From Martelella sp. NC20 (GTDB lineage Bacteria > Pseudomonadota > Alphaproteobacteria > Rhizobiales > Rhizobiaceae), in assembly GCF_013459645.1 (NCBI RefSeq), contig NZ_CP054863.1, forward strand, positions 186,001-250,000: a stretch of DNA of 64,000 nt, in the 5' to 3' direction. The position numbers were made by a program, and so were the translations under genes. Shown piece by piece: positions 1 to 64,000 of this stretch; position 1 is the stretch's first letter; every line of letters begins with the position of its first letter. The notes beneath the pieces were generated by a model. That model had not been told where the DNA came from, searched no databases, and saw only the letters and a list, made by a program, of their open reading frames with translations.

Positions 1-374
1 GCCCGGATCAGCCCGCGCGCAGGCATCTTCTGCGACAGCAGGACCGCGAAAGTCAGTCCCAAAACCAGCTTGACGGCGACGGTGCCCAGCGTCAGGCAGA
101 GCGAGTTGAACGAAGCCCGTCCGAAGGTCGGGTCGGCAAACAACTCGACAAAGTTGGAGAACCCGATGAAATGGCCGTCCTGAGCGATCATCCGGTCGGA
201 GAACGCGGTGGAAATTCCATCCACCAGCGGATAGGCGATAAAGGCCGCAAAGACAGCCGCGGCCGGCGCCAGAAAAACATAGGCCATCAGCCAGTCGGGC
301 CTGTGTCGACGGCGCGGACGATGAGGCGTTGGCGGCGGCGTGAAGCCCTCGGGAAGTGGTGTCCTGCTGGTCAT
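1..374 (-). CDS. Sugar ABC transporter permease (MalF/UgpA type), partial
   Basis: This is the N-terminal part of an inner-membrane permease subunit of a carbohydrate ABC importer; the gene runs off the left edge. The 124 visible codons start with a Pro/Arg-rich cytoplasmic tail. A first transmembrane helix lies near residues 26-48, followed by a periplasmic stretch and a second helix near residues 85-105, the usual start of MalF-type permeases. The ATG at 374 is chosen because GGTGAG lies just upstream and the start is 5 bp after the stop of the mannonate dehydratase gene, so the two are co-transcribed. Context suggests uptake of a hexuronate, aldonate or related sugar acid, but the substrate is inferred only. 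Confidence 0.8.
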   Translation of the reverse strand, partial: MTSRTPLPEGFTPPPTPHRPRRRHRPDWLMAYVFLAPAAAVFAAFIAYPLVDGISTAFSDRMIAQDGHFIGFSNFVELFADPTFGRASFNSLCLTLGTVAVKLVLGLTFAVLLSQKMPARGLIR

Positions 375-379
375 TTATC

Positions 380-1351
380 TCACCGCGCGCGTTCTTTGGA
401 CGCCGCTTCGATGAGACCACGCATATAGCCGACGGCGTAGATGCGTCCGAGCCCCTCATAGCCGGGATTGGCATTGGGCTCGCCATACATCACCGGCGCA
501 TGGTCGGGCCGCATCACGCCGTCAAAGCCGATGTCCATATAGGCCCTGATGGTCTCGTACATGTCGGTCCTGCCCATGCCGTGGAAGGTCTCGTGCATCT
601 TGTAGGCATCGCCCTCGATGTCGCGGAAATGCACAAAATGGATGCGGCCGTCGCTGCCGAGCCTGCGGATGGCGGCCGGAACGTCGGCGTTCATGGCGGC
701 GAAATTCGCCTGGCAGAAAGTGATGCCGTTGGCCGGACTGTCATTGAGCTTCAGCAACCGCTCGAAATTCTCGACGCTGTTCATGATGCGGCCGACGCCG
801 AGCAGCGGCGACAGCGGCGGATCATCCGGATGCATGGCAAGTTTGACGCCAGCCTTCTCGGCAACCGGGATGGCGCGCTCGAGAAACTTTTCCAGAGTGC
901 CCCAGAGAAAATCCTCCGAGATCGTCACCGGCCCCTTCTGACGCGGATCGTTCTCGATAAGGGAAAAGTCGAAGCTCGTCGTCAGCGCACCGCCGGGAAG
1001 GCGCGTTGTGTTCGAGGTGCGCATCCAGCCATTGACGGCCATCCAGCCATAGCACAGCACCTCGATGCCGAGCGCGCCCATGTTCTCGATCGTCTTGAGC
1101 ACCTGCTCCATTTCCTGCTCGGCCTCGGGCAGGCCCCGCTTTATGGCGTCCATCGGCACCCAGCCTTCGAGGACCCGCAGCTTGTAGCCGAAATCCTCGT
1201 AGGACTTCTTCACGCGGGCCAGCGTCAGATAGTCCCAGATCGGCACTTCGGGCGTGGCGTCGCGCATACCGACGGCCTCGTCGACGCACATCTCACGCCC
1301 GTAATGCCATTTGGGACTCATGACGGGTTCAAGACACATGGCAATTTTCAT
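380..1351 (-). CDS. uxuA: Mannonate dehydratase (UxuA family)
   Basis: Predicted cytoplasmic D-mannonate dehydratase, which converts D-mannonate to 2-keto-3-deoxygluconate in glucuronate catabolism. The 323-residue TIM-barrel protein has the metal-site signatures of the family: MHPDDPP (173-179), FCQANFA (212-218), HFRD (241-244) and RPDHAP (281-286). It is slightly shorter than enterobacterial UxuA, as is common in this branch. It lies first in an operon with the sugar ABC permease and is divergent from an IclR regulator. The palindrome in the shared promoter suggests IclR control. Some UxuA homologues have weak or other dehydratase activity, so the exact substrate is less sure than the family. 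Confidence 0.88.
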   Translation of the reverse strand: MKIAMCLEPVMSPKWHYGREMCVDEAVGMRDATPEVPIWDYLTLARVKKSYEDFGYKLRVLEGWVPMDAIKRGLPEAEQEMEQVLKTIENMGALGIEVLCYGWMAVNGWMRTSNTTRLPGGALTTSFDFSLIENDPRQKGPVTISEDFLWGTLEKFLERAIPVAEKAGVKLAMHPDDPPLSPLLGVGRIMNSVENFERLLKLNDSPANGITFCQANFAAMNADVPAAIRRLGSDGRIHFVHFRDIEGDAYKMHETFHGMGRTDMYETIRAYMDIGFDGVMRPDHAPVMYGEPNANPGYEGLGRIYAVGYMRGLIEAASKERAR

Positions 1352-1386
1352 TTTTTCCTCCCGCAGCCCATGGACACGGCCAAAAA

Positions 1387-1400
1387 GTTCATATATGAAC
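1387..1400. promoter_or_regulatory. Perfect 14-bp palindrome, candidate IclR operator
   Basis: GTTCATATATGAAC is a perfect palindrome in the 100-bp divergent promoter region between uxuA and the IclR-family gene. Its position, 36-49 bp upstream of the uxuA start, suits a repressor operator acting on uxuA and perhaps on the regulator itself. The sequence is seen directly; IclR binding is inferred from context. Confidence 0.6.
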
Positions 1401-1451
1401 CTTATAAGTTCTATTTTGAATATAATTACGCTGATTGGGGGATAGCGTCAA

Positions 1452-2231
1452 GTGAACGATGACACCAAGCCGAACAGCAACGCCGGAATCGAGCGGATGA
1501 TGGAGATTCTGTCCGCGCTCGAGCAGGCTCCTCACGGCCTCAGCCAGGCGCAGATCGTGGGGCAGACGGGCCTCGCCCGCTCGACGGCCTATCGCATTCT
1601 CAATTCGCTGGACCGGCACGGGATATTGCGTGAGTCATCGCCAGGCACTTACGTGTTCGGCAGCCGCCTGCTGCAGCTTGCGGAGAAAGTGACGCCGTCG
1701 ACCGGCTACTACGCAATGAGCCGGCTGCTTCAGCCGACGCTGGAACAGCTTGCCCACCATATCGGCCAGACCTGCAAGGTTTCCGTGGTCGAGTCCGGCG
1801 CGATCATGCTCATCGCCGGCGCAAGTCCAAAGCTGGCGCATGCGCTCAGCTATACGATCGGCGAGATTCTGCCCGCACATGCCGGCGCGTCGAGCAAAGT
1901 GCTGATGGCACATCTGCCCCAGGAGGAACGCAAGCGGCTCCTGAACAAACACTCCGCCCCCCTCACCGAGCGTACGATCGTCGACCGCCGCGAGTTCGAG
2001 GCAGAGTTGGAACAGGCGCGCATCCAGGGCTGGGCGGAAGATCGCGGCGAGTACAGCCTCAACGTCAGCGCCTTTGCTGCCCCCATCCGCAATCCGGCCG
2101 GTACTGTGATCGCGGCGCTGTCGGTGCCCTTCCTCACGACCGACGACGAGACATTGCGGCTCCGTCTGCGAAAAGCGACAATAGAAGGCGCCGACGAACT
2201 CAAGAGCACCATCGAAAAACTAACCTTCTGA
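1452..2231 (+). CDS. IclR-family transcriptional regulator
   Basis: A 259-residue cytoplasmic regulator with an N-terminal winged helix-turn-helix (about residues 10-70, including the recognition segment GLARSTAYRIL) and a C-terminal IclR effector-binding GAF-like domain. The length is typical for the family. The start is a GTG at 1452; an in-frame alternative further upstream was not evident. It is transcribed away from uxuA, so it is the likely local regulator of the mannonate dehydratase/sugar transporter operon, responding to a sugar-acid intermediate. The ligand cannot be read from sequence. Confidence 0.85.
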   Translation: MNDDTKPNSNAGIERMMEILSALEQAPHGLSQAQIVGQTGLARSTAYRILNSLDRHGILRESSPGTYVFGSRLLQLAEKVTPSTGYYAMSRLLQPTLEQLAHHIGQTCKVSVVESGAIMLIAGASPKLAHALSYTIGEILPAHAGASSKVLMAHLPQEERKRLLNKHSAPLTERTIVDRREFEAELEQARIQGWAEDRGEYSLNVSAFAAPIRNPAGTVIAALSVPFLTTDDETLRLRLRKATIEGADELKSTIEKLTF

Positions 2232-2264
2232 GGGACAAAACCGCTCCTGCGCCGGCCGCAATGA

Positions 2265-3377
2265 CTAGCGCAGCGACCGCCGGAACCTCCAGAGCGAGAA
2301 CGTAAAGAAGACGAGGCCGATGCCGACCAGGCTGAGAAGCTGCGGCCAGATGACCGCAAGTCCCGCGCCCCGGAACATGATCGATTGCGCCAGCGAAACG
2401 AAATGCGTGTCCGGCGCAAGCGACAAAAGAATGCGTAAGCCTGCGGGCATGTTCTCGACCGGCGTCAGGCCGCCCGCGAGGATCTGCAGCGGAAACAGCA
2501 CCAGCATCAGCAGCAGCCCGAACTGCGGCATGGAACCAGCGATGGTGGCAAGGAAGATGCCGAGCGAGGTCGTCGCAAACAGCTGGAGCGCCATGCCGAG
2601 CATCAAGAGCCACAGCGAGCCCGCCACGGGAATGGCCAGCCACGTCTGCACCACGACGGTGATGGAGAAGAACGCCGCGCCCATCACCACTGCCGCCATC
2701 GGCCAGATCTTGCCGAGCATGATTTCCGCAGGCGTCACTGGCATGACGAGAAGATGCTCGATCGTACCGCGCTCGCGCTCACGGATGAGCGCCGCGCCGG
2801 TCAGGATGACGGAGAGCAGCGCAACATTGTTGACAACCTCCATCATGGCGCTGAACCAGTTAGGATTGAGCTCTGGGTTGAAACGTGCACGCAGAACCAG
2901 ACCGACAGAAGCGGGTTCGCTGATGCGGTAACGCTGGAGGAACTCTGAAATCTCGCCCGATACGATCGCCTGCACGTAACCGGCGCCGGTGAAGGCCTGC
3001 GTCATCCGCGTGGCGTCGACATTGAGCTGCAGGGCCGGTTCGCTCCCGGCCAGAAGTTCGCGCTGGAAGTGCGGCGGTATGACGAGCGCGAAGGTATCGG
3101 TGCCCTCATCCATGCGCTGGTTCATCTGTGACAGGGTGATCGCTTGCGGGGGCAGGAAATAGGGTGGGTAGAAAGCAGAAGCGATGCGTGTCGACAGCGG
3201 GGAGGCATCCTCGTCGACAATGGAGATCGGCGCCTTGTTCAGCGTGAACGGCACCGCCACCGCCGCCGCATAGACCTGGAGTGTGAATACGGCGACGATC
3301 AGCACCAGGAGAGCAGGCGTGCGCAGCAAGCTCCACAACTCCTTTATTCCCAGGCGCCAGATCGTCGATATCCGCAT
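2265..3377 (-). CDS. ABC-2 type transporter permease (YhhJ-like)
   Basis: Inner-membrane ABC-2 permease of 370 residues. There is one N-terminal helix (about 22-42), a large periplasmic domain, and a C-terminal block of five hydrophobic helices from about residue 185. The cytoplasmic loop motif RERERGTIEHLLVMPVTP is typical of this family. It is the last gene of a three-gene operon with an HlyD-type adaptor and an RbbA-like ATPase-permease, starting 3 bp after the latter's stop. The same order occurs in enterobacterial yhiI-rbbA-yhhJ. The likely role is efflux of a hydrophobic or toxic compound with the fused ABC protein; the substrate is unknown. Confidence 0.82.
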   Translation of the reverse strand: MRISTIWRLGIKELWSLLRTPALLVLIVAVFTLQVYAAAVAVPFTLNKAPISIVDEDASPLSTRIASAFYPPYFLPPQAITLSQMNQRMDEGTDTFALVIPPHFQRELLAGSEPALQLNVDATRMTQAFTGAGYVQAIVSGEISEFLQRYRISEPASVGLVLRARFNPELNPNWFSAMMEVVNNVALLSVILTGAALIRERERGTIEHLLVMPVTPAEIMLGKIWPMAAVVMGAAFFSITVVVQTWLAIPVAGSLWLLMLGMALQLFATTSLGIFLATIAGSMPQFGLLLMLVLFPLQILAGGLTPVENMPAGLRILLSLAPDTHFVSLAQSIMFRGAGLAVIWPQLLSLVGIGLVFFTFSLWRFRRSLR

Positions 3378-3380
3378 GGC

Positions 3381-6161
3381 TCAGCGCGCCTGCTTGCGGA
3401 GGAACAACACGCTGAGCGCAAGCAGCGCGACGCTGGCCGCGATCAATGACAGGAGCGAGGCGGTGAGATCACCGAAGCCCAGCGCCTTGGAAAAGGCACC
3501 GCGTGAGATGGTGACGAAATGGCTCGCCGGGTTGACGGCTCCGATCAGCGCGGCCTCGCCCTCCATGGAGCTTATCGGATCGATCATACCGGAATACTGG
3601 ACGGCCAGCATCATGGTCACGACCGTGGTCAGGAAGATCGCGGCGATCTGGCTGTTCATGAAGCTGGAGATCAGCAGCCCGAGCCCCGTCGCCGCGATGA
3701 CGTAAAGCAGGCCACCGAGCGCATAGGCCAGGACGCTGCCGGTGAACGGGACGCGCTGCACGAGAATGGCGAAGGCGGTCATCATCGCGAGATTGATCAT
3801 GGCCAGGCCGACATAGGGTATCTGCTTTCCGAGGAGGAATTCCAGTCGGGTGACGGGCGTGACATAGAGATTGACGATGGAGCCGAGGTCCTTCTCCCGC
3901 ACGATCGAGAGCGTGGCCAGCATGGTGGGAATGAACAGGAGCACCAGGGCGATGACGGCCGGCACCATGGCGATCACGCTTTCCACGTTGGGATTGTAGC
4001 GGAACCGCGTCTCAAGGCGGAAATCCTGAGCCAGCGCCTGATCTCCAAGGGTCGTTCTGGCCTGCCGCATCAGCCAATGCGCGTGCAGTCCGTCCACATA
4101 GCCCTTGGCAGTCTCCGCGCGCGAAGGCATGGAGCCGTCGAGCCAGCCGCCGATGTCCACGTCGCGGCCAGCAGCCACCTCGCGCGCGAAGCCGGGCGGT
4201 ATCTCGAGGGCGAGGCTGAGCTCACCGCTGCGCATGCGCCGGTCCATATCGGCATGATCGACGATGGGAGGACGTTCGGTGAAATAGCGCGAGCCCGCAA
4301 TGTCGAGCGTATAGTCGCGGCTGAGCGTCGTCTGATCGTGGTCGAGCACCGCGAAAGGCAGATCCTCGACATCCATACTGATCCCGTAGCCGAGGACGAA
4401 CAGAAGCACCAGACTACCGATGAAGGCGAAGGAGGCGCGGATCGGGTCGCGGCGCAGTTCCAACGTCTCGCGCCGGGCATAGCTCATGATGCGCCGTGGA
4501 TCGAGCCGGCGCCTGCGCGCGGGCTGATGCCCGGGCCCGATCGCATGGACGATATCCGCACGGGCGGGGTCCGTTCTCGGCCCGCCGCCCTCGTCGTCTC
4601 CCTCCCCGATCGCCTCCTCAAGATAGGAAACAAAGGCTTCCTCAAGATTCGCGCTGCCGCGCGTCTCGACGATCGCGGCCGGCGTGTCTGACACCAGCAC
4701 CTTGCCGGCATGCATCAGCGAGATGCGATCGCAGCGCTCCGCCTCGTTCATGAAGTGGGTGGAGATGAAGATGGTCACACCGTCATGGCGCGAAAGATCA
4801 GCGAAGCTTTGCCACAGCGCATCGCGCGCAATGGGATCAACCCCGGAGGTCGGCTCGTCGAGGATCAGTATCTCGGGAGCGTGGATCATGGCGACGGCGA
4901 GCGACAGCCGCTGGGTAACGCCGAGCGGCAGGGCGTCCGGCAGCGATTCCAGCACCCCGGTCAGATCGAAGCGCTTCGCCATTTCCGTAATGCGGCCCGG
5001 TATATCCGCAGCCGGCAACTGGAAGAGGCGGGCGTGGAGGTCCAGGTTCTGACGAACCGTCAGTTCGGAATAGAGCGAAAAGGACTGCGACATGTAGCCT
5101 ACGCGCCGGCGCGTATCGAGATCGCGGGGATCGACCTCGCGTCCGAACAGCCGCGCGGACCCTTCGCTGGCCGGCAGCAGACCGGTCAGCATCTTCATCG
5201 TCGTCGTCTTGCCGCAGCCGTTCGAGCCGAGGAAGCCGAAGATCTCGCCCTTTGGAATACGGAAGCTGACATTGTCCACGGCCGTGAAATCGCCAAAGCG
5301 CATCGTCAGCCCATCCGCCTCGATCGCCGGCGTCCCGTCGCCGTGCTCGGGCCTGGGCGGAATATCCACCTTCCAGTGGTGGCTGCGCTTTTGCTGAGGC
5401 AGGAGGGCGATAAAAGCCTCATCGAGCGAGGACGTTCCAGTCTCTGCCTGAAGCTCGGCCGGTGTCCCCGTCGCGAGCACGCGACCGCCGTCCATGGCGA
5501 TGAGCCAGTCGAACCCGGCCGCCTCTTCCATATAGGCCGTGGCGACAATCACCCCCATGTTCGGCCTGTTAGCCCTTATGTCGTTGATCAGTTCCCAGAA
5601 CTGCCGCCGGGAAAGCGGATCGACGCCCGTTGTCGGCTCGTCGAGGATCAGAAGATCGGGATCGTGGATCAGCGCGCAGCACAGGCCGAGCTTCTGCTTC
5701 ATGCCGCCGGAAAGCTTGCCTGCCGGGCGATCGGGAAAGGGATCAAGACCGGTGGCGGCCAGAAGCTCGTGAATACGGCGTTCGCGCTCCTTGCGGGCAT
5801 GGCCGAAGAGACCGCCGAAGAAATCCACATTCTCGAACACGGAAAGCGTCGGATAGAGATTCTTCCCGAGCCCCTGGGGCATGTAGGCGATGCGGGGGCC
5901 GATCGCGCTGCGATCGCGCGCGTTTCGCATGTCAGCGCGCAGCGCCTCGACTGCGCCGGCCTGGACCTTGCGCGCCCCGGCGATCAGCGAGAGCAATGTC
6001 GATTTCCCGACGCCATCAGGACCGATCAGGCCGAGCATCCTGCCCGCCGGAAAATCGATCGATACATCGTCGAGCGCGAGGGTCTTCTTGAAGGAATGGC
6101 TGACATTGCGCACGCGCGCCGCAAGCGCCGGAGCGTCGTTTGTCTGCTCCGGCCCGCTCAT
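3381..6161 (-). CDS. rbbA: RbbA-like fused ABC transporter (two ATPase domains plus ABC-2 membrane domain)
   Basis: A 926-residue fusion of two ABC nucleotide-binding domains and a C-terminal ABC-2 membrane domain, the RbbA/YhiH layout. NBD1 has Walker [10 protein letters not shown], signature LSGGMKQK and Walker [16 protein letters not shown]2 has Walker [10 protein letters not shown], a degenerate signature LPLGVTQR and Walker [13 protein letters not shown]. Membrane helices start near residue 575 with a long periplasmic insert, then a cluster from about 745. The ATG at 6161 overlaps the adaptor gene's stop by 4 bp (ATGA), indicating translational coupling. RbbA was named for ribosome association in E. 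coli, but here the adaptor and permease neighbours favour an export role. Confidence 0.85.
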
Positions 6162-7243
6162 TCCAGCAACCCGGTGCGCAGGCGTTCAGGCCATTGTGCC
6201 GAGGGGTCGGTCTTCACATAGGCCACGCCGGGCAGGCCCGGTTTGACGTAATCGGCGTGCCTTTCAAGCAGCTCCGGCGCAACCCGCACCCGCACACGGA
6301 ACATCATACCCTGGCGCTCCTCGGCTGTCTCGACGGTACGCGGCGTGAACTGCGCGACATCGGAGAGGAACGACACCCTGGCCGGGATCACAACGCCCGG
6401 CGCGGTGTCGAGCACAATGCGCGCTTCCGAACCGATGGCGAGACGTCCGGCCTCCAGCGTGGACAGAAAAACGGTCATGTAGACATCGCTGAGATCGATG
6501 AGGTTGAGAACCCGGCCGCCGCCGGCGACAACCTCGCCCGGCTGGGCGACGAGATACTGCACCCGGCCGTCCCGCGGCGAGCGCAATGTGCTGTCATCGA
6601 TCTCGGTCTGAATGCGCTCTATGGCCGCCTCGGCCGCCTCGATACTCGCCTCCGCATCCACGATCCGCGCCCGCGCCGTGGCAATGCCCGCCTCGGCAAC
6701 GGCGACCTGCGCGCGAGCGGCGTCGAGCGCCGCGCGGGCGCCCTCGAAACGGGCGCGATCATCTTCCACCGTCTGCTGGGCAACGGTGTTGCGTTCGACG
6801 AGTTGCTGCGACCGATTGAAGCGGCTTTCGGCAGAGCCAAGCTCGGCTTCGCGCTGGGCGACGATCGCCAGCGCAGCAGAGCGCTCGGCTTCAGCCTGAT
6901 TGACGCCGCTCTCCGCCACGGCGCGGCCGATCCGTCCGCGCTGCAACTGCGCACGCGCTTCCCGCAACATCGCATCGAGCTGCTGGGTATCCATCCGGGC
7001 CATAACCTGGCCAGCCGACACCGTCTCGCCCTCTTGCACGAGAATATCGCTGATCCGGCCGGCGGAACGGGCGGATATGTCGATGGCGACAGCCTCGACG
7101 CGGCCATTGCCCGAGGCAATGCCGGCCGGCAATTCCGCCTCAGCCAGGCGCTCGGTCAGATACCATCCGGCGGCCACGGCAACCGCCAAGAGCGCCGGCC
7201 AGAGCCATGGGTTCCCGAAGAGTCGTTTCAGCCGCTCAAACAT
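6158..7243 (-). CDS. HlyD-family periplasmic adaptor (YhiI-like)
   Basis: Membrane-fusion protein of an ABC exporter, about 361 residues. It has one N-terminal transmembrane helix (about residues 14-32), a split biotinyl-lipoyl domain flanking a long alpha-helical hairpin rich in Ala, Glu, Arg and Gln, and a C-terminal beta-barrel domain. The ATG at 7243 is preferred over an upstream TTG at 7315 because it places the helix directly after a short basic tail. It is first in the operon with the RbbA-like protein and the ABC-2 permease, and divergent from a TetR regulator. It should bridge the inner-membrane pump to an outer-membrane channel encoded elsewhere. Confidence 0.85.
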
Positions 7244-7373
7244 ATGCTTCGTTCTCGGTGGGCTGGCAGTCGACCCGATATGGGCGAGCTTTTCACTGGC
7301 CGGCTTCCCACTCAAACTGGTGGCTATTCACGGTGGACATTCGGAAGCCGACTTGCTTATCGTTGACATTGAA

Positions 7374-7398
7374 TCGATACGATACTGTATCATATCGA
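7374..7398. promoter_or_regulatory. 25-bp near-perfect palindrome, candidate TetR operator
   Basis: The divergent region between the adaptor gene and the TetR gene holds a 25-bp dyad, with arms TCGATACGATAC and GTATCATATCGA around one central base. Only one base pair in the arms mismatches. A TTGACA -35-like hexamer lies just upstream on the plus strand at 7363-7368, so a bound regulator would cover the spacer and -10 region. The dyad is seen directly; the bound protein is inferred to be the adjacent TetR. Confidence 0.7.
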
Positions 7399-7492
7399 AA
7401 GATGAGGCGGCAAGATATAGTGGCGCGAATGGAACCCATTCCTTCGATCTGGATTGCTCCATTGCGGCCAGCAATGATTGAGGAGAACAGCC

Positions 7493-8098
7493 GTGCTGAA
7501 CGAAAATGTGAACAGACCCGTCGGCAGGCCCAGGGACCAACGCACCGACGAAGCAGTTCTGGAGGCCGCCCTGGAGCTGTTGATCGACTTCGGAGTAGAG
7601 GCGACGAGCATCGAGAAGATTGCACAGCGAGCGGGCACGACGCGTGCGGCCATCTATCGTCGCTACAAAAACAAAGAGGATCTGCTAGTCCACGCGGTGA
7701 TACACGTGCGCCAGCGTAACGAAGCCGCGCTTGGTCCATGGGAGACGATGTCGTTACGCGAAATAGCGCAGTTGTACCGCAAAACGGAGACGATAGAGAC
7801 CCTCTTCCGCTACACGCGCCTGCTTGCGCGGCTGATTGGTTCGGTCGGCGATCATCCCGAGATCATGGCCGCTTACAATGCGAGCGATCTCGAGCCGCGA
7901 CGCGTCCTGTTCGGCAAAATTCTCGAACGCGCGAAAGCAGACGGCACGCTGCGGTCGGACGCAGATATAGAGATCATCACTGATATGTTCGTAGGCGCTA
8001 TTGTTGCGCGTCTTCTCCTGCGCGACCGCCCTGCGGACATCGAACAGATGCGCGACTATATCGATCGGCTTTTCACTCAGATCTTCCCTGAGCTGTGA
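7493..8098 (+). CDS. TetR/AcrR-family transcriptional regulator
   Basis: A 201-residue regulator with a typical TetR N-terminal helix-turn-helix (motif TSIEKIAQRAGTTRAAIYRRY, about residues 31-51) and a C-terminal ligand domain with TetR_C-like helices. The GTG at 7493 is chosen because AGGAGA at 7481-7486 gives a well-spaced ribosome-binding site; an earlier TTG would overlap that site. It is divergent from the HlyD/RbbA/YhhJ export operon with a strong palindrome between them. It is therefore the likely repressor of that pump, released by a pump substrate. The ligand is unknown. Confidence 0.85.
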   Translation: MLNENVNRPVGRPRDQRTDEAVLEAALELLIDFGVEATSIEKIAQRAGTTRAAIYRRYKNKEDLLVHAVIHVRQRNEAALGPWETMSLREIAQLYRKTETIETLFRYTRLLARLIGSVGDHPEIMAAYNASDLEPRRVLFGKILERAKADGTLRSDADIEIITDMFVGAIVARLLLRDRPADIEQMRDYIDRLFTQIFPEL

Positions 8099-8100
8099 CG

Positions 8101-8480
8101 AAAGGCAACAGCTGTTCAGGCACCGTGGGGCACCCTGGCTACGGCGTTACCAGCAAACCCGGCTTGCGCCCTTCCTGTTCCCAATGGAATATCCGACACA
8201 CTGGCCGCTGTTTTGGGCTTCAACCTGACGAGCGCGTTCTGATCCTCGGCGCGACCAGCACATCCCGTCGCATCACGGTTGCCGCAGCAAAGGCCTTGGG
8301 AGCCTCGGAAATCGTGGCCACAGCACGGAACCGCCAGGTGCTGGAAGAACCAAGGCATTCGGGAACGACGGTTGTGGTCAATCCGGACTCGGATGATCTG
8401 GTTGCCACGTTTAGAAAGCCCGGCGCCATAGGCTTCGACATCGTGATCGATTTTCTCGACGGTGCGCTGCAGAAGCGTCA
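8101..8480 (+). pseudogene. Remnant of a zinc-type alcohol dehydrogenase/quinone oxidoreductase (MDR)
   Basis: Two frames carry pieces of a medium-chain dehydrogenase. About 8130-8230 encodes ALPVPNGISDTLAAVLG, the segment before the cofactor fold in MDR enzymes. After a frame change, about 8225-8470 encodes the Rossmann part (DERVLILGATSTSRR, then AAAKALGASEIVATARN). The substrate-domain N-terminus and the C-terminus are missing. No intact reading frame joins the pieces, so this is a decayed fragment and not a working enzyme. It sits directly after the TetR gene and may once have been part of its target set. Confidence 0.65.
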
Positions 8481-8660
8481 CGGCAGGCGATTGCGCAGAT
8501 CTGTGGCCGAGATGACAGGCTGTCGGTAGAGCAAGTCCGCGCCATTCGGGAACTAGCAAGAACCTACTCAGCCGAAGCTATTGCCGCGCGTATCGGCGCT
8601 CGAAATAAGGGCCAGGTTCTACGCGTCATAGAAGGAGACACTTATAGCCGCATAATCTGA
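8481..8660 (+). pseudogene. C-terminal helix-turn-helix fragment of an unrecognised protein
   Basis: An open frame without a convincing start runs into the preceding dehydrogenase remnant and stops at 8658-8660. It encodes about 59 residues with a helix-turn-helix-like stretch (SVEQVRAIRELARTYSAEAI, then AARIGARNKGQVLRVIEG), like the C-terminal DNA-binding tails of some mobile-element nucleases or recombinases. It is most likely the 3' end of a gene lost by deletion. The parent family is not identified. Confidence 0.35.
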
Positions 8661-8816
8661 TCGAGGTTGGGGTCTCTTAAAGACTTCGCGTCCTAGTTAT
8701 CCGATCCGTTCGGCTTATCGAACGCGCCCTGCGTTCACGCCGAAAGAGGTTGTCGGCGTATGTGAGCGAGGCATCGAGACTGACGCGAATTAATGCTTAA
8801 GGGGAACGGCGCTGTC
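8661..8816. other. Short intergenic stretch, nothing recognised
   Basis: No convincing coding frame, hairpin terminator or operator was seen here. It separates the remnant region from a convergently oriented hypothetical gene. Confidence 0.4.
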
Positions 8817-9608
8817 TTAGGGCTGCACCTCTCCTTCCGCCGGCTGCTCACCGAACTCTGCGACCCCTTCGCGATACAGCTCCATATAGCGGCGGCCGAG
8901 GGCCGAGAACTCTTCTTCATTCTGCGTGATCCCAAGCGAATGACGCAGATGCAGCACGACCGTCATAGCAGCGAGCGCGATGAGGCTGATTGTCTCGAAC
9001 ATCTCTTCATCCTCGAGCTGGGGATCAAGCTCGAGGCGTATCCGATCGAATGTTTCCTGCGGATGCCGGCACAGCGAGGTCCATGTCACATGCTCCGCAT
9101 CGGCGGAAATCTGCCGATAGAACAGTTGGAAACGTGGGAAATTGCTCCCTTTGCTCAGCTCTCCAATGTTCAGGCTCTTGGGTTTGGGCTTGCCATCGCC
9201 CATCACGTATTTCTGCAGCTCGCTATTGGCTTCTTCAGAGAGTTCCGTGGTCTTCTGAAGGAGCTTACCACGCGAGATCCGGCTTGCTTTGTCGTCATCA
9301 TAAAGGAGCGGCAAATATTCGTCCGTAGTGCACGCTGACTCCATATGCATCGCACATTCGATGATGCCACGTGCCATGATGCGAAAGGCAATTTGTTCTT
9401 CGTTCTGCAGCAGCACCAATGCCGAGCGGATCAGTGTCAAGGCTCGCGCCGCGATCGCAAACCTCGCGGACAGGCCTCTTGGATCGTCGCTGCCGGCTGT
9501 TTCCTGAGCAAATTCGCCAATAAAGTCGCGTGCTCGATCATTAAAAATAATAAGCCAGTCGACCCAAGCGGCCTCCTCGATCGCGGGAGGGGTGTAGGTT
9601 TCACTCAT
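8817..9608 (-). CDS. Hypothetical protein, resembles DUF5677-type proteins
   Basis: A 263-residue soluble, helix-rich acidic protein. A central motif (ARALTLIRSALVLLQNEEQI then ARGIIECAMHMES, about residues 53-92) resembles the conserved core of DUF5677-like proteins, which are common in accessory and defence-linked loci; this match is by eye and weak. No signal peptide or membrane segment is visible. It lies near a frameshifted gene with a similar 'LxxALESA' core and near an AbiV-like gene, so a HEPN-like or host-interaction role is possible. Function unknown. Confidence 0.6.
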   Translation of the reverse strand: MSETYTPPAIEEAAWVDWLIIFNDRARDFIGEFAQETAGSDDPRGLSARFAIAARALTLIRSALVLLQNEEQIAFRIMARGIIECAMHMESACTTDEYLPLLYDDDKASRISRGKLLQKTTELSEEANSELQKYVMGDGKPKPKSLNIGELSKGSNFPRFQLFYRQISADAEHVTWTSLCRHPQETFDRIRLELDPQLEDEEMFETISLIALAAMTVVLHLRHSLGITQNEEEFSALGRRYMELYREGVAEFGEQPAEGEVQP

Positions 9609-9959
9609 AGCGGCATCCCGGTGGCGTTGCCGCCCGTGTGGTCATCGAAGCGTCTAGCCTAACAGGGTAATCCCTGACGCGGCGCCCGTGCCGAAGGCCA
9701 CGGTTGTGTGCAATGTTGCGTTCCAAAGGTGTTAGTTCCGGTCGTCAGCGTTGTCGTCTCTGTGGTCATAAGCGTACCCTTTCTCTCTAGGTTCTTGAAC
9801 AGGAAGAATTGCACCCCGATGAGGGGCAGAAGAAGGAAGAGGCCAACGGCACAGAGCGCCGCTGCGGGAACTGCCCCCGCACCTGTTAAGCCTGTTAGGC
9901 TAAACGCTCCTTTGATTTATATAGGAATACGCTACGCTCGGTTCAATAAAACCGGTTCG
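9609..9959. other. Intergenic region with only weak coding signals
   Basis: No confident gene. On the minus strand a 36-codon frame (9659-9769) has an ATG preceded by AGAAAGG at good spacing, encoding a Thr-rich N-terminus (MTTETTTLTTGTNTFG). Upstream in the same frame is a hydrophobic stretch (AVGLFLLLPLIGVQFF) with no start codon. A frame change near the 3' end would give a different hydrophobic tail (FGTGAASGITLLG). This may be a decayed small membrane protein; support is weak. Confidence 0.25.
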
Positions 9960-10743
9960 ATGAGGCGCTTTATGTTATTCAAACCCGAGCAGGGATTTCG
10001 CGATTACATCGAGATCGGGCAGGCCAACCTGGCCGCCATGATGTCCGAACCGTGCCCACTCCTCTCCGGCGTCGAGCGCTATTGTGCGTTCCTTCAGAAG
10101 GATCTGTTGACGGGCGAACAGCAAGTCACGCCCACCGCCGCATTCCATGAACAGCTACATGCTTTACCAGAGCAGTGTCGCGACGGCTTTGACCGGCCAC
10201 GCCGCAGCGATCTACCCGCTGCTGCGCACCGCGTTGGAATCGGCATGCTATGGTTACGTCATGCGAACCGATACAGCCATCGAATGCCTGTGGCTGAACC
10301 GGCACGACAGTGAGACGGCGACGAAAGCGGCACGCAAGGCCTTCACCTCGGCCGTGAATGATGCGGCAGATGCGATAGGGGCAGCAAAGTCGCACCCCGG
10401 GACAGCCGCGATCATCAAACAGGCCTACCAACAGGCGATCGATTGGGGTGCGCATCCGAACCCGCGATCAATCCTGAAAAATATGCAGGATCCACAAGAT
10501 ATCGGCACCCATATCCAAGTCGATCTGACGGGCCTGCATAATGTCGGTTCGCTCGAATACGAGCGATCACTGCTTGCATGCCTCGATTTTGGCATGCTGC
10601 TGGGCATCGTCATCATCCATAGTCTGACCCATGTCAGCCCCGAGACCGTCCAGAAACTGCGGGACCTCAACGATATTAAGGAGGCACTTCTGGAAAGCGA
10701 GTTTCCCGAGACATACGCGGCGATGGGACCGCTGGCCCACTAA
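9960..10743 (+). pseudogene. Hypothetical protein gene split by a frameshift
   Basis: Two overlapping frames together look like one protein of about 260 residues. The first (ATG at 9960 or 9972) encodes MLFKPEQGFRDYIEIGQANL and continues to about 10146. The second, in the next frame, starts MNSYMLYQSSVATAL at 10147 and runs to 10743. Each half stops making sense at the junction: the second frame has a TGA at 10108-10110, and the first leads into low-complexity Arg/Ala sequence. The second half has the core LLRTALESACYGYVM, similar to the neighbouring hypothetical at 8817-9608. A real mutation or a sequencing error could explain the shift. The second half alone could still be made as a 198-residue protein. 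Confidence 0.55.
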
Positions 10744-10745
10744 CT

Positions 10746-11615
10746 CTAATATTCGTTGGCGACACCCATCTCCGCCCAGAGCATGCGTTCCTGCTCGGCT
10801 TCCAGTGCCGAGCGTTCCACCGCCTTGGCCTTCATGTCCAACGCGTAAAGCGGCATCTGCCAGCGGCCGTATAGATGACCCACATGGTCATCGCTCGCAG
10901 CGTCGGTGACGAGCTGATCTTCGATCAGCCGCTCAAGCATGGCCTGAATGAGCCTATCGCTTTCATGGCAGCTGGTGTCATCTTGAAAATCTACCTCGTC
11001 CCATACCGCCGAAACGGCGTTGATCCCCTTGATGCTGAACGCACCGATGGCGGACAGTGCCTCAGCGACGACCAGCGCATTCGGCACTGAATCGAACAGG
11101 CGAATAGACCCATTGGGGGCGACCCATTGAAGGGTGCCGTCATCGAGGCCTTCAATATCGGCGTAGAGTCGGGTTTCACGTTGATAGATGAGATCGTTGG
11201 GCACGATGTACTCACCCATGCCACCGTCGAGATAATGGGTAACACGACGGTGATCGATAATCTTCCGCAACTCTTTCAGATCGACCGGTCGCCATTGGCA
11301 GGCTTCCGCATAGAGAAGCCGCGAGAGATGGTCGTAGTACCAGCCCATCAACGTACCAATTCTGCTGGCGATGAGTTTCCTCGGGCAGCGCACGATATCC
11401 ATCAGGATAAGGATCTTGGCCGCTTCCTCTTCCGCATGGCCCTTCAGCACGCTGGATTCACGCGGCATGTCTGAAATCACCTGTGAAGCGGCATAGAGGC
11501 CGCGTGCACTTTCCAGTAAAATGGGGAGGCCTTTGGAAATGAAGGCCGTGCGCTTGTCAGGCGGCAGATTCGCGAGTTTGTGTGCCTGTCGTAGGCCAAC
11601 ATCGATCTTCGCCAT
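10746..11615 (-). CDS. AbiV-like (HEPN family) abortive-infection protein, putative
   Basis: A soluble 289-residue protein. The N-terminal half has AbiV-type features: SARGLYAASQVI followed by KGHAEEEAAKILILMDI, the conserved EE..K helix (about residues 32-74), and later RETRLYADIEGLDDG then QWVAP, which matches the AbiV 'LYVD...W' segment. RKIIDH fits the HEPN R-X4-H ribonuclease motif. AbiV-type proteins block phage translation by sensing infection. The C-terminal 110 residues are not recognised. The ATG at 11615 is chosen over an upstream ATG because AAAGGGAAG precedes it. Assignment is by motif reading only. Confidence 0.5.
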   Translation of the reverse strand: MAKIDVGLRQAHKLANLPPDKRTAFISKGLPILLESARGLYAASQVISDMPRESSVLKGHAEEEAAKILILMDIVRCPRKLIASRIGTLMGWYYDHLSRLLYAEACQWRPVDLKELRKIIDHRRVTHYLDGGMGEYIVPNDLIYQRETRLYADIEGLDDGTLQWVAPNGSIRLFDSVPNALVVAEALSAIGAFSIKGINAVSAVWDEVDFQDDTSCHESDRLIQAMLERLIEDQLVTDAASDDHVGHLYGRWQMPLYALDMKAKAVERSALEAEQERMLWAEMGVANEY

Positions 11616-11742
11616 GCGCTTCCCTTTCGTCCCATAATCTACAGCTGCTCCCGCTGCTTTGAACACAAGTACTATACTTGCTTTTGAAGCCGCTGCTCTC
11701 CCGAAGGCGCGACTTTCTAATTGGCGGTATCGCTTTTTGAAC

Positions 11743-12559
11743 CTAGATCACACCCCATGCCCGAAACCTCCCCCTCCCCGTCATCTCTCTGAGGCCGAGT
11801 TCCAAAACAATCCGCCGCGCCGCCTGCGGCGTCACATCGAGCGTCTTCGCCACCATCCCGGCCGACGCCAGCGGCTTTGCCATGACCAGCTCGACCAGCT
11901 CCGGCAGTTTTGATGAGGTCCTGAACCGGCCGCAACACGCCGCGCCACTCGTCTAGCCTGGCATCCTCGTCCCAATCGAGATCGTAGATCATCGGATCTT
12001 TATCTTGGCCGCCGCCACGGCCCGGCTGTCTGGCGTTCTCGATTGCCGCGTTCGACCGGGCGAGTACCGCATCGATGGCGGCATAGTCGACGCCAGGAAG
12101 ATTTTCCACGTCATCACCATCGTCCTCGTCCCCTTCCCCTTCCCTATCGATGGCTACCGCGGGCCGAATGACGTCGGCTGGCTTCTCTGCTTCAGCGCCA
12201 ACCGGATTGATGTCCGACGTCTGTCGCAACGTTCGGATACCCTCTTTCGATAACGCCCAATCTGGCGACTGCGCAGCGATGCGCCGGCGGGTGCGCAAGA
12301 CGTCGCGGGCGATTGTCAGCTCATGGGTCGGTGTGCGAATATCGCGGGTGGCATCATGGAGGACGAGGTCTTCCAGATGGACGAGTTCGCCGTCGATCCA
12401 CAAGGAAGCGCAGGCGTCGGTGAAGTGGGACCGTTCGATCCACCCCTGACCGGCCGGCGAACGGGCGATCCGCTCGTCCAGACGCGTCAGAGCGACACTG
12501 GCTTCGAAAGCTGGACGCATTAGGGCTGTCATGCTGATTTTCGCGATATCATAAGCCAT
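11743..12559 (-). pseudogene. RHE_PE00001-type (DUF1612/HTH) protein gene with internal deletion
   Basis: The N-terminal two thirds match the rhizobial plasmid family RHE_PE00001: [41 protein letters not shown] and [13 protein letters not shown]. After that the frame breaks. The expected C-terminal helix-turn-helix ([17 protein letters not shown], then [18 protein letters not shown], ending FRAWGVI) is present in a different frame and stops at 11743-11745. Roughly 100 codons between the two parts are missing, so the gene has suffered an out-of-frame deletion. The longer original frame reads on to 11717 as an Ala/Gly-rich nonsense tail. Intact relatives are putative DNA-binding proteins of unknown role on repABC plasmids. 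Confidence 0.75.
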
Positions 12560-12569
12560 TGAAATCATG

Positions 12570-12933
12570 GTAAATGATTTCTTATAGGAACTCTATTCGA
12601 ATATTGCGGTTCGCTACACCGTATGATTGCTGGTTGAGGTCATAACCATCGATAAGTAAATATTATCGGGAGTGAGTGTTTTTGGTTTACCGCTGGTAAA
12701 TAAATCACAAAACTTATAATATAATACAATATTCTATTTGGTGTAATAATATCTATATTTTGAAAACTTTCTAAAGAAATCGAATGGGGTCTAACCCCGA
12801 CAGGTGTGTCTTTCGAATATCGGTGGCATGTCACCGTAGCGACATTCGCTTTGTTGAGTGCATCATTTGTTAAACAGCAATTTCTATCTCCGGTTCCTTT
12901 CGGCATTGGTGCCGATTGCAACGGAATAAGAGC
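12570..12933. other. AT-rich intergenic region with an inverted repeat
   Basis: This 364-bp stretch is clearly richer in A+T than its surroundings and has no convincing gene. It holds a 15-bp inverted repeat TTTACCGCTGGTAAA at 12686-12700 and poly-A/T runs around 12710-12790. It probably contains the promoter of the large recombinase gene downstream. The base composition suggests acquired DNA. Confidence 0.45.
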
Positions 12934-15291
12934 ATGCCTAATCAAGAATTTTCATCACGTAATTTTCAGCGGAAAATCTCAAAATTCTGCGAGATACGCA
13001 TTGCGCCGGTCGCGTCTAAGCGGACGCTGGAAATGATCAAGTCCTATCTCACCAGTCTTGTCACCTATCGAAAGTCACCACCCTTGCGGAACGGGCGCAT
13101 CGACTGGACTGCAGTCATCGATGACTGTGGGCTTGAGGATCAGATTTCCGCTGATGTGAAGAAGGAGTTCCGCATTGCATTGGATGCAATGACTCGATGG
13201 CTCAGCGCCCCTCCCCTGTCCGAAGACCGCCAGACGCAAAAGCCTAGGGCTCGACAAGGGAACGCTACGCACGATGCCTCAAAAGTGAAAGGCTCTTCCA
13301 CCCGAAAGCCTCGGCGAACTGGAGATTGCCTTTCACGACCGGCTTCCACGCGGGTTTCAAGAGGCCCCAAACCCAAACCAATCCAGGAATTTCCGGAACC
13401 GTTGCTCGATGCGGCACATGATCCCGATGGTTTCCAAGAGGCGCTTGCCTATCAAACGCGTCGGTTCGGCGAGAACTACTGGCAGCTCTATCGCGCCGTC
13501 GTTCGGCTCGATGAAACATTCGACCGTAAGACGATGCTATCCTGGTTTGAGGGCAAAAGCGTGCCGAGATCGGTCGCCAGTTTCCGAATTCTCTCCCGCA
13601 TCGAAAAGCGGTACCGATTGCCGGAAGGATATTTCAAGTCGAAGCTGCCACACCAGAACCGCTCTCTTCATGGTCACGATCTTGGCGATATCAGTCCTGC
13701 CGAGCGAAGACGGATTGCGGTGCACCTTCCTGATGATTTCAGCAGTCTTCCCTTCAGCAAGCGGGAGGAGATCGTTGATTGGGTCCGCCGGGTCATCATC
13801 TCGGGAACAACCGACTACCGGCGCTATCAGGCCAAGGCCAGCAAGCAGCGTTATGCCATTCGCTTTCCAGGCATCACCTATGGAGGCGGATCGCTTTCTC
13901 CCTGGGAGAATTCCCTGGCGAAGAACATTAACAATACGGCTGCGGAATCCTTTGAGGACCCCGACTTGCTATCCGGTGTGGTCGACGCGCCGGCGCGGCT
14001 GGCAATGGAGATGGCCGACCTGATCCGGTTCAAGACGTCGACGCTGACGGCGATCGGGTTGCAACGCAACGGAGTCTGGGGCGAGGAAACAGCCTCGCAA
14101 AAGATCGAACATCTCGGTCTGATGTTCGGAGCCTTGGCCGCCTCCCCTTCCGGCATCGTCAAAGGCCGTGGCGTTCCGCTCAGCCAGCTGACATTCGGTC
14201 TACTGATCTTCCCCGGCGTCTGGGATTGGTATCTGCAATGGCGGGAGCAGCGCCGTGGCTTCTACACCAAATGGGAAGAAGACATGCTGATGGTCGCGCA
14301 ATCCCTCACCCGCTCGGAGGTGGGTTGGATTCGCCAGCATCCCGAACTCTTGCAGAACGTTCACCCGATCGAAGGCTTGATTGCGCCGGAGGAGATCGCG
14401 TTTGCCTCTCGAAACTGGCATGGCGCCTGCGATGCATTCCACCGACACGCCGGCTACCGCTCAAAGGAAATCCAGCGGGTGATGCGGGTGCATTGCGATC
14501 CCTTCGAACCGATCATGGTCGTTCTTGAGGAGGATAGTCCACTGTCGGAATACCGCAAGATCACCGACGAGATATTGAAACGCATGCCGGACGAAGACCG
14601 CTATCCGCGCGCGGCGGCAGAGGCGGTGCGGTCATTCCTGCTGCTTCGTCTCGGTCTGCATCTGGGGCTTCGGCAGAAGAACCTTCGTCAACTTCACCTC
14701 TGCCCTCGCGGTCAGTTCCCAACATCCGAGCGACGACTGGAAGACATGAAATGCGGTGAACTGCGCTGGAGCGAGCGCGATAGCGGATGGGAAGTGCTCA
14801 TACCGTCCGTGGCCTTCAAGAACTCCGGCTCGTCCTTCTTCGGGCAAAAGCCATTCCGCCTGATCCTGCCGGACCTGCTCGATCTCTACAAATACCTCGA
14901 GGCCTATATCGATCGTCACCGCGGCGTATTACTCGGACCGGCAGACGATCCCTGCACCTTGTTCGTCAAAACGGTGAAGGCGACCAGCAAGCAGGCAGCA
15001 TATAATTCCACGACGTTCTATGAAGCCTGGCGCACGGTAATACAGCGCTATGGGATTTATAATCCCTATACCGGTCGCGGCGCCATCAAGGGCCTGCTGC
15101 CGCACGGCCCTCATAATCTTCGCGACATTCTGGCAACCCACATCCTCAAGCAAACGGGCTCTTACGAACAGGCAAGCTACGCAATCCAGGACACGCCTGA
15201 TGTCGTTCAAGAGCACTATGGCCGCTTCCTGCCACAGGACAAGGCAGCGCTTGCCGCCCGGATTCTGAATCAGGTATGGGAGGCGGCATAG
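12934..15291 (+). CDS. Large tyrosine recombinase (site-specific integrase family)
   Basis: A 785-residue protein ending in a tyrosine-recombinase catalytic domain. Visible residues are an Arg in HLGLRQKNLRQL (about 578), the HxxR box HNLRD (about 726), and the C-terminal Tyr in EHYGRF (about 760). The usual His/Trp between HxxR and Tyr is not obvious (AIQDTPD is found there). The protein is about twice the length of ordinary integrases; the N-terminal 450 residues are not recognised. The ATG at 12934 is chosen because GGA lies 12 bases upstream; a TTG at 12916 is possible. It is followed by a toxin-antitoxin pair. It may mobilise or resolve the accessory patch. Confidence 0.7.
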   Translation: MPNQEFSSRNFQRKISKFCEIRIAPVASKRTLEMIKSYLTSLVTYRKSPPLRNGRIDWTAVIDDCGLEDQISADVKKEFRIALDAMTRWLSAPPLSEDRQTQKPRARQGNATHDASKVKGSSTRKPRRTGDCLSRPASTRVSRGPKPKPIQEFPEPLLDAAHDPDGFQEALAYQTRRFGENYWQLYRAVVRLDETFDRKTMLSWFEGKSVPRSVASFRILSRIEKRYRLPEGYFKSKLPHQNRSLHGHDLGDISPAERRRIAVHLPDDFSSLPFSKREEIVDWVRRVIISGTTDYRRYQAKASKQRYAIRFPGITYGGGSLSPWENSLAKNINNTAAESFEDPDLLSGVVDAPARLAMEMADLIRFKTSTLTAIGLQRNGVWGEETASQKIEHLGLMFGALAASPSGIVKGRGVPLSQLTFGLLIFPGVWDWYLQWREQRRGFYTKWEEDMLMVAQSLTRSEVGWIRQHPELLQNVHPIEGLIAPEEIAFASRNWHGACDAFHRHAGYRSKEIQRVMRVHCDPFEPIMVVLEEDSPLSEYRKITDEILKRMPDEDRYPRAAAEAVRSFLLLRLGLHLGLRQKNLRQLHLCPRGQFPTSERRLEDMKCGELRWSERDSGWEVLIPSVAFKNSGSSFFGQKPFRLILPDLLDLYKYLEAYIDRHRGVLLGPADDPCTLFVKTVKATSKQAAYNSTTFYEAWRTVIQRYGIYNPYTGRGAIKGLLPHGPHNLRDILATHILKQTGSYEQASYAIQDTPDVVQEHYGRFLPQDKAALAARILNQVWEAA

Positions 15292-15312
15292 CGGCCTTTT
15301 CAACCTTGAGGA

Positions 15313-15333
15313 ATATAGCACTTGGTGCTATAT
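15313..15333. promoter_or_regulatory. Inverted repeat, candidate operator of the HigBA-like module
   Basis: Perfect 9-bp arms ATATAGCAC and GTGCTATAT with a TTG spacer, ending 6 bp before the toxin start codon. This is the expected place for autoregulation by the XRE antitoxin or the toxin-antitoxin complex. The repeat is seen directly; binding is inferred. Confidence 0.7.
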
Positions 15334-15339
15334 AGATAA

Positions 15340-15699
15340 ATGTCAGAACGAGTGTTCAAAACAGCGTGGTTCGCAAAAGCGGCAAAGAAGGCGCGGATAA
15401 CCGACAAGGCTCTGTCGAAGACAATCCACCAGGTTGCCCTTGGCCAAGCCGACGATCTTGGCGGCGGCGTCTTCAAGAAGCGGCTCAACGAAAACATGCA
15501 TCGGTCCATCGTTCTGGCAAAAGCCGGAGAATTCTGGGTGTTCGCCTATCTCTTCGCCAAGAAGGACCGGGCGAACATCGATGACGACGAGCTTGCGGCC
15601 TTCCGGAAGCTCGCGGAGCTTTACCGTCGCAAGACGATTGCCGACCTCGAGGCTGAACTTGGGATCGGCGCCCTGCTGGAGATAGACCATGGCGACTAA
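15340..15699 (+). CDS. RelE/HigB-type toxin of a type II toxin-antitoxin system
   Basis: A 119-residue basic protein of the RelE/HigB-like toxin group that carries an FAKKDRANI core. It begins FKTAWFAKAAKKARI, with VFKKRLNENMHRSIVLAK and the hydrophobic FWVFAYLFAKKDRAN (about residues 66-80), then ELYRRKT. Such toxins usually cleave mRNA on the ribosome. The gene precedes its antitoxin and overlaps it by 11 bp, as in HigBA-type modules. A palindrome lies just upstream. The toxin is full length with no visible damage. Confidence 0.85.
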   Translation: MSERVFKTAWFAKAAKKARITDKALSKTIHQVALGQADDLGGGVFKKRLNENMHRSIVLAKAGEFWVFAYLFAKKDRANIDDDELAAFRKLAELYRRKTIADLEAELGIGALLEIDHGD

Positions 15700-16012
15700 G
15701 CGCAGGTTCAAGAGCGATGCTTTCGAGGCGATCCACAGTGCAGTCGAAGGCATGGCAGCGGCCGGCACCATCGACAAGGAAACGATGCGGACCTTCGATG
15801 AAGACTGCCTTGTAATCCCGCAGGAACTGACGCCTGACGCGATCAAGGCTCTGCGCGAACACAATCACGTCAGCCAGCCGGTCTTTGCCCGTTACCTGAA
15901 CACAAGCCCGTCAACGGTGCAGAAATGGGAAACCGGCACCAAGCGGCCAAGCGGGCCGGCACTCAAGCTCCTGTCTCTGGTACAAAAGCATGGGCTGCAG
16001 ATGCTCGGCTGA
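15689..16012 (+). CDS. XRE-family antitoxin (HigA/NadS-like)
   Basis: A 107-residue DNA-binding antitoxin with a C-terminal XRE helix-turn-helix: ALREHNHVSQPVFARYL then NTSPSTVQKWETGTKRPSGPALKLL (about residues 53-96). The N-terminal half would bind and neutralise the toxin encoded upstream. It overlaps the toxin gene by 11 bp, so the two are translated together. It likely represses the operon by binding the ATATAGCAC palindrome ahead of the toxin gene. Confidence 0.87.
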   Translation: MATKRRFKSDAFEAIHSAVEGMAAAGTIDKETMRTFDEDCLVIPQELTPDAIKALREHNHVSQPVFARYLNTSPSTVQKWETGTKRPSGPALKLLSLVQKHGLQMLG

Positions 16013-16056
16013 CGGGTTTCCCGTGACAAAGCAATTTGCCATCATAGCCTGACGCC

Positions 16057-16170
16057 ATGAACGCTGAGCATTGGTCCGATCCGGAAAACGACGTGATCGT
16101 CGCCGTCTACTTCGACATGCTGAAGGAGGAGCTGGCCCCTGTGCATTATTGGGACATAGATTCACGGTAG
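16057..16170 (+). pseudogene. 5' fragment of a gene cut by the Tn3-family transposon
   Basis: An ATG at 16057 starts a frame reading MNAEHWSDPENDVIVAVYF and DMLKEELA, then enters the left inverted repeat of the transposon at 16139 and stops at a TAG formed by the repeat. The opening W-S-D-x-E-N-D-x-I-V pattern resembles the N-terminus of a group of accessory-region proteins that I cannot name with certainty. The rest of the gene is not found after the right end of the transposon, which suggests deletion of the flank after insertion. Confidence 0.6.
16139..16170. repeat. Left terminal inverted repeat of the Tn3-family element
   Basis: Starts CTGTGCATTAT and ends TTCACGGTAG. It matches the reverse complement of 28165-28196 over 32 bp with one mismatch (position 12, T against C). 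It does not begin with the GGGG common in the family. Confidence 0.9.
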
Positions 16171-16289
16171 GAACCTGCTGGACGGTACCAACGCGGTCGG
16201 GCAACAAGCGACGCCATCCGGGACGTCCCTGAGGCAGGTCATTGCTTCTGAAACCAGACGCTGCAGGTGGCCGACGTCACCGCGACCTA

Positions 16290-17402
16290 TCATACCGGCA
16301 CGTCGCGACCGGAGCAGAATTTCGCGCATGCGGCGACAACTGCGGAAGCATCTTCACCAGCGCCCATCACGAAGGCTGAAGCACGATTTCGCTGCCACGG
16401 ACGTCCTAGATGAAAAAGGCCCGGTACGGGAGAAAGGCTGCCTTCTTGCAGAATGCTTCCGTTGGAACGGGTACTGCCTGGAATCTGGAGCCATGCGCTA
16501 TCGTCTCGATATCCGATGCACCAGATGACGGAATCGATCACCCGTTTCGATCCATCGGCAAAGAATGCGAGGCGGTCTTGTGAAGAGACTAAGCGTTTCG
16601 CGACGGCTACGCCCCTTCGTTCCAAGTCGTCAAGGCTCCGATCCCTGTCAGGAAAGGGGTCCGCGCGCCGCATCACGCGTCCTATCGTCGATTCGGGCCT
16701 TGCTCTCATCAAGCCCAATGTGTGCAGCCACCACCATGTACTCTGGCCCAGAATGCGCTCGGGAAACAGACGGCGGCTGCGTCCAGCCGCAAGCACCACT
16801 TCATGGGTCAAAGCCAGCTCGGCTGCGATGTCGCGTCCGCTTGCTCCATCTCCGACAATAAGGACCATGCCAAGCGGGAGATCACTGGGATTGTGATAAC
16901 TTTCCGGTGTTAGTTGCTTGACTGCGCTGTCGAAGCCGGCAGCAATCGTTGGGATTATCGGTTTCTGAAACGCACCCGTCGCGACGATCACTGCCTTCGC
17001 TACTATGTACCTGCCATCGTCGAGTTGCGCGGCGAACCGCTCATCGGCCCGGCGTTCGAGCCGAGCCACACCATTTCCGGAATGCACCGGTAGGTCGAAA
17101 TGGCTGGCGTAGGTTTCGAGATAATTCGCAAACTCGTCTCGCGTTGGATAGCCTTCTGGGTCCCCATCGAGCGCAAGACCAGGCAGCGAACTAAATGCGC
17201 GCGGAGTGAACAGGGTCAGGGAATCGTAGCGATGGCGCCAACTGTCGCCGACGCGGGCATGGCGATCGACGATTTGGAATGAAAGCTCTGGTCGGGCAAG
17301 ATAATAGCCGGCTGCGAGTCCCGCTTGACCCGCGCCGATCACTAGAACGTCTATTTCCTCCGAACCATGGCTCACGGATAGCTGGCGAGGGCTTCTGTTC
17401 AT
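16290..17402 (-). CDS. Flavin-containing monooxygenase-like NAD(P)/FAD oxidoreductase
   Basis: A 370-residue cytoplasmic flavoprotein. The FAD fingerprint GAGQAGLAAGYYLA is near residues 22-35 and the NAD(P)H fingerprint GDGASGRDIAAEL near residue 180. GDSWRHRYDSLTLFTPR is typical of the CzcO/FMO-like group found near metal-efflux genes. The ATG at 17402 overlaps the lspA stop by 4 bp (ATGA), so it is coupled to lspA at the end of the metal operon. An upstream extension in the same frame lacks sense. The substrate is unknown; a role in redox or metalloid chemistry is only suggested by context. Confidence 0.8.
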   Translation of the reverse strand: MNRSPRQLSVSHGSEEIDVLVIGAGQAGLAAGYYLARPELSFQIVDRHARVGDSWRHRYDSLTLFTPRAFSSLPGLALDGDPEGYPTRDEFANYLETYASHFDLPVHSGNGVARLERRADERFAAQLDDGRYIVAKAVIVATGAFQKPIIPTIAAGFDSAVKQLTPESYHNPSDLPLGMVLIVGDGASGRDIAAELALTHEVVLAAGRSRRLFPERILGQSTWWWLHTLGLMRARPESTIGRVMRRADPFPDRDRSLDDLERRGVAVAKRLVSSQDRLAFFADGSKRVIDSVIWCIGYRDDSAWLQIPGSTRSNGSILQEGSLSPVPGLFHLGRPWQRNRASAFVMGAGEDASAVVAACAKFCSGRDVPV

Positions 17403-17863
17403 GCAGCCTTTGCTTTGCCTTTTACCAGAATGCTCTCCATCAGCAAAAGCCCTACCCCACAGACAATCGCCACGTCGGCAAGATTGAAGGCGGGCCAATG
17501 ATAGCTGCCGATGTAAAAATCCAGGAAATCCGTCACGGCACCCTGCCGGAGCCGGTCGAGCAGATTGCCGAGCGCCCCCCCAACCACGAGCCCGAGGGCG
17601 GATGCCGTCAGGCGGCTGTCGCTTCGATGGATCCAGATAAGGAGGCCGGCGACTATAGCGAGCGGGAACGCCATCAGGAGCCAAACCGGCGCCTGGCCGA
17701 ACAATCCGAAGCTCACGCCGGTGTTAAAGCCGAGCACGAGATTAAAGAAGCCGGTGACGGGAATGACCTGAGGTGGATTCATAACATGGTCCATGACCCA
17801 CCACTTCGTCGCCTGATCAATGAAAAACCCGCCAAGGGCGAGTGGAAGGCCGAGCCTGAGCAT
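17399..17863 (-). CDS. lspA: Signal peptidase II (lipoprotein signal peptidase)
   Basis: A 154-residue inner-membrane aspartyl protease that cleaves lipoprotein signal peptides at the lipobox Cys. Four hydrophobic segments are present. The catalytic Asp regions are visible in GNLLDRLRQG and FNLADVAI, together with the NTGVSFGLF motif. The ATG at 17863 (MLRLGLPLALGG) is preferred over an upstream in-frame start since AAAGGACA lies ahead of it. Extra lspA copies are common in Pb/Cd resistance transposons next to a P1B ATPase, as here. It is the second-last gene of the cargo operon. Confidence 0.88.
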   Translation of the reverse strand: MLRLGLPLALGGFFIDQATKWWVMDHVMNPPQVIPVTGFFNLVLGFNTGVSFGLFGQAPVWLLMAFPLAIVAGLLIWIHRSDSRLTASALGLVVGGALGNLLDRLRQGAVTDFLDFYIGSYHWPAFNLADVAIVCGVGLLLMESILVKGKAKAA

Positions 17864-17888
17864 GTCCGAATGTCCTTTAAACTCCGGC

Positions 17889-18632
17889 TTAGCCGATCCG
17901 ACCGAGGGCCGGGAACGTCTGGAGCAGCCATATTGCAAAGCTAGAGAGATGGCCGGTGATCATGGCGATGCCCATCACCACCATCACCCCACCAGCGACG
18001 ATTTTGAGCACCCGGCCGGTGCGGCGCATCGACATCATCCGCGCCATGAACCCGCGCATGAATAAAGCCGCCAAGATGAAAGGGAGGCCAAGGCCCAGGG
18101 AATAGACGGCGAGCAGCGTCGTTCCGCTTGCAACCGTGGCGTTGGCAGCGGAGAGGGTCAGAATCGCACCTAGCACTGGTCCGATGCAGGGAGCCCAGCC
18201 GAACGCAAAAGCGAGACCCAGGAGATAAGCGGCCCCAGCGCTTCCGCTGCCCGGATTGGCATGGAACCGGGCTTCACGATTGAGCCAGGGCATTGGTACG
18301 AGGCCGGTCGTGAATAGGCCGAAGACGATAACGATCCCTCCGCCAATCAGGTTCGCTTCGAAAAGATACATGCGCAAGAGCCGGCTCAACACGGTGGCGC
18401 TGGCCCCAAGGATGACAAACACGGTCGTGAAGCCGAGCACGAAGCAGAGGCTGAGGCCGAGAGTTCGGCCCGCTGCCCTGAATTCTGTATCGGCCGCAAT
18501 TCCGTCCGGGCTAATCGTGCGGCCTGCAACGTAGGAAATATAGCCCGGCACCAGCGGCAGAACGCAGGGCGACAGGAAGGATATAACGCCAGCGGCGAAA
18601 GCCGTCGCCATTCCGATACTGGAGAACTCCAT
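17889..18632 (-). CDS. ccdA: Cytochrome c biogenesis protein CcdA (thiol-disulfide transporter)
   Basis: A 247-residue inner-membrane protein with six predicted helices. It carries the two reactive-Cys motifs of CcdA/DsbD membrane domains, SPCVLPLVPGY (near residue 21) and APCIGPVLG (near residue 148). It passes electrons from cytoplasmic thioredoxin to periplasmic thiol proteins. The start overlaps the SCO gene stop by one base. Together with the SCO, DsbB and DsbA-like genes of the same transposon it would keep periplasmic metal-binding thiols in the right redox state. Confidence 0.9.
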   Translation of the reverse strand: MEFSSIGMATAFAAGVISFLSPCVLPLVPGYISYVAGRTISPDGIAADTEFRAAGRTLGLSLCFVLGFTTVFVILGASATVLSRLLRMYLFEANLIGGGIVIVFGLFTTGLVPMPWLNREARFHANPGSGSAGAAYLLGLAFAFGWAPCIGPVLGAILTLSAANATVASGTTLLAVYSLGLGLPFILAALFMRGFMARMMSMRRTGRVLKIVAGGVMVVMGIAMITGHLSSFAIWLLQTFPALGRIG

Positions 18633-19252
18633 CAGCCAATCTCGCCCACTAGACGGCGGAGCTTCTGCAAGCGAATCTCACGCGGCTCGTGCATGTCGAG
18701 CGTGCCGACGAATTGGCTCTCGGCATCCATCATGTAGACGCCTGCGGTGTGATCCATCGTGTATTCGCCCCCCTCCAGAGGCACTTTTCGCGCGTAGGCC
18801 GCAAAGGCCTTCACCACGGCGTCCGTTTCCTGTCGATTTCCCCGCAATGCGAGGATGCGATCATCAAAGGCTGTCATGTATTGAGCCAGCAGCTCTTGGC
18901 TGTCTCGTTCGGGATCGACGGTGAAGAACAGTACGTTGAACTGGTCGGCCACCGGCCCGAGCTCGTTCATGAGATCGCTGAGTTCGTAGAGCGTCGTCGG
19001 ACACACATCGGGACAATGGGTGAAGCCGAAGAAGGCGAGATAAGGCTTTCCAGCAAGCGCGGCATTGTCGATCGTCCCGCCTTGATGCGATGTGAGCTGG
19101 AACGGGCCGCCGATAGCTGCGATGCCTGTCGAAGACGCGACCGCCGCATTTTGCTGCTGCCAAGGCTTGGACACTGACAAGCCGATGAAAAGCCCACCGA
19201 CAGCGGCGACGGCAACCCATGCAACAAGACGGAAAAGTTTGACGCCGCTCAT
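18632..19252 (-). CDS. SCO1/SenC-family copper/thiol protein
   Basis: A 206-residue protein anchored by an N-terminal helix (about residues 8-27), with a periplasmic thioredoxin fold. The copper-binding CPDVC in FTHCPDVCPTTL (about residues 78-82) and the distal His in DHTAGVYMM (about residue 166) are both present, so the Cu site looks complete. SCO proteins deliver copper to cytochrome oxidase or act as thiol oxidoreductases. It overlaps the PCuAC gene by 4 bp and ccdA by one base, in a tightly coupled operon. Confidence 0.9.
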   Translation of the reverse strand: MSGVKLFRLVAWVAVAAVGGLFIGLSVSKPWQQQNAAVASSTGIAAIGGPFQLTSHQGGTIDNAALAGKPYLAFFGFTHCPDVCPTTLYELSDLMNELGPVADQFNVLFFTVDPERDSQELLAQYMTAFDDRILALRGNRQETDAVVKAFAAYARKVPLEGGEYTMDHTAGVYMMDAESQFVGTLDMHEPREIRLQKLRRLVGEIG

Positions 19253-19752
19253 TGGACAGCCTCTCCGTGCCCGTCATGTTCGTTCGCAAATTCCGGACGA
19301 GCACCCATGTTCTGCACAGCGAACTCAACGTCGATGGTACCGGCCTGCTCGAACACCAGTGTTGCGGCAAACCGCTCCCCTTCCTTCAAAGGACGCGATG
19401 GCTTCAAAAACATGATGTGTATACCGCCAGGTTGAAGTTCGACCGTCTTGCCAGCCCCAATTTCGATGCCATTTTGCACCGGCCTCATGCTGGCAACCCC
19501 GTCGATCACGGTCGACTCGTGGATTTCCGCCCGTTCTGACAGAGGTGATGAGATCGAAACCAGACGGTCGGCCATACCGCCATCGTTCGTTAGCGTCAGA
19601 TAGCCGCCGGCTACCGGCGCGACCGGCGGAGTCGCGCGCGACCACGGATGATTGATGGTGATCGAACCGGCTTGGAAGTCGTGACCAACGGCAGGAGAGA
19701 TCAATACCGCAAGGGTAAGGAAGGCGGCGGATAGGGCTCGTGAACTAATCAT
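19249..19752 (-). CDS. Periplasmic copper chaperone PCu(A)C
   Basis: A 167-residue secreted protein with an N-terminal signal peptide (ALSAAFLTLAVLISPAVG). The copper-binding pattern is visible: His in EIHEST, Met ten residues later in ASMRPV, then HIMF 22 residues further on, close to the family consensus H-X10-M-X21-H-X-M. PCuAC proteins hand Cu(I) to SCO or the oxidase Cu-A site. The ATG at 19752 follows GGAGAGAAAG. It overlaps the CDF exporter gene by 8 bp and the SCO gene by 4 bp. Confidence 0.88.
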   Translation of the reverse strand: MISSRALSAAFLTLAVLISPAVGHDFQAGSITINHPWSRATPPVAPVAGGYLTLTNDGGMADRLVSISSPLSERAEIHESTVIDGVASMRPVQNGIEIGAGKTVELQPGGIHIMFLKPSRPLKEGERFAATLVFEQAGTIDVEFAVQNMGARPEFANEHDGHGEAVQ

Positions 19753-20362
19753 GTTGATTAACTTTCTCTCCAGCTTCCCCGGCCTTTTCAAGAATTTCCA
19801 AGCCGCTTCTGACAACGACAACAACCACGCCCAGGCCGATGATCAGATCCGGGTAGGGCGAATTGAAAAGGATTACGGCCAGACCCGAAAGCGCGATGGC
19901 TGAGTTCACGAGCATGTCGTTTGTCGTGAAAATCCATGAGGCTTGCAGATGCACGCCGCCTTCCCGATGAGAATTCAGGAACCACATGCAGATCATATTC
20001 GTAAGCGCGCTCGCGATTGCCACGGCAATCATGACCGGCCCTATCGGATCGGAGCCAGTGAAGAAGCGACGACCGACTTCAAATAGAAGAAGACCAGCGA
20101 AAACCATCAGAAGGATACCCGACAGCCGGGCAACTCGAACCTTCGCCGCCAAACCGCGACCTACGACGAAAAGGCTAATAGCGTAGACACCGGCATCGCC
20201 AAGATTATCGAGTGCAGAGCCCATCAATCCTGTTGACTGAGCCCACCACCCTAATCCCCCCACAATGGCTGCCTGGGCCGTATTGATCGCAAGCACCCAT
20301 GCGAGCGCCCATTGTTCGCTCTTCTCGGATGAAGTGGCACTGCCCTTGGACTGATTACTCAT
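19745..20362 (-). CDS. Cation diffusion facilitator (CzcD-like) metal exporter
   Basis: A 205-residue inner-membrane protein with about six helices. The helix-II metal-site type sequence is ALDNLGDAGVY (about residues 50-60) and the helix-V site ASWIFTTNDMLVNS (about residues 142-155), in line with Zn/Cd/Co exchange by CDF proteins. It is short because the cytoplasmic C-terminal domain of classical CDFs is absent. The gene starts 66 bp downstream of the P1B ATPase gene and is probably part of the same transcript. It ends overlapping the PCuAC gene. Confidence 0.85.
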   Translation of the reverse strand: MSNQSKGSATSSEKSEQWALAWVLAINTAQAAIVGGLGWWAQSTGLMGSALDNLGDAGVYAISLFVVGRGLAAKVRVARLSGILLMVFAGLLLFEVGRRFFTGSDPIGPVMIAVAIASALTNMICMWFLNSHREGGVHLQASWIFTTNDMLVNSAIALSGLAVILFNSPYPDLIIGLGVVVVVVRSGLEILEKAGEAGEKVNQHD

Positions 20363-20428
20363 AAATTACACCTCGGCTTTCTTGGCGAGAAGTGGAAGCC
20401 GCGACCTGCCTTCGCGCACTGCTTGGGC

Positions 20429-22561
20429 TCATTTGTCGCGGGTGCCGCGCCAGGTCAGCAGGCGCAGCGCATTGGCTGTAACGAGGACCGTAGCGCCCGT
20501 ATCGGCGAGAATCGCCATCCAGAGCGTGGTAATGCCGAATAGAGTCGTCACGAGGAAGACGGCCTTCAGACCAAGCGCTATGGCGATATTTTGCCAAATA
20601 TTGCCGAGTGTCGCCTGTGACAACCCGATGAGATCGGCAACACCCGTCACCCGGTTTCTGAGCAGCGCGGCATCTGCGGTCTCCAGAGCAACGTCGGTGC
20701 CTGCACCCATGGCAACGCCAACGGAAGCGGCTGCGAGCGCCGGCGCGTCATTGATACCGTCTCCCACCATGGCGATCGGGCCATTAGCTTTGAGGCGACC
20801 GATCTCGGCGAGCTTGGCGTCGGGCAACAATTCGGCGCTTGCCTCAAGGCCAAGATGGGCCGCAATGGCGTCGGCCGTGCGCTTGTTGTCGCCGGTCAGC
20901 ATCAGTGGCCGCACACCTCGATCTGTCAGCCGCTTCACACCTTCGATAGCGTCGTCGCGCGGTTCGTCGCGCAACGCGATCAATCCCTCGATGGTCTTGC
21001 CCTTTATAAGCACGACGACCGTCTTGCCCTGGCTCTCCAGTATGGTGATCGTCTCGGCAATGTTCTCTTCGAGGGCAGCCTGTTCGGCGGCATGACGGGG
21101 AGACCCGACCGAAGCGAAGCCGTCCTTCAACCGCGCTGTGACCGCTTTGCCGGGTGTGGCAACGCCGCCCCCGAAGGTGACGGGCAGTTCGAGCCCCCGC
21201 ACTTTTGCCGCCTCCACGATTGCAACCCCGAGAGGATGGCTGGTGCTGCGCTCGACGGCCGCTGCAATGGCAAGGACGGCGTTCTCGTCCCCATTGATCG
21301 GCACAATGTCCGTCACCTGGGGATGGCCACGCGTCAGCGTTCCTGTCTTGTCGAAGGCAACAGTTACGACCTTACCGAGTATTTCCAGTGCCGCGCCCCC
21401 CTTAATCAGCAATCCCTGACGCGCGCCGGCGGCAAGACCCGAGGCAATAGCCGCCGGCGTGGAAATCACGAGCGCGCAGGGGCAAGCAATCAGCAACGTC
21501 GCAAGACCCCGATATACCCATGTCATCCAGTCACCGCCGAAGGCGAGCGGCGGCACCACGACGATCAGAGCCGCGACGACCATAGCGCCAGGCGTATACC
21601 AGCGGCTGAAACGGTCGATCATACGCGCCGTCGGGGCCTTTGATTCCTGAGCTTCCTCGACCATGTGGATGATGCGGGCAATGGTATTGTCGGCCGCGAC
21701 ATGACTGATCGACACTCGCAACTCGCCATTTGCATTGATGCTGCCGGCATAGACGTTTGCGCCGGCTTCTTTAAGCACGGGCATGGATTCGCCTGTCACG
21801 GGCGCCTCATCGACCTCAGATGCACCATCAATCACCGTGCCGTCAGACGGCACACGGTCCCCAGGCCGAACAACGACGACATCACCAATAGCCAACTCTT
21901 CGGCAGCGACCTGCTCAATGACACCATCACGCTCGCGGAACGCGACCCGGGGCACGAGATCGATCAGCGCTTCAATGCCTGCCCGCGCACGGCCTGCCGC
22001 CACGGTTTCAAGCAGCTCGCCCACTGCGAACAGGAAGATCACGACAGCAGCTTCTTCGGCCTCGCCGATGGCGACCGCGCCGAGTGCCGCGACCGTCATC
22101 AACGTCTCGATGGTGAAGGGTGAGCCGGACATCGCACCGGCGACCGCCCGCCGCGCGAACGGGATAACGCTGATCAGGGCCGCACCTGAATAGAGCCATT
22201 GCTCCCAATCCGGCAGGATACGCGCAATGGCGAAGGCAAGCATGAACAGTGCGCCGGTCAGCAGTACAAGCCGACCCTTGCTGCCTTTCCACCACGCCTC
22301 TGTGATGCGCTTCCGAGGCGGCCCCCCCTTCGTCTCAGCCTGCTCGATCACTGGCGTGTACCCGAGCGCTCGGATCTTTTGCTCAATAGTGCCGAGGGCC
22401 GTCCGGTCTTCATCGAGTTGCAATGCTAGCGTCTCGTTGGCGTAGCTGACATTGATGTCGCTAACGCCCGGCAGGCGTTGCATCGCCGTCTCGATTTTCA
22501 ATGCGCACGAGGCGCAGTCCATGCCTTCTATACGCAGTCTGTAAGGGCTCGCTGCCGCCAT
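20429..22561 (-). CDS. cadA: Heavy-metal translocating P1B-type ATPase (CadA/ZntA type)
   Basis: A 710-residue Zn/Cd/Pb-exporting ATPase. An N-terminal metal-binding domain has GMDCASC (13-19). The transmembrane metal site is CPCALVIS, the phosphorylation site DKTGTLTRGHP, then SHPLG and the hinge GDGINDAPAL. All catalytic motifs are intact and the length is standard. It is the first gene of a minus-strand metal operon. Its promoter has a TTGACC -35 and a TATCTG -10 with a 19-bp spacer overlapping a MerR-type dyad (22593-22623). The adjacent CadR/PbrR-like MerR gene is the expected regulator. Pb, Cd or Zn is the likely substrate; the exact choice cannot be read. Confidence 0.93.
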   Translation of the reverse strand: MAAASPYRLRIEGMDCASCALKIETAMQRLPGVSDINVSYANETLALQLDEDRTALGTIEQKIRALGYTPVIEQAETKGGPPRKRITEAWWKGSKGRLVLLTGALFMLAFAIARILPDWEQWLYSGAALISVIPFARRAVAGAMSGSPFTIETLMTVAALGAVAIGEAEEAAVVIFLFAVGELLETVAAGRARAGIEALIDLVPRVAFRERDGVIEQVAAEELAIGDVVVVRPGDRVPSDGTVIDGASEVDEAPVTGESMPVLKEAGANVYAGSINANGELRVSISHVAADNTIARIIHMVEEAQESKAPTARMIDRFSRWYTPGAMVVAALIVVVPPLAFGGDWMTWVYRGLATLLIACPCALVISTPAAIASGLAAGARQGLLIKGGAALEILGKVVTVAFDKTGTLTRGHPQVTDIVPINGDENAVLAIAAAVERSTSHPLGVAIVEAAKVRGLELPVTFGGGVATPGKAVTARLKDGFASVGSPRHAAEQAALEENIAETITILESQGKTVVVLIKGKTIEGLIALRDEPRDDAIEGVKRLTDRGVRPLMLTGDNKRTADAIAAHLGLEASAELLPDAKLAEIGRLKANGPIAMVGDGINDAPALAAASVGVAMGAGTDVALETADAALLRNRVTGVADLIGLSQATLGNIWQNIAIALGLKAVFLVTTLFGITTLWMAILADTGATVLVTANALRLLTWRGTRDK

Positions 22562-22592
22562 GGTGTCACCTCGATGGTTTAATGTGACACCG

Positions 22593-22623
22593 CAGATAGA
22601 CCCTGTAGCAACTATAGGGTCAA
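22593..22623 (-). promoter_or_regulatory. MerR-type promoter/operator of the P1B ATPase operon
   Basis: On the minus strand TTGACC (22623-22618) and TATCTG (22598-22593) are separated by 19 bp. The spacer contains most of a dyad with arms GACCCT and AGGGTC (22599-22621). A 19-bp spacer is characteristic of MerR-activated promoters, where the regulator twists the DNA to align the hexamers. Confidence 0.8.
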
Positions 22624-22696
22624 GAGTGGACTTCGTTTATTTGATTTCGCGCTGCGATCCACGTGCAAATTCGCGGTACAACTTCATTAAGGAGCC

Positions 22697-22721
22697 TTGA
22701 CCCTGTAGTGGGTACAGGGTG
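22697..22721 (+). promoter_or_regulatory. MerR-type dyad upstream of dsbB
   Basis: TTGACC at 22697-22702 is followed by a dyad with arms ACCCTGTA and TACAGGGT (within 22700-22720). The layout matches the ATPase operon promoter, but the -10 (near 22722-22728, CAGAAAT) is weak. This probably places the plus-strand dsbB/dsbA-like operon under the same metal-responsive regulator. Confidence 0.65.
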
Positions 22722-22782
22722 CAGAAATAGTTGAATGCAAAGGTAAATGGAGCGAAGCGAAACGATGGCGAAAGGGAGTGCT

Positions 22783-23223
22783 ATGACCACCGGGGCGGGC
22801 ACGACTGCAAATACCTGGGCGTTCGTCTTCTCGGCATGGCTCATTGCGCTTGCCGCCTCGCTCAGCGCTCTCTTCATTGGTGAGGTCATGGGACAGACGC
22901 CGTGCAATCTGTGCTGGCATCAGCGCGCTTTCATGTTTCCGCTGGCGGTCATTCTGGCTGTCGCTAGCTTTCGAGGTGATGCCAGCGTTTCCCGGTACGG
23001 ACTTCCACTGGCTGCCCTAGGTGCCGCCATCGCTGCATTCCACTCCCTCCTTTATGCGAGGATCCTTCCAGCAGCCATCGAGCCTTGTACACAAGACGGC
23101 CCGTCATGTTCTGGCGTCGAGATGACGGTCCTTGGCATTTTGCCGCTCCCTTACCTATCGCTCGCCGCCTTTGGGAGCATCGCTCTTCTTCTCGTTCTCG
23201 CGCACCGGAGACGTTCAACATGA
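22783..23223 (+). CDS. dsbB: Disulfide bond formation protein DsbB family
   Basis: A 146-residue inner-membrane quinone-linked oxidase with four helices. The first Cys pair is in TPCNLCWHQR and the second in PCTQDGPSC, both required for re-oxidising a DsbA partner. The ATG at 22783 is chosen because AAAGGGAG sits at ideal spacing; an earlier in-frame ATG at 22747 lacks this. The stop overlaps the start of the DsbA-like gene by 4 bp. It follows a MerR-type dyad and is divergent from the P1B ATPase operon. Confidence 0.88.
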   Translation: MTTGAGTTANTWAFVFSAWLIALAASLSALFIGEVMGQTPCNLCWHQRAFMFPLAVILAVASFRGDASVSRYGLPLAALGAAIAAFHSLLYARILPAAIEPCTQDGPSCSGVEMTVLGILPLPYLSLAAFGSIALLLVLAHRRRST

Positions 23224-23879
23224 CCAGACGGTCCATCGTACTTCTCACTGGCCTTGTCGCACTGATTGTCTTTGCAGGCGGTGCCTTTATCTACGACCGG
23301 TACGGCGGCCTCTCGGCACAGCCCGTTGCACCGGCGCAAGGTGATGCGTTGGTCAGGGCGCATTCACCCGTAATCGGCCCAGCGGATGCGCCGGTGACGA
23401 TCGTGGAATTCTTTGATCCGTCCTGCGAGGCGTGCCGAGCTTTCTATCCAGCCGTTAAGCAGATCATGGCGAATTTCCCTGCCGAGACGCGCCTGGTCAT
23501 CCGATACGCGCCCTTCCATGACGGATCTGACGAAGCCGTCAGGATTCTGGAAACAGCCCGTCTTCAGGACAGATACGAACCGATACTGGAAGCCCTGCTG
23601 GCGCGACAGCCGGAATGGGCCGTGCATGGTGCACCCGATCTCGAGAAAGCCTGGGAAATCGTGGCGGCGGCTGGGTTGGATGTTGAGCAGGCACGGCGTG
23701 AGATGTCCTCGGCCGAGATTGACGCCGTTCTTGAGCAGGATATGGCCGATGTTCAGAGCAATAATGTGCGCCAGACACCGACCTTTTTCGTGAATGGCAG
23801 GCCGCTGGAATCCTTCGGACCGCAGCAACTCCACGACCTGGTGCGTGAAGAGGTGGAGAGCGCCAGAGCGGCGCACTAG
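23220..23879 (+). CDS. DsbA/DsbG-like thioredoxin-fold oxidoreductase
   Basis: A 219-residue protein with an N-terminal signal anchor (IVLLTGLVALIVFAGGAFIY) and a periplasmic DsbA-like thioredoxin domain. The active-site CEAC is in FFDPSCEACRAFYP (about residue 71) and the cis-Pro loop in RQTPTFFVNG. The start ATG overlaps the dsbB stop. It is the natural partner of the upstream DsbB, introducing disulfides into envelope proteins. Its place in a metal transposon suggests protection or repair of thiols under soft-metal stress, which is an inference. Confidence 0.9.
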   Translation: MTRRSIVLLTGLVALIVFAGGAFIYDRYGGLSAQPVAPAQGDALVRAHSPVIGPADAPVTIVEFFDPSCEACRAFYPAVKQIMANFPAETRLVIRYAPFHDGSDEAVRILETARLQDRYEPILEALLARQPEWAVHGAPDLEKAWEIVAAAGLDVEQARREMSSAEIDAVLEQDMADVQSNNVRQTPTFFVNGRPLESFGPQQLHDLVREEVESARAAH

Positions 23880-23920
23880 GCGAGCCATCGAGATCGACAA
23901 ACGTCCAAATAGAACCTACA

Positions 23921-23945
23921 TGACCCTGTATACGCTATAGGGTCA
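23921..23945 (+). promoter_or_regulatory. MerR-type dyad abutting the merR start codon
   Basis: TGACCCT and AGGGTCA arms flank an 11-bp centre and end only 4 bp before the ATG of the MerR-family gene. This copies the dyads at the ATPase and dsbB promoters. Because it lies so close to the start, it may act by roadblock autoregulation. The AGGG of its right arm is also well spaced to serve as ribosome-binding site. Confidence 0.7.
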
Positions 23946-23949
23946 TAAA

Positions 23950-24354
23950 ATGAACTCTTCAATTCTGACGATCGGTCATCTTGCAAGGCAAACCGGTACC
24001 AAGGTCGAAACGATCCGCTTTTACGAGAAGAACGGTCTACTGCCCGAGCCCTCGCGTACCGAAGGCAATTATCGGGCGTACGAGCCAGACCATCTGAACC
24101 GGCTGAGCTTTATCCGCCGGGCACGTGACCTGGGCTTCTCGCTCGACCAGATCAGAGCGCTTCTCACGCTATCCGACAATCGCGGACAATCCTGCGCAGC
24201 AGTTGATGCCATCGCTAGCGAACATCGTGCAGAGGTCGAAAAGAAGATCACTGATCTCATGGCGCTCAAGGCCGAACTCGACAGAATGATCGACCAGTGC
24301 GAGTGCGGCATCGTCGACGATTGCCGGATCATTGAAACCCTGTCGCCGAAATGA
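23950..24354 (+). CDS. MerR-family metal-responsive regulator (CadR/PbrR-like)
   Basis: A 134-residue regulator with the MerR winged helix-turn-helix (IGHLARQTGTKVETIRFYEK, about residues 7-26), a dimerisation coiled coil, and metal-ligand Cys residues: one in GQSCAAVD (about residue 79) and others in QCECGIVDDCRI (about 117-127). The Cys layout matches Cd/Pb sensors of the CadR/PbrR group more than Hg or Cu sensors. Three matching dyads in the cargo promoters (22.6, 22.7 and 23.9 kb) are its likely targets. No separate ribosome-binding site is visible beyond the AGGG of the operator. Confidence 0.88.
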   Translation: MNSSILTIGHLARQTGTKVETIRFYEKNGLLPEPSRTEGNYRAYEPDHLNRLSFIRRARDLGFSLDQIRALLTLSDNRGQSCAAVDAIASEHRAEVEKKITDLMALKAELDRMIDQCECGIVDDCRIIETLSPK

Positions 24355-24448
24355 TCGGAGGTCCATGCAGCTTTGCCGACGATCCATGTCTTGATCGACT
24401 GCAATTGGTAGGTCGTTCGACATCTTCCGCTTGGAAGGGTTGGCTGCT

Positions 24449-24469
24449 GAAAGCGGCCTTTCCGCTTTC
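24449..24469. terminator. Hairpin between merR and tnpR, possible terminator
   Basis: Perfect 8-bp arms GAAAGCGG and CCGCTTTC around a 5-base loop, located between the convergent MerR and resolvase genes. There is no T-run after it, so an intrinsic terminator is not certain. Confidence 0.4.
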
Positions 24470-24496
24470 CACCCCATGGAGGTCATCGGATCCAAG

Positions 24497-25096
24497 TCAT
24501 GCCAAGGCCTCATGGGCTTCCCGCTGACGATATTCGGCAACGATTCTTGAGACGGTTGGCTCGCTCACGTCATAGAGCCGCGCCATCTCGGCGCCGGACT
24601 TGCGCCCCGCAACAACGGATTCGGCGATCTCACGCCGTTTCTTATCGTCAAGTTTGCGCCGCCGACCACCGAGCCGCCCTTCCAACCGCGCCTGCGCTAG
24701 CCCTGCGCTAGTCCGCTCGCGGATCATGGCGCGCTCGAACTCGGCGAATGAGCCGACCATCTGCATCATCATGCGGCCTGCCGGTGTCGTCGTGTCGATC
24801 GCTTCGGTCAGCGACCGGAAGCCGGCCCCCGCCGCTTCGATCTTTTCCATCAAGTGCAGCAGGTCTTTCAGGCTTCGCGAAAGCCGGTCGAGCTTCCAGA
24901 CAACAACGACATCGCCATCCCGTAGCTGGCCGATCATCTCCTGGAGCCTCGGCCGGTCCCATCGCCCGCCGCTGGCGGATTCTTCGAAGACGCGTTTACA
25001 ACCCGCTGCCGTCAGCGCGCGCAACTGTGCTGCGTTCGACTGGTCGTCCCCCTTCGACACGCGAGCATAGCCGATCAAATAAGGTGCGGTGCTCAA
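24497..25096 (-). CDS. tnpR: Serine resolvase of the Tn3-family element
   Basis: A 199-residue small serine recombinase that resolves transposition cointegrates. The catalytic Ser is in GYARVSKGDDQ (about residue 14), with ALTAAGCKRVF, the KLDRLSRSLKDL segment and the ERTSAGLAQARLEGRLGGRRRKL hinge region following. A C-terminal DNA-binding helix-turn-helix (YDVSEPTVSRIVAEY) ends the protein. It is divergent from tnpA, and the 129-bp gap should contain res. The gene is intact. Confidence 0.93.
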   Translation of the reverse strand: MSTAPYLIGYARVSKGDDQSNAAQLRALTAAGCKRVFEESASGGRWDRPRLQEMIGQLRDGDVVVVWKLDRLSRSLKDLLHLMEKIEAAGAGFRSLTEAIDTTTPAGRMMMQMVGSFAEFERAMIRERTSAGLAQARLEGRLGGRRRKLDDKKRREIAESVVAGRKSGAEMARLYDVSEPTVSRIVAEYRQREAHEALA

Positions 25097-25225
25097 TTCG
25101 ATCCTTTCACAAACGGCCGTCTACGGAAGCAGGATGACCATGACCGCAAATCAAGGCTCAATGCCTTTCACAATCCTCTTGCAAAACTGTATCAAAAGGC
25201 AAGTGATTTTTGAAAGGGATAACCG
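25097..25225. other. Probable res site and divergent tnpR/tnpA promoters
   Basis: The 129-bp gap between the divergent resolvase and transposase genes is where Tn3-family res sites lie. It contains short repeated pieces, including CTTTCACAA twice (near 25108 and 25163) and a pair CTTGCAAAA / AAAGGCAAG in inverted order. Exact resolvase subsites were not delimited. Confidence 0.5.
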
Positions 25226-28189
25226 ATGCCAGCACGCATTTACATGACCGGCCCTCAGCGCGACGCTTTGTTGGCGCTGCCCGAAGACGAGACGACGGTC
25301 GTCCGCCATCACAGTCTGGACGTAAACGACCTAGCTGCCATCAACAGCGCCCGCACGCCTGAGACCCGGCTTGGCTATGCTTTGCAGCTTTGCTGTCTGC
25401 GTTATCCGGGGAGGCATCTCCGACGCGGCGAATTGCTGCCCGCTGTCATGCTCGACCATATCGCTGAGCAGATCGGGATCGATGCAGAAGTGATCGGCGG
25501 TTTCGCACGACGGACGCCCACACGCTACGATCAGCTTCTCGCGATCAAGGCGCGTTTCGGGTTCACCGACCTCACCAAGCCGATGCGCGCAACGCTTCGA
25601 GCGTGGCTGGAAGCCGAAGCTGTCGGCCTGACCAACGGACGCGTCTTGTTGGGCAACTTCCTCGACGAACTGCGCTTCCGTAAGATAGTCATTTCCGGAA
25701 TCACCGTGGTCGAGCGCATGGCCGCCGAAGCGATGCACGCGGCCGAAAACCGGATCATCGCCGACATCGACAATCGTCTCGATCCGGCCACCCATAGCCG
25801 ACTTGACGCGCTTATCGCCGAGAAAACGCACGATAGGCAAAGCCGATTTTCCTGGCTACGGGAACCCACCCCGCGCGTCGCCTCTGCCTCGCTCGTCGGT
25901 ATTCTTGACAAGATCGCACTGGTTCGCGGCATCAGGACGCCCGCCATCGATAGACGATACGAACCCCGAATGGAGCAATTTGCGCGCGAAGGGGTCCGCT
26001 ACACCGCGCAGGCATTCCAGCAGATGGGGTCGGCGCGGCGGCATGTTATTCTTGTGGCGACGCTGCGCGAGTTTGAGGCCACGCTGACTGACACAGCTAT
26101 CGGTATGTTCGACTCGCTCATCGGGCGAGCGCATCTGCGTGCCCGCAAACGCCTTGAACAGACGGTTGCCGCTTCTGCCGACCAGGGCCGCGACCGATTA
26201 ATCCGTGTCGCCGACGTGCTTGAGGCGGTCAGCAAAGCCGCACGCGCCGGCGGCGATATTGCAGCAGCGGTCGCAGCGGTCGCCTCGCTCGATACGATCG
26301 ATGCCGACGCTGCTCTTCTCCGGCGAACCACGAGGCCGGGACGAGATAATGCCATCAGTGAAATCGGGCCAGAATATCGGACGTTCAAGCGGGCGGGGCC
26401 GCGCTTCCTGAAAGCGTTCACGTTCGAGGGTCGCAAGGGTACCGCGCCGCTCCGTGCAGCGATGGCGATCCTGGCCGAACTCGATGGCGACTGGCGCACG
26501 GCGCTCCCTGATGGCTTGCCGCTCGGGCATATCGAGCGGCGATGGCAGCGCTATGTCGTCACGGACGACAAGATCGACCGAACCCATTGGGAGCTGGCGA
26601 CCTATTCCGCGTTGGCTGGAGCACTGGCGGCGGGCGACATCTGGGTGCCAACCTCCCGACTGCACCGCTCTCTGGAAACGCTGCTTTCACCGAGTACGGA
26701 TCCGGTCCCGGCACAGGTCTCCGATATTCCTGATCCTCATGTGTGGCTCGATGCCCGCGCGGCCGAACTGGATACTGCGCTGCTCAAGGTATCAGGGGGG
26801 CTGACCAGCGGCGATCCCGCGCTGTTTTCCGGTGACCGACTGCGGTTTCCGAAAGAGCCGAAAACCGATCTTGCCGAACGCGACGATGGCAGACAGTTCG
26901 TCCGGACCTGCTACAATCTCGTGCCGACGACGCGCATCACCGATGTTTTGTCTCAGGTCGAACGTTGGACCGGTTTCACCAGCCATTTCGGTCATGTCTC
27001 GACCGGGTTGCCGCCCAGCGATGAACGATCCTTTCTCGCAGCTATGATTGCGGAAGCGACGAACCTCGGCCTGTCACGGATGGCTGAGGTCTGCGGCGTG
27101 GCATCGCGGCGCACGCTCCTGCGCATGCAGACGTGGCACATGCGTGAAGAGACGTTTCGCGCCGCGCTCGGCTGTCTGACCGACGCCATACAGGCCGAAC
27201 CAATGGCGGCCTGGTTCGGTGAGGGCTGGCGCGCCTCTGCCGATGGGCAGGCTTATTATCTTGGTGGCGCCGGGGAGGCTGGCGGTCAGGTCAACGCGCA
27301 TTACGGCCGCGACCCGATCGTCAAAATCTACACCACCATCACCGACCGCTACGCACCGCTCCATCAAACCGTGATCGCGGGCACTGCCGGCGAAGCGATC
27401 CATGCCCTCGACGGCATTCTCGGCCACGAAAGCAACGCCAACCTTTCCGCGCTGCACGTCGATGGCGGCGGCGTCTCCGATATCGTGTTTGCGGTCATGG
27501 ACCTGCTCGGGCTTGATTTTGAGCCACGTATTCCGCGCCTCTCCGATCGCCGCCTCTATTCCTTCGAGCCGCCCAAGCGTTACGGACGCCTCGCGCCGCT
27601 GTTCGGGAACAGGCTCAACCGCGATCTGATCGTCAATCACTGGCCCGACATTCATCGCGTCATTAGGGCGATGCGCGACCGAACCATCACCCCATCGCTG
27701 ATCCTGAAAAAGCTCTCAGCCTACCGGCAACAAAACAGCCTTGCCGCTGCCCTTCGCGAGGTCGGCCGTATCGAGCGCACACTCTTCACATTGCGATGGT
27801 TCAAGGATCCGGCGCTTCGCCAGCTTGTCACGGGTGAACTCAATAAGGGCGAAGCGCGAAACAGTCTGGCGCGCGCGGTTGCGTTCCACCGGCTCGGCCG
27901 CTTCCGGGATCGCGGTATCGAAAATCAGCAAATGCGAGCGGCAGCACTCAATCTCGTCACCGCCGCAATCATCCTGTTCAACTGCCGCTATCTCGACCGC
28001 GCCGTGAGTGAACTTGGAAGTCGCGGAGTGAAAATTGATCCCGCTCTACTCTCGCAGCTTTCACCTTTGGGCTGGGACCGGATCAACCTCACCGGCGATT
28101 ATGTCTGGTCAGACGGCATTGAACTCGATGCCGACGGACTCATGCCCCTTCGAATCCCCGATAGCTACCGTGAATCTATGTCCCGATAA
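25226..28189 (+). CDS. tnpA: Tn3-family transposase
   Basis: A 987-residue replicative transposase of the Tn3 family: an N-terminal DUF4158-type DNA-binding region (PARIYMTGPQRDALLALP start) and a C-terminal DDE catalytic domain, with the ALHVDGGGVSDIVFAVMDLLGLDFEPRIPRL region and HRLGRFRDRGIENQQMRAAALNLV near the end, as in intact homologues. The length is full. The stop TAA lies within the right terminal repeat. It is preceded by GAAAGGG at good spacing. With tnpR and the repeats it should make the element transposition-competent. Confidence 0.94.
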   Translation: MPARIYMTGPQRDALLALPEDETTVVRHHSLDVNDLAAINSARTPETRLGYALQLCCLRYPGRHLRRGELLPAVMLDHIAEQIGIDAEVIGGFARRTPTRYDQLLAIKARFGFTDLTKPMRATLRAWLEAEAVGLTNGRVLLGNFLDELRFRKIVISGITVVERMAAEAMHAAENRIIADIDNRLDPATHSRLDALIAEKTHDRQSRFSWLREPTPRVASASLVGILDKIALVRGIRTPAIDRRYEPRMEQFAREGVRYTAQAFQQMGSARRHVILVATLREFEATLTDTAIGMFDSLIGRAHLRARKRLEQTVAASADQGRDRLIRVADVLEAVSKAARAGGDIAAAVAAVASLDTIDADAALLRRTTRPGRDNAISEIGPEYRTFKRAGPRFLKAFTFEGRKGTAPLRAAMAILAELDGDWRTALPDGLPLGHIERRWQRYVVTDDKIDRTHWELATYSALAGALAAGDIWVPTSRLHRSLETLLSPSTDPVPAQVSDIPDPHVWLDARAAELDTALLKVSGGLTSGDPALFSGDRLRFPKEPKTDLAERDDGRQFVRTCYNLVPTTRITDVLSQVERWTGFTSHFGHVSTGLPPSDERSFLAAMIAEATNLGLSRMAEVCGVASRRTLLRMQTWHMREETFRAALGCLTDAIQAEPMAAWFGEGWRASADGQAYYLGGAGEAGGQVNAHYGRDPIVKIYTTITDRYAPLHQTVIAGTAGEAIHALDGILGHESNANLSALHVDGGGVSDIVFAVMDLLGLDFEPRIPRLSDRRLYSFEPPKRYGRLAPLFGNRLNRDLIVNHWPDIHRVIRAMRDRTITPSLILKKLSAYRQQNSLAAALREVGRIERTLFTLRWFKDPALRQLVTGELNKGEARNSLARAVAFHRLGRFRDRGIENQQMRAAALNLVTAAIILFNCRYLDRAVSELGSRGVKIDPALLSQLSPLGWDRINLTGDYVWSDGIELDADGLMPLRIPDSYRESMSR

Positions 28190-28196
28190 TGCACAG
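28165..28196. repeat. Right terminal inverted repeat of the Tn3-family element
   Basis: Reverse complement begins CTGTGCATTATC and ends ATTCACGGTAG, matching the left repeat at 31 of 32 positions. The tnpA stop codon lies inside it. The 192 bp that follow, up to 28388, hold no recognised gene. Confidence 0.9.
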
Positions 28197-28388
28197 AGGC
28201 CGGTTTGGCTTTGACCGCAGTGTCAATCGGCTTGGCTCCGGGAACACGACATACGATCATTTTTTTCAACGTTAATACGCCGATCGGCGTCGAACGCTCA
28301 TGCCGAACTAAAGATTTTGCCGCAAAAATGCCGCATTTCGCAGTGTGCCCCTTGACCTCGCAGCCGGGTTTTCCCAAAAATCTGCGCC

Positions 28389-30011
28389 ATGACCGCGTCT
28401 CGCGCAGCACTCCGTCGGCAGATCGCAAGACTTGCCGAAATCCCCCGGATCCTCAAACCGTCCGTGCTGCCGGCGCGGTGGGATGGGGATGCGCCGGAAA
28501 TCCGTGACGCCCGTCGGCAGATCGCCATCCAGGATTTCTTCTACAAGACCCTGCCTCCATTCGATCTGCCGGTCTGCCTGCTTGATCGCGACGGCACGGT
28601 TATCCTGAGCTACGGAGAAGCCGGTGCGCTGCCGCGTCGTTTCGACCTACCGCCGGGCGACCAACAGGGCTTCGCCTTCAGGGAACACGAGAACCTACTA
28701 CAGGCTGTCCTTTCGGTCGGGCACTACTGGCCACAAGCGCCGGAAGGGGCCGAGTGGCTTGCGCTTGAAATCGATCGCGCGTTCTTTGAAAGACATACGC
28801 CGCTCCATGTCGCGCCGCTGACCGCCAGCGAATATCAGTTGATCGCGCAGCTTCTGGCCGGTTACGAACTGAAGGATGCCGCCGAAAGGCTGGGCGCTTC
28901 CTACGGTACCAAGCGCAAGCAGTTGCAGGTCATCTTCCAGAAATTCGGCGTCACCAATCAGGCAGCGCTGGCCCGCTCGATCTCCGCAAGCCTGATGAGT
29001 TATTTCATCGCCACCTTTTCCGGCGCCCGGGATCATAGTTCGGAGCGCAAGCTTCTGGCCCGCCATTTCGCAGGCAAGGTGGCGGTGCATTCCGTTGCGC
29101 TTCAAAACGGCGCCGAACTGCCGATCTGGGAGTTCGGCGACCGAAGCGGCAAGCCATGTCTGTTTTTCCACGGCCTGTTGTCGCCAACGCTCTACTGCGA
29201 AGACAAGGTCGATATTTTGCGGCGCCATGGCCTGCGCTTTCTGGTGGCGCCCCGGTTTTTCATCGACGGAGTCGACCATTCGGATCCGTTGCGTTTTCTT
29301 GAGACCTATACCGAGGCGGTTGCCGAAATGGTGCACCACCTCATCGGCGGACCGGTGACATGCGTCGCGGTCAATTCCGGTGTCTCGTGGGCCACGCATT
29401 TCTCTGCCCGCCACCCGGGCCTTGTCGAGCGCCTGGTGATTGCCGGCGCGCCGTTTCCGCCATCGAAATCCGCGCCGGCATCGGAACGCAGCATGCAGGC
29501 AGCTTTGACGAGCGCCGTCCGCCAGCGACCGATCGTGATCGGCGCCATCGTCAAGGCCTATGCCGCGCTGGCGCGCTCCCCTTCCCTTGCTGCGCGCGCC
29601 TACCGTCACGCCTATCGCGAAAGCCCTGCCGATCTGGCAGTGATCGACCAATCCATTGAGGCCGGCTGGGCGCTGTCGTGGCTGCGGTTGATCGGCGAAC
29701 GGTCATCGGCAAGCGTGGTCGCCGATCTCGCCGTCAATCAACGCGGCTGGGATCAGGATATCGGCGGGCTGGAGATGCCGATCACGTTTCTTCAGGGCGC
29801 CGACGACAAGATGTCGCCCCCCGCGCCAATTGCGGCTTTGGCCGAGACCAATCCGAATGCAGAGTGCAGGATCATACCCGAGGTCGGCCATCACCTCGCC
29901 GCCAGTCGTTTCGAATTGCTGGCCAGCACCCTTGCCGAAGTCTCCTCTTCCGAAAAGAAATCGGCGCAGACCGGCAGGGAAGCACTCGCCGCCGCGCCGC
30001 CGGTACGCTAA
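28389..30011 (+). CDS. LuxR-type HTH / alpha-beta hydrolase fusion protein
   Basis: A 540-residue cytoplasmic protein of three parts: an N-terminal PAS-like sensory segment (about 45-135), a LuxR-type helix-turn-helix (PLTASEYQLIAQLLAGYELK, about 140-197), and a C-terminal alpha/beta hydrolase (about 235-515). The hydrolase has an oxyanion-type HG motif (FFHGLL), a nucleophile elbow GVSWA with Ser near 333, an acid in GADDKMSP and His in EVGHH. The fusion suggests a regulator whose output depends on binding or hydrolysing a small ester, lactone or amide. It converges on the neighbouring exporter operon and is its likely regulator. The PAS call is weak. Confidence 0.75.
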   Translation: MTASRAALRRQIARLAEIPRILKPSVLPARWDGDAPEIRDARRQIAIQDFFYKTLPPFDLPVCLLDRDGTVILSYGEAGALPRRFDLPPGDQQGFAFREHENLLQAVLSVGHYWPQAPEGAEWLALEIDRAFFERHTPLHVAPLTASEYQLIAQLLAGYELKDAAERLGASYGTKRKQLQVIFQKFGVTNQAALARSISASLMSYFIATFSGARDHSSERKLLARHFAGKVAVHSVALQNGAELPIWEFGDRSGKPCLFFHGLLSPTLYCEDKVDILRRHGLRFLVAPRFFIDGVDHSDPLRFLETYTEAVAEMVHHLIGGPVTCVAVNSGVSWATHFSARHPGLVERLVIAGAPFPPSKSAPASERSMQAALTSAVRQRPIVIGAIVKAYAALARSPSLAARAYRHAYRESPADLAVIDQSIEAGWALSWLRLIGERSSASVVADLAVNQRGWDQDIGGLEMPITFLQGADDKMSPPAPIAALAETNPNAECRIIPEVGHHLAASRFELLASTLAEVSSSEKKSAQTGREALAAAPPVR

Positions 30012-30014
30012 CCC

Positions 30015-31352
30015 TCAGGCCGGGTTCTGAGCTTCCGGCAGCGGCGCGCACATCAGCGTTTGCCGGGCGCGCGCCATCTCGATTGCGAACAATGCCTCGG
30101 CACGCTCCAGCCGCGCCTTCGATAGCGCCGTCTCGGCGGCGCATTGCTCGGCATCGGGCGCTGCGGAAAGGGATGTCCGCGCCGTCGCAATGGCGGCATC
30201 GGCCGAGGCGAGCGCGCGACGGGCACCGGCGGTGTTCAGCACGGTTTCATTGTAGCGGTTCAGAAACTCACGGTGGTTTTCGCGCGCCGCCAGGATTGTC
30301 TCCAGCAGGCGGATGCGCGCGCGGTCGGTCAGCCGCAGGCTGTCGCCCTGATCGATCAGCGGCAGCACATAACCAACCAGGAACTGAAGGCTGAGACCGC
30401 CATCCTCGCTCATGAAGGTCGGGAGCGCAGCGGTCAGCTTGGTAAAGCGCGATTTTCTGGCGAGATCGAGCTGGGCGCCGGCAGCTTCGACCAGAAGATT
30501 TTCCAGCGCCTGGCTGCCGGAAGCCGAAAAACAGCTTTCGCCGTTCTCTGCAACAGACTTGGGCAGGCCCGCCAGCGCCGGCAGAACGGATCGCGATGCC
30601 GCCACAGGCTGGGCGCCCGCCTTCAGGCCGGCCAGCGCCATCACCTTGCTTTCCTCCGCCTCCATTGCCATGGCAATCGCGTCCGCCTCGCTCCGCACCG
30701 CGGCAATCCGCGCGTTCATCGCGTCAACCTCCGCCACCGAGACCGTGCCGAGTTTCTGTTCGGCGCGCATCGATTTCGCCTGACAGGAAAGCGCATCCGC
30801 CTCCAGCAGCGTGTGTCGGCGCTTGAAATCCATCTCGCTCAACGAAGCATAGGCGGCAAGCAAAGCCCCCAGCGCATTGCGGTAGGAAAGCTGATACTGG
30901 ACCGGAATGAGCTCTTCGGCGATTGCGATATTGCGGCTGTCGAGCCCGAGCAGCGCATAGGCGATATCCCAGTTGACGCCGAGCACGACATTGGCGTTGT
31001 CGGTAACCCCGTTGCGCCGGTCATAGGTGACGAAGTCGCGCGCTTCCACCGAAATGCGTGGAAACCGGCGCGAGCGGGTTTCGTCTAGCGCCAGTTCCGC
31101 TTCGGCGCGCTTCAGCCGCGCCTTCATCACATCATGGCCGCGCCGATCGGCAGAGGCTACGAGCTCGACCGGGCCAAGGGGACCTTCGGACGCGGACAGA
31201 GGCGACGGGGCATCAATCTGGCGCTGGAGCGCATCGATATCAGCGCTTGTCTGCTTCAGCGCGGGCGAGGCGCAGGCGGCGAGAACGAGCGGGAGAGCCA
31301 GCGCCGCCAGTCGTCGGAGCGGTAGAAGGCGGCTATTCGACAACGATATCAC
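30015..31352 (-). CDS. TolC-family outer-membrane efflux lipoprotein
   Basis: A 445-residue outer-membrane channel subunit. The N-terminus is a lipoprotein signal peptide with lipobox LAAC. The rest is long coiled-coil helices rich in Ala, Glu and Arg, with an OEP-type repeat (residues about 80-220 and 300-430). Length is typical for TolC-like proteins. It overlaps the adaptor gene by 20 bp and is the last of a five-gene operon for a complete tripartite export machine. It should form the exit duct for the MacB-like pump. Confidence 0.82.
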   Translation of the reverse strand: MISLSNSRLLPLRRLAALALPLVLAACASPALKQTSADIDALQRQIDAPSPLSASEGPLGPVELVASADRRGHDVMKARLKRAEAELALDETRSRRFPRISVEARDFVTYDRRNGVTDNANVVLGVNWDIAYALLGLDSRNIAIAEELIPVQYQLSYRNALGALLAAYASLSEMDFKRRHTLLEADALSCQAKSMRAEQKLGTVSVAEVDAMNARIAAVRSEADAIAMAMEAEESKVMALAGLKAGAQPVAASRSVLPALAGLPKSVAENGESCFSASGSQALENLLVEAAGAQLDLARKSRFTKLTAALPTFMSEDGGLSLQFLVGYVLPLIDQGDSLRLTDRARIRLLETILAARENHREFLNRYNETVLNTAGARRALASADAAIATARTSLSAAPDAEQCAAETALSKARLERAEALFAIEMARARQTLMCAPLPEAQNPA

Positions 31353-32538
31353 CGCTTTTCAGTCCGGCGAGGACGCGGACATAACCATCCGCCACCTCGC
31401 CGAGTTCAAGTTCGACAAGGCCGGTCTTGCCGTCTTCAAGCTTCATCGCATAGGCGCGGCCAGACTGAAACCGGAGCGCGCTTGCCGGTATCGCAGCCGA
31501 TGGGGTCGCGACGGGCCGGCTGAAGTTGCACAGCGCCTGACTGTGCAACATTGTCTCATCGCCTTCAAAAACAATGGCGACGTCATAGGCGTAGCGACCC
31601 CGCTTCTGCTCGATGGGGTCATCGACCAGCCGTTTCGAAACGATCTCGGCTCTGACGGGCTCCCGCCCATCTTCGAAACCGACGCTCACCGACGCGTCCT
31701 CTACGACGCGCATGTCGCTGTCGCCGAAGCGAACAACCGCGCCGTAGCGGCCGGGCGTGACCAGCGAAGCGATCGGCGTGCCGCGGCGCAACTCGCCGCC
31801 GCCTGCTTCGGCAAGGTGCGGATCGCGCCAGATCACCACGCCGTTTTCGGGCGCCGCCAGAGCGCTGCGGTCCTTCTCGCGCCCGATATCTTCAAGCCGT
31901 GCCTCCCCGACAGACAGATCATGCTCCATCTGGCCGATATCGAGCGCGATCTGGGCGCGGTCGAGGGTGCGCTGATGGGAAAGCCGGGCATGCTCGGCAT
32001 CCGCCTCCTCCAGTCGCAGCCGGGTTTCTTCCAGCCGCTGCGGCGCAATCTGGCCACTCGCCTCCAGCCTCTCCATCTCCTTGAGTTTCGCGCGAAGCCG
32101 GGCGCGGCTGCTCTCCTGCGTTTCGCGCTCGATCTGCCAGATCGCCTCGCTTTCGGTGCGATAGGGACCGGATTTGAAGGCAATCCGTGAACGCAGGCTT
32201 TCAATGTCTGCCGCCAGGCGCCGCTCCTCGCTTTCGAGCTTGTCGATCGCGTAACGAGCAATGATATCGCCCTTCTTCACCGCAGCGCCGTCTGCGACAA
32301 GCAGTTCCAGCAAACCATCGGCCGGAGCCGAGAGCGCGCGCGGCGCGCCATATTCGATATGGCATTGCCGCACGACACGCTCTGTGAAGGGGCGGTCGGC
32401 AATACGCAATTCCGTCCGGTTCGGCGCCTGATCAGCCACCTGTTCCCGCGGCCAGACGCCGCCCTGCACCGCCCACGCAGCAGCGCCGACGCCCATCACG
32501 ACGCCAAAGGCCATAATGGAGGTTCTAACCAGCGACAT
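31333..32538 (-). CDS. HlyD/MacA-like periplasmic adaptor
   Basis: A 401-residue membrane-fusion protein with one N-terminal helix (about residues 6-26), a lipoyl half (DGLLELLVADGAAVKKGDIIARY), a long helical hairpin, the second lipoyl half (LAAPENGVVIWRDPHLAEAG) and a C-terminal beta-barrel. It links the MacB-type permease to the TolC-like channel encoded just downstream, overlapping that gene by 20 bp. It starts 33 bp after the permease stop. Confidence 0.85.
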   Translation of the reverse strand: MSLVRTSIMAFGVVMGVGAAAWAVQGGVWPREQVADQAPNRTELRIADRPFTERVVRQCHIEYGAPRALSAPADGLLELLVADGAAVKKGDIIARYAIDKLESEERRLAADIESLRSRIAFKSGPYRTESEAIWQIERETQESSRARLRAKLKEMERLEASGQIAPQRLEETRLRLEEADAEHARLSHQRTLDRAQIALDIGQMEHDLSVGEARLEDIGREKDRSALAAPENGVVIWRDPHLAEAGGGELRRGTPIASLVTPGRYGAVVRFGDSDMRVVEDASVSVGFEDGREPVRAEIVSKRLVDDPIEQKRGRYAYDVAIVFEGDETMLHSQALCNFSRPVATPSAAIPASALRFQSGRAYAMKLEDGKTGLVELELGEVADGYVRVLAGLKSGDIVVE

Positions 32539-32571
32539 GATGCCCCCTCTCCATGCAGCGCTCCGCCGTCA

Positions 32572-33759
32572 TCAGCTTTCCCTCAGCACGGTTGCCGGAT
32601 CGGTGCGCGCGGCGTTCAGCGCCGGCACGATGCCGGCGAGAAGCGTGACCACGAAAAAACCGGCAGCGGCACGAGCAATCGGCCCGATGGCAATACCCGA
32701 ACCGGTGATACTGCCCGCTACGAAATAGCGGCTGAGTGGCTGCTGCAAGACCTCCGCAAGAATCATACCGCCCACGATACCGACGATCAGCGCGAGCGCG
32801 GCGATCAGGGCCGTCTCCTGCACGATTTCAACAACTATTCTCCCCCGCGTCGCGCCCAGCGTGCGACGGATGGCGATTTCACGCCGGCGCTCCGTCACCG
32901 AAAACGACATCAGCGCCGCAATCGACACGCCGCCGATCATCAGGATGATCGCGCTCAGCCCCACCGATATGGCGAGTGCGATGAATTTCAGTTCGCGCGC
33001 CTGTTCGATGATCGGCGCGCTCGACCAGAAGGTCAGCCGCGACACATCGAACGCGAGCGACAACAGCCCTTTCAGGCGCGGCTCCGGGAGGCTTTCCGCA
33101 GGCCCGGTCACGAGAAAGTTGAAATTGCCGGCATCGACGCCTTCGAAGGAATCTTCTCCTTGAGGGATCAGCAGCGATCGCGAGAGTTCGGCAAAAGGGG
33201 GACGAACCGGCGCATCGAAGAAGCCTGCCACCTGGCAGGCCTTGCCCTCCACCCAAACGATCGAGGCGCCGTCGAGGCTTTCGGCCAGCGCACGCCCTAC
33301 CAGACAGCTATCCTGCATCAAATCGCCGATTTCCGTGCCCGGCGGCAGATCCGTGGTCAGTCCGGACTGCCGGGCGAAGCCGTCACCGACGGCATAGGCC
33401 TTGGCGAGTTGCGCAGTGCCGCCGCTTTCCAAAGTCACCGGAAAGGCCCGAAAGGGCGTCACGGAAAATCCGCTGGGCAACAGCCCGGCGATCATATCCG
33501 GACCGAGCAGAGCGAGCGCATCGGGATCGAATACGCCGCCGGTCAGTATGCCGACTTCGTAATTGGCGCCGCTGATCACGAAGGTTTCGGCCGCCCCGAG
33601 TTCCAGCAACGTGTCGAAGTGGCGCAGCGCATTGCCGGAAAGCGCGTAATTGGCAATGGTGCCAGCAAGCGTCATCGACAGCGTGACCACCGCGAAGAAC
33701 AGCCGCGCGAGGCCAAAGGCCCTGAGCCGGGCGAGGATCGGTTCAAACGGCAACAGCAT
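32572..33759 (-). CDS. MacB/FtsX-type ABC transporter permease
   Basis: A 395-residue inner-membrane permease. One N-terminal helix (about 17-40) is followed by a large periplasmic domain of about 220 residues, then three C-terminal helices from about residue 275 in the FtsX/MacB order, with the coupling motif FSVTERRREIAIRRTLGATR. It overlaps the ATPase gene by 17 bp. Together with the ATPase, adaptor and TolC-like protein it forms a type VII (MacB-like) ABC exporter, which usually extrudes periplasmic peptides or lipoproteins. The adjacent small lipoprotein is a possible cargo. Confidence 0.85.
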   Translation of the reverse strand: MLLPFEPILARLRAFGLARLFFAVVTLSMTLAGTIANYALSGNALRHFDTLLELGAAETFVISGANYEVGILTGGVFDPDALALLGPDMIAGLLPSGFSVTPFRAFPVTLESGGTAQLAKAYAVGDGFARQSGLTTDLPPGTEIGDLMQDSCLVGRALAESLDGASIVWVEGKACQVAGFFDAPVRPPFAELSRSLLIPQGEDSFEGVDAGNFNFLVTGPAESLPEPRLKGLLSLAFDVSRLTFWSSAPIIEQARELKFIALAISVGLSAIILMIGGVSIAALMSFSVTERRREIAIRRTLGATRGRIVVEIVQETALIAALALIVGIVGGMILAEVLQQPLSRYFVAGSITGSGIAIGPIARAAAGFFVVTLLAGIVPALNAARTDPATVLRES

Positions 33760-34426
33760 GACACTGCCCGCCCGATAATTTCAGCACACGCTCGAACCTC
33801 CGCGCATGATCGAGATTGTGAGTGACCATCACCAGCCCGCACCCCACGCGGCAGTTCTGCAGGAGGAGGTCAAGGACGTTTCGACCGGTCTCCTCGTCGA
33901 GATTACCCGTCGGCTCGTCGGAGAGAATGAGCGCCGGACGCGTCACCAGCGCTCTTGCCAGCGCCACGCGCTGTTTCTCGCCGCCCGAAAGGCGGCTTGC
34001 GCGCGAGCGGGCGCGCTGAGCAAGACCAACCCTTTCGAGCTCCTCTTCGGCGCGCCGCAGCGCCGCCCCCCTCGAAACGCCTTGGTATCTGAGTGGCATC
34101 GCCACATTTTCTACCGCGCTGATATGATCGATCAGGTTGAAGCCCTGAAATACGAAGCCGATTTGCTGACGCCGGAACCGGGTCTTGCGGGCATCAGAAA
34201 TCGCCGCGACATCGACGCCGGAGATCGCCACGCTGCCCTCGTCCGGCGTGGACAGCGTGCCTAGAACTTCCAGCAGCGACGATTTGCCCGAACCGGACGC
34301 ACCGATGATGCAAAGACGCTCGCCGACGTTGAGCGTCAGGTCGACCTTCTTCAGTATCTCGATGCGCTCGCCCGCGGAAACAACGGTTTTGCCGACCCCG
34401 CGGACATCGAGCAGACGTTCTGTCAT
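33743..34426 (-). CDS. ABC transporter ATP-binding protein (MacB/LolD type)
   Basis: A 227-residue cytoplasmic ATPase with Walker [10 protein letters not shown] (about 41-49), signature [15 protein letters not shown] and Walker [13 protein letters not shown], then the H-loop in [11 protein letters not shown]. Close to LolD and MacB ATPases in motifs. Its 3' end overlaps the permease gene by 17 bp. It powers the export complex encoded downstream and begins 57 bp after the small lipoprotein gene. Confidence 0.9.
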
Positions 34427-34482
34427 GGCCGCAACCGCCCAGAAACATCCGGGCCGCCCGGAAGCAACCCGGATTAGAGGAC

Positions 34483-34845
34483 CTAGTAATCCGCCTTGCA
34501 GCCGAAAGTGGAGTACATTTCATTCGCCAGGTCCGCCGTCTGCTCATAGGCCTCCCAGTAAGGCTCTGCTCCGGACGTGCCGTACTGCTGCACGGCGAGT
34601 TTGTATTCGCCATAATAGCTGCGCGCGGCGTCGCAGTGGGAGGCCACCTGAATGTTTACGGGAGCGCCGCTGGTCGTGGTGCACGAACTCGGGCACTGCA
34701 GGATCGACGATTTCGGCGTGCCGCCGCCGGAGGAAGAGCCGCCGGTGTCGTAGTCAGAATCCGAAAGAGAATCGAAGGACGAGTCGGAACAGGCCGCCAG
34801 AAAAACGATCGGGACCAGGCAAAGAGCTGTCTTGAAGTTCGGCAT
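34483..34845 (-). CDS. Small Cys-containing lipoprotein, first gene of the exporter operon
   Basis: A 120-residue secreted protein, not recognised in any family. It has a signal peptide with lipobox LAAC (CLVPIVFLAACSDSS, Cys at residue 19), a Ser/Asp/Gly linker (residues 20-46), then a domain with Cys at CPSSC, SHC and FGCKADY. The even set of Cys may form disulfides. It is the first gene upstream of a MacB-like exporter and could be its substrate, a periplasmic accessory protein, or unrelated. That link is an inference from gene order only. Confidence 0.65.
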   Translation of the reverse strand: MPNFKTALCLVPIVFLAACSDSSFDSLSDSDYDTGGSSSGGGTPKSSILQCPSSCTTTSGAPVNIQVASHCDAARSYYGEYKLAVQQYGTSGAEPYWEAYEQTADLANEMYSTFGCKADY

Positions 34846-35099
34846 CTAGAAATTCTTCCCTCATGATTGCGAAGCCTGCCGCTTCGCAAATGTCATATGC
34901 ATCACCCCTCGCGATGCTGGAGGAAAGGTTTACAGACGGCCCGGAAACCGAGCGCCCCCCATTTGGGGGGTGTGGGCGAGAAATGACTGATTTTTGTCAG
35001 GTTTCGGCATCGCCGGAAACGCGGCCTCGCGGCAGGCGTTCCCTCAGGCTGGATGCTGCTGCACGCTCAAGGCATTTCCCGAGCCCGGCGGCAACAGCC

Positions 35100-35825
35100 T
35101 CACTCCTCCTCGCCCTCGCCCACGGCCGCCATCGCCTCCTCTTGGACTGCAGCTCTGCTGAGTAGGCCGGCATCCTCGAGCGCCTCGATATCGGGTAGGT
35201 CGCGGAGCGCTTCGATGCCGAACGCGGAGAGGAAGTGCTTCGTCGTGACATAGGTATACGGCGCGCCGGGGGTGGGGCTGCGGGGGCCGGAGGCGATGAG
35301 GGTGGCGTTTCGGAGCGAGCCGATGGTGTCGCGGCTGACCTCCTTGCCGAAGATTTTTGACAGTTCGGCGCGGGTGATGGGCTGGAAATAGCCGACGGCC
35401 ATCAGCACCATGGATTCGAACTCGGAAAGTGCCGACACACCGCCCCGGGTTGGCGCGGCCGAGGCGCGGATGGCGTCGGCATAGGCCGGGCGAGTGCGGT
35501 GCTGCCAGCCGCCGGCGACCGGGACGATCTCGTAGGGTCGGCCGGCGAGTTCTTCGCGGAGATCATCGATCAGGAGGTCGATGCTGCAGTCCTTGCCGAC
35601 GACGCGGGAAAGCGTCTCGCGGGTGACCGGCTCGGCGGCGGCGAAGATCACCGCCTCGACGCGCAGCATCCATTCGCGCCAGCGCAGATCGGGCGGCAAG
35701 GCCTCAAGCTCCCGATCAAAGAGGCGTGCGCCTCCCGCCTTTTCGTCTGCGGCATGCTCCCCATTATGTTCGGCTTCAGCTTTCGCTTTCCGACGGTTTG
35801 TTTTTGCAGCAGGGGATTCGGTCAT
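35100..35825 (-). CDS. scpB: ScpB-like protein (segregation and condensation protein B)
   Basis: A 241-residue protein with the two winged-helix layout of ScpB: LRVEAVIFAAAEPVTRETLSRVVG (about residues 53-76) and the second domain with ALSEFESMVLMAVGYFQPITRAELSKIFGKEV, then GAPYTYVTTKHFLSAFGIEALRDLP. ScpB binds ScpA-SMC to form condensin. Here no scpA or smc neighbour is present; it is coupled to a DUF1403 gene (ATG at 35825 is 2 bp after that gene's stop) and near a tyrosine recombinase and repABC. It may serve plasmid segregation, but that is inferred. The N-terminal 30 residues are charged and variable. Confidence 0.85.
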   Translation of the reverse strand: MTESPAAKTNRRKAKAEAEHNGEHAADEKAGGARLFDRELEALPPDLRWREWMLRVEAVIFAAAEPVTRETLSRVVGKDCSIDLLIDDLREELAGRPYEIVPVAGGWQHRTRPAYADAIRASAAPTRGGVSALSEFESMVLMAVGYFQPITRAELSKIFGKEVSRDTIGSLRNATLIASGPRSPTPGAPYTYVTTKHFLSAFGIEALRDLPDIEALEDAGLLSRAAVQEEAMAAVGEGEEE

Positions 35826-35827
35826 GG

Positions 35828-36781
35828 TCACAGTCCGTAAATCCGGAAGGAGGGACGGCCCGACAATTCGCGCACGGCGCCGAAACTTTCGAGCCGTTCG
35901 AACAGGCGGGAGGCAGCCCAACGCGAAAGGTTGCTGCCGGGCGCACTCGCCGGGATAGCGTCCTCGTCCAGCAGTTTCTGGATGACAGGCGCCGCGCCCT
36001 TGGTCCGCACCTTCGGCGCCACGGCCACCAGAACATCCGCCCGACGCGCGATCGCGTCTGCTGTCCGCAATGCGGCCCCGGCTCCATCAGCAAGTGCGAG
36101 GCAGACAGCACGGGCGAACGCCGGTTCACCCGGCCGCACACGCCCCCTGCCCCCGATGGTCCGAAACGCAGGGCCGTAACGCTCCGCTATCATCAAAGGT
36201 ACGGGCCGGTTCCACTTCAACAGGGTTGCGATCAGCATGTCGGCCATCGCCCAGGCCAAAGGTTCGGCATCCGGTCGGACGGCGAGGATTGCGGTCACAA
36301 GGTCGGCGACCACGAAGGGAACGGCGCGTCCAGACTGGAGCGCGGTTTCCGCCAGCTCCGGGATCGACGCGAGAACATCATTCCAGGCGATCCCCATGAG
36401 GTCGGCAAGTTCTTCGACCTGTTTCACAGAAAAACCGGGTTTTCGGGCGACGAGCCTTTTGTAGGCCAGAAACATCTTTCCGGCGGGGCCTGGATCGTCG
36501 CCGGCGGCGGTGAGCAGGACGGCGTCGCGCAGCGCCGCCTCGTCCTCGTTGCGACCGGTCAGACGGACGGCGGCGGCGGCGCATTTCAGGGCCTGCCGTT
36601 CGCGCCAGCAGCCGGCCCAGGCGGGTTCGGAGCGAACGAGATCATCAAGGGATTTCAGCGCGATACCGGCCGAGAAGGCGGCATCGGCATCGGTCAGATC
36701 GGGCCCGCGAAGCCGAGCCCAGCCCGGCAGGGATGCGATGGGCGTGGCGGTTCTGGCGTGTGGTGTGTCGTACGAATCCAT
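35828..36781 (-). CDS. DUF1403 family protein
   Basis: A 317-residue cytoplasmic protein of the rhizobial DUF1403 family: N-terminal [48 protein letters not shown], middle [13 protein letters not shown] and C-terminal [36 protein letters not shown]. It is helical, with no signal peptide. Members occur on repABC replicons next to ScpB-like and integrase genes, as here. Function unknown. It is divergent from the recombinase gene with 146 bp between and is the first gene of the DUF1403-scpB operon. Confidence 0.85.
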
Positions 36782-36927
36782 GGCGCCAACGCTAACCGAA
36801 ACGAGCAGTTAATACCAGAGTAATCGACATAAACCGCACAGCTTGTCTTTGTCGTATTATGATTGCTAATCTTGCATTATCGTTCATAACGCTCATTATA
36901 GAGAAAAACCCCAATCTGAGGCCCTCA

Positions 36928-38007
36928 ATGCCCGAAAACGACGCCGATCCGCACGCCAGCCCGTCTCTCGGCACGAGCGCCGCTTATGAATTGCAGCCGA
37001 CCGGGACGTCGGGCGCGCTTTCGGGCCATCTCGCGCCGCTGGTCGAACGCGCCCGCGGTTACGTCGACGCCGCAAGCGCGGCCAATACGCGGCGCGCCTA
37101 TGCCGCCGACTGGGAACATTTTTCGAACTGGTGCCGGCGCAAGGGGCTTGCGCCCCTGCCCCCCGATGCGCAGACGGTCGGGCTCTACATTACGGCGCTC
37201 GCCTCCGGGGAAGCGGCGCCACGGGCAAAGCCGAGCGCGGTCTCCACCATCGAGCGGCGGCTGTCGGCGATCTCGTGGAACTATGCGCAGCGCGGCCTCG
37301 CGCTCGATCGCCGCGACCGCCACATCGCCACGGTGCTTGCCGGCATCCGCAATCGCCATGCCGCACCCCCGCGCCAGAAGGAGGCGATCCTGCCCGAGGA
37401 GCTGATCGCGATGGTCGAAACGCTCGACCGGGGAACGCTCCGCGGCCTGCGCGATCGCGCCATGCTGCTGATGGGGTTTGCCGGCGGGTTGCGCCGCTCG
37501 GAAATCGTCGCGCTCGATTGCGGCCGCGACCAGAGCGAGGATGGAAACGGCTGGATCGACATCCTCGACAAGGGGATGCTGGTGACGCTGCGCGGCAAGA
37601 CCGGCTGGCGCGAGGTCGAGATCGGCCGCGGCTCCTCGGATCTCACCTGCCCGGTCGCCGCGGTCGAAACCTGGCTGAAGCTCGGCAGGATCGGCCACGG
37701 CCCCTTGTTCCGCCGCGTCACCGGCAAGGGCAAGGCTGTCGGCCCGGAACGGCTGAAGGATCAGGAGGTTGCCCGTCTCGTCAAGAAAGCCGTGCTCGCA
37801 TCCGGCATTCGCGGCGATCTGCCCGAGGCCGAACGCGTCAGGCTGTTCTCCGGTCATTCGCTGCGCGCCGGCCTCGCCTCCTCGGCCGAGGTCGACGAGC
37901 GTTATGTCCAGAAACAACTCGGTCATGCCTCCGCCGAGATGACAAGGCGCTATCAGCGCAGGCGCGACCGATTCAGGGTCAACCTCACCAAGGCGGCGGG
38001 GCTTTAG
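36928..38007 (+). CDS. Tyrosine recombinase / site-specific integrase (XerC/D-like)
   Basis: A 359-residue tyrosine recombinase. It has a SAM-like core-binding domain (TRRAYAADWEHFSNWCRRKGL, about residues 55-75) and a catalytic domain with Arg in GGLRRSEIVAL, the SGHSLRAGLAS HxxR-type box, the LGHASAEMT His and the Tyr in RRYQRRRDRF. The start at 36928 (MPENDADP) has GAGG eight bases upstream. It is divergent from DUF1403-scpB. Plasmid-borne recombinases of this type may resolve replicon dimers. Role and target site are unknown. Confidence 0.88.
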   Translation: MPENDADPHASPSLGTSAAYELQPTGTSGALSGHLAPLVERARGYVDAASAANTRRAYAADWEHFSNWCRRKGLAPLPPDAQTVGLYITALASGEAAPRAKPSAVSTIERRLSAISWNYAQRGLALDRRDRHIATVLAGIRNRHAAPPRQKEAILPEELIAMVETLDRGTLRGLRDRAMLLMGFAGGLRRSEIVALDCGRDQSEDGNGWIDILDKGMLVTLRGKTGWREVEIGRGSSDLTCPVAAVETWLKLGRIGHGPLFRRVTGKGKAVGPERLKDQEVARLVKKAVLASGIRGDLPEAERVRLFSGHSLRAGLASSAEVDERYVQKQLGHASAEMTRRYQRRRDRFRVNLTKAAGL

Positions 38008-38032
38008 CAGCCCCTCCCCTGCCGTGGCTCTC

Positions 38033-38359
38033 TCAGAGCTTTGGGCCGTGTCGGGAGCGCTCCGTAATGCTCGACAGATCAACTTTCTTGCCCGCGACTT
38101 CCGCGACGATCTTCAACGTGCCGCCAAGGGATTCGACATAATCGCGAAGCGTCGACAGTTTCATGTCGGCCCGCTTCTCCAGTCTCGAAACATTGTTCTG
38201 CTTGAAACCAGTCCCGGCAGACACATCCTCCTGCGTCCGTCCGGCAAGTACGCGCAGTTCCCGCAGATTGTAGGCCGTAACAAGCTCGCCGGCACGCTTT
38301 TCAATAGCGCCTCGTTCTTCTTCAGGAAGCGTCTGCATCAGCTTATCGAGATCATCCAT
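38033..38359 (-). CDS. higA: XRE-family antitoxin (HigA-like)
   Basis: A 108-residue antitoxin with an XRE helix-turn-helix: LRELRVLAGRTQEDVSAGTGFKQNNVSRLEKRADM (about residues 33-67), then a C-terminal tail LSTLRDYVESLGGTLKIVAEV. It overlaps the upstream toxin gene by 8 bp. It neutralises the HigB-like toxin and should repress the operon through the ATATCC/GGATAT repeat. The gene ends 26 bp from the convergent recombinase stop. Confidence 0.85.
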   Translation of the reverse strand: MDDLDKLMQTLPEEERGAIEKRAGELVTAYNLRELRVLAGRTQEDVSAGTGFKQNNVSRLEKRADMKLSTLRDYVESLGGTLKIVAEVAGKKVDLSSITERSRHGPKL

Positions 38360-38717
38360 GTTTCTTCTCCAACTCGCTCAAATGCTCATCGTACCGTTTG
38401 TCCGCCAGATCGATCAGGCGCTTGTAAAAGAGTTTCTGGCTCACACCGCTCTTTGCACCGCCGCAGAGGACTATAGCCTTTCGCTCCGGATCGAAGGCAA
38501 AGGCGAACCGCCATTGCACCTTCAACACCTTGACGCGCAGTTCCTTCATGTTCGCGTGTTTGGAGCCTTCGAGTGTGTCGACCTCAGGCCGTCCCAGTCG
38601 AAATCCCTTTTCGCGAAGCAGCACCAGATGCGCGAGCAATTCGACCCGAACATCTGCTGGAAGATCTGTGATCTCGCCTTTGAAGCGGTCATGAAACGCG
38701 ACCTTCCATTTCGTCAT
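38352..38717 (-). CDS. higB: HigB/RelE-like toxin (Gp49 family)
   Basis: A 121-residue basic toxin of the HigB/phage Gp49-like RelE fold: VAFHDRFKGEITDLPADVRVELLAHLVLL, KGFRLGRPEVDTLEGSKHANMKELRV, QWRFAFAFDPERKAIVLCGGAKSGVSQKLFYKRLIDLADKRYDEHL. These match well-known HigB homologues that cleave ribosome-bound mRNA. The toxin gene comes first and overlaps the antitoxin by 8 bp. Full length, intact; probably stabilises the replicon. Confidence 0.9.
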   Translation of the reverse strand: MTKWKVAFHDRFKGEITDLPADVRVELLAHLVLLREKGFRLGRPEVDTLEGSKHANMKELRVKVLKVQWRFAFAFDPERKAIVLCGGAKSGVSQKLFYKRLIDLADKRYDEHLSELEKKHG

Positions 38718-38720
38718 TTA

Positions 38721-38752
38721 ATATCCTGAATGATATAGATACTTTGGGATAT
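38721..38752. promoter_or_regulatory. Inverted repeat upstream of higBA-like operon
   Basis: ATATCC (38721-38726) and GGATAT (38747-38752) flank an AT-rich 20-bp core just upstream of the toxin start at 38717. This is the expected promoter/operator of the toxin-antitoxin operon; binding by the antitoxin is inferred. Confidence 0.5.
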
Positions 38753-38875
38753 ATAGTCCATCTCTTTCCTCAAGGCAACAGTAACGCTTCCTCGGGGGAT
38801 ACCAGCAAATGATCAGTTATCCGTGTCTTCCATATTTGGAAAGCCGACTCTCAATGAACTCTCAGGCGCTGTCAC

Positions 38876-39235
38876 ATGGCCACTGACACGCACAATCGCT
38901 CTTCCCGTCGTTCACAGGAACGCCTTATCGGTTATGCCCGCGTCTCCACGGCCGCCCGAAGACCGGCATATGACGCTTGTCGTCGGGATCCATTCTTCGA
39001 ACCCCGCGCTCACATTGCGTGAAATCGCCGGCCAATTCAAACGCCTTCATGAACGTACCACCCGCGGCGGCACGAAATGGGGCCGTCATCGGTCAAGAAC
39101 CTGCTCGACCGGGCAAGGCGAATTGGTTTGCTCGACGCGAAAATAATCGCCCAAACGAAGAATGACTGCAAAACGCGAACGCTGTACACATCTGTGCGAC
39201 CCGCCCGCAACCAAAATACAGCAAGCAAACCGTAG
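38876..39235 (+). pseudogene. Broken serine recombinase/resolvase
   Basis: An ATG at 38876 opens MATDTHNRSSRRSQ and ERLIGYARVST, the resolvase N-terminus with the catalytic Ser, but stops at about 39022. Another frame then gives the C-terminal resolvase segment LTLREIAGQFKRLHERTTRG and GTKWG, and after a further frame change PSSVKNLLDRARRIGLLDAK. The catalytic middle is missing and at least two frame changes are needed, so it is a decayed gene. It lies between a toxin-antitoxin pair and repC, and is likely the trace of an old transposon. Confidence 0.7.
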
Positions 39236-39253
39236 ATTCGAGAGCGAACACCC

Positions 39254-39466
39254 ATGGAGACCATGACCATCAACAATCGGGACGATTTCGCCCAATGGGC
39301 AATCGAGCGAACAAAATCGATCCTGACCGACCAGGGATCTGCTCTCGCCACTGCGGCACGCTCCGGTGATGACACCTGCACAGGCGAAGCAGCGGATGCA
39401 CTTGGCCAGGCGATCATCGATGCGCTGCTCGACGCATTCGACGGTCTGTTCGACCGGGCATCATAG
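39254..39466 (+). CDS. Small hypothetical protein
   Basis: A 70-residue acidic, helix-forming protein (starts METMTINNRDDFAQWAIERTK, ends AFDGLFDRAS), with no recognised family, no signal peptide and no Cys motif apart from one Cys. A second ATG at 39263 is possible, with GGAG just before it. Ala/Asp-rich composition and third-position GC support coding. It lies downstream of repC on the other strand. Function unknown. Confidence 0.5.
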   Translation: METMTINNRDDFAQWAIERTKSILTDQGSALATAARSGDDTCTGEAADALGQAIIDALLDAFDGLFDRAS

Positions 39467-39535
39467 AACGAGGCCGAACGTTCGATATCAATGGTTCCCA
39501 CCGTTGCGTGACTGAACATAGGCTTGCCTTTCAAA

Positions 39536-40858
39536 TCATCTCCGAGGCTTCTTCAGTGAGCGGGCGAGAGCGGGCGAGACGGAAAGACCATCATCGCGAT
39601 CGTTCTCCCCTCTCCCATCGTCATCGGGTTTTGGCGACGGCATGGCATTCCCGGCCTCGATCCTTGCCCTCAACAGCGCCATGACCATCGGCCAGACGGA
39701 GAACTGGCCATCCCTCGCCCGTTCCGTCAGGTTGCGCAGATAGCCGCCGGGGCTGACGACGGCCTCGCCGCGCTGGTAGATCGCTGCCAACGTGATCGCG
39801 GCCTGTTTGTCGCCCATGACCTCCGCCGCCTCCCGCCAGGCGCTCGGGCTGACGCCCAGCATTGGCCGGGCGATCTCGGCGATGCCCAGGAAGTCCCGCC
39901 AGTTACGGATCGATCCTCCCTTTGCCAGATCCCGAAAGCCCTCGCAGGCATCCAGCACCAGTGCCAGCGGCAATTCCCGCTTCGGCAGGCTGTGCAGATT
40001 GTCGGTTTGGTCGGCGCTGCCGCTCGCTTCTGATTTATTTCCTAAGCCATATTCAGATTCATATTGGGATTCTGGGTTTGAATTCTGTTTGTGGCGCTCA
40101 GCATGAGACTCATTGGCGTTCTTTTTTTGTGAATTTACATGAAATTCCAATGTCTCACGCACTTCCTCATGCAGCAAGGCCAGGGCATCGCAAATATCTT
40201 CGGCGATCGCCAGGTCGGGAAGGCGCGGAAGCCGGTCAATGATCTCTCGATAAATGCGGGTCATCTTCGCCCAGTCGCCCGGAACGCCTTCATCGAGTCC
40301 GGTTTCGATCATCTTGACGATGTCACGGCGCAGCAATGTCAGCCGTTCGCGGGCGCATTTCAGCGCCAGACGCTCCTCGGCGATCCGCGCGGCCATCGCC
40401 TCGAACTCGGCCGCCCGGGCGACAAGCGGCGACAGGTCGAAGCCATAGGCCTGCTCGACCTGCCCTCCCCTGCCCTTCCTGGCGAAGCGCTTGCCGTTCG
40501 GACTGTCGCGGCGGATGATCAACCCGCACTCGACCAGGACCGCAAGATGACGGCGCAGCGTTGCCGGCGAAATGCCGTTGGCGCGCGCGATCAACTGCTC
40601 GTTGGAGGGCCAGACCACGAAGCCGGTCTCCTCCGCAAGCTCGTTCTCCGGATAGAAGGTCAAAAGCGCATTCAGGATCGCAAGCCCGCGATCGCTCGCC
40701 CCCAGCGCTTCCCGCGCTTCCCGCACAGTATGAAACAGTTTCCACTTGTTGAGCCGCGCCCCCTTCGGGGCTTCCCGCGCCACTTTCTGGCTTGAAAGCA
40801 TCGCGAGCGACATCGGCCGCCGCCCAAAGGGCGTCGTGGTTGCAGTATGTGTTTGCAT
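39536..40858 (-). CDS. repC: Replication initiator RepC
   Basis: A 440-residue initiator of repABC replicons. The N-terminal domain has the winged-helix part (KWKLFHTVREAREALGASDRGLAILNALL, VVWPSNEQLIARANGISPATLRRHLAVLVECGLIIRRDSPNGKRF, about residues 39-127), a linker with repeated Glu/Ser/Asn (about 245-295), and the C-terminal region containing WREAAEVMGDKQAAITLAAIYQRGEAVVSPGGYLRNLTERA. RepC binds an origin located inside its own gene, so ori is within this ORF. AGGTGA precedes the start. It is separated from repB by the ctRNA locus. Confidence 0.95.
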   Translation of the reverse strand: MQTHTATTTPFGRRPMSLAMLSSQKVAREAPKGARLNKWKLFHTVREAREALGASDRGLAILNALLTFYPENELAEETGFVVWPSNEQLIARANGISPATLRRHLAVLVECGLIIRRDSPNGKRFARKGRGGQVEQAYGFDLSPLVARAAEFEAMAARIAEERLALKCARERLTLLRRDIVKMIETGLDEGVPGDWAKMTRIYREIIDRLPRLPDLAIAEDICDALALLHEEVRETLEFHVNSQKKNANESHAERHKQNSNPESQYESEYGLGNKSEASGSADQTDNLHSLPKRELPLALVLDACEGFRDLAKGGSIRNWRDFLGIAEIARPMLGVSPSAWREAAEVMGDKQAAITLAAIYQRGEAVVSPGGYLRNLTERARDGQFSVWPMVMALLRARIEAGNAMPSPKPDDDGRGENDRDDGLSVSPALARSLKKPRR

Positions 40859-40949
40859 CTTTGTTCACCTGTTGCCAGGCAATAGAAATCGGATCGCCGA
40901 ATCGACGCTCGTCGCCCAAAAGAGCTTGACTGAGATTCCAGGAAGTGCG

Positions 40950-41008
40950 ATTCTCTAGCTACCACACGTAGAGAAGGCTTCCGGAAGTGATTTCGGGGCC
41001 TTTTTCTT
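40950..41008 (+). ncRNA. Antisense countertranscribed RNA (ctRNA) between repB and repC
   Basis: Small antisense RNA predicted on the plus strand, opposite to repABC transcription, in the 173-bp repB-repC gap. A -35-like TTGACT lies at 40926-40931. A hairpin with AAGGC/GCCTT and an inner CCGGAA/TTTCGG stem, followed by T-runs, lies at 40974-41002. This arrangement is the known incompatibility/copy-number control element (inc-alpha) of repABC plasmids. The exact 5' end is an estimate. Confidence 0.75.
40974..41002 (+). terminator. Rho-independent terminator of the ctRNA
   Basis: Stem AAGGC (40974-40978) with GCCTT (40998-41002), and an inner CCGGAA/TTTCGG stem, followed by TTTCTTT. It ends the antisense RNA and, in the repC leader transcript, is the partner hairpin of the ctRNA. 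Confidence 0.7.
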
Positions 41009-41031
41009 TGCCGTTTTCTCTCTGACCGCGG

Positions 41032-42051
41032 CTAGCGGCCCGTTGTTCGGTCCTTTTCCTCCTTTTGCCTAGCTTCAAACTCTCGATACAGTTCATCCAG
41101 TTTAGCCGAAACGAACTGCGCAAATGCGGGAACGATCTTGTCTTCGAAGATCAGCGTCGTTTTAGCCTTGTCCGTCTGGATGCGCGCGCCGCGCTTACCA
41201 GATGGCGTTTTCCATTGCTCGACACGGCTTCCCTTCGGCCGCGCGTTTCTCACGTCCAAGGCCTTTAGTATAAGCTGAAACCGTGCGTCGCTACCGGCTG
41301 AAGCAAAGCCCTCTGCCTCAAGAATACGCTCAAGCCGATCGCCATCCTCTTCCTTTTCCAGAGCGTCAACCAGCTTCATCCAGCGTGCCCGTCCAGCTTT
41401 GGGCGCCGGCCCGATCCGCCCGACGAGCCTCTCGGGCACCCGCCGAGCGATAGCTATATATCTGCTCACATCCGATTTGTCCGAGCAAAGCGCAGCTACG
41501 ATTGTCGCGCGGTCACATCCGGAATCTTCGAGATTCTTCGCAAAGAAAGCCTTTTCGATAAAGGACAGGTCCTCGCGATCTAGGTTTTCACGCCCCTGAG
41601 CCACAAAAAGCTCTTGGTCGTTGAGGCTCCGGACGATAGCACGAACCGGTCTGCCCAACGCCTGCGCCGCGCGCAATCGACGACGACCATAGGCGATCTG
41701 AAAGCGCCCGCGGCCTGCCGGGCTGGGACGGACGAGAATTGGAACCTGCTGCCCATTATCTGATATCGACTTCACAAGCTCATCGAATGCGGGGTCAACA
41801 TCAATCGGAATTCGATCCGCGATCGGCGAGCGCTCAATTGCCTCTGGGTCGAGTTCAACGACGACATCACCCTTTTCCAGCTGTTCCTGAAGACGACTTG
41901 CGAGCTTTGCGCCATCGGTCATTTGTTTGAGCGATGTGCCCATAGCGGAAATGGCGCCCGTTCTTACCCGTTCACCAGCCTTCTCGCTTTCGCCGGCGGT
42001 CGAAGTCGGCTTCTGCAGATAGAGCGAGTTGATCGCGTCCTTGCGGCTCAT
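41032..42051 (-). CDS. repB: Plasmid partitioning protein RepB (ParB family)
   Basis: A 339-residue centromere-binding protein of the repABC cassette. It has MSRKDAINSLYLQKP at the start and the ParB N-terminal nuclease-like region (DPAFDELVKSISDNGQQVPILVRP, then GRFQIAYGRRRLRAAQALGRPVRAIV, about residues 86-135). The helix-turn-helix follows (GCDRATIVAALCSDKSDVSRYIAIARRVPERLV, about 177-210). It binds the parS palindromes found just upstream at 42098 and 42141 and works with RepA. Intact and of standard length. Confidence 0.95.
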   Translation of the reverse strand: MSRKDAINSLYLQKPTSTAGESEKAGERVRTGAISAMGTSLKQMTDGAKLASRLQEQLEKGDVVVELDPEAIERSPIADRIPIDVDPAFDELVKSISDNGQQVPILVRPSPAGRGRFQIAYGRRRLRAAQALGRPVRAIVRSLNDQELFVAQGRENLDREDLSFIEKAFFAKNLEDSGCDRATIVAALCSDKSDVSRYIAIARRVPERLVGRIGPAPKAGRARWMKLVDALEKEEDGDRLERILEAEGFASAGSDARFQLILKALDVRNARPKGSRVEQWKTPSGKRGARIQTDKAKTTLIFEDKIVPAFAQFVSAKLDELYREFEARQKEEKDRTTGR

Positions 42052-42097
42052 GAGAAACGCTCCTGGAGATGATCGTGGGGGCGTAGGCGATGTCCAT

Positions 42098-42113
42098 GTT
42101 GGGAGCTCCCAAC
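42098..42113. promoter_or_regulatory. parS centromere site 1
   Basis: GTTGGGAGCTCCCAAC, a perfect 16-bp palindrome fitting the repABC parS pattern GTTNNNNGCNNNNAAC. It lies in the repA-repB gap, a common parS position, and would be bound by RepB. Confidence 0.92.
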
Positions 42114-42140
42114 ACGACGATCATAAGCGGTAGCCATATT

Positions 42141-42156
42141 GTTGGGAGCTCCCAAC
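42141..42156. promoter_or_regulatory. parS centromere site 2
   Basis: A second, identical copy of GTTGGGAGCTCCCAAC, 43 bp from the first (centre to centre). The pair makes a compact centromere between repA and repB. Confidence 0.92.
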
Positions 42157-42187
42157 AAATCGACAGGGGAGGAGGGCAGAGAGACAG

Positions 42188-43426
42188 TCATGTGCGCCCC
42201 CAAGCCAATTTCATCAAGTCCTCGATCTCGCCATTCACCATTGTCAATGACTCCATTGCGCGATCGTAGGTCGATCTCGTAAGGTTGCCCGGACCGATTT
42301 CGTAAAGGGTTTGCTTAGTCAGGCCTGCGTCCGAGATCGCCGCCGATTTCACCATGGGACTGGTCAGGACATGATCGTCGAATAGATTGCGGAGCAGCGC
42401 GACCACTTTTGTTTGGGGCGCATCCTGAGGTTCATAACGGGTGAGCAGATAGCGCACGAAATCAAACTTCAGCGTTCCCCCCGCATCACGCACGACGCCT
42501 AAGAGATCGCGCGTCATCAGTAAGAACTGACTCATCGACGATACATCCAGCATTTGCGGATGCACCGTCACAATCATGGAGGTTGCCGCGCACAGGCCGG
42601 CAAGGGTCAAGAAACCAAGCTGGGGAGGGCAGTCGATCACCACGACATCGTAGTCGTCCGCCACTTCGTCAATTGCACTTGCCACACGCGCGAAAAAGAT
42701 CGCGCCGGCATCCGACGCACTGCCGTCTGCCAAGACCTTCGGCGTGGTATGCTCGAACTCCATTAGTTCCAAGTTACCGGGGACAAGGTCGAGGCCGTCA
42801 AAATATGTATGACGGATCACATCGCGCAGGGGACGACGACCGTCATCATATCGGATTGCTGCGTAAAGCGTCTCGTTGTGGCCCACATGCAGTTCGGGCA
42901 GCACACCGAGCAGGGCGGAAAGACTTGCTTGCGGATCGAGATCGATTGCCAATACTCGATAACCCGCCAATGCTAGGTATTGGGCGAGATGTGCCGATGT
43001 CGTGGTCTTTCCAGACCCGCCCTTAAAATTCGTCACGGCAAGCACCTGCAAGTGCTCACCCTCTCGACGGTGCGGAACAAAGTCGATTGCTTCGCGACCG
43101 CGTGCATTAGCTGCAAAGATTGCTCGAATTTCGTTGATGTCGGAAAGGGAGTAGAAGCGCCGGCCATTGCTCGCGGTTTCAGGTAACGGGCCATCGCCAG
43201 CGAGAGTCATCTTCCGAAGCGTAGAGTCAGAAACGCCGATGAGCTTGGCAGCCTCTCCAGACGTGAAACGACGCAGAGCCTTACTGGCGGTTGGCGGAAA
43301 CAGAGTTTCGCTGATACTCTGAAGCTGCGATCCTAAGAGTTCAGCATGCGCGCCGATGACATCATCAACGTTTGGTAGTCGCGCTCTGTCGATCTGCGCC
43401 GAAGCGTTCACGTTAATCTCTCCCAT
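42188..43426 (-). CDS. repA: Plasmid partitioning protein RepA (ParA ATPase)
   Basis: A 412-residue Walker-type ATPase of the repABC cassette. The N-terminal HTH-like region has RFTSGEAAKLIGVSDSTLRKM (about residues 53-73). The deviant Walker A is KGGSGKTT (about 134-141), motif A' DLDPQASLSALLG, and Walker B VVVIDCPPQLGFL. It autoregulates repABC and drives segregation with RepB. The ATG at 43426 is chosen; a GTG immediately before it (43429) is an alternative. It is the first gene of the operon. Confidence 0.95.
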   Translation of the reverse strand: MGEINVNASAQIDRARLPNVDDVIGAHAELLGSQLQSISETLFPPTASKALRRFTSGEAAKLIGVSDSTLRKMTLAGDGPLPETASNGRRFYSLSDINEIRAIFAANARGREAIDFVPHRREGEHLQVLAVTNFKGGSGKTTTSAHLAQYLALAGYRVLAIDLDPQASLSALLGVLPELHVGHNETLYAAIRYDDGRRPLRDVIRHTYFDGLDLVPGNLELMEFEHTTPKVLADGSASDAGAIFFARVASAIDEVADDYDVVVIDCPPQLGFLTLAGLCAATSMIVTVHPQMLDVSSMSQFLLMTRDLLGVVRDAGGTLKFDFVRYLLTRYEPQDAPQTKVVALLRNLFDDHVLTSPMVKSAAISDAGLTKQTLYEIGPGNLTRSTYDRAMESLTMVNGEIEDLMKLAWGRT

Positions 43427-43429
43427 CAC

Positions 43430-43823
43430 GTTTTTTCCGCAGAAATGCCGAATATCCGTGATGATACCTGCGAAGCGTGTACGAGCAAGGCGATTTTAGT
43501 TAACAAAACCTTAACAGGCTCCCATCCTTCGCCATCGGCAATCGCCGGAATAGCTATTAAACGCCTATTTATCAGGGCTTTATCATCATGCCTTCGTTAG
43601 TTCCAATGCGAAACGGCTTGTTTTAATTTTCGACTTGGCATGCACTTATATCAGGGTGAAGACCGCTAACTTGATGCTTTTTCAGACTGGTTTGCGCGAA
43701 ATCGGCCTTCTTCCGCCGAATCGCCATTCGAAAAAGTGCCGCCCAAAAGACCTTCGCGCTGCGGGAAAGGAGTTTGAGGGGAGGGACATTAGAGGTTTCC
43801 CTCATATCGTCCGGCCGGCCACA
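43430..43823. other. repABC promoter region and uncertain coding region
   Basis: Upstream of repA. It should hold the repABC promoter and RepA-binding sites; I did not find a clean -35/-10 or long dyad. A frame from 43635 on the plus strand is open to 43961, but its first part looks weakly coding and starts amid an AT-rich tract. Confidence 0.35.
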
Positions 43824-43961
43824 ATGGCCGAGCAGAAGTGTGGTCTACCCCACCTCATAACCAGGACCGTCGAAGGCGAAGCTTTCATACTTCTCGCCGC
43901 CGATGATACGGCCATCAGGTTCATGCAGGATAAAACAATGGCCGTCCTTTTTTCACAATGA
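43824..43961 (+). CDS. Small ORF coupled to the L,D-transpeptidase gene
   Basis: A 45-residue frame ([20 protein letters not shown], then [20 protein letters not shown]) whose TGA stop overlaps the ATG of the next gene (ATGA). The coupling and moderate third-position GC argue for translation, but there is no recognised family and no clear ribosome-binding site. It could also be a longer frame from 43635. Low confidence. Confidence 0.3.
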
Positions 43962-44560
43962 AGCCGATACAGCTGGAAATGCCGAAACCAATTCAGATTA
44001 CGAGAGCACTAGCGTCCCTATTCATAGTCTTCCTTCTTCTCGGCTGCGTCGCATCTCCTTCGACGGAAGTGACTAAAGATGCCGGCCAGCAGAAAAGGGG
44101 CGGCGGTCCATCGCTAATTAGCTTCAGGACAACAGAGCCCTCCGGAACAATCATCGTAGAGCCGGATGACCACAAGCTCTATCTCGTCCAGGAGGCCAAC
44201 ACGGCGCTGGCCTATAACGTCGCAGTCGGCCGAGAAGGCCATGACTTTTCGGGAAAGGCTGTCATTGGAAGGAAAGCCGAATGGCCGACCTGGGCTCCAA
44301 CAAACTCCATGATCCGCGACCGTCCAAAGGTGAACACACCCCTAGCCACGGGCCTCTCCGGCAGCGAGGTGAATCCGCTCGGCGCGCGTGCCCTATACCT
44401 CTATAAGGATGGCGCCGACACGCTCTATCGCATTCACGGCACGAATGATCCGTCTTCGATTGGAAAGTCAGTGTCGAGTGGCTGCATCCGCCTGCTCAAC
44501 AGCGATGTCATTGATTTATATGACCGTGTCGGCATCGGCGCGCACGTCGTCGTCCGTTAG
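43958..44560 (+). CDS. L,D-transpeptidase (YkuD family) lipoprotein
   Basis: A 200-residue cell-wall enzyme that makes 3-3 peptidoglycan cross-links or links proteins to peptidoglycan. The N-terminus is a lipoprotein signal with LLGC (Cys near residue 30). The YkuD domain starts [17 protein letters not shown] (about residue 64) and carries the catalytic motif HGTNDPSS...SSGCIRLLN (about residues 160-180), with the nucleophile Cys, His and Arg all present. Rhizobia carry many such enzymes. It is downstream of repA on the other strand. Confidence 0.88.
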
Positions 44561-44686
44561 GAATTAGACAAAAGTCTTAGTGAAAACTGTTATGGAATGG
44601 TCAAGATTTATTGACACTCCGCAATTTGACCGGTTGATTAAAAGATGTAGTACACCCCTGCAATGCATCGAATACGGGAAGACATC

Positions 44687-45019
44687 ATGCCTCAAGCACG
44701 CAATTTTCTTCGCTTTACAAATGAAGCTGGCCTTGAGGGTGAAATTCATCATAACGGTACCCTCTATCATATTATTGGTGAACCTTCAGGACCGTATAGC
44801 TTCCATATGTTCGGATACTCACCGCGCGGCCGAAAGGTCCCGATCGGCGGCATCGGAAAGCGTTTCGACGCCAACGGGAATGAATATCTGCATCTAAGTG
44901 TGTCACTGCCAGATGGCACGTTCGAAGCAAACTTCACCGAAGATCCGCGAACGGTCGCATTCCTGCCTCTTTCTCCTCAAAACATCGCGACGTCGACTGA
45001 TAAGGCGACTGCGGGCTAA
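44687..45019 (+). CDS. DUF736-like protein
   Basis: A 110-residue protein of the small beta-rich DUF736 type: MPQARNFLRFTNEAGLEGEI at the start, FGYSPRGRKVPIGGIGKRF in the middle and GNEYLHLSVSLPDGTFEANF. DUF736 proteins are plasmid-linked with unknown function. The ATG at 44687 has GGGAAG ahead. A second relative is encoded at 45333-45665, with 314 bp between. The match is to the general pattern only; low complexity is absent. Confidence 0.6.
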   Translation: MPQARNFLRFTNEAGLEGEIHHNGTLYHIIGEPSGPYSFHMFGYSPRGRKVPIGGIGKRFDANGNEYLHLSVSLPDGTFEANFTEDPRTVAFLPLSPQNIATSTDKATAG

Positions 45020-45332
45020 ATCAGCGCGCGCAAATTGCTTCCAGCAATGAGGTCGCGACCAATTGGACGCGGCTTTGTCTCGAAGTCCGCCGCCATCTTT
45101 TCCCTTCGCGGTCAATGACCAAGCATCTGCAAGGCCGATGACATCTGTTTAGCCGGGCCTCGGCTTCGCCCACGGCCGCGCCACCCCAACAGATTTGTCG
45201 TGACAGTGACGGAAAAGCCGTCGGGCGTTCAGCGCCCCTCCTTTGCCCACGGGAAACTTGGTTTCCCGGGGAAGGACTGGGCGCCTTGCCCACGGCGGAC
45301 CGTTGAAAACTGATGCAATCGACGGAGCAAGA
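45020..45332. other. Intergenic stretch with a hairpin and short repeats
   Basis: No gene seen. A perfect 8-bp inverted repeat CGGGAAAC TTG GTTTCCCG lies at 45250-45268. The 10-mer TTGCCCACGG or its one-base variant TCGCCCACGG occurs at 45166, 45243 and 45286. These could be a plasmid regulatory or binding cluster, or random GC-rich repeats. Confidence 0.4.
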
Positions 45333-45665
45333 ATGAAGGATCCTGAACGCTTGAACTATGTCCGGTTCAACGAAAGCGGCGAAACATTTGAAGGCAATAT
45401 CGCATCGCTGGAATTCGATGAAGATATTCGAGGGGTGAAGCTCGAAAGCAGCAATATCGGTGCACCCGCCTACCGCGTTTACGGGAAGACCCAGAAAGAC
45501 CAGGAGGTCGAAATCGGCGCTGTCTGGCGGCGCAAGAATGATCAGGGGCAGGAATACCTTCAGATGTCCGTTCACATGCGAGGCCGCACCGTGCGTGCAA
45601 ACCTTGGCAAATATCCGGGCGAAACCGATGATAGTTTGATGTCCGTGATCTTCTTGCGAGATTGA
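45333..45665 (+). CDS. DUF736-like protein (second copy)
   Basis: A 110-residue protein (MKDPERLNYVRFNESGETFE, then EVEIGAVWRRKNDQGQEYL and QMSVHMRGRTVRANLGK) with the same layout as the gene at 44687-45019: a charged first strand, a central E-I-G-x-x-W/G-R core, and an EYLxxSV strand. It is close to DUF736 in pattern. The ATG at 45333 has GGAG at good spacing. The two may be diverged duplicates. Function unknown. Confidence 0.6.
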   Translation: MKDPERLNYVRFNESGETFEGNIASLEFDEDIRGVKLESSNIGAPAYRVYGKTQKDQEVEIGAVWRRKNDQGQEYLQMSVHMRGRTVRANLGKYPGETDDSLMSVIFLRD

Positions 45666-45731
45666 ATGCCCTGATCAATAGGGGCCAGCGCTTCTGCGTT
45701 TGCCCTTTTGCTTCATGCGATGAAGGTCGAC

Positions 45732-46652
45732 CTAAAAGCCGACCTTCATAAGCGGGATGCCTGCCTTGCGTGCCTTGTCGGCCAGGTTTTGGTTGATGCC
45801 ATTACCGGGCGTAACGATCATACCCTTAGGCATCATTTCGACAATCTTGTCGTTGCGTTTGAACGGAGCCGCCTTGTTGCGATGTGCGCTCCAGTCCGGC
45901 TTGCAGACAACTTGCGTCACCTTGCGAAGTCCTGCCCATTTGGCGGCGATCAGTTCGGCACCCTTGGGCGAGCCGCCGTGGATCAGAACCATATCCGGGT
46001 ACTTTTTGTACGTTTGGTCGAGAACGTGGAAGATGGCTTCGTGGTCCTGATAATCGGCGCCGCCCGTGAACGCGATCTTGGTGCCGGTCGGGCAATAGAT
46101 TTCCTTTTCTTCGTGGCGCTTTCTGGCGAGGTAATCGCGACTGTCGATAACCGCTGCGGTAAGCCCATTATACGAGGTTTTCGAACCGGTGCGCGGGAGC
46201 CATTCACAGCCGACACTCGAACGGTAATGGTCTGCGGCCAGATCTCGCATTGCCTCGAAGGCATTGCGTATTTCAGTCAGCGTATCTCCTGCGGCAGCCT
46301 TCCTTTCCAATTCGACGCTGCTGATCTCGCTGCCATCCTGCGCGGCAAGCAAGGTTCGCTGTTCGGTTTCATTGTCATCAAGCTTCTTCTGCGTTTGGGT
46401 CAGACGACGATGGAACACATTGGCGACGGCCCACAGCACCTCGGACAGTTCGTCCTCGAGCCGGGTGTTTGTAAACATGGTTTCAAGGCTTTCGAAGATG
46501 CCGGCGACGCCGATCTCAACAGTCTCTGCATCAGGAAGAGGGCGGTAGTCGTGCTCATCGCCGCTCGGGCGGTAGCCAAAGAGGGCGATTTCATCGAGGA
46601 GGCGCGCGGTCGGGCTCTGCGGCTGCTGAACTTCGGTTGTGTAGGCGTTCAT
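45732..46652 (-). CDS. DUF2493 / SLOG-type domain protein
   Basis: A 306-residue plasmid protein. The C-terminal third (about residues 200-300) is the DUF2493 SLOG-like Rossmann domain: KIAFTGGADYQDHEAIFHVL, MVLIHGGSPKGAELIAAKWA, then NDKIVEMMPKGMIVTPG and NGINQNLADKARKAGIPL. This fold binds nucleotides or nucleotide-like ligands. The N-terminal part is helical and not recognised. The start at 46652 has GAGG. Homologues occur next to toprim and methylase genes on rhizobial plasmids, as here. Function unknown. Confidence 0.8.
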   Translation of the reverse strand: MNAYTTEVQQPQSPTARLLDEIALFGYRPSGDEHDYRPLPDAETVEIGVAGIFESLETMFTNTRLEDELSEVLWAVANVFHRRLTQTQKKLDDNETEQRTLLAAQDGSEISSVELERKAAAGDTLTEIRNAFEAMRDLAADHYRSSVGCEWLPRTGSKTSYNGLTAAVIDSRDYLARKRHEEKEIYCPTGTKIAFTGGADYQDHEAIFHVLDQTYKKYPDMVLIHGGSPKGAELIAAKWAGLRKVTQVVCKPDWSAHRNKAAPFKRNDKIVEMMPKGMIVTPGNGINQNLADKARKAGIPLMKVGF

Positions 46653-46927
46653 TGGTTCGTCCTCTCGTTTTCCTTGCGGTTTGTATGGGGCGATAACGGA
46701 ACCGAAAGGGCAGGGCTGACACCCGTAGGGCCGAGCGCAAGCGCTGGACCCCAACCGAAAAGAAAAGGGGAGGGTCCGCCGAGGGTGGAAACCGCTTTTG
46801 TTGAGAGGGCGGGGTTGTCCTTTGTCCTGCCAGACCGCCTTTGCGGTCGGCTTTCGGTTCATCGCCAAAGCCATACAAGCCGCTATGGAAAACGACTTGT
46901 CAGGCGAAACCGTGCGTCGGCCAAACG

Positions 46928-47974
46928 TTATGGTATGCGCAGACTGGCCCATGCTACCGGCCCGGTGATCGCCGCCATGACCTGCCGGTTGAGATTGTCA
47001 CGAAGGACCTGCCTTCCGAGCTGTCGGAGATCATCGTTGAAGTCGCCGAGCGTCGGAACAAGATCGACCACCTCGATGCCTCGTTTTTCAGCACGGCTGC
47101 GCAACTGGCGGCTTGCCAGTTCGCCGGCATCATCGTTGTCGCGGCCGATGAACAGCCTCGTGCAGCTTGATGGCGGATCGAACAGCGAAAGATGTGTCGC
47201 CGTCAGACAGGCTGCCAGCTCCGCGGCCGGATACACCGAGCCGATGGACAACACCGTTTCAATGCCTTCGCCGGCGATGATGTCGCCTCCCGCATTGCTT
47301 GAGTGAAACCGCACGGCGTTACCATAAAGCTGGCCCGAAACCCGTTTGGGCTCGGTGATGCGCGCGACAGAGTTGGTTTTCACATCGAGCCAGGTCCGCG
47401 CACATGCCATGACCGTGCCGTCATTGTCCGTCACGGCCGCCAGCATGGCCGGCAACTGCCGGGACTGGCCGTCCTCATCGCGAAAAAAGACGCGGGGGTG
47501 GTACTTGAGGGCCGGGCCGAAGCGGCTGATATCCCTTCCGCGCAGATAGCGCTCTACGGGCGTATCCTTGAACGGCTTGCCGTAAGAGAAGAGCTTCCGC
47601 CCGGATTCGACCTGATCGACATTGGAGGGTGGCTTTTCGTGATCGTTCCCGGCTCGCTCAGGATAATCCGATGCCTCTGGAAGATTCAGGAAGCGACGGG
47701 CTTCCTTGCAGGTTTCGGCAAAACTGCCCGCCCCGACGATACTTTCCAGCAGATCAAGAAGGTCGCCGTATTCATGGGTCGCGCGATCGGCCCACTTGCC
47801 AGCCTTTCGCGCGCCAGCGTCTTTAAGGCGCACGGCCATGGATCTACCGGCGTCACCGTATTTGTTGCCAACCTGCCAATAATTGCCCGCCCGCCGACCG
47901 GCGGGCAGATAGGTACGGCAGAACTGTTCGGCCCGCGCAGCGAGCTGATCGGAAAGCTGGGAGGCGGAAATCAT
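46928..47974 (-). CDS. Toprim-domain protein (DnaG-like, plasmid type)
   Basis: A 348-residue protein with a C-terminal toprim domain. The first part has a KAGKWADRATHEYGDLLDLL segment like plasmid primases. The toprim acidic motif is GEGIETVLSIGS and the D-x-D is RDNDDAGE (about residue 290). The start at 47974 has AGGGAGAGG at good spacing and overlaps the stop of the next gene upstream by 4 bp. Likely a DNA primase-like or nucleotidyl-transfer protein in plasmid replication or transfer. The catalytic N-terminal zinc-binding domain of DnaG is not seen. Confidence 0.8.
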   Translation of the reverse strand: MISASQLSDQLAARAEQFCRTYLPAGRRAGNYWQVGNKYGDAGRSMAVRLKDAGARKAGKWADRATHEYGDLLDLLESIVGAGSFAETCKEARRFLNLPEASDYPERAGNDHEKPPSNVDQVESGRKLFSYGKPFKDTPVERYLRGRDISRFGPALKYHPRVFFRDEDGQSRQLPAMLAAVTDNDGTVMACARTWLDVKTNSVARITEPKRVSGQLYGNAVRFHSSNAGGDIIAGEGIETVLSIGSVYPAAELAACLTATHLSLFDPPSSCTRLFIGRDNDDAGELASRQLRSRAEKRGIEVVDLVPTLGDFNDDLRQLGRQVLRDNLNRQVMAAITGPVAWASLRIP

Positions 47975-48561
47975 GTCCACCTCTCCCTGACTGCGACGAT
48001 TTTCGTGCCTTCCAGCACTTTTGCGAGAACGCTTTCGCCGTCCGGAACGAAAAGGCGTGTCTTCCATGCGATGGTCTCCGTATAGCAGCCAAGCGCTTTG
48101 AAAGCTTTCAAATCCCCCGGTTTGAAGTCTAGCATTTCGATACGGTAACGATCCATCACTTTCGACCGCCGAAGCTTGATTTTATTGGACAATGTGAATT
48201 GGGCATAACCAATGAGGAGGGCTTTCAGCACCTCCTCGGGATCAAGCTTGATGGCATCCGAAACGCCAAGCTGAGCCGCGAGATTGACCGCATCGATATG
48301 GGTCAGCATGCGGCCCAGGATACGCTCTCCGTCCTCGGCAGTGAGGCGGTAGACCTGCGTGTTGGACTGTGGAAGGTGCTGCCAGATCGGCAGCAGAAGG
48401 CCGGCGACAATCGTGATCGTCGATGTGTCGAATTGGGGGATGGTCTCAACCTTGGTTGCCCATGCCCTTTCGAACGCAGCGCGATCGACCGGCTTCCAGC
48501 TGGAATCCGCCAGCGTCGATCGGTGCATCGCCTTCTTAAACATCGACTGGATCAACTGCAC
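47971..48561 (-). pseudogene. C-terminal remnant of a strawberry-notch-like protein
   Basis: A 196-codon frame (starts MQLIQSMFKKAMHRSTL) with DSSWKPVDRAAFERAW and TIVAGLLLPIWQHLP, which are typical of the C-terminal domain of strawberry-notch-type helicase proteins. The upstream gene (48552-50717) ends with an unrelated short tail after helicase motif III-like sequence, and this frame starts 10 bp inside it in another phase. About 500 codons of the helicase are missing between the two. The two frames overlap (48552-48561), so this fragment could still be translated by coupling. Likely part of a broken gene. Confidence 0.7.
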
Positions 48562-50717
48562 GCGTCGGATCGGATCAGGTCGCGTGAAATCACCTCCATG
48601 GCAGCGATGCCGCCGTCCTCCATGGACGCGATGAAATCGGCCCGCGTGCTGAACGGAAAGTCACCGGTCTGCCAGAGGCCGAGCCGTGAGGCATAGGCCA
48701 GATTGCTGACCGTTGTGGCACCGGTTGCCGAAACGTAGAGAACCCGCGCATTAGGTACGGCATTCTGCAGCAGAAGACCCACGCGACCCTGCTCCGACGG
48801 CTTGCGTTCGCCGCGCTCGCCCTTGGCGCTGACGGCGTTGGCGATTGCATGGGCTTCGTCAAACGCTATCACGCCGTCGAAGTCATGACCGATCCAGTCG
48901 AGGATCTGGGCGAGGCGGCTTTTCTTGTCCTGCTTGGCCTGACTGCGAAGTGTGGCATAGGTCACGAACAGAATGCCCGGCTGATCAGGGATCGACCGGC
49001 CCTGCGGAAAGCTGGAAATCGGAATGATATCGGAGGCCACTCCGCCGAGCGCCTGCCAGTCACGGCGAGCGTCCTCAATGAGCTTGTCGCTGCGAGATAT
49101 CCAAAGGGCCTTGCGACGGCCCTTCAGCCAGTTATCGAGAATGACGGCCGCGACCTGTCGGCCCTTACCGCAACCGGTCCCATCACCGAGAAAGAAACCG
49201 CGCCGGAACCGTGCGCTTTTCAGGACGGTCTTCGAGGCGTCCTCCGGCAGCGCTTCGACCGAAAAGGCGCTGGCTTCAGCCTTTGCCGGCTGGATCGACG
49301 CAAAGTCATCGACCACATCGTAAGTGCCTTTCAGAAACGTTTCATGGGCCTCGCCGACATAGATCATGGTTTCGAGCTGAGGGGCTGACAAGACGCCATC
49401 GGCTATCAGCTGCGCTGGAAGGCGGGGCCGATAAGAAGGAAGCGGGGCCTGTGCGGACGCCATGGCGGCCGACTGGACCAGTTCGCCGGGATGCGGCTTG
49501 GCGTGATCAATCGCGATCGTCTGAACCTCGTAGGGCTCGTAGATTTCATCGGAGCCCTGACCGCCGTCGCTGATGTGGTCGCGAGCCTGATAGGCGACGT
49601 CGCAGATCTCGGGGTTATCCAGGGGATGCGCTGCGGATGTTTTAACGGTCGCGCGTGCCTTGGCGCGGATCTGTGCCAAGGCAGGGGCGGCCGGAGCCGG
49701 GTGCGGCGCTGTCGACGGAGTTGTCTTCGCCAGCCGGGCAGGGCAGTGCTCAACCACAAGGTCCAGCAGCTCGCCCGCGGTTTCGCAGCGCGCAAACGCC
49801 CGCGGTTCAACCGACTGTGGCACCTTGTCGAACACGGTCAGGCGCGTTTCGACGGTCGTGCCATGCCGCGCATAGGCTTTGCCCGAAATCGAAGCGGTGA
49901 AGACAACCGAAGCCGTTTGCTGCAGATCGTTGAAAAACGAGCGCCACGAATGGGATTGTCCGGTAAAGGAAGCGCCGGAAATCAGCACAAGTCGGCCGCC
50001 AGTACGAAGTCGGGCGAGGGCAGAGCGCAAGTGATGCGCAGTCGCGGCCCTGAAACGGCGGGTAACGCCCGGCGCGGCCGAAAATGGCGGGTTCATGAGA
50101 ATGGCCGACGGATCGACCGACGGGTTGAGCCGGTCATGGATCGTGCCGGCATCATGGCGGGTAACCGCCGATCCGGCGAACAGTTCACCCAGCAATGCAG
50201 CGCGCGTTTGCGCAATCTCGTTGAGATGCAAATCTGCGCCGGCCATGGCGGCGAAAGTGGCCAAAAGTCCTGTGCCGGCCGATGGTTCTAGAACAAGATC
50301 GTCAGCCGTGATTGCCGCCGCATGTGCGGCGGCGAACGCCAGGGGCAGGGGAGTGGAAAATTGTTGAAGGGCCTGAGATTCATCGGAGCGCTTCGTCTGG
50401 CTCGGCGACAGGCTGGCGATGGTCTCGATCATCGTCAGCAATTGCTGCGGCGTCTTCGCATGTTTGCGCATGGTGGCGCCGTATTTTTGCAGGAATAGAA
50501 CCTGGGCGCATTCGGCAGCTTCATAGGCATGCTTCCAAAGCCAGGTTCCGTCTGTATCGGAACCGCCTGAGGCCCGTTCCATGGCATCGCGCAACGCAGA
50601 TGACGAGATGCTGGCTCCGCTTTCGAGGATCGGTAACAAGATCCTGGCTGCGTTCAAAATGGCAGTGGGATCATCGGTGACAGGGGTTCCGGTCGTAACA
50701 GCTTCGACAATGGTCAT
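48552..50717 (-). pseudogene. Strawberry-notch methylase/helicase, N-terminal two thirds (truncated)
   Basis: A 721-residue frame. It begins with a SAM-dependent methyltransferase: EPSAGTGLLATFA (about residues 142-154) and the catalytic NPPFS (about 208-212). A helicase N-lobe follows with Walker A GDGTGCGKGRQVAA (about 510-523) and DEAH in IAFDEAHAIANA, then YVSATGATTVSNLAYASRLGLW. It ends abruptly in DLIRSDACS. Intact proteins of this family continue with a second helicase lobe and a C-terminal domain, part of which is in the next frame. The N-terminal methylase may still fold. In intact form it is a plasmid DNA-modifying/helicase protein of unknown role. Confidence 0.75.
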
Positions 50718-50766
50718 GGGGATCTCCGGCTTGGTTGACGGTTGAGACCTCCCCTTTCTCTGTCCT

Positions 50767-50786
50767 GGGAAGGTTCAAACCTTCCC
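50767..50786. repeat. Inverted repeat upstream of the methylase gene
   Basis: GGGAAGGTT and AACCTTCCC are perfect 9-bp arms with a 2-base centre, 50 bp upstream of the methylase/helicase start. It may be an operator or a small hairpin in the leader. Confidence 0.45.
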
Positions 50787-50830
50787 GATCCCCCTCTTGC
50801 TTTTGGTCCGAAAACGAACCGCAAGATAAA

Positions 50831-50860
50831 AAAAGCCGCCCGGTTCTTCGGACGGCTTTT
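50831..50860. terminator. Bidirectional rho-independent terminator
   Basis: AAAAGCCG (50831-50838) pairs with CGGCTTTT (50853-50860) around a short inner CCG/CGG stem and a loop. T-runs on both strands make it a terminator in either direction. It separates the methylase leader from the VOC-protein gene region. Confidence 0.75.
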
Positions 50861-51006
50861 GATTTGTCGAGATGGGGGCCGGTTCCGGTAGAGGGCCGAA
50901 TGACACTCTAACGAGCGATGCCCCGTTGCCCGTTGGATGATGCGCGAATGTCAGCTAACGAGTGCGATGCCCGAATGGTGTCATCGAGCCTCGCTTCGTG
51001 CATGGG
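50861..51006. repeat. Short imperfect direct repeats, no gene
   Basis: CTAACGAGCGATGCCC at 50908-50923 recurs with one extra base as CTAACGAGTGCGATGCCC at 50955-50972. No coding frame or known element was recognised. It may be a scar of an insertion or a small regulatory repeat. Confidence 0.35.
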
Positions 51007-51432
51007 TCAGGTGGGCAGAGCGTCAGCCATATATTGATCGACGAACTGACCGACAGGTGGAATCGGCTTGATTACATCGATCAGGACCCCGTTTGGATCG
51101 CGCGTGATGAAATGTCTTTGGCCAAAGTCCTCATCCGTCAGGGCTTTCAAGATCGGCAGTCCCGCCTTCTCGGCGCGCTCGAATTCGGCGTCGACGTCCT
51201 CCACCTCGAAGTTCAGGATCAGGCCGCTAGTCAACCCGCGACCCTCGGCGGGGATCGTCTCGTGATTGCCCTTCAGGATCGCGAGGTTGACCTTGGGATC
51301 CTCGCTCGACTGGAGGTGGCAGTACCAGTCCGCATCGAAGCTGACCTTGAAGCGGAAGTTGTCGATGTAGAAGGCCCTGGTCGCGCTCACATCTTCGGTT
51401 TGGATGACGGGGTAGTATTGCGTGCATTTCAT
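51007..51432 (-). CDS. VOC (glyoxalase/bleomycin-resistance fold) protein
   Basis: A 141-residue protein of the VOC fold: [20 protein letters not shown] at the start, a second half with [19 protein letters not shown] and ending [17 protein letters not shown]. Metal-binding His/Glu positions are not certain. Possible roles are glyoxalase-type detoxification, antibiotic binding or a ring-cleavage dioxygenase-like activity. The ATG at 51432 has AGAGGAAG before it. It is divergent from a TetR regulator, with a palindrome between, and so is probably induced by that regulator's ligand. Confidence 0.8.
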
Positions 51433-51452
51433 GTTGCGCTTCCTCTTTTTGA

Positions 51453-51471
51453 TACATACAGTCTGCATGTA
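51453..51471. promoter_or_regulatory. Imperfect palindrome, candidate TetR operator
   Basis: TACATACAGTCTGCATGTA is a 19-bp dyad with few mismatches. A related copy ACATACAGGCTGCACGC lies at 51484-51500 against the TetR start. The VOC gene and the TetR gene are divergent around these sites. Binding is inferred. Confidence 0.6.
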
Positions 51472-51500
51472 AGAGATACATAAACATACAGGCTGCACGC

Positions 51501-52091
51501 ATGCAAGAAAAACCTGAAGTCCGATCGAACAAGGACCGCACGGAAGGAACCCGGTCCGCACTATTGGCCGCGGCCAGGCAGCTGTTTTCCGAAAAGGGTT
51601 ATGCTGAGACCTCAACGCCGGAGATCGTAAGGGCAGCGGGGGTAACTCGAGGCGCCTTGTATCATCACTTTGAGGACAAGGTGGCGCTCTTCCGGGCAGT
51701 CTTGACCGAGGAGTACCGCGCGGTCGCAGAGGAAATCACCGGTTTGGCCAATTCTGTGCCGGGATCGGCCATGGATGCGTTGCGGCAGGGCAGCCGCGGT
51801 TTTCTCAAAGCAATGGCTGTCAAGGGACGCGTTCGGATCATGCTTCGTGATGGCCCGACCGTGCTTGGACAAACGGAGCTCGACAAGATCGACCGGGACA
51901 CTTCGGCGGATACGTTGCGATTGGGCCTCACGGCGGCAATGGAGGCAGGTGAGATCAGAAGGCTCCCGATCGATGCACTTACCGCGCAGATGTCTGCCCT
52001 ATTCGACCGGGCTGCCTTGGCCGTTTCTGAAGGCGACGATCCCGACGATCACCTCGCGGTGCTTGACGCCATCTTCCTGTCGCTCAAGTAG
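51501..52091 (+). CDS. TetR-family transcriptional regulator
   Basis: A 196-residue regulator with a TetR helix-turn-helix: [21 protein letters not shown] and [20 protein letters not shown] (about residues 18-58). The C-terminal domain is of the TetR_C type, giving a ligand pocket of unknown specificity. It is divergent from the VOC gene, which is the likely target. The start at 51501 has no clear ribosome-binding site beyond GCACGC, so leader detail is uncertain. Confidence 0.87.
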
Positions 52092-52159
52092 CGGCGAGAC
52101 CTGCAAGCGGCCGTATTTCCACGTATCGCGAATCGCCGCAAAGTCCGCATAGCCAAACT

Positions 52160-52351
52160 TCACCGTCCGATTTCGCTGCACGATGCCCGGGACGGCGCGC
52201 TATACCTGTGCTTGTCTCCAAGGTTATAACGGGGATGCCAGCAGATCATCGTGCCCAACGTGTCGCACTCGACACGCGGGTTCATCGGATCGGGATCGGG
52301 CACGATCCGGATTGTCTTGTCATGAAGGGTTTCGCGGTGCAGTTCAAACAT
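52160..52351 (-). pseudogene. N-terminal fragment of a small plasmid protein
   Basis: A short frame (about 63 residues: MFELHRETLHDKTIRIVPDP, then DPMNPRVECDTLGTMICWHP and RYNLGDKHRYSA). The DPDP-NPR-D-LGTM-C-WH-RYNLGD pattern is shared by a widespread plasmid/phage protein family in which the protein is usually much longer. The sequence after NLGDKH has no family match and stops soon, so it looks truncated. The family name is not certain. Confidence 0.45.
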
Positions 52352-52429
52352 GCCGTGCTCCTTGTTCAGATACACGGCGAAAGCGCCGCCCTCGAACATC
52401 GAGGCGGCGCTCGGGACTGGTGGCTACAT

Positions 52430-52987
52430 TTAGGCATAGTGCGAAGCGTAGCACGGCTTTCCATCCCACAGACGGGCATGAATGAAGGATTCCGGGTTGA
52501 AGCCACTGTTGGAGATCCTGACGCGGCGGGCAGGACCGATGAAGTGGTCGGCATACGGAACGACATGCTCGGTCATCGGCGCCTCATTCTCGCTCGATGC
52601 GTCAACCGATCCGATCGGCCGGACCTCGGCCATGGACTTGCCGACGAGCTTTGTGACCTGCCAGAAATCGACGTTGGTTTGGTCGTAGCCCCAGGATGCA
52701 ACGAAGATATGGCCGACCTCGATGCCAGCATTAGACGGCTGATATCGCGTCTTGCTCGCAAGTGTCCTGCGGCGGTCCCGAAAGCCTTCTTCGATCCGCT
52801 TGTCGCGCGCTTCCGGAGTTTTGAACCAATAATGCCACTCGTGGCGCGCACGCTTGCCGACGAACAGCTTGGCGCACGGCCTGCCACGATTTTCGAAAAG
52901 ATAGGCGACGGCATCGGATTCCAGATCGGAACGCTCTTCCGCACCCTCGGGGATGAAGTCTTCTCGTTTCGGTTTGTGCGTTTGCAT
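52430..52987 (-). CDS. Hypothetical protein
   Basis: A 185-residue soluble protein with no recognised family. It starts MQTHKPKREDFIPEG, has FVGKRARHEWHYWF and KTPEARDKRIEEGFRDRRRT, VGHIFVASWGYDQTNVDFWQVTKLV, and ends HARLWDGKPCYASHYA. The WHYWF and WGYDQTN segments look structured. It lies downstream of a long ParB-like gene, oriented the same way, 126 bp apart. Its homologues, if any, are probably plasmid-borne; function unknown. Confidence 0.6.
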   Translation of the reverse strand: MQTHKPKREDFIPEGAEERSDLESDAVAYLFENRGRPCAKLFVGKRARHEWHYWFKTPEARDKRIEEGFRDRRRTLASKTRYQPSNAGIEVGHIFVASWGYDQTNVDFWQVTKLVGKSMAEVRPIGSVDASSENEAPMTEHVVPYADHFIGPARRVRISNSGFNPESFIHARLWDGKPCYASHYA

Positions 52988-53113
52988 CGGTTTTGTCTCC
53001 GTATCGAACGGCGGAGAAAACAGCTTTCTCGGCTTTGTTCGCCGTTCACGGAAAAGACGGCCGCCCTCTACCTTGAGAGCGACCGCCCACCGGAGACCTG
53101 GGGGTGATGGAGC

Positions 53114-55075
53114 CTATTCAGCGGCTGTTTTCAGGAATGCCGGAAGCACGTCTGGTTCCGGATTTTCGGCTGGGGTTTGCTGCTGTTCATCAGATATCTC
53201 GAAGGCCATGCCCTCGGGCAACCAACGCGCTGTGCGTCGAGCCGTTTCCGGATCGATGCCGACACACTCGTCAGCGCCTTCCCGGAAAGCAGCTTCCATC
53301 GAGGCGGCCAGCGCGTTTTTCTTGAAATCGCGACGTTCATCGGCCCACTTCTGCCCGATCACATCAGCTGCAACGGCAAGGGCGTGCTTTTTGGGAACGC
53401 GCGACCAGTAATTCTTCGCGTCCGGACGCCAGCAATAGGCAACGTCAGTTTTGCAGCGGTGACCAATTTCCTCGACAACGGGCGCGCTGTGGTCGTCATT
53501 CGCCAACTGCTGCTGAACAGCTTGTGCCGTCGCCCAGGCGAACAGCGCCTGCTTCTTTTCGATCGGCAGGGCGGACATCGTGTTGAAGTCCTGAGGGGTT
53601 TCGAGCGAGATCCACGACAAGTCGAGCGTCCCCTTGATCTCGTCGAGCATCGCAGCCGCGACCGTGTCCTCCAGATATTCACGGCTCTTGAACACTTCCG
53701 CCTGACGCATCGAGATGTCGATCGGTGCGGCGGCATAGGCGATGGGCAGGCGGACGATCATCGAATAGAGCATCGCGTCGAACGCGGTTTGATAGTCGCT
53801 CGCAAGGTGAGCCTGCAGGTTCTGGTGCCTGATGGCGCGCAGATCTGCCGAAAGAGAATTCGACACGCCAGCTTCTTTGCGCTTTTCCTCGGCTGACATC
53901 GCTTCAGAACCTTCAGAGCGAACCTGCTGTGGCTTGTCGTTCGGATGCACCAGACCGGTCTCAACCCTCAACGCTCCGCGGTGATCGATGGACACAACGC
54001 AGCCTGCCCGGGCGCGCTGTTCATCGGTGTATTCCGACCGCTTCACGTCTGCGGATAGCGCCTCCAGATCGTTATGGAGTTGATCCCAGCGCGCCTGCAC
54101 CTCGTCGGTCCAGGCCTCCTCGCCGATCTCCTCCATCTGCTCGATCTCGCCGTTCAAGGCATCGAGCTTGGCCTGATCCTCGGGGGCCGGCCCGACGGGG
54201 AGGGGGTATTCGCGACCATAGCGCATATACTGGTCATAGGTGACCGAGAGATGCACATCGACCCACTTCCACTGACCTTTCAGCTTCTCGGCCTCCGCGT
54301 TCAATGCCTCGGTCGCCAAACGATGCAACAAAGCAACATCTTCAAGAACAACGTCATCATCGTCGGAAAACAGATCCTTGCGCAGTGCACCACCGGCCGC
54401 AGCATAGGCGTCGACGCCAACGAATTGTGCGACCGGATCAGTCGTCGCAACCTCGTTCTCTGTAGCCAGGTGGCGAACCTGATAGGGGTTGATGCCGTGA
54501 TAGGTAGACCTGAGCTGTTCGAAGATCTCGACCTGCCGGCTCCGGTCCTTGCAGATCGTGAACGCCGTCAGCGCGTCCAGGGAGAGTTCGTCGTTGCGAA
54601 AAGCCGTGAGAAGAACCGGATCGACCTCGGCCAGTTTGAGGCGGCGCTGCACGAGGTTTTCGGTGACGCCGAACTGGTTGGCGATCTCGGTCGTCTTGAA
54701 GCCCTTTTCGACCATGGCCGCAAAGGCTTCATACTGGTCGGCGGGATGCATATTGGCACGCACGACGTTTTCTGTCGTGGAGCTGATGAGAGCCTGCTCC
54801 TCGGTTTCGACCTTGCAGGGTACGGTCGTGTCGGCCGGCAGCGCGCCTTCTTCGATCAGCGCCTGCAGCTGCTTCAGCCGGCGGCCACCGCCATGGACCA
54901 GGAACTTGTTCTTGCCTGCGGGATAGACGAGCAGGTTTTGCTTGATGCCGCCGTCGGCTTTGATCGAGGCTTTCAGCTCCGCATCGGCGGCCGCACCGGC
55001 CTCGGTCTTCCGAACGTTGAGCGGGCTGAGCGTGAGCTGCTTGAGGGGGATGATCTTGATGGCGTTAGAGGTCAT
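53114..55075 (-). CDS. ParB/RepB/Spo0J-like plasmid protein (long form)
   Basis: A 653-residue protein. The N-terminal ParB nuclease-like domain is near residues 8-105 (NVRKTEAGAAADAELKASIK, FLVHGGGRRLKQL) and the HTH near 140-180 (KGFKTTEIANQFGVTENLVQRRLKL). A long C-terminal region of unknown fold follows, much longer than ordinary ParB. The ATG at 55075 (MTSNAIKIIPL) has GGAGAAC at good spacing; an upstream extension is unlikely. This type is common on rhizobial plasmids beside methylase/helicase and toprim genes. It is not the RepB of this cassette, so a role in DNA maintenance, transfer or modification is possible. Confidence 0.82.
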   Translation of the reverse strand: MTSNAIKIIPLKQLTLSPLNVRKTEAGAAADAELKASIKADGGIKQNLLVYPAGKNKFLVHGGGRRLKQLQALIEEGALPADTTVPCKVETEEQALISSTTENVVRANMHPADQYEAFAAMVEKGFKTTEIANQFGVTENLVQRRLKLAEVDPVLLTAFRNDELSLDALTAFTICKDRSRQVEIFEQLRSTYHGINPYQVRHLATENEVATTDPVAQFVGVDAYAAAGGALRKDLFSDDDDVVLEDVALLHRLATEALNAEAEKLKGQWKWVDVHLSVTYDQYMRYGREYPLPVGPAPEDQAKLDALNGEIEQMEEIGEEAWTDEVQARWDQLHNDLEALSADVKRSEYTDEQRARAGCVVSIDHRGALRVETGLVHPNDKPQQVRSEGSEAMSAEEKRKEAGVSNSLSADLRAIRHQNLQAHLASDYQTAFDAMLYSMIVRLPIAYAAAPIDISMRQAEVFKSREYLEDTVAAAMLDEIKGTLDLSWISLETPQDFNTMSALPIEKKQALFAWATAQAVQQQLANDDHSAPVVEEIGHRCKTDVAYCWRPDAKNYWSRVPKKHALAVAADVIGQKWADERRDFKKNALAASMEAAFREGADECVGIDPETARRTARWLPEGMAFEISDEQQQTPAENPEPDVLPAFLKTAAE

Positions 55076-55308
55076 TCTTGTTCTCCGGTATCGGCCGGGA
55101 GGAAAGATTTTCTCTCCTTTTGGAAGCCCGGCAACCGGGCTTCGCTGAACTCTTCCTCTGTCTATTAGTGAAAACGAAACAGCTGGCAAAATCAACGTTT
55201 CGGTTGCCTTTTGTTCTTTCATATGTTGCATAAGCTTCGTTGCGGACATTTCGCAGCCAAGGCCCCCACTTTGGCGAAACCCCTGTACGAGGCAGGCGCC
55301 GCAACAAA

Positions 55309-55340
55309 AAACGGGCTTCGCCGCTGCGCGAAGCCCGTTT
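55309..55340 (-). terminator. Rho-independent terminator
   Basis: A perfect 13-bp stem (AAACGGGCTTCGC with GCGAAGCCCGTTT) around a 6-base loop. On the minus strand it is followed by a T-run (from AAAAAA on plus). It lies 23 bp downstream of the anti-sigma gene stop, so it ends the sigma/anti-sigma transcript. Confidence 0.88.
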
Positions 55341-55362
55341 GGTTTCGATGCCTATAGCGCGT

Positions 55363-56214
55363 CTAGTTTTCAACCGTGGGTGCCACGAAATCAGAAGAGG
55401 CGGGGCCCAGTGGTTTATCAACCGAGGCCGCGATTGTTGATTCCGGCTTCGTAAAGTGCAGCCCTCGGATCGATGCCTCCACCGTATTGGCGATACGATC
55501 CGCATCCAAATCTTCAGCATCGGTGGTCAAGGCGACAGTCATGGGGCCAACGCTCATGAAATGCGCTATGGTGTCGCCACTTTTGTTAACTTCGGTTCGG
55601 CTTCTGACCATGTCTTGCGAAGGCTGCATGAAGATTTTCAGAGTTTTCCCGTTCGCACCTTGATAAGTCAGACGAACGACGCCGTCCTGCGGCGTGGTTG
55701 GCTCTACTCGCGACACGAGCCGGTACCCTTCAGATGAGAGATCAGGAGCGGGAAATGCGAGCCAGAGCCGATTTTCAAGCGACCCCGCCTGGGCCGTCAC
55801 CGTTGATACCGGATGCGGGGAAATGGAATTTTCCGACAACGTCACGGCATTCATGAACGCGGTGGGTAGCGTCGCTCTATGAGGCCGGAACTCATCATAG
55901 AAGTAGCCGAGCAGACCAGCGCCAGCCAGTGCGGCGGCCAGCGAGGCTGCCCTGGCAAGACTTGCGCCGGTGCGGGCCTGCCTGTTCCAGACTGCTGCAC
56001 GCAGATGGGCAGGGACCGGCTCCACCTTATGGTTGAGGCAGACCTGCCGGAGAAGATCGTTCTGCCGGCGCACCTCCTCGACGAATTCCCGCGCCGTCGG
56101 ATTGGAATCCAGGAAGGATTCGACGGCGGCCTTCCGTTCAGGGTCGTCTTCCAGCAACCCATCAGCGAATGCCAAGAGATCGAGTTCCTGTATCCTGTCT
56201 GATCTGGAATTCAT
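55363..56214 (-). CDS. Anti-sigma factor (membrane-anchored)
   Basis: A 283-residue protein with a cytoplasmic sigma-binding N-terminus (ELDLLAFADGLLEDDPERKAA, about residues 10-30), one central transmembrane helix (SLARAASLAAALAGAGLLGYF, about residues 84-104) and a periplasmic C-terminal domain. The H-x3-C-x2-C zinc motif of ZAS proteins is absent. The start overlaps the sigma gene by 4 bp, so the two are co-translated. It probably holds the ECF sigma inactive until an envelope signal triggers release. Confidence 0.82.
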   Translation of the reverse strand: MNSRSDRIQELDLLAFADGLLEDDPERKAAVESFLDSNPTAREFVEEVRRQNDLLRQVCLNHKVEPVPAHLRAAVWNRQARTGASLARAASLAAALAGAGLLGYFYDEFRPHRATLPTAFMNAVTLSENSISPHPVSTVTAQAGSLENRLWLAFPAPDLSSEGYRLVSRVEPTTPQDGVVRLTYQGANGKTLKIFMQPSQDMVRSRTEVNKSGDTIAHFMSVGPMTVALTTDAEDLDADRIANTVEASIRGLHFTKPESTIAASVDKPLGPASSDFVAPTVEN

Positions 56215-56726
56215 TTCACGCGCCTCAGCAAGGTCGTTTTCGGGGATCGGGAACGGTTTTCCCGCAGGGCGGCCCGCCCTCTGGAGAGCCTTGATCGTAC
56301 GGTGCCAACAGGCAGATCCAACAGTTCGGCAACCTCATCATAAGCCATTCCATCAAGAGCGACGAGGAGTATGATTACGCGCTGGTCGGCAGGGAGGCGG
56401 TCGAGTGCCTCTGCGATGCCGATGCATTCAACCCGATCCTCCTGATCAGGCAACTGGACCGCGACCCTGTCGATCGCCTCCTGATCATAAGGCGTCGAGC
56501 CGGGTTTCTGCGTTCGGACGCGATCAATATAGGTCCGATATAAAATCCGAAACAGCCAGGATCGCAAACGTCCCTTGCGGCCCCACAGGCGCCACTTCCT
56601 CAACGCGCGCTCCAGGGTATCCTGAACGAGATCGTCGGCTTCGTCCTGATCCCGGGTCAATGCGAAAGCATATCGCCGCAGATGCGGTATCTGCCTCTCG
56701 ATCATCCACCGCAGGTCATCGCTCAT
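56211..56726 (-). CDS. ECF-family RNA polymerase sigma factor
   Basis: A 171-residue sigma factor with regions 2 (YAFALTRDQDEADDLVQDTL, about residues 19-38; WLFRILYRTYID) and 4 (ALDRLPADQRVIILLVALDG and DEVAELLDLPVGTVRSRLSRGRAAL, about 108-155). Its own promoter shows GGAAC-N17-CGTC, and an identical motif drives the divergent gene at 56907, so it probably recognises this pair and autoregulates. It is coupled to the anti-sigma gene. The stimulus is unknown; target genes point to the envelope. Confidence 0.9.
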   Translation of the reverse strand: MSDDLRWMIERQIPHLRRYAFALTRDQDEADDLVQDTLERALRKWRLWGRKGRLRSWLFRILYRTYIDRVRTQKPGSTPYDQEAIDRVAVQLPDQEDRVECIGIAEALDRLPADQRVIILLVALDGMAYDEVAELLDLPVGTVRSRLSRGRAALRENRSRSPKTTLLRRVK

Positions 56727-56761
56727 ATTTCTTATCCTGACATTCAGTCGCTACAGCAACT

Positions 56762-56787
56762 GACGGGCCTGGACAGAAAAAAGTTCC
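56762..56787 (-). promoter_or_regulatory. ECF-type promoter of the sigma/anti-sigma operon
   Basis: GGAAC (56787-56783 on the minus strand) and CGTC (56765-56762) with a 17-bp spacer, 36 bp upstream of the sigma start. It is identical in form to the promoter at 56800-56825, suggesting autoregulation by the same ECF sigma. Confidence 0.75.
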
Positions 56788-56799
56788 CAAAAAAAGAAT

Positions 56800-56825
56800 G
56801 GAACCAATCATCGCCTGCCGTCGTC
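56800..56825 (+). promoter_or_regulatory. ECF-type promoter of the divergent envelope-protein operon
   Basis: GGAAC (56800-56804) then CGTC (56822-56825) with a 17-bp spacer, about 80 bp upstream of the DUF4168 gene. It lies back to back with the sigma promoter, with only 12 bp between their -35 boxes. GGAAC with a CGTT/CGTC -10 is the form used by EcfG-type and related ECF sigmas. Confidence 0.75.
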
Positions 56826-56906
56826 TGTTGTGTCGCCATGATGGCAAATCAGTCAACCCGCGACGACATGCTGCCTGGTATCGTTGTTGCAAATTGAAAG
56901 GACGAC

Positions 56907-57308
56907 ATGACCTACCCATTCCAGAGAAAACTCGCCGCATCCATGATTGCCGTTGCCGCATTCTCGATGTCTTCCACGGCCGTCTTTGCACAACAAGCTC
57001 CTGCGCCAGCCCCGACGCCTTCCGGCGCGCAGGGCTCGTCCGCGATCGATCAAGAGGCGATCGACAACTTCGCCGTGGCATCGATTGAAATTCAGCAAAT
57101 CCTGGCCAAATGGGAGCCTCGGCTCAACAGCGCGCAAAGCGAGGCTCAGGTCCAGGAAATCAGGGAAAATCAGCAGGAAGAGCTGATGGCGGCGCTGCAG
57201 GCCAATGACCTTGATATCACGGCTTATAACACGATTCTTCAGGTGGCCAACAATGACCCTGAGCTCGCGCAGAGAATTCAGCAGCGGCAGCAACAGTTGC
57301 TGCAATAA
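56907..57308 (+). CDS. DUF4168 secreted protein
   Basis: A 133-residue secreted protein of the DUF4168 type: signal peptide (LAASMIAVAAFSMSSTAVFA, cut after FAQQ), a Pro/Ala linker, and a helical domain with EAIDNFAVASIEIQQILAKWEPRL and FNDPEL-like NNDPELAQRIQQRQQQLL tail. It is the first gene of an ECF-controlled operon divergent from the sigma gene. Function unknown; probably periplasmic and stress-related. Confidence 0.82.
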   Translation: MTYPFQRKLAASMIAVAAFSMSSTAVFAQQAPAPAPTPSGAQGSSAIDQEAIDNFAVASIEIQQILAKWEPRLNSAQSEAQVQEIRENQQEELMAALQANDLDITAYNTILQVANNDPELAQRIQQRQQQLLQ

Positions 57309-57399
57309 CGGCTACCTCTATTCAAGAGAAGAGGAACCCCGCACCGGTCATGGCATATGGAACGCCGTGGCCGGAACAAAGCAGAAGGAGGACTGAACG

Positions 57400-57615
57400 A
57401 TGCGTAAACTGCTCACGCTGGCCTTTTCCGGGCTGATGCTCATGGGACTTGCCGCTTGCGGTGACGAGAATGCAGGCGACAACGCAAACAGTAACCCTGA
57501 CATGACGGCTCCCGCGGAACCGGGCATGGCTCCGGCCGATCCAGGCGGCGGCGCAACAACACCGCCGAGCCCGGGTGAGGGAACAAATCAGGGCTCCGGC
57601 TCCGGCCAATTCTGA
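57400..57615 (+). CDS. Small Pro/Gly-rich lipoprotein
   Basis: A 71-residue lipoprotein: signal peptide ending LAAC (MRKLLTLAFSGLMLMGLAAC), then an acidic and Pro/Gly-rich mature part (GDENAGDNANSNPDMTAPAE and PSPGEGTNQGSGSGQF). No family is recognised; such proteins are often surface or periplasmic spacers. The AGGAGG ahead of the ATG is a strong ribosome-binding site. It follows the DUF4168 gene by 91 bp and likely shares its ECF promoter. Confidence 0.75.
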   Translation: MRKLLTLAFSGLMLMGLAACGDENAGDNANSNPDMTAPAEPGMAPADPGGGATTPPSPGEGTNQGSGSGQF

Positions 57616-57634
57616 AAAATTCTTGACAATAGCA

Positions 57635-57666
57635 GGGACGGAACCGGTCTCCTCCGGTTTCGTCCC
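57635..57666. terminator. Long hairpin after the small lipoprotein gene
   Basis: GGGACGGAACCGG pairs with CCGGTTTCGTCCC (one G-T wobble) around a 6-base loop. There is no T-run after it. The left half also contains GGAAC with CGTC 16 bp on, so it mimics an ECF promoter and may be either a terminator or a promoter-like site. Confidence 0.5.
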
Positions 57667-57800
57667 GTAGCCTATCAACTTCAGTGGGTCCATTCAGGTG
57701 CTATCGCTGGAAAGCGGCGACCCGGCGGGCGGAACTCAAGCACCAATGACCGACGAGATTCCGAACTGCTGATATGCGAATCAAACAAGGTAATGGTGTA

Positions 57801-57965
57801 ATGTATAGAACTGCGATGTGTTTAATTTTTGGTGTTGCTTTCCTAGGATTGACCGCCTGCAACGGCAACCAGACGAAGCCGGTCAATGGATCTTATTCCT
57901 CCACTGGCTTTGACAGCAGCGCGCCCGTCAAGGTGAACCCTGACGCAGGGGGAAGTCCTTTCTGA
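57801..57965 (+). CDS. Small lipoprotein
   Basis: A 54-residue lipoprotein: MYRTAMCLIFGVAFLGLTAC with a lipobox LTAC, then a short polar mature part (NGNQTKPVNGSYSSTG, ending PDAGGSPF). No family recognised. Ribosome-binding site AAGGTAATG is upstream with long spacing. Likely outer-membrane or periplasmic; separate from the preceding operon because of the hairpin between. Confidence 0.6.
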   Translation: MYRTAMCLIFGVAFLGLTACNGNQTKPVNGSYSSTGFDSSAPVKVNPDAGGSPF

Positions 57966-58211
57966 TCTACACATGTCGCGGTCTGCCTCCGAGGGATCGC
58001 AATCCTGTCCAGGCCGGGAACTTTTGACACGGGCGAGGATCGCGATTGTCGCCAGCCTAACCTGGCTTATGTGATGTCGGTGATCCACCTGCATCAGCTT
58101 TGATCCGACTACCACCTGATAGTGCGGATCCGTTTCGACCCCGGTTCCCGGCCACGGGCGCGCTTTCCGACCGTCGACACATGCTTCCATTGTTCGAACG
58201 GAGAACAACAG

Positions 58212-58844
58212 ATGAGCAGGGTTTCCACAGCTATTGCCTTCGCTGGATTTTTGTTTGCGGGTGCGAGCTTCGCCGAGGACTACAGATGCGCCAGCTTCGC
58301 GAATGACCTTGACGAGCAGGCGAGCGGGCAGATTGGCGGTGAGGCGAGCGCTGGTTATCAATTTGCGGTGTCACAGGGCATCGTTGATGGCGTATTTGCA
58401 GCCAGCCGGAGAACGACACTGGCAGGCCCGCAGAACCAGACGCGTGAGCAGTTCAGGCAGGCTGTTGCCGGCAGGTGTTCCAGTCATCCCGATGAGACCG
58501 TCGAAGAGGCTGCGCTCACCGTTTCCGGGCTGCTTCCGGACGCTGCCGAGTATCGGCACCTGTCACTACTTGAGTTCAATTTTACGAAGAGTGCCATCGT
58601 GGGAGAGAAAGTGTCGCTATCCGGAAGTCTCCTGGTCAGCAGCAGCACTGCGACCCTTTTCAGCGAAGGGTCGAATACCGACTCGATCAAAATCGATATA
58701 GCACAGCTCGCTCGCGCCGATCGGGAATACCTTCTGGAGAACTGCACCGATTTCTGTCAGATCACTATAAATGGCACAGTATCAATGATGAAGTTCAGCG
58801 AAGGCCTGACGGCTGATAGCATTGAGTATGTTGACTTGCGTTAA
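58212..58844 (+). CDS. Secreted hypothetical protein
   Basis: A 210-residue protein with an N-terminal signal peptide (AIAFAGFLFAGASFAED, cut near residue 21) and a mature domain with a helical part (GYQFAVSQGIVDGVFAASRR) and a beta-rich C-terminal half (KVSLSGSLLVSSSTATLF, ITINGTVSMMKFS). Four Cys residues in the mature part may form disulfides (YRCASFAND, GRCSSHPD, LLENCTDFCQI). Family not recognised. The ATG at 58212 has GGAG at good spacing. Confidence 0.65.
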   Translation: MSRVSTAIAFAGFLFAGASFAEDYRCASFANDLDEQASGQIGGEASAGYQFAVSQGIVDGVFAASRRTTLAGPQNQTREQFRQAVAGRCSSHPDETVEEAALTVSGLLPDAAEYRHLSLLEFNFTKSAIVGEKVSLSGSLLVSSSTATLFSEGSNTDSIKIDIAQLARADREYLLENCTDFCQITINGTVSMMKFSEGLTADSIEYVDLR

Positions 58845-59033
58845 TAGTTTCCCTGCTCTGACCGCCTACTTTCGCAGACTGAAGAGCTCTCCCGCGGCGA
58901 ACGACGATGGCACCCGCACAGAATGGAATTTTACCAGCGGCTCAGGCGAAGCGTTTTCAAAAACTGTCAATCTGCGTTGTAATTTACAACGCCGATTGAC
59001 ATACCAATGCCGACCACCCTACGCCTCAAAGGT
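58845..59033. other. Intergenic stretch with a 19-bp palindrome
   Basis: No gene seen. A perfect palindrome GCGTTGTAATTTACAACGC lies at 58974-58992 (arms GCGTTGTAA and TTACAACGC around T). It is between a convergent pair (secreted protein and small membrane protein), so it is either a terminator-type dyad or an operator. Confidence 0.6.
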
Positions 59034-59249
59034 TCAAATTCTATTGCCCTTAATGATGTGGCGAATACCCCATCCCGCCGCCGCGATGAGTCCAGCGAGC
59101 ATAATCAACAGAATCATGCTCTGGGCTTCGACGCCGCCGCGCCGGCCGCTATCAAAAATTTGGATCAGCGTCACCACGGTCACAATCGCAATCAGGCCTG
59201 CAATCAAAAGGCAACCCCAGAATAACCCATCGGCAAGTTTACGAAGCAT
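59034..59249 (-). CDS. Small two-helix membrane protein
   Basis: A 71-residue membrane protein (MLRKLADGLFWGCLLIAGLI, then VTVVTLIQIFDS, MILLIMLAGLIAAAGWGIRH) with two hydrophobic helices and a short loop. No family recognised. The ATG at 59249 is preferred over a TTG twelve bases upstream because GGAG lies just before it. Possibly an inner-membrane accessory protein. Confidence 0.55.
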   Translation of the reverse strand: MLRKLADGLFWGCLLIAGLIAIVTVVTLIQIFDSGRRGGVEAQSMILLIMLAGLIAAAGWGIRHIIKGNRI

Positions 59250-59453
59250 TCCGCTCTCCAATTTGCGCGTGATCTTCGTTAAATAAGCATTACATCTTAT
59301 TCAAGGTTTCAGTTTCTTGGCGGGCTTTTTTGCTCGGCGTGCGCGCCTACCGTTTAAATATCAAAAAAAAGCCGATTTCATTTCTAGCAGTGCCCCCAGA
59401 TGTCAATTGCCAGCGCTTGGCACGCTGGCAAGGTCCGCGTTAACAGTTCACTC

Positions 59454-59663
59454 TTAGTCGCGGATGCTCCAAAATATGAACCATATGAAAAACGCCAATG
59501 CAATCACGGCGGCTCCCCCATATGCCCATAGTCGCCAACCTTGATCGGAGATCAGATAAGCAATCCCGAACAGAAGCGCTCCGAATTCAGCGGTTATAAG
59601 AAGCGAGGCGCAGATAGCATCTGCTAAGGTATTGATGGGATCAGACTCTCTACGCGATCCCAT
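59454..59663 (-). CDS. Small two-helix membrane protein
   Basis: A 69-residue membrane protein (MGSRRESDPINTLADAICAS, then ITAEFGALLFGIAYLI and LWAYGGAAVIALAFFIWFIFW) with two hydrophobic helices and a polar N-terminus. It resembles its neighbour at 59034-59249 in size and layout and may be an unrelated small inner-membrane protein. ATG at 59663 (GTG at 59666 is an alternative). No family recognised. Confidence 0.5.
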   Translation of the reverse strand: MGSRRESDPINTLADAICASLLITAEFGALLFGIAYLISDQGWRLWAYGGAAVIALAFFIWFIFWSIRD

Positions 59664-59666
59664 CAC

Positions 59667-59876
59667 ATCTGCATCCCGATATGATGAAAAGGCTTTGACC
59701 TAGTCGCTGGCAGAACAGATAGTCCGGATTCTGAATCAATTCTTACAAATACGCGTAAGAAAACGCGCGTGGCAGCAAACGCTACCGCGAAAAACTTTAG
59801 CAGCATAGTTTCAATTCCCGTATCGTGTGAGTATCGCGAACTATCGATACTGAAAGTTGATCGATAGTCCCGCTTC
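59667..59876. other. Intergenic region left of the IS630 element
   Basis: About 200 bp without a gene. It contains repeated pieces around CGATAGT/CTATCGAT (59838-59865). It ends in the TA target dinucleotide of the insertion. Confidence 0.35.
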
Positions 59877-60958
59877 TAGTGGTTTGATTCCAACGTTTGG
59901 AACCCTCGGTTTCGTGCGGTGATGATGTCCTCGGGATCGGCTTTCCAGACAAATGGCTTGGGACAGTCAGCATTGTATTCGCGCACGAAACGGTTGATTG
60001 CGGCCTGCAGATCGACGACGGAATGGAAGACCCCGTATTTGAGCCTTCGCCGTGTGAGTTTGGCGAAGAAGCCCTCGACGGCGTTGAGCCAGGAGCAGGA
60101 TGTCGGGGTGAAGTGGAAGGTCCAGCGCGGATGGCGGGCGAGCCAGGCGCGGACCTTGTCCTTTTTGTGTACGGCGTAATTGTCGAGGATGACGTGGATG
60201 GCCTTGTCTTGCGGCACCTCGCGCTCGATGCGGTTGAGGAAGCGGATGAACTCCTGATGGCGGTGGCGCTGCATGTTCTGGCCGATGACCGTGCCATCCA
60301 GCACGTTGAGCGCGGCAAACAGAGTGGTGGTGCCGTGGCGCTTGTAATCGTGGGTCATGGTGCCGGCACGGCCCTTCTTCATCGGCAGTCCGGGCTGGGT
60401 TCTGTCGAGAGCCTGTATCTGTGATTTCTCGTCAACCGACAGCACCACGGCATGGGCCGGCGGGTCGACATAAAGACCAACGATGTCGGTGAGCTTTTCG
60501 GCGAAGGCTGGATCGTTGGAGAGTTTGAACTGCCTCCAGCGATGCGGGCTGAGACCGTGAGCCTTCCAGATCGCCTGAACCGTCGAGGCCGCGATGCCGG
60601 CGACCCTGGCCATGGCGCGCAGCGTCCAGTGTGTTGCCTCGTGCGGCGGCGGTTCCTGCGTCAAGCGGACGATCTCGGCAACACGCTCCGGCGGGACCGG
60701 CGCCTTGCCGGGTGGCCGGGACCGGTCATGAAGCAGGCCGTCGACGCCCTCATGCATGAACCGCTCCTGCCAGCGCCACACACAGGTTTTCGACTTGCCG
60801 GTCTCGGCCATGATCGCCGAGGTGCCCAGACCATCGTCGCTCAGAAGGATGATACGTGCCCGCCAGACGTGCTTCTGTGGGCTGTTCGGGGCCGCGACGA
60901 TGGCGCTCAATCGCTGCCGGTCGTCGGGAGATACCGTAAAGGAAATGTTGCTGCGCAT
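59876..60958 (-). CDS. IS630-family transposase
   Basis: A 360-residue transposase of the IS630-Tc1-mariner superfamily: N-terminal HTH (GLGTSAIMAETGKSKTCVWRWQ), then the catalytic DDE region with VLSVDEKSQIQALDRTQPGL (D), HVILDNYAVHKKDKVRAWLA (D) and SWLNAVEGFFAKLTRRRLK (E). The ATG at 60958 is the chosen start. The stop TAG at 59876-59878 contains the TA target dinucleotide. Full length and intact. Confidence 0.92.
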   Translation of the reverse strand: MRSNISFTVSPDDRQRLSAIVAAPNSPQKHVWRARIILLSDDGLGTSAIMAETGKSKTCVWRWQERFMHEGVDGLLHDRSRPPGKAPVPPERVAEIVRLTQEPPPHEATHWTLRAMARVAGIAASTVQAIWKAHGLSPHRWRQFKLSNDPAFAEKLTDIVGLYVDPPAHAVVLSVDEKSQIQALDRTQPGLPMKKGRAGTMTHDYKRHGTTTLFAALNVLDGTVIGQNMQRHRHQEFIRFLNRIEREVPQDKAIHVILDNYAVHKKDKVRAWLARHPRWTFHFTPTSCSWLNAVEGFFAKLTRRRLKYGVFHSVVDLQAAINRFVREYNADCPKPFVWKADPEDIITARNRGFQTLESNH

Positions 60959-61029
60959 GCCGCAGACTCGCACATCTCAAAGCGGTTGGGAATCAACCAA
61001 CGGACTCCTTTGATCCGATCAATCCACTA
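59877..61029. mobile_element. IS630-family insertion sequence with TA target duplication
   Basis: The element lies between two TA dinucleotides (59877-59878 and 61028-61029), as expected for IS630 insertion at TA. The termini read TAGTGGTTTGATTC at the left and, reversed, TAGTGGATTGATC at the right; these are short inverted repeats. It inserted at the stop of the gene 61027-61413, whose own stop codon TAG is preserved. Confidence 0.85.
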
Positions 61030-61413
61030 GCGCAACTTGTTACGACCGAAGGGAGGAGCACGCGGTTGATAGGCGGCGCCATTCTGCACGAACCAAAGCC
61101 CCGTCAGCGTAACGGGGCAGAACAGCAGAAACAACAAATGAAGAAGAGGCGGTCGAATATGGGCGGTCCGTCCGCCGGGCCACTTTCCAGGGTCATCAAC
61201 TCTGTTGAACCTAGGACTATCCTGCGGGCGCAGAACTATCTCGGACAGGAGACTTGCTTCGACAATGGCTGCCCGGTCCGGAGAGATAGAATTGACTCCG
61301 GCAACGCCCCACTGATGGCTCATCTGCCCCAGGCTCAACTCACATGACAGGAGCGCTGTCAGAAACGCAAGAAGCAGAGCAATTGCTTTTCCTGTGACGT
61401 ACAACTTAGTCAT
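61027..61413 (-). CDS. Hypothetical membrane-associated protein
   Basis: A 128-residue protein with a signal-like N-terminus (AIALLLAFLTALLSCELSLG) and a C-terminal hydrophobic helix (LLHLLFLLFCPVTLTGLWFV, about residues 87-106). No family recognised. The stop TAG overlaps the IS630 target site, and rebuilding the sequence without the element gives the same stop, so the gene was not truncated. The ribosome-binding site is weak. Coding is moderately likely. Confidence 0.45.
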   Translation of the reverse strand: MTKLYVTGKAIALLLAFLTALLSCELSLGQMSHQWGVAGVNSISPDRAAIVEASLLSEIVLRPQDSPRFNRVDDPGKWPGGRTAHIRPPLLHLLFLLFCPVTLTGLWFVQNGAAYQPRAPPFGRNKLR

Positions 61414-61955
61414 GTTTGACCATCAATCGGAGCAAATGTACCCTTCCAAAAAAATCCGAAAATGACAGATACCCTCGCTCAAAGAGCCTGGCAATGGCAT
61501 CTGGTCGTTGCAGCGCTTTTCAATTGGTAGCCGCAATTTCGAAAGCCTATGCAGCAGGTAACGTCCTGGGACGTACTCTGATCGCGGTTGTCACATTGCT
61601 CGCGTAAGGCGTCACAAACCAGCGTCACGGTTCTCTCTTCGAGGTAGGCATCCGGTACACCTTGTCATAGCGTTGGATAGGTTCAGTCGACCAATGCGGT
61701 GTTCGCGGATACTTGCATGAGCCGGCATTTGTATCCACCGAGAGTAGCAAGGCGGCCGGCGGGCCGACCAGAAAGCGGGACAATCTCATGCTTGCGCTGG
61801 CAGTGAAAATCCAGCAATAACAGAAGACGATCAATCCTGTAACCTGCAGCTTTCGGAAGTTGGCATTTCTGCCATAACCGACCAATGTTCATCCGACTTC
61901 TGAACTGCGTCTCCTGTGTGAATGAGTAGAACTGGAAGGACCTTGCTACGCCCAA
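61414..61955. other. 540-bp region upstream of the antiporter gene
   Basis: A plus-strand frame at 61416-61607 (63 codons) has no family or ribosome-binding signal and is probably not real. The promoter of the antiporter gene should lie in the last 100 bp, but no clear -35/-10 was seen. A minus-strand small frame (61625-61789) is listed separately. Confidence 0.35.
61625..61789 (-). CDS. Possible small secreted protein
   Basis: A 54-residue frame with an N-terminal signal-like segment (MRLSRFLVGPPAALLLSVDTNAG) and a polar tail (KYPRTPHWSTEPIQRYDKVY). Third codon positions are moderately GC-rich. No family or clear ribosome-binding site. It may be a real short gene or chance. Confidence 0.3.
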   Translation of the reverse strand: MRLSRFLVGPPAALLLSVDTNAGSCKYPRTPHWSTEPIQRYDKVYRMPTSKREP

Positions 61956-63776
61956 ATGCTTGATATGATCTTTCCCATTTCACTGGTGGCCGCGGCTCTT
62001 GTGCTGCTATCCGTGCTGACGAGCGTGCTGGCTTTCCGGTTTGGAGCACCCTTGCTGTTGGTTTTTCTTGGGATCGGGCTGATAGCCGGTGAAGATGGGC
62101 TGGGCATTACCTATAACGACGCCAGTTCAGCCTATTTTATCGGAAGCCTCGCGCTTGCGATTATCCTCTTCGACTCCGGTTTCGAGACGAAACTGCACTC
62201 CTTCCGGCGTGCTGCGATGCCCTCTATTTCGCTTGCCACCATAGGTGTAGCCCTGACTGCAGGGTCGATGGGACTGGTCACACATCTGATTTTTGGCTTG
62301 TCCTGGCAAGAGTCTTTGCTTCTTGGTGCGATCGTGGCCTCGACGGATGCTGCGGCTGTATTCTTTCTGCTGAGAGTGGGCCGCATAACGATTCGGGAGA
62401 ATGTCCGATCCACCCTGGAAGTTGAATCGGGCTCCAACGATCCGATGGCGATTTTCCTGACCGTGGCGTTTCTCGAGTTGGCTCTTGCCGGCACGTCTTC
62501 GCAGGCGCTTTGGTGGGATGTTCTACTGGGCTTTGCAATGCAGCTGGGCCTTGGCGCGCTGCTGGGAATGATCGGGGGGTATGTGATCGTCACCGTGGCC
62601 AACAAGGTAACGTTGGAAGGCGCGCTTTATCCCATTGCTATTCTTGCCGCCGCGATCTGCCTTTTCGGCTTTGTCGGAATGGTGGGCGGCAGTGGCTTCC
62701 TCGCCGTATACGCGGCGGGGTTGGTCGCAGGAAACAGCAAGATGCTCGGCCAGTTGGGACTGCGGCGCTTTATGGAGGGGCTAACATGGATGGCACAGAT
62801 CGCCATGTTCCTGACTCTTGGGCTTTTTGCGACGCCATCGCAGTTCCTCGACGTCGCTCTTCCGGCGATCGCGTCCGCTATGGCCCTGATTTTCGTCTGT
62901 CGGCCGTTGGCCGTCTGGATATGTCTGTTACCGTTCGGATACAAACGCAATGAAACGGCTTTCGTCTCCTGGGTGGGTTTGCGCGGCGCCGTCTCCATTC
63001 TCCTTGGTATCATACCGCTCGCCGGGGGATTGCCAGAAGGCAACCTGCTGTTCAACGTCGCCTATATCGTGGTGCTGACATCACTCCTCGTGCAGGGCTG
63101 GACGATCCGTCCCATGGCGCGTTGGCTCGGTCTGATTGTTCCCAAAAGGATCGGGCCGGTTGAACGTGTGGGGTTGGAATTGCCGGGTGGTGCTGGCCAC
63201 GAACTGATCGTCTACAGAGTCGTGAAAGACAGCCCCGTTCTGCGCGGTGAGCGTCTTCCACGGTGGGCGCGGCCCTCTCTCGTCGTTCGCAATGGACGCT
63301 CCATGCGCTTTCAGTATGCCGGCAGGCTGCAGGAGCACGATCTCGTATACATGTTCGTGCCGCCCTCTTATATTCACCTTCTCGACAAGCTGTTTGCCAG
63401 CCCGGCAGAGCTTACACAAGATGACGCCGATTTTTATGGAGGTTTCAGTCTGGAACCGTCGAAGACGATGAGCGCACTTGCACAGGCCTATGGTTTGAGG
63501 ACCATACCGGATGACCAGAAGGACGTTTCGATTGCCGACTATATGAAGCAAAAGCTCGGCGGTGGCGTCGAAGTCGGTGATCGGGTCGGATGCGGCGGCC
63601 TCGATCTTGTGGTGCGCGAGGTAAACCAGCACGGCAGCGTTTCCGAGGTTGGACTGGTCGTTGATCAACCCGATGCTCAAGCCCAGATTCCGCTGTTTCT
63701 CAGCGGCAAAGATATGTGGCTTTGGGCAAGGCAAAAGATATCCCGAAGGTCGGTTGAAGCGGAACCCGACGACTGA
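61956..63776 (+). CDS. nhaP2: Potassium/proton antiporter NhaP2 (CvrA) family
   Basis: A 606-residue inner-membrane antiporter with about 12-13 helices in the first 390 residues, including the CPA1 motifs GEDGLGITYND and ESGSNDPMAIFLT (acid residues of the transport site). A cytoplasmic C-terminal part has a TrkA_C-like regulatory segment (about residues 405-485, VGLELPGGAGHELIVYRVVK) and a CorC_HlyC-type transporter-associated domain near residues 500-590. It exchanges K+ (or Na+) for H+ and helps with pH and ion stress. ATG at 61956; an alternative ATG lies 9 bases later. Confidence 0.9.
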   Translation: MLDMIFPISLVAAALVLLSVLTSVLAFRFGAPLLLVFLGIGLIAGEDGLGITYNDASSAYFIGSLALAIILFDSGFETKLHSFRRAAMPSISLATIGVALTAGSMGLVTHLIFGLSWQESLLLGAIVASTDAAAVFFLLRVGRITIRENVRSTLEVESGSNDPMAIFLTVAFLELALAGTSSQALWWDVLLGFAMQLGLGALLGMIGGYVIVTVANKVTLEGALYPIAILAAAICLFGFVGMVGGSGFLAVYAAGLVAGNSKMLGQLGLRRFMEGLTWMAQIAMFLTLGLFATPSQFLDVALPAIASAMALIFVCRPLAVWICLLPFGYKRNETAFVSWVGLRGAVSILLGIIPLAGGLPEGNLLFNVAYIVVLTSLLVQGWTIRPMARWLGLIVPKRIGPVERVGLELPGGAGHELIVYRVVKDSPVLRGERLPRWARPSLVVRNGRSMRFQYAGRLQEHDLVYMFVPPSYIHLLDKLFASPAELTQDDADFYGGFSLEPSKTMSALAQAYGLRTIPDDQKDVSIADYMKQKLGGGVEVGDRVGCGGLDLVVREVNQHGSVSEVGLVVDQPDAQAQIPLFLSGKDMWLWARQKISRRSVEAEPDD

Positions 63777-63820
63777 GGGTGTGAGAACATCCACGTTCCA
63801 GCCCGGGCAGCCCGTGTCCC

Positions 63821-64000
63821 ATGATCCTACAAAAAAATCGACTCGGACTTTCGTTGATTCCTGAGCATCCATCTGAGACAACCCAACATCTTGGTCCACT
63901 TACGATTGTTTTGAAAACAGCCATCGTGCAAAAGCTGGTTGCACTTGCCAACCATTCCGACAGGACAGGAAAGGGGTGCCAAAGCACGCTTGACCAAGAC
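63821..64000 (+). CDS. Possible start of a gene cut by the window end
   Basis: A frame from an ATG at 63821 stays open to the end (60 codons: MILQKNRLGLSLIPEHPSET, then LTIVLKTAIVQKLVALANHS). The helical region is plausible, but there is no ribosome-binding site and no recognised family. It follows the antiporter gene by 44 bp. Confidence 0.3.
   Translation, partial: MILQKNRLGLSLIPEHPSETTQHLGPLTIVLKTAIVQKLVALANHSDRTGKGCQSTLDQD

Follow-up and report, generated by a model that had tools for sequence, protein, structure and literature searches.

Metal resistance is usually described as the work of a sensor and a pump, and the locus studied here raises the question of why such functions should travel together with genes for disulfide formation, copper delivery and lipoprotein maturation. 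The window, a stretch of 64,000 nucleotides from Martelella sp. NC20 (NZ_CP054863.1, positions 186,001 to 250,000), had initially been annotated as containing a Tn3-family transposon with a joint cargo for divalent-metal export and periplasmic redox and copper functions, a description borne out by the gene identities. With moderate confidence, we propose that this transposon spreads an older CadR-linked module in which export of Zn, Cd and Pb is coupled to the upkeep of disulfides and copper sites in the envelope.

The element is a real Tn3-family transposon. The two transposition genes expected at one end were both confirmed by Pfam and NCBIfam: the DDE transposase TnpA (25226..28189, + strand) scored 886 bits against NF033527 (cut-off 500) and matched PF01526 and the TnpA of Tn4430, the solved reference for the family, while the serine resolvase TnpR (24497..25096, - strand) matched PF00239 and contained the RVS and DRLSR motifs. 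The segment between them (25097..25225) holds short repeats, a repeated CCTTTCACAA and an inverted TTTTTGAAAGG, and may represent the res region. The transposon spans 16134-28201 (12,068 bp) and is bounded by inverted repeats of 37 bp, 35 of them identical, located at 16134..16170 (+ strand) and, overlapping the end of tnpA, at 28165..28201 (- strand). Tn3-family terminal inverted repeats are about 38 bp long, a length that these repeats fit. The initial annotation had reported repeats of 32 bp with 31 identical positions; these were genuine inverted repeats that missed the outermost GGCCY. The corresponding ends at 16139 and 28196 (12,058 bp) were 5 bp short on each side and were discarded, since copies elsewhere extend 5 bp further outward. 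Alignments to other plasmid copies (H2-H7, with H6 and H7 truncated on one side) terminated at 16126-16134 and 28201-28207.

A 5-bp target duplication directly outside the GGCC was observed in two of the seven distinct complete insertions (TTTTT in L086 and CATCA in L089), as well as in two of three cargo-free relatives (AGATT in L095 and ATCCT in L097, not L096). No duplication was seen in the other five complete insertions, among them the window copy, which is flanked by GAGCT and GGTTT; this hallmark of the Tn3 family is thus present in some copies of the element and not in the one in the window. With its TnpA, TnpR, 37-bp repeats and occasional 5-bp duplication the element resembles other Tn3-family transposons, from which it differs in its cargo. 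The left flank of the window copy interrupts a sequence that continues without a break elsewhere, namely at four sites spread over three further Martelella genomes and at a single site on contig 2 of its own genome. Since the right flank is not the continuation of this interrupted sequence, a rearrangement adjoining the window copy is likely. The search for the same gene order and repeats in other genomes, suggested together with the initial annotation, returned near-identical whole or cut copies from Martelella, Roseibium, Oricola, Nitratireductor, Thalassobaculum and other Alphaproteobacteria, and the transposon is almost unchanged across several sea and soil bacteria.

All ten of the cargo genes originally listed are present and were confirmed by Pfam or NCBIfam, some with scores under the NCBIfam cut-offs. 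The MerR-family regulator (23950..24354, + strand) has CadR as its best PDB match, and its cysteines C82, C117 and C125 align with the three metal-binding cysteines of CadR, including the one diagnostic of the divalent class, which corresponds to C79 in PbrR in the account given in PMC3431237. By these residues, the regulator is predicted to be a divalent-metal sensor. We refer to it as CadR-like and have not filed it as CadR, since it scored 128.5 bits against the CadR-PbrR model (TIGR02047), under the cut-off of 151.45; the CueR model scored slightly higher, at 131.1 bits, also under its cut-off of 147.4.

The P1B ATPase (20429..22561, - strand) contains GMDCASC, CPC, DKTGT and GDGIND, and its best PDB match is ZntA (4umv), with which it aligns nearly end to end, sharing the TM7 lysine and DTGATVLVTANALRLL. 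Members of the P1B-2 (ZntA) class are defined by CPC, a lysine in TM7 and an aspartate in TM8; the CPC motif is present in the ATPase, and its Lys and Asp stretches are identical to those of ZntA. It is named ZntA-like because the score against its best model, NF008262, stayed below the cut-off (810.5 of 1005 bits). The accompanying cation transporter (19745..20362, - strand) is a short CDF-type protein of 205 aa that exceeded the cut-off of PF01545 and fell below that of TIGR01297 (56 of 82 bits); DNLGD was the sole match to a metal-site pattern, and the usual second metal site was absent on inspection by eye.

Could the locus instead be primarily a copper (or silver) system, with copper handling by SCO, PCuAC and CcdA and a regulator that responds to Cu(I)? 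The slight lead of the CueR model would fit, as would the ATPase passing the cut-off for Cu-ATPases (TIGR01511, 403 of 397 bits), the copper-ligand motifs in SCO and PCuAC and the weak matches (E 2e-5) between the DsbA protein and PDB chains annotated as copper or metal resistance proteins. However, the regulator carries the divalent-class cysteine C82 and has CadR as its closest solved relatives, while the ATPase is closer to ZntA than to CopA (587 vs 382 bits) and scores higher against the Cd model (TIGR01512, 519 bits, above cut-off). On this evidence, we regard a copper system as very unlikely.

The remaining genes of the pump operon, all on the - strand, encode PCuAC, SCO, CcdA, LspA and a flavoprotein. 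The periplasmic copper chaperone PCuAC (19249..19752; PF04314) has the ligand pattern H-X10-M-X22-H-X-M and PCuAC relatives in PDB, and the copper/thiol protein SCO (18632..19252; PF02630, E 4e-48) has CPDVC and DH motifs. CcdA (17889..18632; PF02683), a membrane thiol-electron carrier of the DsbD_TM type, contains SPC and APC cysteines, and the host genome has weaker relatives of its own of SCO, PCuAC and CcdA. LspA (17399..17863; PF01252), the lipoprotein signal peptidase II, scored above the cut-off of TIGR00077. The flavin-dependent NAD(P) oxidoreductase or monooxygenase (16290..17402; PF13738, E 1.5e-25) contains GxGxxG twice and is ArsO-like, with a model score below cut-off (184 of 425 bits). 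The seven genes of this operon are co-directional; at five of the six junctions, neighbouring genes overlap or leave a gap of 25 bp, and the ATPase and CDF genes are separated by 66 bp. On the + strand, the BdbC-like disulfide generator DsbB (22783..23223; PF02600; PRK03113 below cut-off, 90 of 124 bits) contains CNLC and C102/C109, and its gene overlaps by 4 bp with that of the DsbA-like thioredoxin-fold oxidase (23220..23879; PF13462 and PF01323; CEAC and TP), whose PDB relatives include BdbD.

The best solved relative of SCO is Blr1131, which we take to be ScoI of Bradyrhizobium, a protein involved in assembly of the CuA site. This similarity would agree with a rescue of respiration, whereby metal induction of SCO, PCuAC and CcdA serves to restore the CuA site in cytochrome c oxidase and DsbBA help to fold c-type proteins. 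Yet none of the ten cargo genes encodes an oxidase or a cytochrome, and LspA would be left unexplained, making this reading highly improbable.

Three 21-nt dyads of the MerR type precede the three predicted transcription units, in line with the metal-sensor dyads mentioned in the initial annotation. Dyad 1 (22600..22620, - strand) lies in the promoter of the ATPase operon (TTGACC-19 bp-TATCTG) and dyad 2 (22700..22720, + strand) in that of dsbBA (TTGACC-19 bp-CAGAAA, with a weak -10), the spacers having been counted by eye, while dyad 3 (23923..23943, + strand) lies 6 nt upstream of merR. As the search pattern was itself built on these sites, the information lies in the absence of further matches: the window held no fourth dyad even with 2 mismatches (shuffles 0.00), and an exact match was not seen anywhere else in the 6.1-Mb genome (0 with the reversed pattern as control). 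Across copies, with L035 left out of the count, invariant columns made up 28/30 in dyad 1 and 23/31 in dyad 2, against 26/70 between the dyads and 32/56 downstream. The dyad ahead of dsbB is thus kept in diverged copies; the -10 box at this site is weak and variable among them.

In the mechanism that we propose, the MerR-family protein would sense cytoplasmic Zn, Cd or Pb(II) and act on the long-spacer promoters, switching on the unit ATPase-CDF-PCuAC-SCO-CcdA-LspA-flavoprotein and the unit dsbB-dsbA, with the dyad of merR itself probably providing feedback. The ATPase and CDF protein would move the metal into the periplasm. Because the exported metal may attack thiols and copper sites there, the module would supply additional capacity for disulfide formation (DsbB/DsbA), reductant delivery (CcdA), copper delivery (PCuAC, SCO) and lipoprotein maturation (LspA). 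It is plausible that the predicted cargo proteins repair or retune thiols, copper sites and lipoproteins. If so, periplasmic damage, arising in the compartment that receives the pumped metal, would be managed under the same switch as export.

The combination of genes had been thought unusual. Among the matches listed from the PMC open-licence literature (titles and starts of abstracts), no description of a CadR-linked metal/redox module was found, but the combination is not unique to the element: all ten genes are also found, with 63-97% identity, where the transposon module is missing, and diverged forms are present in other Alphaproteobacteria. Before clusters and DsbB-MerR pairs were counted, tblastn matches under 30% query coverage were dropped (TnpA excepted in the cluster count); the limit was 25% in a further comparison of clusters outside the element. 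In these clusters the number of dyads tracks gene content, with three in the four long clusters (L028, L034-L036), two in L024, which lacks a dsbB match, and one in seven genome loci and L092, where a shorter cluster lacks dsbBA and the flavoprotein. The seven loci hardly differ among themselves, and L034 and L035 are near-identical in the control region, so few independent events are represented.

This shorter cluster indicates that dsbBA is dispensable in some hosts, as would be expected if the MerR-ATPase-CDF-LspA core provided the resistance of an export-only transposon and the redox and copper genes were passengers. The ATPase and signal peptidase are also paired in pbr operons, as presented in PMC3431237. 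Against this stand the dyad retained by dsbBA, the retention of SCO, PCuAC and CcdA even in the shorter cluster, and a CadR-like MerR gene within 6 kb of dsbBA in all 11 loci of a class-wide sample (three of them, L132, L133 and L134, from one genus), at DsbB identities of 48-60% and mostly with SCO and LspA. We therefore consider an export-only element unlikely. One of the 11 MerR proteins (L126) lacks the equivalent of C117, and one in the phylum sample (L208) that of C82. MerR genes were within 6 kb of DsbB relatives in 6/11 loci of the order (not found in 5) and in 10/41 of the phylum (not found in 31), as compared to 1/40 control stretches, which were hand-picked from genomes with matches and not random; the single control match, L259, adjoins the L188 island. 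Among the DsbB loci of the phylum sample that fall outside Alphaproteobacteria, 7/38 had MerR in reach, several stretches being cut by contig ends. Scattered single matches in the controls, including that of L259, were to SCO (2) and to CcdA, FMO, ATPase, TnpR and DsbA (1 each). Judging from these loci, the association between sensor and redox genes predates the transposon and is seen again in distant relatives.

Scs (suppressor of copper sensitivity) proteins are DsbA-like and DsbD-like thiol proteins tied to metal tolerance, a link that the module spread by the transposon would share. Unlike Scs, the module pairs its DsbB-type protein with a ZntA-like pump under CadR-like control, and its DsbA weakly matches chains annotated as metal or copper resistance proteins. 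The pbr operon of Cupriavidus metallidurans pMOL30 comprises PbrR, PbrT, PbrA, PbrB, the PbrC signal peptidase and PbrD. It has in common with our module a MerR-type sensor with the divalent-class cysteine, a promoter with a 19-bp spacer, a P1B ATPase and signal peptidase II, whereas the module adds CDF, PCuAC, SCO, CcdA, DsbB, DsbA, a flavoprotein and three dyads; Pfam and NCBIfam identified no PbrT, PbrB or PbrD among the ten cargo genes. CadR-CadA divergons likewise combine a CadR-like regulator and a P-type ATPase with a palindrome in a 19-bp spacer, but the main text of PMC1526738 contains no occurrence of dsb or thioredoxin. In Burkholderia cepacia, deletion of DsbA-DsbB lowers the MIC of Cd and Zn (Hayashi 2000, as cited in PMC11253441), a sensitivity that can be put to the test in the present system, whose own Dsb pair seems to be under metal control.

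More tentatively, CadR-like divalent-metal regulons of Alphaproteobacteria may possess a conserved second arm, made up of SCO, PCuAC, LspA and a dedicated DsbB-DsbA pair, which would restore disulfides, copper sites and lipoproteins of the envelope while metal is pumped into it, a two-arm response that the transposon would have made mobile. In many diverged loci, a palindrome search with tighter criteria in the region upstream of merR gave no match. Judged by eye, candidate MerR-type promoters were present in seven of the eight diverged-cluster regions inspected, with no match in L133; they were located ahead of sco-dsbB-dsbA in L131, L136 and L193, ahead of CDF-dsbB-dsbA in L128 and L130, and ahead of the ATPase gene in L129 and L135.

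The initial annotation had described a Tn3-family transposon with a combined metal-export and redox cargo, and this description is supported by the inverted repeats of the element (window 16134-28201) and by the assignment of every cargo gene with Pfam and NCBIfam; NCBIfam gave no match for SCO or PCuAC, and several other cargo genes matched its models only below cut-off. The suggestion that the combination is special to the transposon did not hold, since the ten cargo genes occur without a match to tnpA or tnpR in the examined stretches of L028 (Telmatospirillum, 85-97%) and L034-L036 (63-93%), the flavoprotein of L036 being partial. The transposon itself is an ordinary member of the Tn3 family; its cargo is unusual without being unique, and the more interesting unit is an older CadR-linked module.

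Relatives of DsbB (E<=1e-20) were found in 12 of the 385 genomes of the class sample, the NC20 genome included. At all 11 loci outside NC20, which represent 9 genera, DsbA followed downstream and a CadR-like MerR gene was located within 6 kb. The same distance included LspA (9/11), SCO (9/11), PCuAC (7/11), CDF (4/11) and the ATPase (3/11), with an ATPase farther away (>6 kb) in four further loci. At E<=1e-15, the order sample yielded DsbB relatives in 12 of 297 genomes and the phylum sample in 40 of 398, NC20 included in both; MerR was near in 6 of the 11 other loci in the order and in 10 of the 41 other places in the phylum (3/3 within the class, 7/38 outside it). DsbA accompanied the DsbB relatives in 63 of 63 loci across the three samples, and MerR was present in 1 of 40 control stretches, which were chosen by us from genomes with matches. 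A second, diverged module copy (L141, G002 C3:56000-75900; MerR-ATPase-LspA-DsbB-DsbA plus SCO-PCuAC-SCO, 36-54% identical) shares its contig with a copy of the window's transposon. Genes for M23 peptidase, another envelope function, adjoin the diverged module in two genomes (L128:12265-13989 and L133:10793-12004).

The best solved relatives of the MerR protein are CadR, whose cysteines line up with C82, C117 and C125; these three residues were present in 10 of the 11 class-sample MerR proteins. The equivalent of C82, C79, is described in PMC3431237 as present in regulators of +2 ions. Because the scores were under the cut-offs of both NCBIfam models (CueR, 131.1; CadR-PbrR, 128.5), we refer to the protein, from its sequence, as a putative CadR-like regulator.

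The search pattern ACCCTRTAN5TAYAGGGT, derived from the element's own three dyads (window 22600, 22700 and 23923), identified no fourth dyad in the window at up to 2 mismatches and no further exact dyad in the 6.1-Mb genome. Dyad 1 is located within TTGACC-19-TATCTG ahead of the ATPase and dyad 2 within TTGACC-19-CAGAAA ahead of dsbB (spacers counted by eye), while dyad 3 ends 6 nt upstream of the merR ATG, which is too short for an ordinary activated promoter. Four long clusters that lie outside the transposon (L028, L034, L035 and L036) contained all three dyads with at most 1 mismatch, L041 an ATPase dyad (one mismatch) and a dsbB dyad, the dsbBA-less clusters L029-L033, L037, L048 and L092 one each, and L024, with no dsbB match, two. 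Among the window, L028, L034 and L036 (L035 was omitted as near-identical to L034), 23 of 31 columns were invariant in dyad 2, compared to 26/70 between the dyads and 32/56 downstream, and 28 of 30 in dyad 1, compared to 25/34 before it.

A stricter palindrome scan upstream of merR found nothing in many diverged loci. By eye, MerR-type promoter candidates were recognized in 7 of 8 diverged regions inspected, L133 giving no match. These lead into sco-dsbB-dsbA (L131, L136, L193), CDF-dsbB-dsbA (L128, L130) or the ATPase (L129, L135), so that the redox genes in some clusters appear to be first-line targets rather than tail-end passengers.

The ATPase (motifs GMDCASC, CPC and DKTGT) aligned nearly end to end with ZntA (4umv, 587 bits, versus 382 for the copper ATPase 3j09). 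Its NCBIfam score exceeded the cut-off for the Cd subfamily model (519 against 313.5) and for the Cu one (403 against 397) but fell short of that for NF008262 (810.5 against 1005). Motifs were also identified in SCO (CPDVC), PCuAC (H-X10-M-X22-H-X-M), DsbA (CEAC), DsbB (CNLC and C102/C109) and CcdA (SPC/APC), and the flavoprotein resembled ArsO at a score far under the ArsO cut-off of NCBIfam. The CDF gene (window 19745-20362) showed a single metal-site pattern match, DNLGD, and the usual second HxxxD/DxxxD site was absent by eye; the protein is only 205 aa long and terminates shortly past its last predicted membrane segment.

ScoI and PcuC have roles in CuA assembly, and Scs proteins in copper tolerance. 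The module likely combines Zn/Cd/Pb export with upkeep of the compartment that receives the metal: the ions would be exported into the periplasmic compartment, where the same module would maintain disulfides, copper sites and lipoproteins. In Burkholderia cepacia, the MIC of Cd and Zn is reported to fall when DsbA-DsbB is lost (Hayashi 2000, as cited in the review PMC11253441).

The terminal inverted repeats (16134-16170 and 28165-28201; 37 nt each, 35 identical) enclose 12,068 bp. The ends proposed initially, 16139 and 28196, are replaced by these, as the matches of the plasmid copies (H2-H7) end at or a few bases past 16134 and 28201. Counting insertions with equal flanks as one site, there were 7 distinct complete insertions with both repeats (window/L085, L004/L021, L005/L087, L025, L086, L088 and L089), two of which (L086, L089) had perfect 5-bp duplications directly outside the GGCC end, as did 2 of 3 cargo-free relatives (L095 and L097, absent from L096). 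The window copy has no such duplication at its ends. The left flank of this copy interrupts a sequence, by eye an ORF, which is uninterrupted in G001, at two places in G004, in G006 and on contig 2 of NC20. The right flank is unrelated to the continuation of that sequence, and we infer an insertion followed by rearrangement beside the element. Directly outside the left end, genes for a RelE/ParE-type toxin and an HTH antitoxin (15340-16012) have 92-95% copies on another NC20 contig and in other Martelella.

Full-length matches (99.9-100%) were found on plasmids of Martelella NC18, Martelella AD-3 and three Roseibium strains, and partial ones on plasmids of Nitratireductor rhodophyticola and Martelella mediterranea; of the 88 plasmid records that matched, 5 had a single place covering >=80% of the query. 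Copies that are either complete or truncated, several of them cut by contig ends, were present in M. mediterranea 175.2, Oricola, Aquibium, Nitratireductor indicus, Thalassobaculum, a Marivivens MAG and a Phyllobacteriaceae MAG. Compared with the window's copy, the NC18 stretch (L085) has one additional base and a split PCuAC gene. Decay was also seen in L049, where SCO is split, in L091, where the right part is gone from near the dsbB end, and in L090, where an IS6 element adjoins a truncated CcdA.
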